A stretch of 20,202 bases of DNA from a virus. A program made the translations under genes and the position numbers. The DNA is taken from positions 1-20,202 of the IMG/VR virus record IMGVR_UViG_3300029267_005478; one strand, 5' to 3'. The notes under the pieces were generated by a model. It was not told the origin of the DNA. It saw only the letters and a list, made by a program, of their open reading frames with translations, and did no database searches. Shown here one piece after another: positions 1-20,202 of this stretch. Numbering within the stretch: the stretch's first letter is position 1; each line of letters begins with the position of its first letter.

Positions 1-1
1 C

Positions 2-319
2 CTATAAGTTTGCTGCGATCCACGCTGCGATATCTTCACGCGCCCCTTTTGGGTCAGTCTCACCCTTCTTCTCGATAGCCTCGATCACCTTCTTTTCCGC
101 ATCCGCTGTAGCCCGGATTTTGGCCTTCTCTACTTCCCCCTCCAGGTGCACGCGCTCTATCTTATCCCGCGCCTTCTCAACAAAAGTCGGGGCGCTCACC
201 GAGTCATCAACTGGAGTACCCCTTGGCCCAAAAATCTTCCACACAATAGAAAAGACAATCCCAGCACCGAGAATTATCACCCACCAATAACGCCGTATGA
301 ATCGCTCGATTTTCTTCAC
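2..319 (-). CDS. Small single-pass membrane protein with charged helix
   Basis: The protein has 105 residues and I do not recognise its family. It starts at a GTG preceded by GAGGGGTAGG on the coding strand. A basic N-terminus (MKKIERFIRRYW) leads into one hydrophobic segment at about residues 12-30, which predicts an N-in membrane anchor. After it come a Pro/Ser linker (about 31-48) and a strongly charged Lys/Glu/Ala-rich stretch (about 49-90) likely to form a long helix or coiled coil. The stop codon lies at the left edge of the window, so the gene is complete. It sits 7 bases after the zinc-ribbon gene. The anchor-plus-charged-helix layout resembles inner-membrane spanins or other small phage lysis or membrane proteins, but there is no lysis neighbour here, so this is only a possibility. 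Confidence 0.7.
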   Translation of the reverse strand: MKKIERFIRRYWWVIILGAGIVFSIVWKIFGPRGTPVDDSVSAPTFVEKARDKIERVHLEGEVEKAKIRATADAEKKVIEAIEKKGETDPKGAREDIAAWIAANL

Positions 320-326
320 GCGCTAC

Positions 327-503
327 CTACCCCTCAGTCAGATATTCGCGGCGATCGGGCGTCGGCATATTGTCAGTCAGCATCTGGCGCCCCTCTTTGT
401 CCTTTATGGAGGAAAATCCACATTCTTGGCATGTAGTTTTTACACGACCGTCTTCCAAGCCCTCTGTGAGAATCCGCTCAGAACCACATCTTGTACACTT
501 CAT
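327..503 (-). CDS. Small zinc-ribbon protein
   Basis: The protein has 58 residues. Cys3 and Cys6 (CTRC) and Cys25 and Cys28 (CQEC) form two CxxC knuckles separated by 18 residues, the pattern of a zinc ribbon that binds one Zn ion. The C-terminal half is hydrophilic and has no recognised motif. I chose the ATG at 503 because it directly follows a strong GGAGAAGGAG ribosome-binding site. The same frame is open further upstream to 650, but that part lies inside the preceding gene and has shadow-like composition. Zinc ribbons of this size in phages can bind nucleic acid or partner proteins. Nothing in the sequence fixes which applies here. Confidence 0.8.
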   Translation of the reverse strand: MKCTRCGSERILTEGLEDGRVKTTCQECGFSSIKDKEGRQMLTDNMPTPDRREYLTEG

Positions 504-515
504 CTCCTTCTCCTT
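504..515 (-). promoter_or_regulatory. Ribosome binding site deciding the zinc-ribbon start
   Basis: On the coding strand this reads AAGGAGAAGGAG immediately before the ATG at 503. It supports a 58-residue product rather than the 107-residue extension into the upstream gene. The GGAGAAGG core recurs before the starts at 3355, 6056 and 6784. Confidence 0.6.
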
Positions 516-519
516 TTTT

Positions 520-1077
520 TTAGATTCCTGCTCCTTGAAACTTACCGTGCTTTTGCTTGAGACGCTCGGCCTCTTTCTTCTTGCGCTCAAAGCCAGCGTG
601 GAACTCGCCCGGATGACCAGATTCTGTCTCAAAATACCGCTTGAAAACAATATCGGCCATCATCCTGCCAGAAAGGCGCATCATCACCATGTAAAAAACC
701 ATTGATGACATAGGTGCATGGGTGCCCCGCAACGCCTTACCCAACTTGGAACTGTACTTCCCTATGTTCACCAAAAACCTTTGAAATGCCTGACGCGGCT
801 TGTATGCAATGAAATCCTGAGCATCCGGGATATTATCCTTACCGACCACCTTGGCTAAGTCTTCCCGCGAAATATTATTAATTAAATCTTTCTGCCTCTT
901 GAAAAATATTGCATCCGGGCCTTTCCCGTTGGCCGCCTTCTTCAAAAAATCTAGCTCCTTAGAACTAACTTTAAACGAACCTGGCTTGGTCTTTCGTTCT
1001 TTACCGGGCCACGCTAGCTCCGGGTCTACCCTCTGGGCTTCTTGCACCGCACTGTCTAGTTGTTCGGAAATCTTCAT
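520..1077 (-). CDS. Unknown protein, tail-module associated
   Basis: The product has 185 residues from the ATG at 1077; the GTG at 1080 would add one residue. A GGAGG sequence lies 9 bases before the ATG. The start overlaps the upstream stop as TGATG, which suggests translational coupling. I do not recognise the family. The protein is basic and largely helical by composition, with Lys-rich N-terminal and C-terminal parts. A Met-rich, mildly hydrophobic stretch (about residues 122-145, containing SSMVFYMVMMRLSG) could be a buried or amphipathic helix rather than a clear membrane segment. Its place among small genes after the tail adaptor suggests a virion or assembly role, which is inference. 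Confidence 0.7.
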   Translation of the reverse strand: MKISEQLDSAVQEAQRVDPELAWPGKERKTKPGSFKVSSKELDFLKKAANGKGPDAIFFKRQKDLINNISREDLAKVVGKDNIPDAQDFIAYKPRQAFQRFLVNIGKYSSKLGKALRGTHAPMSSMVFYMVMMRLSGRMMADIVFKRYFETESGHPGEFHAGFERKKKEAERLKQKHGKFQGAGI

Positions 1078-1787
1078 CACTTCTTTCCTCCACCGCGAAG
1101 ACCATAAATTTCACCCAACAAAAAGAACGCGCCGGTCAACTCCTTCTCAAGATCCTTCACCGTCCGCATTGTCCGATGATCACGACCCAAAACACCTGCA
1201 TCAAAACCGTAATGTTCCAACACTTTCGCGCTCCGAGAAGCCGCGCCAAAATCCCGTGCAGCCATCTCACCAAGGTCTGACAATCTCTCGCTCAAATCAT
1301 CTGGGTCCGTATATTTACCCCGCTCCGTAGCTCCTTTTTTTCGCCCCACCGCCATCTGTTTTCCAAAACCAACGGAAATAGGATCACCTGCGCCTTCAAG
1401 CAAAACTTCCTCTTGTACCGGTGGATCATACCCATGGTCTTTCTTACCAGTCTGAGGCTTCTTCGGGTCTTTCTGCCCCGGAAATCGCTTGCCAGCCTCC
1501 TTGGCTAACCGAACCAAGTCAGCATCGGGCATCTCCGTAATACGACATTGCGCCGCACGACCTCGCGCATCGAAATACACCACAGCGTCAGAGCCATCTG
1601 CCATCTTGAAACGGTGCCTCTCAGAAATACACTTGCGGAGCACATAATTCTCCAGCTTTTGACGCTGTGCAGGATCGGACAAAAGCGGCCACCCCTGTAC
1701 ATCATAATCCGGGTCGAATTCGGGGCGATCAACTTCGCCATCTTGCTTCTGTTGCTCAGTGAGATGGGGAATGACGTTATCGAGCAT
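1077..1787 (-). CDS. Unknown hydrophilic protein, tail-module associated
   Basis: The product has 236 residues and belongs to no family I can name. It starts at ATG 1787 and overlaps the upstream stop by one base (TGATG). A compact N-terminal region (about residues 20-100) contains FKMADGSDAVVYFDARGRAA, which reads as two beta strands around a turn, followed by a short helix (DADLVRLAKEAGKRF). The middle (about 100-165) is rich in Lys, Pro and Gly and looks disordered. The C-terminal third looks helical and ends in a basic Gly-rich tail. This layout fits a small virion or assembly protein with a flexible linker. No catalytic motif is seen. Confidence 0.7.
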   Translation of the reverse strand: MLDNVIPHLTEQQKQDGEVDRPEFDPDYDVQGWPLLSDPAQRQKLENYVLRKCISERHRFKMADGSDAVVYFDARGRAAQCRITEMPDADLVRLAKEAGKRFPGQKDPKKPQTGKKDHGYDPPVQEEVLLEGAGDPISVGFGKQMAVGRKKGATERGKYTDPDDLSERLSDLGEMAARDFGAASRSAKVLEHYGFDAGVLGRDHRTMRTVKDLEKELTGAFFLLGEIYGLRGGGKK

Positions 1788-2080
1788 CAGGCACCTACCT
1801 TTCCTCTTTTCCGCACTTTACCACTATTGGAGCGTTTGACACTACTTTTCCCGCGCCCGCGACTCCTGATCGTAGGACCATCCGCATAATTCGGATACTG
1901 AGTGGGGTCTGACGGAGGCACGAATTGAGCGGCCGAAGGACTGGTTCCGACTCCCCGCAAAGACCCTACAGGAACCGCCGTATAGTTGAATGTGATGGGA
2001 TACACCGCCGGTGGACTTGGAGGTGTAATTATCTCGAACAAAGCACTCAGCGGCACATATCTGGCGCGTTCTCCTCTCAT
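1787..2080 (-). CDS. Small Pro-rich protein with basic tail
   Basis: The product has 97 residues from an ATG that overlaps the upstream stop as ATGA. It is not recognised. The first 60-70 residues are rich in Pro, Tyr, Val and Ser and have extended-strand character. The last 25 residues are strongly basic (many Arg, Lys and Ser, for example SVKRSNSGKVRKRGK) and look disordered. A short structured part with a cationic tail could bind nucleic acid or an acidic virion partner. This is a composition argument only. The tight overlaps on both sides support it as a real member of the operon. Confidence 0.6.
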   Translation of the reverse strand: MRGERARYVPLSALFEIITPPSPPAVYPITFNYTAVPVGSLRGVGTSPSAAQFVPPSDPTQYPNYADGPTIRSRGRGKSSVKRSNSGKVRKRGKVGA

Positions 2081-2322
2081 TCCTGTTGCCCCCCGGCTAC
2101 GGTAAAAAGGTAGTCGACTGCCTCTTTACAACCGTGCTCTTCCAAATACCCCCTCAAGGCCTTGTCCAATATATGTCCTGGACTCAGACCTTCAGCCCGC
2201 GCCTGAAGCACTAGGGTTTCCCACATAGCACGGGTAATCACCAAAACCATACCGTCCCCAGCGCGCCTGATTATCTCAGAAACCTCTCCGTCTTCTGGAG
2301 TAATCGCGTCTGCCCGCGCCAT
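2077..2322 (-). CDS. Small RHH-like protein, function unknown
   Basis: The product has 81 residues. Residues about 26-63 have the outline of a ribbon-helix-helix (CopG/Arc-type) unit: a beta strand (MVLVITRAMW), a helix (ETLVLQARAEG), a short turn (LSP) and a second helix (GHILDKALRGYLEEHG). Ribbon-helix-helix proteins dimerise through the strand and usually repress transcription. The strand here is more hydrophobic than in most DNA binders, which weakens that reading. The gene starts at ATG 2322, two bases after the stop of the adaptor gene, without a strong ribosome-binding site, so it probably depends on coupled translation. It could instead be a small tail-assembly protein. Confidence 0.6.
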   Translation of the reverse strand: MARADAITPEDGEVSEIIRRAGDGMVLVITRAMWETLVLQARAEGLSPGHILDKALRGYLEEHGCKEAVDYLFTVAGGQQE

Positions 2323-2324
2323 TT

Positions 2325-3149
2325 CTATAACCCGACCGCTCCAGCAATGGTCTCGATCAGACCACCGCCACCCTTGGTGCTATCTTCAACAGACAACTTA
2401 TTGTTCAACTCTTCCCAATCGATTGCGCTTGTTCCGTCGGCCAGAATCATGTCAGCACGATTATGAAAAAAGACAGTGCCTTCTTTCTGAACCACCTCAG
2501 CAAACTCCAACGATACTTCCACGATACGCGCAGCCCCACTCGGAAACCAAGCTTCGTAAGTTACATCGCATGTAGTCATCACACAGGTTATGTCATCTTC
2601 CCCCAAATGCCCCAACTTAGAACCCTCCAGTACCAAAATACATTTAGGGGGCTCAAACACCCGCAAATCATCCTGTTGGTAATACGGATATGTAAAATAA
2701 CGCAGCCAACTTATAGCCGCCTCAATAGGAATATTCCGCATTTTGTCTGGCTCCGGACCACCAAGTCCTATTCCACCCAAGTCTTTGTTGAGAGTATCTA
2801 GCCCCTGAGCCAAATCACCCAACAACCCGCCACCACTACCTTTGCTCTTAGGAGGAGGAGCATGATCCCGCGTAAACACAGCCGTAAAACTCAATCTGCG
2901 TTCTCCCCCATGAGTCCATTGATAAATAGGATGTGAACCGCCTGGAATACTGCGCGGATTCCATTCTGAAGGGCGACTATCATTTAAAGACTCTGGCCAA
3001 TACTGAAAAGCTATCGGTTTATCTCCCCACGGCAACTTTTCCCGTTCACCTTCAGCTAGATCAATAGCTTTCAGATAAGCTTGTGCCAACTTCGGGTGAT
3101 TACCGTTCTGTGTTAGCTGAGTGATTATACCTGTGGGTAGAGCTGGCAT
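2325..3149 (-). CDS. Contractile tail tube/baseplate adaptor-like protein (CIS_tube/Afp7 type)
   Basis: The product has 274 residues. Its layout resembles the N-terminal domain of contractile-injection-system adaptors (Afp7/Pvc7 and phage equivalents), which join the tube to the spike and baseplate. The matching parts are an early strand around FQYWPESLNDS, then a strand of the form RRLSFTAVFTRD. After a Gly/Pro-rich loop (about residues 97-130) comes a helix, IPIEAAISWLRYFTYP. Later strands are ILVLEGSKL, then CDVTYEAWFPSG followed by ARIVEVSLEFAEV. In that family the sequence F.P.....F.....G..R...v.l.F is characteristic. No LysM domain follows, unlike many relatives, so this is a short version. 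The Pro/Gly loop is an elaboration. The assignment is by pattern recognition and is moderately sure. Confidence 0.6.
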   Translation of the reverse strand: MPALPTGIITQLTQNGNHPKLAQAYLKAIDLAEGEREKLPWGDKPIAFQYWPESLNDSRPSEWNPRSIPGGSHPIYQWTHGGERRLSFTAVFTRDHAPPPKSKGSGGGLLGDLAQGLDTLNKDLGGIGLGGPEPDKMRNIPIEAAISWLRYFTYPYYQQDDLRVFEPPKCILVLEGSKLGHLGEDDITCVMTTCDVTYEAWFPSGAARIVEVSLEFAEVVQKEGTVFFHNRADMILADGTSAIDWEELNNKLSVEDSTKGGGGLIETIAGAVGL

Positions 3150-3160
3150 GCTTATTCAGT

Positions 3161-3355
3161 CTATTCCTCTTCTGGATCCGCCAACTCCACAGATAAGCCT
3201 TCAGGCTCAGGAAGAGAAAGGTTTCCGACAACCTTTCCATTCAAAGTGGAAATCTCGAAACCAACAACCTTCCCACTGGTAACGTCAGCCGCCAGGCTGG
3301 TTAGCCACGCGGCCAATGCTGCCGCATCCGCATAAGACTTTTCTACACTTATCAT
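3161..3355 (-). CDS. Small acidic protein, unknown
   Basis: The product has 64 residues from the ATG at 3355, which follows AAGGAGAAGGAA on the coding strand. The same frame is open upstream to 3424, but that would overlap the fibre gene by 56 bases, and the ribosome-binding site argues for the internal start. The N-terminal half is an Ala-rich helix (SYADAAALAAWLTSLAADV). The second half has two short strands and an acidic tail ending in Glu-Glu-Glu. It is not recognised. Sitting between a fibre and the tail adaptor, it could be a small fibre-assembly or virion protein. Confidence 0.7.
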   Translation of the reverse strand: MISVEKSYADAAALAAWLTSLAADVTSGKVVGFEISTLNGKVVGNLSLPEPEGLSVELADPEEE

Positions 3356-3367
3356 TTCCTTCTCCTT
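3356..3367 (-). promoter_or_regulatory. Ribosome binding site deciding the 64-residue start
   Basis: The coding strand carries AAGGAGAAGGAA directly before ATG 3355. This is the strongest reason to reject the longer start at 3424. Confidence 0.6.
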
Positions 3368-3368
3368 G

Positions 3369-6056
3369 CTAGTACGGAAATAGACTTGGGGATTGTGCTC
3401 CAAACACAATAAGATCGAGATCAAAAATGTTTGACGATAGATCGATCAAAGCGCCCACGTTGTTATACACCTCCACCTGAAACCCCGTGGTCGTCTTTCC
3501 TACAATATTCGAGATCTGAGTACCGGTGCCTCCAAGAGTTAGCGAAACTGCATACTTTGTCAGCAACGGGCTACCAAACGTAACATCCACCCTCGATCCA
3601 TTGTAAACAGCAGAAGCTATATTGAACCCAGTAGACCCGACTGTGGGACCGCCACCGCCAGTTCGTATCGATGCCCACATCTTGCAAATATTGGCACCAA
3701 ATAAACAATTTGAAATAGCGTGGGTGGGCGCGGGATTAACAGCCGTATCAGGCCCAGCGCCTCCAGCAGCAAACCAAATCCCGGAACCCAGAGCTAATGA
3801 AAAGTAAGACGTGTCAGCCTGTTCATTAGTAAACGCTCCGCCAACTCCAGAGCCACCAGTAGCAAGAACAGTACCTTTTACTCCAGGACCGTAGGCCGCG
3901 TGCTCACCATACACACCAGCATAATTTACACCCCCTGGAGACGAACGTGAACACTGACCCACTACAGCGTGGCTCCCAAGGGTGCCTACACCTGACACCG
4001 CCTGTATTCCGTAACTTCTTTCGCAGTAGGTATAGATAGTAGCAGCGTGTTTTCCTTCGGCACGAAGGGCTTGACCACCCGAATTCGTTTGCCTCGCAAC
4101 AATAGCATTACCACCAGAACTTCTCGCATAAATACCTGCGGCATCGTACCAATTAACTGCGGGAGCTGTGTTGTTTTGAAATAACCCTCCGTAACCACTT
4201 GCCCTGTTTGAAAATCCGTAAAACCCGGCTCCCGTATCTACGTCTGACCTTCCGTAAACCGCATGATTCTGGTTGCTAACAGCATAAACAGCATTATTGG
4301 TTTCACTGTAAAAAACTCCTCCAACGCCCGTGTTGGCTATACCAGCAAGCCCTGCATTTAAGGACTCAGCAACCAATGCTTCCACAGCATCGCTTGCCCA
4401 AAAAACACCGCCCGCGCCTACAACGGTTGGATAAACAGTAAAAACGGTTCCTACACCAAAAACACCATACGCGGCAGAAAGCCCAGCCCCAGACCCGACC
4501 ACTCCAATACCAGGTTCAGCAGGTGTACCACCACCCAGCCCTACAAAGGCACCCCCAATGGCTTCAAATCCCAACTCTGGGTTCTGACCTACTCCCACAA
4601 CCCCTACGGGAGGTCTGACCCTGCCAGTGCCATCATTGAATCCTCGAACACCAGCGGCCCCACCATGACCATAAACACCATAATCGAGCGAATCAGTAAT
4701 AACCACTCCCTCGATCGCGGTCTCACTGTCGGCAGTCGCCACAAGAGGCTTGACGCCACTGGGAGGCGTCATCGTGGTCGCTCCCGTGATCGCTGGGTCA
4801 GCTTCTATCGTCCAATCAAACAGGGCCACGCCATTGATTGGATCCGCCGTGGTCTTCATGGAAATTGCGCTGGCATCCGCCGGGCTTGTGTTGAATGTCC
4901 TGATGGCTGAGTCGGCCCATGTCTTCACATCGTCTGGAGGCAACACAGGAAGAAGCGTCAAAGCACTGCCTGTGATCTGCCGATTCACACCCATCAAAGA
5001 GGCTTGCCCCTGGTCATCAAGCGCGTTGCCAGACTCAACCCACATGCGAATGTCGTCGATGTATAAGTACCCCGCGTTGGCCGCATCAGCCTGGGACACA
5101 ATACTCCAACTCATCCATCCGTCTGCAGGAACATCCACAACACCAGTGACCAAATCCCACATTGCAACCATGGCCGGATTCGCAAACGGCTTGTCCACTG
5201 TCGATGACGGCGCCGCGCTGGTCAGATCACTGTAAAAATCAAAAGAAATTTGCTGCGTCGTATCGAACGTCCAGGGAGGAGATTCCAGCGCATAAAACGA
5301 ATACATGAGCCGAGTCCCGGCCTTGACCGGATACCTGACCGTGTTGACTCCATCGCCTGCCGACGGAGCAATAGTTACCACCCCGGAAGTTCCACCCAGT
5401 CGCATGGAATGAGTCAGCGACCTCTTCCAGGTATCACTGTGCTCAACCGTTGCAGAGCCAGTCGCGGTTGCAAGCCAGATGGGGAAAGGTCGGCCAGCCG
5501 CCTTGCCTGCCGCCGGAACATCAACATCACCAGCCTCAGCTATCTGTCTCCAATCGCGCATGCCAACAGATCGGTCTTGCCAAGCATCGCGACGCCGATC
5601 AGGGGTTACATTGGCAGCAGGTATGATTCCAGCGCCTGGTACATCTACCCTACCAAGAACCACTATTTTGTCATCAGCATCTATATCAGCTTCTGGATAC
5701 GCCACCCACTCAGCCACCGTGTTGCTGCTAGTTGTATAAGTAACTTTCAGACCGATATAAATAACAGTACCTGGAACAGCCCCTACATTAAGATTGAGTG
5801 TTATGGTGCCGATTTCACGCACGGTAACTTGGCGCCCATCAGCATTAGAATACGTGTAGACCGAATCTCCAGTGTCTGAATCAGGAACGATTTGAACAGA
5901 CATGGCACCGCCGCCAGCCACCAAAGAACCACCCCTAACGACACCACGCGGAATCGGACCATGAAACTTCCGGTTTAAACCGTCGGACACATAAGGCTCG
6001 CGCCACCTAATAGTGGTCTTTCCTTCAGCAAGTGTTACCAACGATGTACCAGCCAT
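3369..6056 (-). CDS. Large tail fibre with GVYG/GGxF repeats
   Basis: The product has 895 residues and starts at an ATG after TAGGAGAAGGT. The N-terminal part (about 1-190) is beta-rich and probably attaches to the virion. Residues about 200-345 look like a jelly-roll or carbohydrate-binding-type sandwich, ending in YLYIDDIRMWVE. Residues about 458-755 hold many degenerate repeats of the type GVYG.....G.GG.F, GLFQN and AVYGRS, which suggest a beta-helix or beta-prism shaft. The last 120 residues (from about 775, including KTTTGFQVEVYNNVG) resemble a compact beta domain found at the ends of many phage fibres. No catalytic site for a depolymerase is evident. It lies just after a connector-like gene and is a likely receptor-binding protein. 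Confidence 0.75.
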   Translation of the reverse strand: MAGTSLVTLAEGKTTIRWREPYVSDGLNRKFHGPIPRGVVRGGSLVAGGGAMSVQIVPDSDTGDSVYTYSNADGRQVTVREIGTITLNLNVGAVPGTVIYIGLKVTYTTSSNTVAEWVAYPEADIDADDKIVVLGRVDVPGAGIIPAANVTPDRRRDAWQDRSVGMRDWRQIAEAGDVDVPAAGKAAGRPFPIWLATATGSATVEHSDTWKRSLTHSMRLGGTSGVVTIAPSAGDGVNTVRYPVKAGTRLMYSFYALESPPWTFDTTQQISFDFYSDLTSAAPSSTVDKPFANPAMVAMWDLVTGVVDVPADGWMSWSIVSQADAANAGYLYIDDIRMWVESGNALDDQGQASLMGVNRQITGSALTLLPVLPPDDVKTWADSAIRTFNTSPADASAISMKTTADPINGVALFDWTIEADPAITGATTMTPPSGVKPLVATADSETAIEGVVITDSLDYGVYGHGGAAGVRGFNDGTGRVRPPVGVVGVGQNPELGFEAIGGAFVGLGGGTPAEPGIGVVGSGAGLSAAYGVFGVGTVFTVYPTVVGAGGVFWASDAVEALVAESLNAGLAGIANTGVGGVFYSETNNAVYAVSNQNHAVYGRSDVDTGAGFYGFSNRASGYGGLFQNNTAPAVNWYDAAGIYARSSGGNAIVARQTNSGGQALRAEGKHAATIYTYCERSYGIQAVSGVGTLGSHAVVGQCSRSSPGGVNYAGVYGEHAAYGPGVKGTVLATGGSGVGGAFTNEQADTSYFSLALGSGIWFAAGGAGPDTAVNPAPTHAISNCLFGANICKMWASIRTGGGGPTVGSTGFNIASAVYNGSRVDVTFGSPLLTKYAVSLTLGGTGTQISNIVGKTTTGFQVEVYNNVGALIDLSSNIFDLDLIVFGAQSPSLFPY

Positions 6057-6064
6057 ACCTTCTC

Positions 6065-6784
6065 CTAAAAAATTAACTCAATAAGATGATTGAACTGTAC
6101 ACCAGTTTGCTCTTCCACAGGAAAAGTCATGTAAACCACCATTACCCCATTCGAATCAAATATCCCCAATTCAAAAAACTTAGGCGCGTTTCCTTGCTGG
6201 TCGGAAAGCGCTTCCCCCGCAAGCAATACAGCTGTAATCTCAGTAATAGCAGGAACCGCCGACGCAAACAGCACATCTCCCGCGAGCAAGTTTTTCCGAA
6301 AAGTAAAAAGAGGCTCATCTGCCTGGCGAACTTCACGTGGAACCGCTGTGGTGGCTCCTCCATAGGGTCCGGTGAGCACTACGTTGTTGTTGTCCACCAC
6401 ATTTAGTACTTGCCCCCACCAGTCATACTCGGAACCCACATCGCCGGAAGAGTACGGTTCTAATCCTTCTGCCAAATACGTTGGCCCAGGCTTAATCCAA
6501 TCCCCTATATTCACATCCGCCAAAAAAGAAGTGCCTACTCCGACCACATTCGGACTTCCATTGGTAAAAGTAGCTGTTCCACCTCCTGCCAACGCAGCTC
6601 CTTCAGACTGCAAGTCAAGAAATGTGGGATCAGGAGCAATAGGCTCAGGAGGTCCTCCGGTATATCCTCCTTCCCCAATCTTGAACCGTGTAAATTCCGC
6701 CTGTGTATCTGCCACATCCCGGGCATATACCCGCGCCAAAACGGCTTCCCATCCTTGCTGTATTGTACCGTCGGGCGCTGCCAC
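6065..6784 (-). CDS. Baseplate/fibre connector-like protein
   Basis: The product has 239 residues from a GTG start, with AGGAGAAGG about 5 bases upstream (GTG at 6784). The N-terminal segment (RVYARDVADTQAEFTRFKIG then EGGYTGG) resembles the start of phage proteins that anchor fibres to the baseplate. Residues about 68-140 form a beta module beginning TATFTNGSPNVVGVGTSFLA, which is repeated in the next upstream gene. The C-terminal part (about 150-239) looks like a beta-sandwich (GEALSDQQGNAPKFFELGIF). It lies 19 bases after the gpI-like gene and 8 bases before the fibre gene. That position fits a link between baseplate and fibre, which is inference from context. Confidence 0.6.
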   Translation of the reverse strand: MAAPDGTIQQGWEAVLARVYARDVADTQAEFTRFKIGEGGYTGGPPEPIAPDPTFLDLQSEGAALAGGGTATFTNGSPNVVGVGTSFLADVNIGDWIKPGPTYLAEGLEPYSSGDVGSEYDWWGQVLNVVDNNNVVLTGPYGGATTAVPREVRQADEPLFTFRKNLLAGDVLFASAVPAITEITAVLLAGEALSDQQGNAPKFFELGIFDSNGVMVVYMTFPVEEQTGVQFNHLIELIF

Positions 6785-6803
6785 TTCACCTTCTCCTGCT
6801 GTT

Positions 6804-8447
6804 CTACGGTGGGGTACTTACCTGTACCGACGGATTCAACGGTATCTGAAGTGGACCAACCACCTGAACTACATCGCCTACTCTAACATGGATGGGGACC
6901 GCCTTATCAACTTTCCGCATCAAACGACCAAGCGGGTCTTCTTGAAGCGCGCCGAGTTCAGCCATAACTTCCGCAGGCACAATCTCTATTCGAAGCCAAC
7001 TGGAACGACAATAATCACAACTCATCAGCAAATGACATTCATAGTCAATACTTACGGTTGCCCCAAAAACGGGAGATTCCCCGGCAAAAATCTCGAATTC
7101 CCATGTTCCAGCCACCACCTCAACAGGCATCGTCTCCAAATAAAGTTGTTCCCCGGGTATCGTCGGAAAATTGGCATACCAATATCCAATTGACGCCACC
7201 GGCCACAAATCCACCCCAGGCCCCACGCGGATCCTCCATCGTCCACTACCAAGGTCCGTGCTGCTGATAATAGGCAAACTTTCCATCACATAACCGATGG
7301 CGTCTTCCACCGTAGTCCCATCTGGAGGAGGTGGATCGGGCGGCATTACCGGTCCGCTTGTCCAATCAGGAGTCTCGCTACAGGCGTAATCGAGAGGAAT
7401 AACATCGGCCGCGATTTCATCAAAACGCGGAATGAGAGGATCCACTGTCGTATAGTATTTACCGCTTCCCAGTGGAATCTCGTACACGTCGCTTGCCGAT
7501 AACCATGACGGAATCGACCCCAGACGCCACAGACCATACGCAACAATCCGATATCCGTGAATCTTTCCAATAATCTCGTAACCACGTTGTGCGCCTTTGC
7601 GCGTCAGCCAATGATCAGCATCGCGTACAGAAGCGCGCTGAAAACTCTCGGGTTCGTGTTGATCTACGTCCACACCCGTCTCAAGCCCCAGATATGGCAA
7701 CAGCGCAGGTGGCCGTAATACCGCTGGCCCCGCTGACACCGTCATCACCGTTCCGAGTACGGAAGCTACGTCTTCCCCTTCCCACGGTTCTTCCAACGTA
7801 ATGGTAAAATCATCTACTACCGTAGCCACTTTACCTACATATTCACTGCCTGCAGAAGGTGCGAGATATTGACCAGCAACCACTTCTGCCAAAAACAGCG
7901 TTCCTGAGCCCGTAACGGTCGCTGAACCCGCCGTAAATGTCAGAAGTCCCGTAAGCTCCGTTCCTTCACTAAAAGCCGTTACAGGCAACTCTGCGGTGCC
8001 TTTCAGCTCCAGCATTGGCCCGGCGCTCCACAGCTTATGCACCGAGTTAACTGTAAACTCGCGACCTGCGTCGTCCTCCAGAATCCAGCCTATCGAAGTG
8101 TCTTCCAGGGGATTGAAAGGATCATCGGGATCCGTCTTCTCCACCAGCACTTCAATAGTTCTGCCGCCTGCCGTCGAGTACGCTATCAACAGATTGACAT
8201 TGAGATGCCCCTGATACTGAGTTCTGACCAAATCTGGATCACGTAATTCGCCAAAATCCCTAGCAAACCTGGCCAACTCTGTAAAAGACGGCCGGATGCT
8301 ATCAATAAAAGTCTCCAAACGCCCATCGGCTTGTTCTGCATCGAGACGCCGGTCTATCGCTGGTAAGTCGCGCCAAAGGACATGCTTTGACCAAGGATAT
8401 TCCCCAAAAGCCCCTTCTCCAAACAACCAATCGCCAAACCCTGGCAT
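6804..8447 (-). CDS. Baseplate tail protein, P2 gpI-like
   Basis: The product has 547 residues from ATG 8447, which follows AGGAGTAGGG. The N-terminal part (FGDWLFGEGAFGEYPW, then a helix at about residues 30-75 with ETFIDSIRPSFTELARFARD) and the later LTRKGAQRGYEIIGKIHGYR (about 281-300) match the general pattern of tail protein I and its relatives, which sit at the baseplate edge next to J and help hold fibres. Between them (about 165-225) is an inserted beta module, LTFTAGSATVTGSGTLFLAE, related to one in the 239-residue neighbour. The C-terminal third is beta-rich and contains CDYC. The protein is much longer than P2 gpI, so the extra domains are elaborations. The assignment is moderate. 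Confidence 0.6.
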   Translation of the reverse strand: MPGFGDWLFGEGAFGEYPWSKHVLWRDLPAIDRRLDAEQADGRLETFIDSIRPSFTELARFARDFGELRDPDLVRTQYQGHLNVNLLIAYSTAGGRTIEVLVEKTDPDDPFNPLEDTSIGWILEDDAGREFTVNSVHKLWSAGPMLELKGTAELPVTAFSEGTELTGLLTFTAGSATVTGSGTLFLAEVVAGQYLAPSAGSEYVGKVATVVDDFTITLEEPWEGEDVASVLGTVMTVSAGPAVLRPPALLPYLGLETGVDVDQHEPESFQRASVRDADHWLTRKGAQRGYEIIGKIHGYRIVAYGLWRLGSIPSWLSASDVYEIPLGSGKYYTTVDPLIPRFDEIAADVIPLDYACSETPDWTSGPVMPPDPPPPDGTTVEDAIGYVMESLPIISSTDLGSGRWRIRVGPGVDLWPVASIGYWYANFPTIPGEQLYLETMPVEVVAGTWEFEIFAGESPVFGATVSIDYECHLLMSCDYCRSSWLRIEIVPAEVMAELGALQEDPLGRLMRKVDKAVPIHVRVGDVVQVVGPLQIPLNPSVQVSTPP

Positions 8448-8515
8448 TCCCTACTCCTATTTAAAATTCCAATATATCCACGTACTCAATATATCACTTC
8501 CCCTCTCCTTCTCCA
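8448..8515. other. Largest intergenic gap, with a 9-base direct repeat
   Basis: These 68 bases separate the glycosyltransferase from the gpI-like gene. The plus strand holds two copies of CAATATATC (8470-8478 and 8487-8495), 17 bases apart. A GGAGAAGG motif on the coding strand (8507-8514) has no gene start at the usual distance. No stable hairpin is visible. The gap may hold a promoter, but no clear -35/-10 pair stands out. Confidence 0.35.
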
Positions 8516-9706
8516 TCAAGTTTGCAACAACTGCGCCCAAGAATCGGCGATGCGATTCCAGTCACAGTATTCCTTAACCCAATCATACGCATTCTTTGAA
8601 CGCCGCCTTGCCTCTTTAGGGTTGTTGTACACACTCAATATTTGACCCACTAAACTGTCAACATCCGTGAGAGGCCGCAACTGAGAATTATCATATTCCG
8701 GTAGAACCACGAAAGATGTGCATTCCGCCAACCAGCCCCTCTCCTGGTCTTTACCAAGAATCTCTTCACAAGATGTATGCCTGGGCATCACAACCGGAAC
8801 TTTACAAGCTAAAGATTCTGTGATGCTCAGCCCCCAACCCTCACCCATCGTAGTCGATACAACCACATCCGAAGCGCAATAGATATCTCGCATCGTACTC
8901 TTATCGACTCCGTTTGGACCAACAGACTCCGGATAAAAAATATTATCTTGCTGCTTCTTTGGCACATGGCGAACCACAAAACGAAGTATGTTCTCGCTGA
9001 TCTGCTCGTCCGGGTCGAAATGCAAATACAGCTTGGCAGCAGGGATGCTTTTTTGAACCTCCAGCCAAGCGATAATTGTCCTGGGCAAATCCTTCCTGGG
9101 CTGGTTCCGATTTACATTGGTAATAAGAAAATCATCGGGTCCTACCCCAAACAACTCTCGTCGTATCTTTTTTCTCCTATTCGCCGTAGTAGGCTTAAAA
9201 ACCTCTGTGTCAACACCGTGATAGAGAACATGCACGTCTCGATCAGAATATTTTTTTGCTTCTTCACGGCCATACTCAGTATACGCGACAGCTACATCAG
9301 GAGTGTCGATAGCATTAGTAACCCATAATGGGTCCAGCGGCCCATCCACAGGAAAGTACAGTATATACTTGAACTCTTTTTTCGTGCGTACTCTCTTCAA
9401 CGCATCATTCGGTGGCACCAAGTTGAAAGTATCCTGAAGCACGAACAGAACATCGTACTCTCCGGCATCCAGCATATCTATCAGTTTACCTCTGCCCAAC
9501 GGATCACCACCGGACTCAGCAGGATAGACAGGAATATCCTTGAAACGGTAGTACGGGCTATCCGGGTGATTATACGGCTCGCCTCTATAGTTGATACCGA
9601 AAACAGTAAAATCAAATCTACCCTGAAGCCTGGATATTATTTCTTCGGCTACATTCCCAAAGCCGGTGGGCACAAGAAAGTCACTGTACCAGAGTACCTT
9701 GAGCAC
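8516..9706 (-). CDS. GT-B glycosyltransferase, GT4-like
   Basis: The product has 396 residues from a GTG start, two bases after the stop of the methyltransferase gene. The N-terminal Rossmann domain begins VLWYSDFLVPTGFGNVAEEI, with the Gly-rich loop (TGFGN) that binds the acceptor side. The C-terminal nucleotide-sugar domain begins near ITNVNRNQPRKDL (about residue 195). It carries an EX7E motif, Glu289 to Glu297 (MGEGWGLSITE), typical of retaining GT4-type enzymes, followed by VPVVMPRHTSCEEIL. The enzyme would transfer a sugar from an activated donor; donor and acceptor are not determinable from sequence. It has no signal peptide or membrane segment, so it acts in the host cytoplasm. It is complete and about the usual length for the family. 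Confidence 0.9.
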   Translation of the reverse strand: MLKVLWYSDFLVPTGFGNVAEEIISRLQGRFDFTVFGINYRGEPYNHPDSPYYRFKDIPVYPAESGGDPLGRGKLIDMLDAGEYDVLFVLQDTFNLVPPNDALKRVRTKKEFKYILYFPVDGPLDPLWVTNAIDTPDVAVAYTEYGREEAKKYSDRDVHVLYHGVDTEVFKPTTANRRKKIRRELFGVGPDDFLITNVNRNQPRKDLPRTIIAWLEVQKSIPAAKLYLHFDPDEQISENILRFVVRHVPKKQQDNIFYPESVGPNGVDKSTMRDIYCASDVVVSTTMGEGWGLSITESLACKVPVVMPRHTSCEEILGKDQERGWLAECTSFVVLPEYDNSQLRPLTDVDSLVGQILSVYNNPKEARRRSKNAYDWVKEYCDWNRIADSWAQLLQT

Positions 9707-9708
9707 AG

Positions 9709-10914
9709 TTATTCTCTCTTGGCAAATACAGCTAATTCAGTAAACTTCCCTTTCACAGCATGTCCCCGCAAAAAATAACAACGATCAGGGTCAGTCCTAA
9801 AAGGCAGATAGTTCCATCCAGATGAACTCACTTCTTGCGCCTCAACGGTTTCCAAAGTAGGAGGCCATGTAGCTCTCAACTTTGACACCAACGATAACTT
9901 CACAAGAGTGCCAGGCACAACAGAGATATTGCACTTAAACTTAGCTCCTCCTTTACCAAAAAATTGAGGAACCGTATGAAACCATGTGTTCTCCGCGTCA
10001 GGATGCAATATGGGCTGCAAATACTGCCATTGCGACCACATTCTTTTTACCAAAGCACTGACGCACTTATCCACAAAGGCTCGCGACTCTTTCCATCCTA
10101 CAATTATCGGCCTTGTACGCACTACTCCCGAAACCTTTCGTAGCACCAACAAACACAGTGTTGTAACACTGCCCTCACGCAAACGATTTATACATGTAGG
10201 TCCATAGGTCTTCCCCGCAAAAGAAATTCCGTACTCGTCTGGGTATAACGGAAGTGGATGATTTAGTGTGGCATTGGCTAAGCTACAATCAAAAACCGGC
10301 TCTGGGACAAATGGTGACTTGGCAACCAAATCCAGCAAATGCTCCGGAGTAAAAAAGTGAAGAGTCGGAGCGGCAAAAGTTTTGTCTTCAAAAGCGATAG
10401 CTGTCGTGACAGCATATACGCCGCCTTCTTTTAATACCCGATGGACCTCATTGAAATGCTGCACAAAATCATCATCGAACCCAATATGCTCTATCGCGCA
10501 AGTGCTCCAGGCAAAATCGAAGCTATTATCCTCAAACTCTATTTTTCGCATGTCCATGCACTTGGCTTCAACTCTATCTTCTGGAAACGAAATAGGAGCC
10601 TTATCCAATACTAGTTGCCTTGGATCATTCGTTCGCGAAAATTTCCACTTGGTATCTGGTAAAAACAGGTCAGTGGCAACTATCTTTTTAGCTTCCCTAG
10701 CAAAAATATAAATGAGTCTTTCGGTGCTGGTCCCAAACCCTATACCGCACCCCTTTCCATCCAATTTTCCATAGTCATGAAGCGCCTTATATATCTTGGC
10801 GTATTCCCATTGTTTTGGATGAAGAGATACGTTAAATCCGAGTACATCTCTCAAAATTGCGGATAGATCAGGGTCACTCCAATCAGAAATATCACATAAC
10901 TTCTGCCTATACAT
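9709..10914 (-). CDS. Class I SAM-dependent methyltransferase (Methyltransf_11 type)
   Basis: The product has 401 residues and its ATG overlaps the upstream stop by one base (TAATG). The Rossmann core is clear: motif I GCGIGFGTSTERL at about residues 55-67, an acidic residue ending the second strand (IVATDLF, about 78-84), a possible acidic motif II (AKCMDMRKIEF), motif III/IV SFDFAWSTCAIEHIGFDDDF at about 131-150, and RVLKEGGVYAVTT at about 159-171. These bind S-adenosylmethionine and form the family signature. The C-terminal 100 or so residues (about 300-401) are beta-rich and not part of the core; they may bind the substrate. Small-molecule, sugar and lipid methylation are all possible. 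The adjoining glycosyltransferase makes a glycan substrate plausible. Confidence 0.85.
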   Translation of the reverse strand: MYRQKLCDISDWSDPDLSAILRDVLGFNVSLHPKQWEYAKIYKALHDYGKLDGKGCGIGFGTSTERLIYIFAREAKKIVATDLFLPDTKWKFSRTNDPRQLVLDKAPISFPEDRVEAKCMDMRKIEFEDNSFDFAWSTCAIEHIGFDDDFVQHFNEVHRVLKEGGVYAVTTAIAFEDKTFAAPTLHFFTPEHLLDLVAKSPFVPEPVFDCSLANATLNHPLPLYPDEYGISFAGKTYGPTCINRLREGSVTTLCLLVLRKVSGVVRTRPIIVGWKESRAFVDKCVSALVKRMWSQWQYLQPILHPDAENTWFHTVPQFFGKGGAKFKCNISVVPGTLVKLSLVSKLRATWPPTLETVEAQEVSSSGWNYLPFRTDPDRCYFLRGHAVKGKFTELAVFAKRE

Positions 10915-11915
10915 TATACATTCCTATAATGCTTCGCATTCTGGTTTTCCAAATTGACAGGAGCATCCTGATCAGGCAATATCAAATCCCCTGTCTTATA
11001 CTCCAAACCGATATGTGGCAACCAGTGGCGCAGAGACTCTTCACACAAACCCTCATAAGTAATAATTTCCAAATTGGCGGTACTGTTAGCAATCTCAGTA
11101 ATATTCGCAGCGAGAATCCACGACCGAGCTTCTAACCCTCGCACAAAGTCCGGAACTCTATGCTGTTGCGCCACAGCAGAACGCATGTTTGCTATCGGCT
11201 CCCGAACCACTACTATAGCTATCACACGAGAGTACCCCTTGTTCTTTAATGCTGTTATCCATCCAGACAGATCTTGATGTGCAACGTGAACATAAGGCAC
11301 ATTGTCTGCCGGGGGTATCTTGTCCATAGGGGCCTGGTTCTTACCTGCTGTTCCCTTGCACCCGCTTCGCTTTAAAATAGCTGCCATAAGCCTGTTGCCG
11401 CTGGAAATGGGGCCGCAAACGAGATAGGCAGTATTACAGTCTATCGTCAATCCATGGTGCTTACGTTCTTTTGGAAGCACCCATCGTTCATCAAATGGAT
11501 GCCACCAGACGGGGTCTGGACACAATTTAGAATACACAGGACGCAAGGGGGTTTTCTGCAAGAGCGTCGTCCGCATAGCCATGCGCTCACAAAAGAAACT
11601 ACCCAAAAGGGGACCACCTACAATATTCAGCAAATGGGTCGTCATCAGCTTTTGAGCTACTGGCCAAAACCTCTCAAAATCATGGTACTCGCCAGCTATG
11701 TAACGAATACGCTTTATCGTTTCCTTGGAAGCACACCCCAAGAAGCTGCACTCGGCCCCCTCACTGTCAGTCTTGAGATAGTCCAGGTCTCCTCCCTCTG
11801 GCAACATATCCTGCACCACCTCGTCTAAAGTTGAGCACGGCACCTCAATCTCCGGAAGCTCCTTATGGCTCCCCTCTGTGTTAATACCTGGAGGAGCCAT
11901 CAATGAGCCGCCCAC
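10914..11915 (-). CDS. FkbM-like methyltransferase (C-terminal part) fused to sulfotransferase-like domain
   Basis: This open frame encodes 333 residues counted from an in-frame GTG. The true gene probably starts at 12208 and is interrupted by a frameshift near 12116 (see the separate entry). Residues about 20-115 carry the FkbM methyltransferase signature, with VPCSTLDEVV then DLDYLKTDSEGAECSFL. FkbM enzymes O-methylate sugars or related groups. Residues about 160-333 form a second domain. It begins TAYLVCGPISSGNRLMAAIL (residues 162-180), a P-loop-like phosphosulfate-binding motif, and later has VVVREPIANMRSAV (residues 235-248), like the 3'-phosphate-binding element of sulfotransferases. 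The usual Lys/Arg of the first motif is replaced here (SSGNRL), so activity is uncertain. A kinase-type P-loop fold is the alternative. The join of methyl and sulfo transfer domains is unusual. Confidence 0.7.
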   Translation of the reverse strand: MGGSLMAPPGINTEGSHKELPEIEVPCSTLDEVVQDMLPEGGDLDYLKTDSEGAECSFLGCASKETIKRIRYIAGEYHDFERFWPVAQKLMTTHLLNIVGGPLLGSFFCERMAMRTTLLQKTPLRPVYSKLCPDPVWWHPFDERWVLPKERKHHGLTIDCNTAYLVCGPISSGNRLMAAILKRSGCKGTAGKNQAPMDKIPPADNVPYVHVAHQDLSGWITALKNKGYSRVIAIVVVREPIANMRSAVAQQHRVPDFVRGLEARSWILAANITEIANSTANLEIITYEGLCEESLRHWLPHIGLEYKTGDLILPDQDAPVNLENQNAKHYRNV

Positions 11916-12208
11916 ATATCCCGGCCCGGCCTCCGGCAGCCCAAGGTAAACATTAAGTCTCCGGGGTTCTGTGTACGGCTTTCTGCCAAGATCATCCTCG
12001 AATAAATGCTCAGCGGTAACCGCCCCAAACCTAACATCCAGCCGTCCGCCATATGCCTGTGCCTTCTTTGTGGAAGTCTCTACATGCTCTGGGATAATCT
12101 CATATGACCGAATACCCCGACTTCCAAAATGGTTTTTATAGGGGGTGCACCAAAAGCATCAACAAACCGCTTAACAGTACGATACTTATAACAAGCGTTA
12201 CCTTCCAT
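11916..12208 (-). pseudogene. 5' part of the FkbM-like gene, separated by a frameshift
   Basis: An ATG at 12208, four bases after GGGGGAGG on the coding strand, begins MEGNACYKYRTVKRFVDAFG and reaches IKTILEVG, the expected first strand and SAM-binding motif of an FkbM enzyme. Just after this the frame runs out (stop at 12080-12082). The continuation, RSYEIIPEHVE then a segment with KKAQAYGGRLDVRF, lies in the frame of the downstream coding region. A single -1 shift (or one extra base) in the GGGG run near 12114-12118 restores about 430 residues. This may be a real inactivating mutation, a sequencing or assembly error, or, less likely, programmed frameshifting. Confidence 0.6.
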
Positions 12209-12216
12209 GTCCTCCC
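12209..12216 (-). promoter_or_regulatory. Strong ribosome binding site for the FkbM-like gene
   Basis: The coding strand carries GGGAGG just before ATG 12208. A strong site here, followed by a plausible protein start, supports translation beginning at 12208 rather than at the internal GTG at 11915, and so supports the frameshift interpretation. Confidence 0.5.
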
Positions 12217-12227
12217 CCAGTTATGGG

Positions 12228-12654
12228 TTATGAGTAGTTGGCACCAAGGAGAGTCAAATAGACATCCGCACCATCAACAAAGTATTCGATAATGTCAATA
12301 GCATTTACCGAATTGGTAATACTGTGGGAAGAACCTCCGGGCCACTTTACAGACCCAGAAATCGCAGAATAACTCAAAGCCCCTACTGGCCCTGACGAGG
12401 CTTGTTTAACCTTTATCAACCCACGCTGGACGTGCTCCAGCCCCGCATTAGCAAAAAGAAGCGTCTCGGATCCCCCAGATGCAAGCTGAAGCGCAACGTC
12501 AGTAGTATTAACCAAGGGAAACGTAAAAATGGAGCCTTGCGCGGTGAGCGTAGAAAACGCACGATAAGGAGAAGAGCGAGCCAAGTCATCCTGAACGCTG
12601 CCGCGAGGCACCTCACCAGAAGCTATCCGTGAAGCTGATAATATCGAAAATCGT

Positions 12655-12662
<8 letters not shown>
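12228..12662 (-). CDS. Small beta-rich virion/fibre-associated protein
   Basis: The product has 144 residues from ATG 12662; a GTG at 12668 would add two residues. GGAGG lies 9 bases before the ATG but only 3 before the GTG, so the ATG is preferred. The start region overlaps the end of the collagen-like fibre gene. The C-terminal half ([19 protein letters not shown], then a strand with [20 protein letters not shown]) follows a pattern common at the ends of phage fibre or structural proteins: a W-P-G turn, a D-I core strand and a final V-Y-L...N-Y strand. It probably forms a small beta domain that caps or decorates the preceding fibre. It could be a separate trimerising cap protein. No enzymatic motif is visible. 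Confidence 0.65.
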
Positions 12663-16191
<3,529 letters not shown>

Positions 16192-16205
16192 AAACTAACT
16201 CCTTC

Positions 16206-16937
16206 TCACGGTATCAAAGCCAACTCGCCATCGATAACGAGGCTTCCATCAATGGTGATACCGCCCGACACAATCATCTGTTGGTTGGTGGGTATAGTCA
16301 CTTGTTCGCCCACTGGAACAGTCTTAAAACTGAAGTTACGGGGAATATTGATTTCAATTTCATTGGCAACCGGCATGGTTGCCTCCACGCCTTCCCCAAC
16401 AAAATCCATCAGAGACGCTGATGCAGTCAGCGTTACCCCTTCGTCCTGGACCTCCAGGTTGCTGCCGCCGCCGCCGGAACCAGAAAACAAATCCTCCGCG
16501 TCGATAATGGTCCCGTTCTTGATCCAGAATCCATTGCGGAAGATGAAGTTCGTCCCGATGCGGATACCCAAGATATACGAGTCATCAGTGTTTTCGGCGA
16601 TGTTGGCCACCGCTGCGGCCGCCGTCACGTTCTGACCCGGATGCCGCGTAACATCGAACTTAATAATCTGCCCGTCATTGGGTACGAGCGTGGCGGCCGT
16701 AACCCTGTTGTAATATCCCGTAGAGGGCGACAGAAAAACAAAGTCCTCAGACCACGTTAATCCAGCCCCCACATTCCACGTCAACTGACCACCGCCGCCA
16801 AGAATAATGTTGCGGTCTTCTCGTGCCGCAAACCCTGACGCATCAAGCGCCCGGATAAAATCTACGAACGTGTCCCAAAACGGCTCCTCAAATTGCTCTG
16901 GAAAAGGCCAGAGCATACGTGGAGAATTATCAGCCAC
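16206..16937 (-). CDS. Fibre or baseplate protein, unknown family
   Basis: The product has 243 residues from a GTG start that overlaps the stop of the HEHVH protein by eight bases. The N-terminal part (MLWPFPEQFEEPFWDTFVDF, then ALDASGFAAREDRNIILGGG) looks like a helical baseplate-attachment segment leading into beta strands with the QLTWNVGAGLTWSEDFVFL pattern, as in fibre-associated structural proteins. A Gly-rich linker at about residues 152-160 (SGSGGGGS) joins a C-terminal beta-rich region (about 160-243) with repeated GGITIDGSLVIDGE strands. It precedes the collagen-like fibre by 14 bases. A role as the anchor or proximal part of that fibre is likely but not proven. Confidence 0.65.
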   Translation of the reverse strand: MADNSPRMLWPFPEQFEEPFWDTFVDFIRALDASGFAAREDRNIILGGGGQLTWNVGAGLTWSEDFVFLSPSTGYYNRVTAATLVPNDGQIIKFDVTRHPGQNVTAAAAVANIAENTDDSYILGIRIGTNFIFRNGFWIKNGTIIDAEDLFSGSGGGGSNLEVQDEGVTLTASASLMDFVGEGVEATMPVANEIEINIPRNFSFKTVPVGEQVTIPTNQQMIVSGGITIDGSLVIDGELALIP

Positions 16938-17427
16938 CTTTCTTCATCTCCTTCTCCAGTTCCTCTTCTGCCAACCAATAACAGGCAGTCGACTGCCCCA
17001 CGGCCGCCACCAAGCACGCCACAACAAAAGCTCGCAACATCGAAGCTTCATACTGCTCCACATGAACATGCTCATGCACTTGCACCGGATTCCATGGCTT
17101 TCCTTGGTCCGCGCGCTTGTTGGGACCGTAAAAGATCGCGTGTCCAAGAGTGGTTCCACCCCACGGATAAGTGGAACCGTCGGAGAACTTCTGCAAATAC
17201 CATCCTTTGGGCCACTTACCCTCTGACACCGGCCAAGACCCTTGCTTCAAATTACAAGTAAGAGACGGGGCGCCAGGGGTTCCGGGTTTGGCAATGGAAT
17301 TGTCACGAGGATTCTCCCACTCCAGACGCTCGCCCCATAGACCACGGATCAGAACAATTATGCCCCACATCAACAAATCCCAAGGCAAACAGACGAAATA
17401 CAGCAATATATGGCGCTTGGTCTTCAT
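16930..17427 (-). CDS. Membrane protein with HEHVH metallopeptidase-type motif
   Basis: The product has 165 residues from an ATG overlapping the upstream stop as ATGA. A hydrophobic segment near the N-terminus (about 8-30, ILLYFVCLPWDLLMWGIIVL) and another near residues 131-150 (LRAFVVACLVAAVGQSTACY) suggest two membrane spans. Between them lie GTTLGHAIFYG (about 91-101) and VHEHVHVEQYEA (about 117-128). The latter contains HExxH (His118-Glu119-His122), the zinc-binding and catalytic motif of many metallopeptidases. A similar TLGH...HEHVHxxQYE arrangement occurs in small bacterial membrane proteins of unknown function. Activity is unproven. Its place between the J-like protein and the fibres is unusual. 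It could process a virion protein, act on the host envelope, or be a moron-type insertion. Confidence 0.7.
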   Translation of the reverse strand: MKTKRHILLYFVCLPWDLLMWGIIVLIRGLWGERLEWENPRDNSIAKPGTPGAPSLTCNLKQGSWPVSEGKWPKGWYLQKFSDGSTYPWGGTTLGHAIFYGPNKRADQGKPWNPVQVHEHVHVEQYEASMLRAFVVACLVAAVGQSTACYWLAEEELEKEMKKGG

Positions 17428-19541
17428 GCCGCCGCATCCTCCGCCGTGATAGTAACAAGCCCCTTCGTAATCACATACTTTTCGGTAATGATTAGGTTTC
17501 CGTCGGCATCCAAGAAATCGGTCACAACAACGGGAGGATCACTGTCATCGTACGACCCCAGAATATTGACCACCGAGTACTTGACGCCGTCGATGCCCCC
17601 CACTCCCGTTTGAGGATTGGGCGAAACCACTGTATCGAGATTAGCTACTCTGAGAGACGCCCCAAATTCGCGTACCCGCAAAAGGTCGTCGACTGCCTTT
17701 TGAGCGTTCGACACAACTGTCTGCTTCACAAATCCTTCTAACACACCGATAGTGATGGTTATAACTGCTGGCACCAAATACGCGCCGCCAGACACCACTT
17801 CCACCACCTGGGTTACTTCTTTGCGCGCTTCCAGATATGTCCTCAACGAGTTGATCAAAGCTACAGAAGGCTCTTGAAGGAAACCGTCCACGTCCCTGGT
17901 GAGAATCGGTACCTGAACCAAATTAGCTTTACAGTCAGCCGATAAGAATCCATCCACATGATCGTAGATATTGTCCAGTTCCGTCTCAACCGCCGTTTCA
18001 AAACCGGTGGATACTCGTGTATTGATCACCACAACCTGAGCCGCAATGCTCGATAACAACGGTGGCATCAACGCTAACTCGGTGTCAGCTGTAGATTGTA
18101 ATGCTTCAACAGCTTCCCGGGCTGTATCCGTCAATCCCAATTCAGTCAAAATATCGTCAGCGTCACTATCAATATTGCTGAAATAGGTGTTAATCGAAGC
18201 CACTTCTCCAGCATTTAATTTGGCCGATCCCGCTGGACCATAAGCGTCTACCTGCGCAATACCGTTCACAGTGTCATTTTTGATGGACTGTGCTTTACCC
18301 CGAGAAGTAGCAGTAGAAGTGTTTATATCACTCAACTCTGCAACCATATCGTCAACAGCTGTATCCACATTATCTCTGGCGCTATCAATAGCCAGCCGAT
18401 CCGACTCGATTTGAGCTGTTGCAACCTGCACATCGGAAGCCAGGGGATCGACAATATTGCGAATGTTGTTCAGATATACTTGAAGCTGAATATCGTCTTC
18501 CGCGCCATGAGCTGTGAATGCCTGCGCAACAGCCACTGCGCCCGCCAAGGCGTCCGTGTAAGCCGCAGAAAGCCCCTCATAGTCCGAACGTACCACCGCG
18601 ACATCCCGGGCCGGATAGAACTGCTGAGCATTCACCTTGGCCTTATCCAAATCTTCTCGATCGGCACCAGCACTGGTTGGAAGAGGATTATTGATGGTCA
18701 GCGCTATGATCGCACCGCCAACCACCAAAGGCGTCACTACATCAACAATGGTACCGCTTTGAACGCTTCCAGCCTTACCAGAATTAGCGACATATTCCGC
18801 CCGAATTTCATCTCCTGATGTGGGAATATTACCTGCTACTCCATTACCAAAACGCAAAGTGGGCGGTTCATCGTTATAGCGCACCTCGAACTGATCGGTG
18901 GAGTCATATGTGATGACCTCCGATTCCGTCCACGGAAACCCTCCCACCAAACACACAAATCCGTTACCTGCAATAAAGCGATCCTGTTGAGGATTCAGAC
19001 GAAACGTCTGATTTTTACTTCCATCTGATGTAAATATCTCGACACGCGTCTCACCTTCTCTCACCCCCACTGTGCGCGCCGGGCTCGCTGGACCTTCTCC
19101 CGCCGGAAAAGTCACTTCCTCCACTGATTCAAATACCAAATCGTTCGGTCCCTGAAACTTGAACCCAAGCGATATCGTAACATCGAACGCCTGCACTTCC
19201 GCCAGATTTACATCCAAGTCTACTGTTGCAGACACAGATGCCGACATCTTGTATCCACGTTGGCGCGCGAGCCTGGAAACAGCTTTTCTTGTCCGCGCCG
19301 TCTCCAAATACGACTCAGTAGCTTGTCTGTCGATATAGAAACTCAGGGTTTCACAGGCCCAACTCACGATATCAATGAGCATCTGACCCGTACCCGAAGT
19401 CACAAAGTCATTAAACTCGGTTACGAATAGAGCTTGGATACGAGCGATAATGTCATCAATGAACGTAAAAAAATCTTTGCTCGTATAACGCGCACGATTA
19501 ATATCGCTAGCTGGAGATTCGATAGCAATTGGATCGACCAT
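17424..19541 (-). CDS. Baseplate J-like protein
   Basis: The product has 705 residues from ATG 19541, after GGAGGAG. It matches the baseplate J family (T4 gp6, P2 gpJ and relatives), which form the inner ring of the baseplate wedge. Recognisable parts are the N-terminal helix GTGQMLIDIVSWACETLSFY (about 50-70), then RQATESYLETARTRKAVSRL (72-91), ARQRGYKMS, a beta-domain with FGNGVAGNIPTSGDEIRAEY (about 231-250), and ADREDLDKAKVN (292-303), leading into PARDVAVVRSDYEGL. The final beta domain resumes with ANLVQVPILTRDVDGF (about 539-554). Between about 360 and 538 is a long helical insertion not seen in the short family members. The next gene upstream is the gp25-like wedge protein, its usual partner. 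Confidence 0.9.
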   Translation of the reverse strand: MVDPIAIESPASDINRARYTSKDFFTFIDDIIARIQALFVTEFNDFVTSGTGQMLIDIVSWACETLSFYIDRQATESYLETARTRKAVSRLARQRGYKMSASVSATVDLDVNLAEVQAFDVTISLGFKFQGPNDLVFESVEEVTFPAGEGPASPARTVGVREGETRVEIFTSDGSKNQTFRLNPQQDRFIAGNGFVCLVGGFPWTESEVITYDSTDQFEVRYNDEPPTLRFGNGVAGNIPTSGDEIRAEYVANSGKAGSVQSGTIVDVVTPLVVGGAIIALTINNPLPTSAGADREDLDKAKVNAQQFYPARDVAVVRSDYEGLSAAYTDALAGAVAVAQAFTAHGAEDDIQLQVYLNNIRNIVDPLASDVQVATAQIESDRLAIDSARDNVDTAVDDMVAELSDINTSTATSRGKAQSIKNDTVNGIAQVDAYGPAGSAKLNAGEVASINTYFSNIDSDADDILTELGLTDTAREAVEALQSTADTELALMPPLLSSIAAQVVVINTRVSTGFETAVETELDNIYDHVDGFLSADCKANLVQVPILTRDVDGFLQEPSVALINSLRTYLEARKEVTQVVEVVSGGAYLVPAVITITIGVLEGFVKQTVVSNAQKAVDDLLRVREFGASLRVANLDTVVSPNPQTGVGGIDGVKYSVVNILGSYDDSDPPVVVTDFLDADGNLIITEKYVITKGLVTITAEDAAA

Positions 19542-19558
19542 TTAAAAACTCCTCCTAC

Positions 19559-19945
19559 TTACGCTGCCCTCGCGGTCGAAACGGGCACCGCCAACTGTCT
19601 AACTTCACCTCGCACTCGATACACTATTACCACTATCACTGTGTAACCCTTTACAGCCTTGTTCTCCTTCTGAAGCGTCAATACCCTCAATACCTGTATA
19701 CGGGGCTCTCCGGCTGCTAGAGCGCGCCGCACCTCGTAATTGACACTGGCCTGCAACATGGGACCAATATTCTCAAACACGAAATCCATGGTGTCGCTGC
19801 CCTGATTTGGGCGCATAACCCGCTCCCCGCGCCGGGTCTGGACAATGCGCCGGATATTGTCCTCGATCACATCGTCGTCTTCATTGGACGCAGGAAAGCT
19901 CGTAGATCCCTTGTTGAACGGGAACGCTATGTTGAGAATCGTCAT
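19559..19945 (-). CDS. Baseplate wedge protein, gpW/gp25-like
   Basis: The product has 128 residues. It shows the GPW/gp25 fold pattern: an N-terminal FPF segment, the helix EDNIRRIVQTRRGERVMRP (about residues 28-46) and then a helix ending in RRALAAGEPRIQVLRV (about 73-88). The T..GERVM.P and EPRI elements are the family hallmarks. In T4 and P2 such proteins form part of the wedge core, contact the J-like protein and help trigger sheath contraction. Length is typical for the family. It ends 17 bases before the J-like gene starts, the usual order in contractile phages. This is the clearest sign that the window encodes a contractile tail. Confidence 0.92.
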   Translation of the reverse strand: MTILNIAFPFNKGSTSFPASNEDDDVIEDNIRRIVQTRRGERVMRPNQGSDTMDFVFENIGPMLQASVNYEVRRALAAGEPRIQVLRVLTLQKENKAVKGYTVIVVIVYRVRGEVRQLAVPVSTARAA

Positions 19946-19993
19946 CTAGCCCATCCTAACCCAACAGGCTTTTTGACCCCTAATTCTCTGCCA

Positions 19994-20202
19994 TCATGTA
20001 ACGGGCGCGATTACAGGGGGATTGGGTGGAATCGTATAGGTCACCAGCACTGTCTTGGTGGCGATATCCAACTGAGCCGCAATGCTCTCAGCCGCCGCCT
20101 GCTCTGGCTGGGGCGCTGACAAAACCGCTGTAAGTCCCGCAATCAACGCTGGTTTTCCCGGAAAAGCCGTTACAGCTCCCGCACCACCAGGTGGAGTAAA
20201 AA
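19994..20202 (-). CDS. C-terminal end of an unknown gene (partial)
   Basis: A reading frame entering from the right edge runs for 68 residues to a TGA at 19994-19996. It begins FTPPGGAGAVTAFPGKPALI and continues with an Ala/Gln-rich helix (EQAAAESIAAQLDIATKTV), then ends VTYTIPPNPPVIAPVT. The start lies outside the window. It is the last gene before the gp25-like protein, so a virion or baseplate role is likely, but the family is not recognised from this fragment. Confidence 0.6.
   Translation of the reverse strand, partial: FTPPGGAGAVTAFPGKPALIAGLTAVLSAPQPEQAAAESIAAQLDIATKTVLVTYTIPPNPPVIAPVT

Follow-up and report, generated by a model that had tools for sequence, protein, structure and literature searches.

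Three adjoining minus-strand genes, which encode a glycosyltransferase (GT), a methyltransferase (MT) and an FkbM-type MT with a sulfotransferase-like domain, sit amid the tail genes of a phage at positions 8516–12208 of the window (the whole 20,202-nt stretch analyzed, IMG/VR record IMGVR_UViG_3300029267_005478). Homologs of the GT and FkbM genes recur beside the same fiber tip in another phage, whose baseplate is unrelated, and the best reading of these sequence comparisons is that the enzyme genes follow the fiber tip, not the collagen-like shaft, between unrelated phages. Because the cassette travels with the tip, it probably customizes either the virus's own fiber or the surface that the fiber binds. 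We hold with middling confidence that the genes form a mobile fiber-tip and glycan-modification module, and that its enzymes, which are soluble, probably add a methylated, and perhaps sulfated, sugar to the fiber of the phage itself.

A glycan-modification cassette in the tail operon

The first-pass annotation had described a glycan-modification cassette within the tail module, and domain matches for the GT, MT and FkbM products bear this out, as does the operon-like spacing of the genes: the FkbM and MT genes overlap, the gap between the MT and GT genes is 2 nt, and an AGGAG-like ribosome site precedes most genes. All features given below are on the minus strand. Downstream of the cassette lies a tail protein with weak similarity to P2 gpI (6804..8447; PF09684, 0.0083, below the cut-off; phrog_9922 minor tail protein, 3e-8). 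A baseplate J/gp6-like wedge protein (17424..19541; phrog_219, 1.3e-27) is encoded upstream in the same operon, and a gp25-like baseplate wedge protein is found at 19559..19945 (PF04965, 1.8e-14). In a scan of the window, promoter-like sites were fewer than expected by chance (3 versus 10.9 in shuffled sequences) and terminator-like sites numbered 17 (versus 11.4 ± 3.9), so the scan provides no evidence for internal transcription boundaries.

The 396-aa product of 8516..9706 is predicted to be a GT4-like glycosyltransferase of the GT-B fold. It matches PF00534 above the cut-off (E = 2.7e-10; 40.5 bits versus 26.4) and phrog_2170 (E = 6.4e-52), and its nearest solved structure, over the full length, is chlorovirus B736L (PDB 3OY2; E = 3.3e-41 with a profile and 2.8e-10 with the single sequence). 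Alignments, including that with B736L, show that the donor-site residues are kept (TGFG near the N-terminus and EGWGLSxxE near the C-terminus). The neighboring gene (9709..10914) encodes a 401-aa class I SAM methyltransferase (PF08241, E = 1.3e-12) with a further, unassigned C-terminal domain; for this MT, tblastn retrieved no relative among cultured phages. Hydropathy analysis detected no membrane segment in the cassette proteins of the window or of the related locus L010 described below (none above a mean of about 1.7).

The third gene (10914..12208) encodes an FkbM methyltransferase (PF05050, E = 2.2e-08) fused to a sulfotransferase-fold domain (FkbM-ST). The families named in the first-pass annotation for this gene stand, but the gene is not one open frame in the window: it is split between a start at ATG 12208 and the remainder at 12116–10914, and about 50 nt covering SAM motif I are missing at 12115, so that the motif does not lie in one intact frame. 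As assembled, the gene would be non-functional. The contig L002 carries an extra 52 nt at 12115, where the FkbM N-terminus is intact and SAM motif I is present. Over the 8.2 kb that they share, L002 and the window are 100 per cent identical save for four pure indels; those other than the one at 12115 measure 84–129 nt and run in both directions. Because there is not a single SNP in 8.2 kb, the four indels look more like assembly or library artifacts than alleles. We therefore consider it quite improbable that the frameshift is a true allele of a cassette decaying in the phage population, a reading compatible with any function of the cassette and prompted by the frameshift itself, given both the intact FkbM region of L002 and the SNP-free pattern of the indels. 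The PF05050 match remains above the cut-off of 22.7 bits in the window fragment (34.8 bits) as well as in the L010 homolog described below (43.2 bits). No relative of the fused protein was found in bacterial genomes or in cultured phages.

The C-terminal domain of this protein (10914..11435) had no match in Pfam, PHROG or NCBIfam. A structure prediction for the whole FkbM-ST protein was uninformative (pLDDT 37), and the domain was modeled alone with AlphaFold2 (pLDDT 83; pTM 0.82). The best PDB match of this model in Foldseek is 4gox, a solved sulfotransferase domain (probability 0.99; E = 8e-3; TMq 0.56), and other top-ranking structures include Stf0 and tyrosylprotein sulfotransferases; a kinase P-loop fold, which scores lower, is the less likely alternative. 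By inspection of three sequences, a PSB-like SGNRL loop and a 3'-PB-like REPxxxxRS motif are kept. Stand-alone homologs of the domain occur in L217 and L218, with PF09037 at only 0.23 in L217. Judged by fold and motifs, the domain is probably a sulfotransferase, presumably using PAPS, and the methyl- and sulfotransferase make-up proposed from the first inspection is plausible.

The collagen-like fiber and its tip

The main fiber gene next to the cassette (12655..15751) encodes an N-terminal domain, repeated 11-residue segments, a collagen-like Gly-X-Thr shaft (13009..14193; PF01391, 1.7e-46) and a conserved C-terminal tip domain (12658..13035). A short collagen-containing protein lies upstream (15757..16191). 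The two form a single 1178-aa open reading frame in the window and separate genes of 1034 and 175 aa in L002; the fusion arises because 100 nt are absent at 15757. The shaft contains 105 G-x-T-G repeats, of which 54 are GPT, rather than the approximately 130 Gly-X-Thr triplets counted previously. Such repetition is far beyond chance (TG occurs 114 times, and none of 500 shuffles exceeded 46). Overlapping the end of the fiber gene is the gene of a 146-aa tail-fiber-like protein (12228..12668), which is conserved with the module. In the annotated phage collection searched, neither the tip domain nor the short protein had a relative, and no solved structural relative of the tip domain was found.

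The cassette recurs with the fiber tip

Searches of viral_contigs with single GT or FkbM-ST sequences returned almost no matches, and alignment queries were required. A 416-kb phage record (locus L010) carries the module in its tail operon, with a tip 68 per cent identical over 122 aa, the short tail protein (57 per cent over 145 aa to L010 3903–4331, a homolog that matches the phrog_9017 tail fiber protein at 1.5e-6), the FkbM-ST protein (49 per cent) and the GT (63 per cent). The L010 FkbM-ST homolog is full-length and intact, with SAM motif I present (PF05050, 6.2e-11), and the L010 cassette additionally encodes a protein of the rhamnosyl O-methyltransferase/CmcI family (PF04989, 2e-40) and a sugar epimerase. 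The baseplate J and tail-I proteins of the window have no detectable homolog in the 416-kb record, in a search that detects the tip at 70 per cent. Since the module is common to phages with unrelated baseplates, the fiber tip and the enzymes appear to have moved together.

A tip-domain HMM located the domain in seven contexts. In five of them (the window, L010, L228, L233 and L232), a gene for a GT4, FkbM, Sulfotransfer_3 or epimerase protein lies no more than 5 kb away: L228 has pyruvyl transferase, MT and epimerase genes, in L233 a sulfotransferase (PF13469, 1.5e-17) abuts three tip fibers, and L232 has FkbM. The two others, at 111 kb of the 416-kb record and in L229, have no such gene within that distance. 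With the window left out, the proportion is 4/6; among GPT-collagen phage contigs, genes of these kinds (GT4, FkbM, sulfotransferase, epimerase) lie that close in only 2/50 (Fisher P-value of about 6e-4, from a post hoc comparison with few and partly weak tip hits). Anywhere on the GPT-collagen contigs, GT4 was found in 6 of the 50 (4 over the cut-off) and FkbM in 2.

These surveys bear on the earlier suggestion that the threonines of the GPT shaft are the glycan target, as in BclA of Bacillus or Clostridioides, which we now regard as improbable. In the window, the GPT shaft does adjoin the cassette, and there is a precedent in SgtA, which is encoded beside bclA3 and glycosylates collagen Thr in vitro (PMC7157674); moreover, in 2 of the 50 GPT-collagen phages a GT4 gene, of another subfamily, lies no more than 5 kb from the fiber. 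Across relatives, however, the cassette does not track the GPT shaft. L010 keeps the tip, short protein, FkbM-ST and GT beside a non-collagen shaft with 0 GPT, most GPT fiber contexts are without such genes, any collagen occurs in just 7 of 50 records with a relative of the window GT, and the co-occurrence search proposed in the first-pass annotation thus went against a link to the shaft. Tetrasphaera phage TJE1 comes close to the case named there as contrary, a cassette without a Thr-rich fiber: its orf11–orf14 (HQ225832) cluster an epimerase, an FkbM-type MT and a GT 37 per cent identical to that of the window in a genome without collagen, although this cluster adjoins terminase genes, outside the tail module. 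The parallel with BclA/BclA3 and SgtA lies in the layout, a GPT-repeat protein encoded near a GT; here, the cassette also accompanies a non-collagen shaft.

Proposed role of the module and alternatives

We infer a scheme in which the cassette would be expressed late, together with the tip and the short tail protein, as one transferable module. In the cytoplasm, the soluble GT4-like enzyme would move a sugar from a nucleotide sugar onto the new fiber, presumably onto its tip, companion protein or shaft. The two MTs may then O-methylate this sugar and the FkbM-fused domain may sulfate it, perhaps in that order, and the resulting capped virion glycan could alter receptor binding, stability or recognition. 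Several observations count against this scheme: relatives of the window GT elsewhere in phages usually adjoin exonuclease, WhiB, epimerase, other GT, or terminase and capsid genes, not fibers; two of the seven tip contexts are without a nearby gene of these classes; and the FkbM gene is broken in this contig.

Alternatively, the cassette may alter host-surface glycans during infection, in superinfection exclusion or in release of progeny from debris, and be matched to the receptor of the tip. We consider this a serious competitor, though on the unlikely side. Co-inheritance of a receptor-binding tip with receptor-altering enzymes would yield the same linkage, GTs in the tail-fiber hypervariable region of Pelagimyophage have been read in this way (PMC7029224), and the MT families and the L010 epimerase resemble O-antigen tailoring genes. 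Against it, neither the window nor the L010 cassette has a match to the membrane-embedded GT or flippase families of Gtr-type serotype-converting cassettes, and an operon among structural genes, which are normally expressed late, would leave less time for surface remodeling. A role of the GT in glycosylating phage DNA with hypermodified bases is highly improbable. DNA glycosyltransferases show distant GT-B similarity to B736L (PMC6024577), and relatives of the window GT elsewhere in phages are often neighbors of exonuclease genes. The cassette, however, lies in a tail operon with sugar methyl- and sulfotransferases, and the two large tip-bearing records (those of L010 and L228, the genomes covered) encode no protein of the thymidylate-synthase family, to which a dCMP or dUMP hydroxymethylase would belong.

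If modification of the phage's own fiber is the correct reading, receptor-binding fibers of some phages would not be finished by sequence alone and would be tailored by swappable enzymes, among them the FkbM-ST protein with its probable sulfotransferase domain, with consequences for predicting host range from fiber sequences. The phage would then also encode the means to sulfate its own virion; a literature search for a phage combining FkbM, glycosyltransferase and sulfotransferase returned no paper. Doubtful, in our view, is the wider proposition that phages swap the fiber tip with a glycan-finishing module that places methylated and sulfated sugars on their own receptor-binding fiber, virion sulfation being a general means of tuning binding. 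The tip domain provides a handle for locating further such modules.

Comparison with known systems

As in the window, GTs are interspersed with tail-fiber genes in the hypervariable regions of Pelagimyophage, which are large myophages, but there the sets are rich in GT8 and are interpreted as modifying O-antigen, and neither FkbM nor a sulfotransferase is mentioned (PMC7029224). Chlorovirus PBCV-1 builds a capsid glycan and methylates it, with fused GT and methyltransferase domains, a likeness to the fused transferase domains of the window; its glycan machinery includes A064R and the GT4 protein B736L/A546L, whose acceptor is not established (PMC9614988). PBCV-1 is a virus of eukaryotic algae whose target is the N-glycan of the capsid, and no sulfotransferase fusion is mentioned in the part of that report consulted. 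Mycobacteriophages (Che8 gp110, Corndog gp38 and Myrna) encode GTs that glycosylate proteins of their capsid and tail tube (Freeman 2023, as cited in PMC12363180 and PMC12619734). The action of phage GTs on structural proteins of the virion corresponds to the role proposed here; the known targets there are the capsid and tail tube, whereas the window genes are tied to a fiber tip and accompanied by FkbM and a sulfotransferase-like domain.

Gene order and integrity of the cassette

In the 20,202-base virus record, the long genes with family matches are all on the minus strand, and the tail genes run from gp25 through a J/gp6-like baseplate protein, fibre genes, the enzyme cassette, a P2-gpI-like tail protein (a weak match) and another fibre to a tube-like protein. 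The minus-strand cassette encodes a glycosyltransferase (GT; 8516–9706; PF00534, phrog_2170), a methyltransferase (MT; 9709–10914; PF08241) and an FkbM methyltransferase with a C-terminal extension (10914–12208; PF05050). These matches and the tight spacing bear out the first-pass annotation, which had described three adjacent enzyme genes among fibre genes in one operon. Genes in the window are a few bases apart or overlap, most follow an AGGAG-like ribosome site, and their order suggests that the tail genes form a late-expressed operon. Between the baseplate and fibre genes, positions 16930–17427 encode a small protein that resembles a membrane-anchored metallopeptidase: its N-terminus is hydrophobic and it has a His-rich VHEHVHVEQYEA motif.

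The FkbM gene matches PF05050 but is split over two frames, with the ATG at 12208 in a different frame from the match. Over window positions 11972–20202, a second contig (L002/L007; IMGVR_UViG_3300029258_005387) differs only by four pure indels and is otherwise 100 per cent identical. It alone has 52 nt at 12115, 100 nt at 15757 and 129 nt at 16968, and the window alone has 84 nt (16741–16824). In the second contig, the FkbM N-terminus, including SAM motif I, is intact as far as the contig end, and the window's 1178-aa fibre ORF is two genes (175 and 1034 aa). Because there is no SNP over 8.2 kb and the indels run in both directions, an assembly or library artefact is likelier than a real difference; indels of 52–129 nt from such a source would affect how ORFs are called in contigs of this kind.

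Association with the fibre tip

The collagen-like shaft of the window fibre, whose threonines were the suspected glycan acceptor, has 105 Gly-X-Thr triplets (54 of them GPT) rather than the approximately 130 first counted, far more than shuffled sequence. Ahead of the shaft, repeated 11-residue segments at 14300–15100 with a weak PSII_BNR-like match suggest a beta-propeller head.

The expected co-occurrence of GPT fibres with GT/FkbM cassettes in relatives did not emerge. Among 50 contigs picked by a GPT-repeat DNA pattern, genes for GT4 (six contigs, four above cut-off), FkbM (two) and epimerase (three) were found anywhere, and Sulfotransfer_3 in none; by coordinates, any of these four families lay within 5 kb of the pattern in 2/50 and within 7 kb in 4/50. 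Conversely, 7 of 50 records with GT relatives have collagen and 11 have FkbM, and Tetrasphaera phage TJE1 carries GT, FkbM and epimerase genes and no collagen, close to the arrangement that the annotation had named as counter-evidence. Elsewhere, a 167-kb contig (L219, 4421–13506; G024) has, flanked by two GxT-collagen fibre genes, a 2OG-Fe(II) oxygenase gene (PF13640) and a GT4 gene from a different subfamily, and another (L220; G043) has GT4 and four PF13640 genes 7–11 kb past a GxT fibre gene; taken together, these genes suggest a phage set for collagen hydroxylation and glycosylation.

By contrast with the GPT shaft, the fibre's conserved C-terminal tip appears, post hoc, to be what the cassette tracks. 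An HMM built from alignment A6 found seven tip contexts. In five, a GT4, FkbM, Sulfotransfer_3 or epimerase gene is no more than 5 kb away: these are the window, L010 (a segment of a 416,539-base phage record), L228 (a 398-kb record; pyruvyl transferase, MT and epimerase), L232 (FkbM) and L233, where three tip fibres with weak tip matches abut a Sulfotransfer_3 gene (E = 1.5e-17). The other two, L229 and a second tip fibre at 111 kb in the 416-kb record, have none of the four families within that distance. The difference from the GPT set (Fisher test, P = 1e-4; 6e-4 with the window left out; 0.0025 with 7 kb for the GPT set) is a post hoc result from few contexts that are not wholly independent, as two share one record. 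L229 also encodes a glycosyltransferase-A-like protein (RIDADDYY; 17604–18335) approximately 7 kb downstream of its tip-domain tail protein, excluded from the adjacency count.

L010, reached through GT homology, has a tail operon with an 890-aa fibre, the short tail-fibre-like protein, a radical SAM protein, FkbM with the sulfotransferase-like domain, an unassigned protein, a CmcI/rhamnosyl O-methyltransferase-family protein, a second MT, a sugar epimerase and GT. Identity to the window is 68 per cent over 122 aa at the fibre C-terminus, 57 per cent for the short protein, 49 per cent for the FkbM fusion and 63 per cent for GT. Pfam detects no collagen in its fibre shaft, which is devoid of GPT triplets but is nonetheless Gly-rich with 10 per cent Thr. 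Since these components are shared, while a search of the 416,539-base record readily picks up the tip but nothing homologous to the baseplate J or tail-I proteins of the window, sequence comparison indicates that tip, short protein and enzymes moved as one unit between phages of differing baseplates.

The sulfotransferase-like domain

The FkbM C-terminal domain (10914–11435) has no match in Pfam, NCBIfam or PHROG, and none in PDB by sequence. Homologues in L010 (45 per cent identity) and, as a stand-alone 189-aa protein, elsewhere in that record (L217/L218) show it to be an independent domain. In a structural comparison, an AlphaFold2 model of the window domain from three-sequence input (pLDDT 83, pTM 0.82) comes closest to 4gox, an olefin synthase sulfotransferase (probability 0.99, E = 8e-3). 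Stf0 and human TPSTs likewise rank near the top; kinase P-loop folds score lower. An SGNRL loop and a REPxxxxRS motif are kept in all three aligned sequences. The fold and motifs make sulfotransferase activity probable.

Possible substrates

None of the cassette proteins has a membrane segment. The closest relative of GT with a solved structure is chlorovirus B736L, a GDP-mannose-binding GT4 protein whose acceptor is not established (PMC9614988). On the simplest reading, GT would transfer a sugar onto newly made fibre in the cytoplasm, and that sugar would then be methylated and probably sulfated. Modification of the host surface, which we consider less likely but a serious alternative, would also explain co-inheritance of the cassette with a receptor-binding tip. 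Glycosylation of DNA by GT is unlikely because the large records of L010 and L228 lack thymidylate-synthase-family hydroxymethylases, the one hypermodification route that this comparison covers.

Other genes in the 416,539-base record (G001; L010/L212–L218) include two that resemble S-adenosylmethionine decarboxylase, together with ketosynthase, acyl-carrier and phosphopantetheinyl-transferase-like genes. A giant collagen ORF in this record extends to both ends of its contig, and a lipoprotein gene of Myxococcota style adjoins the cassette.
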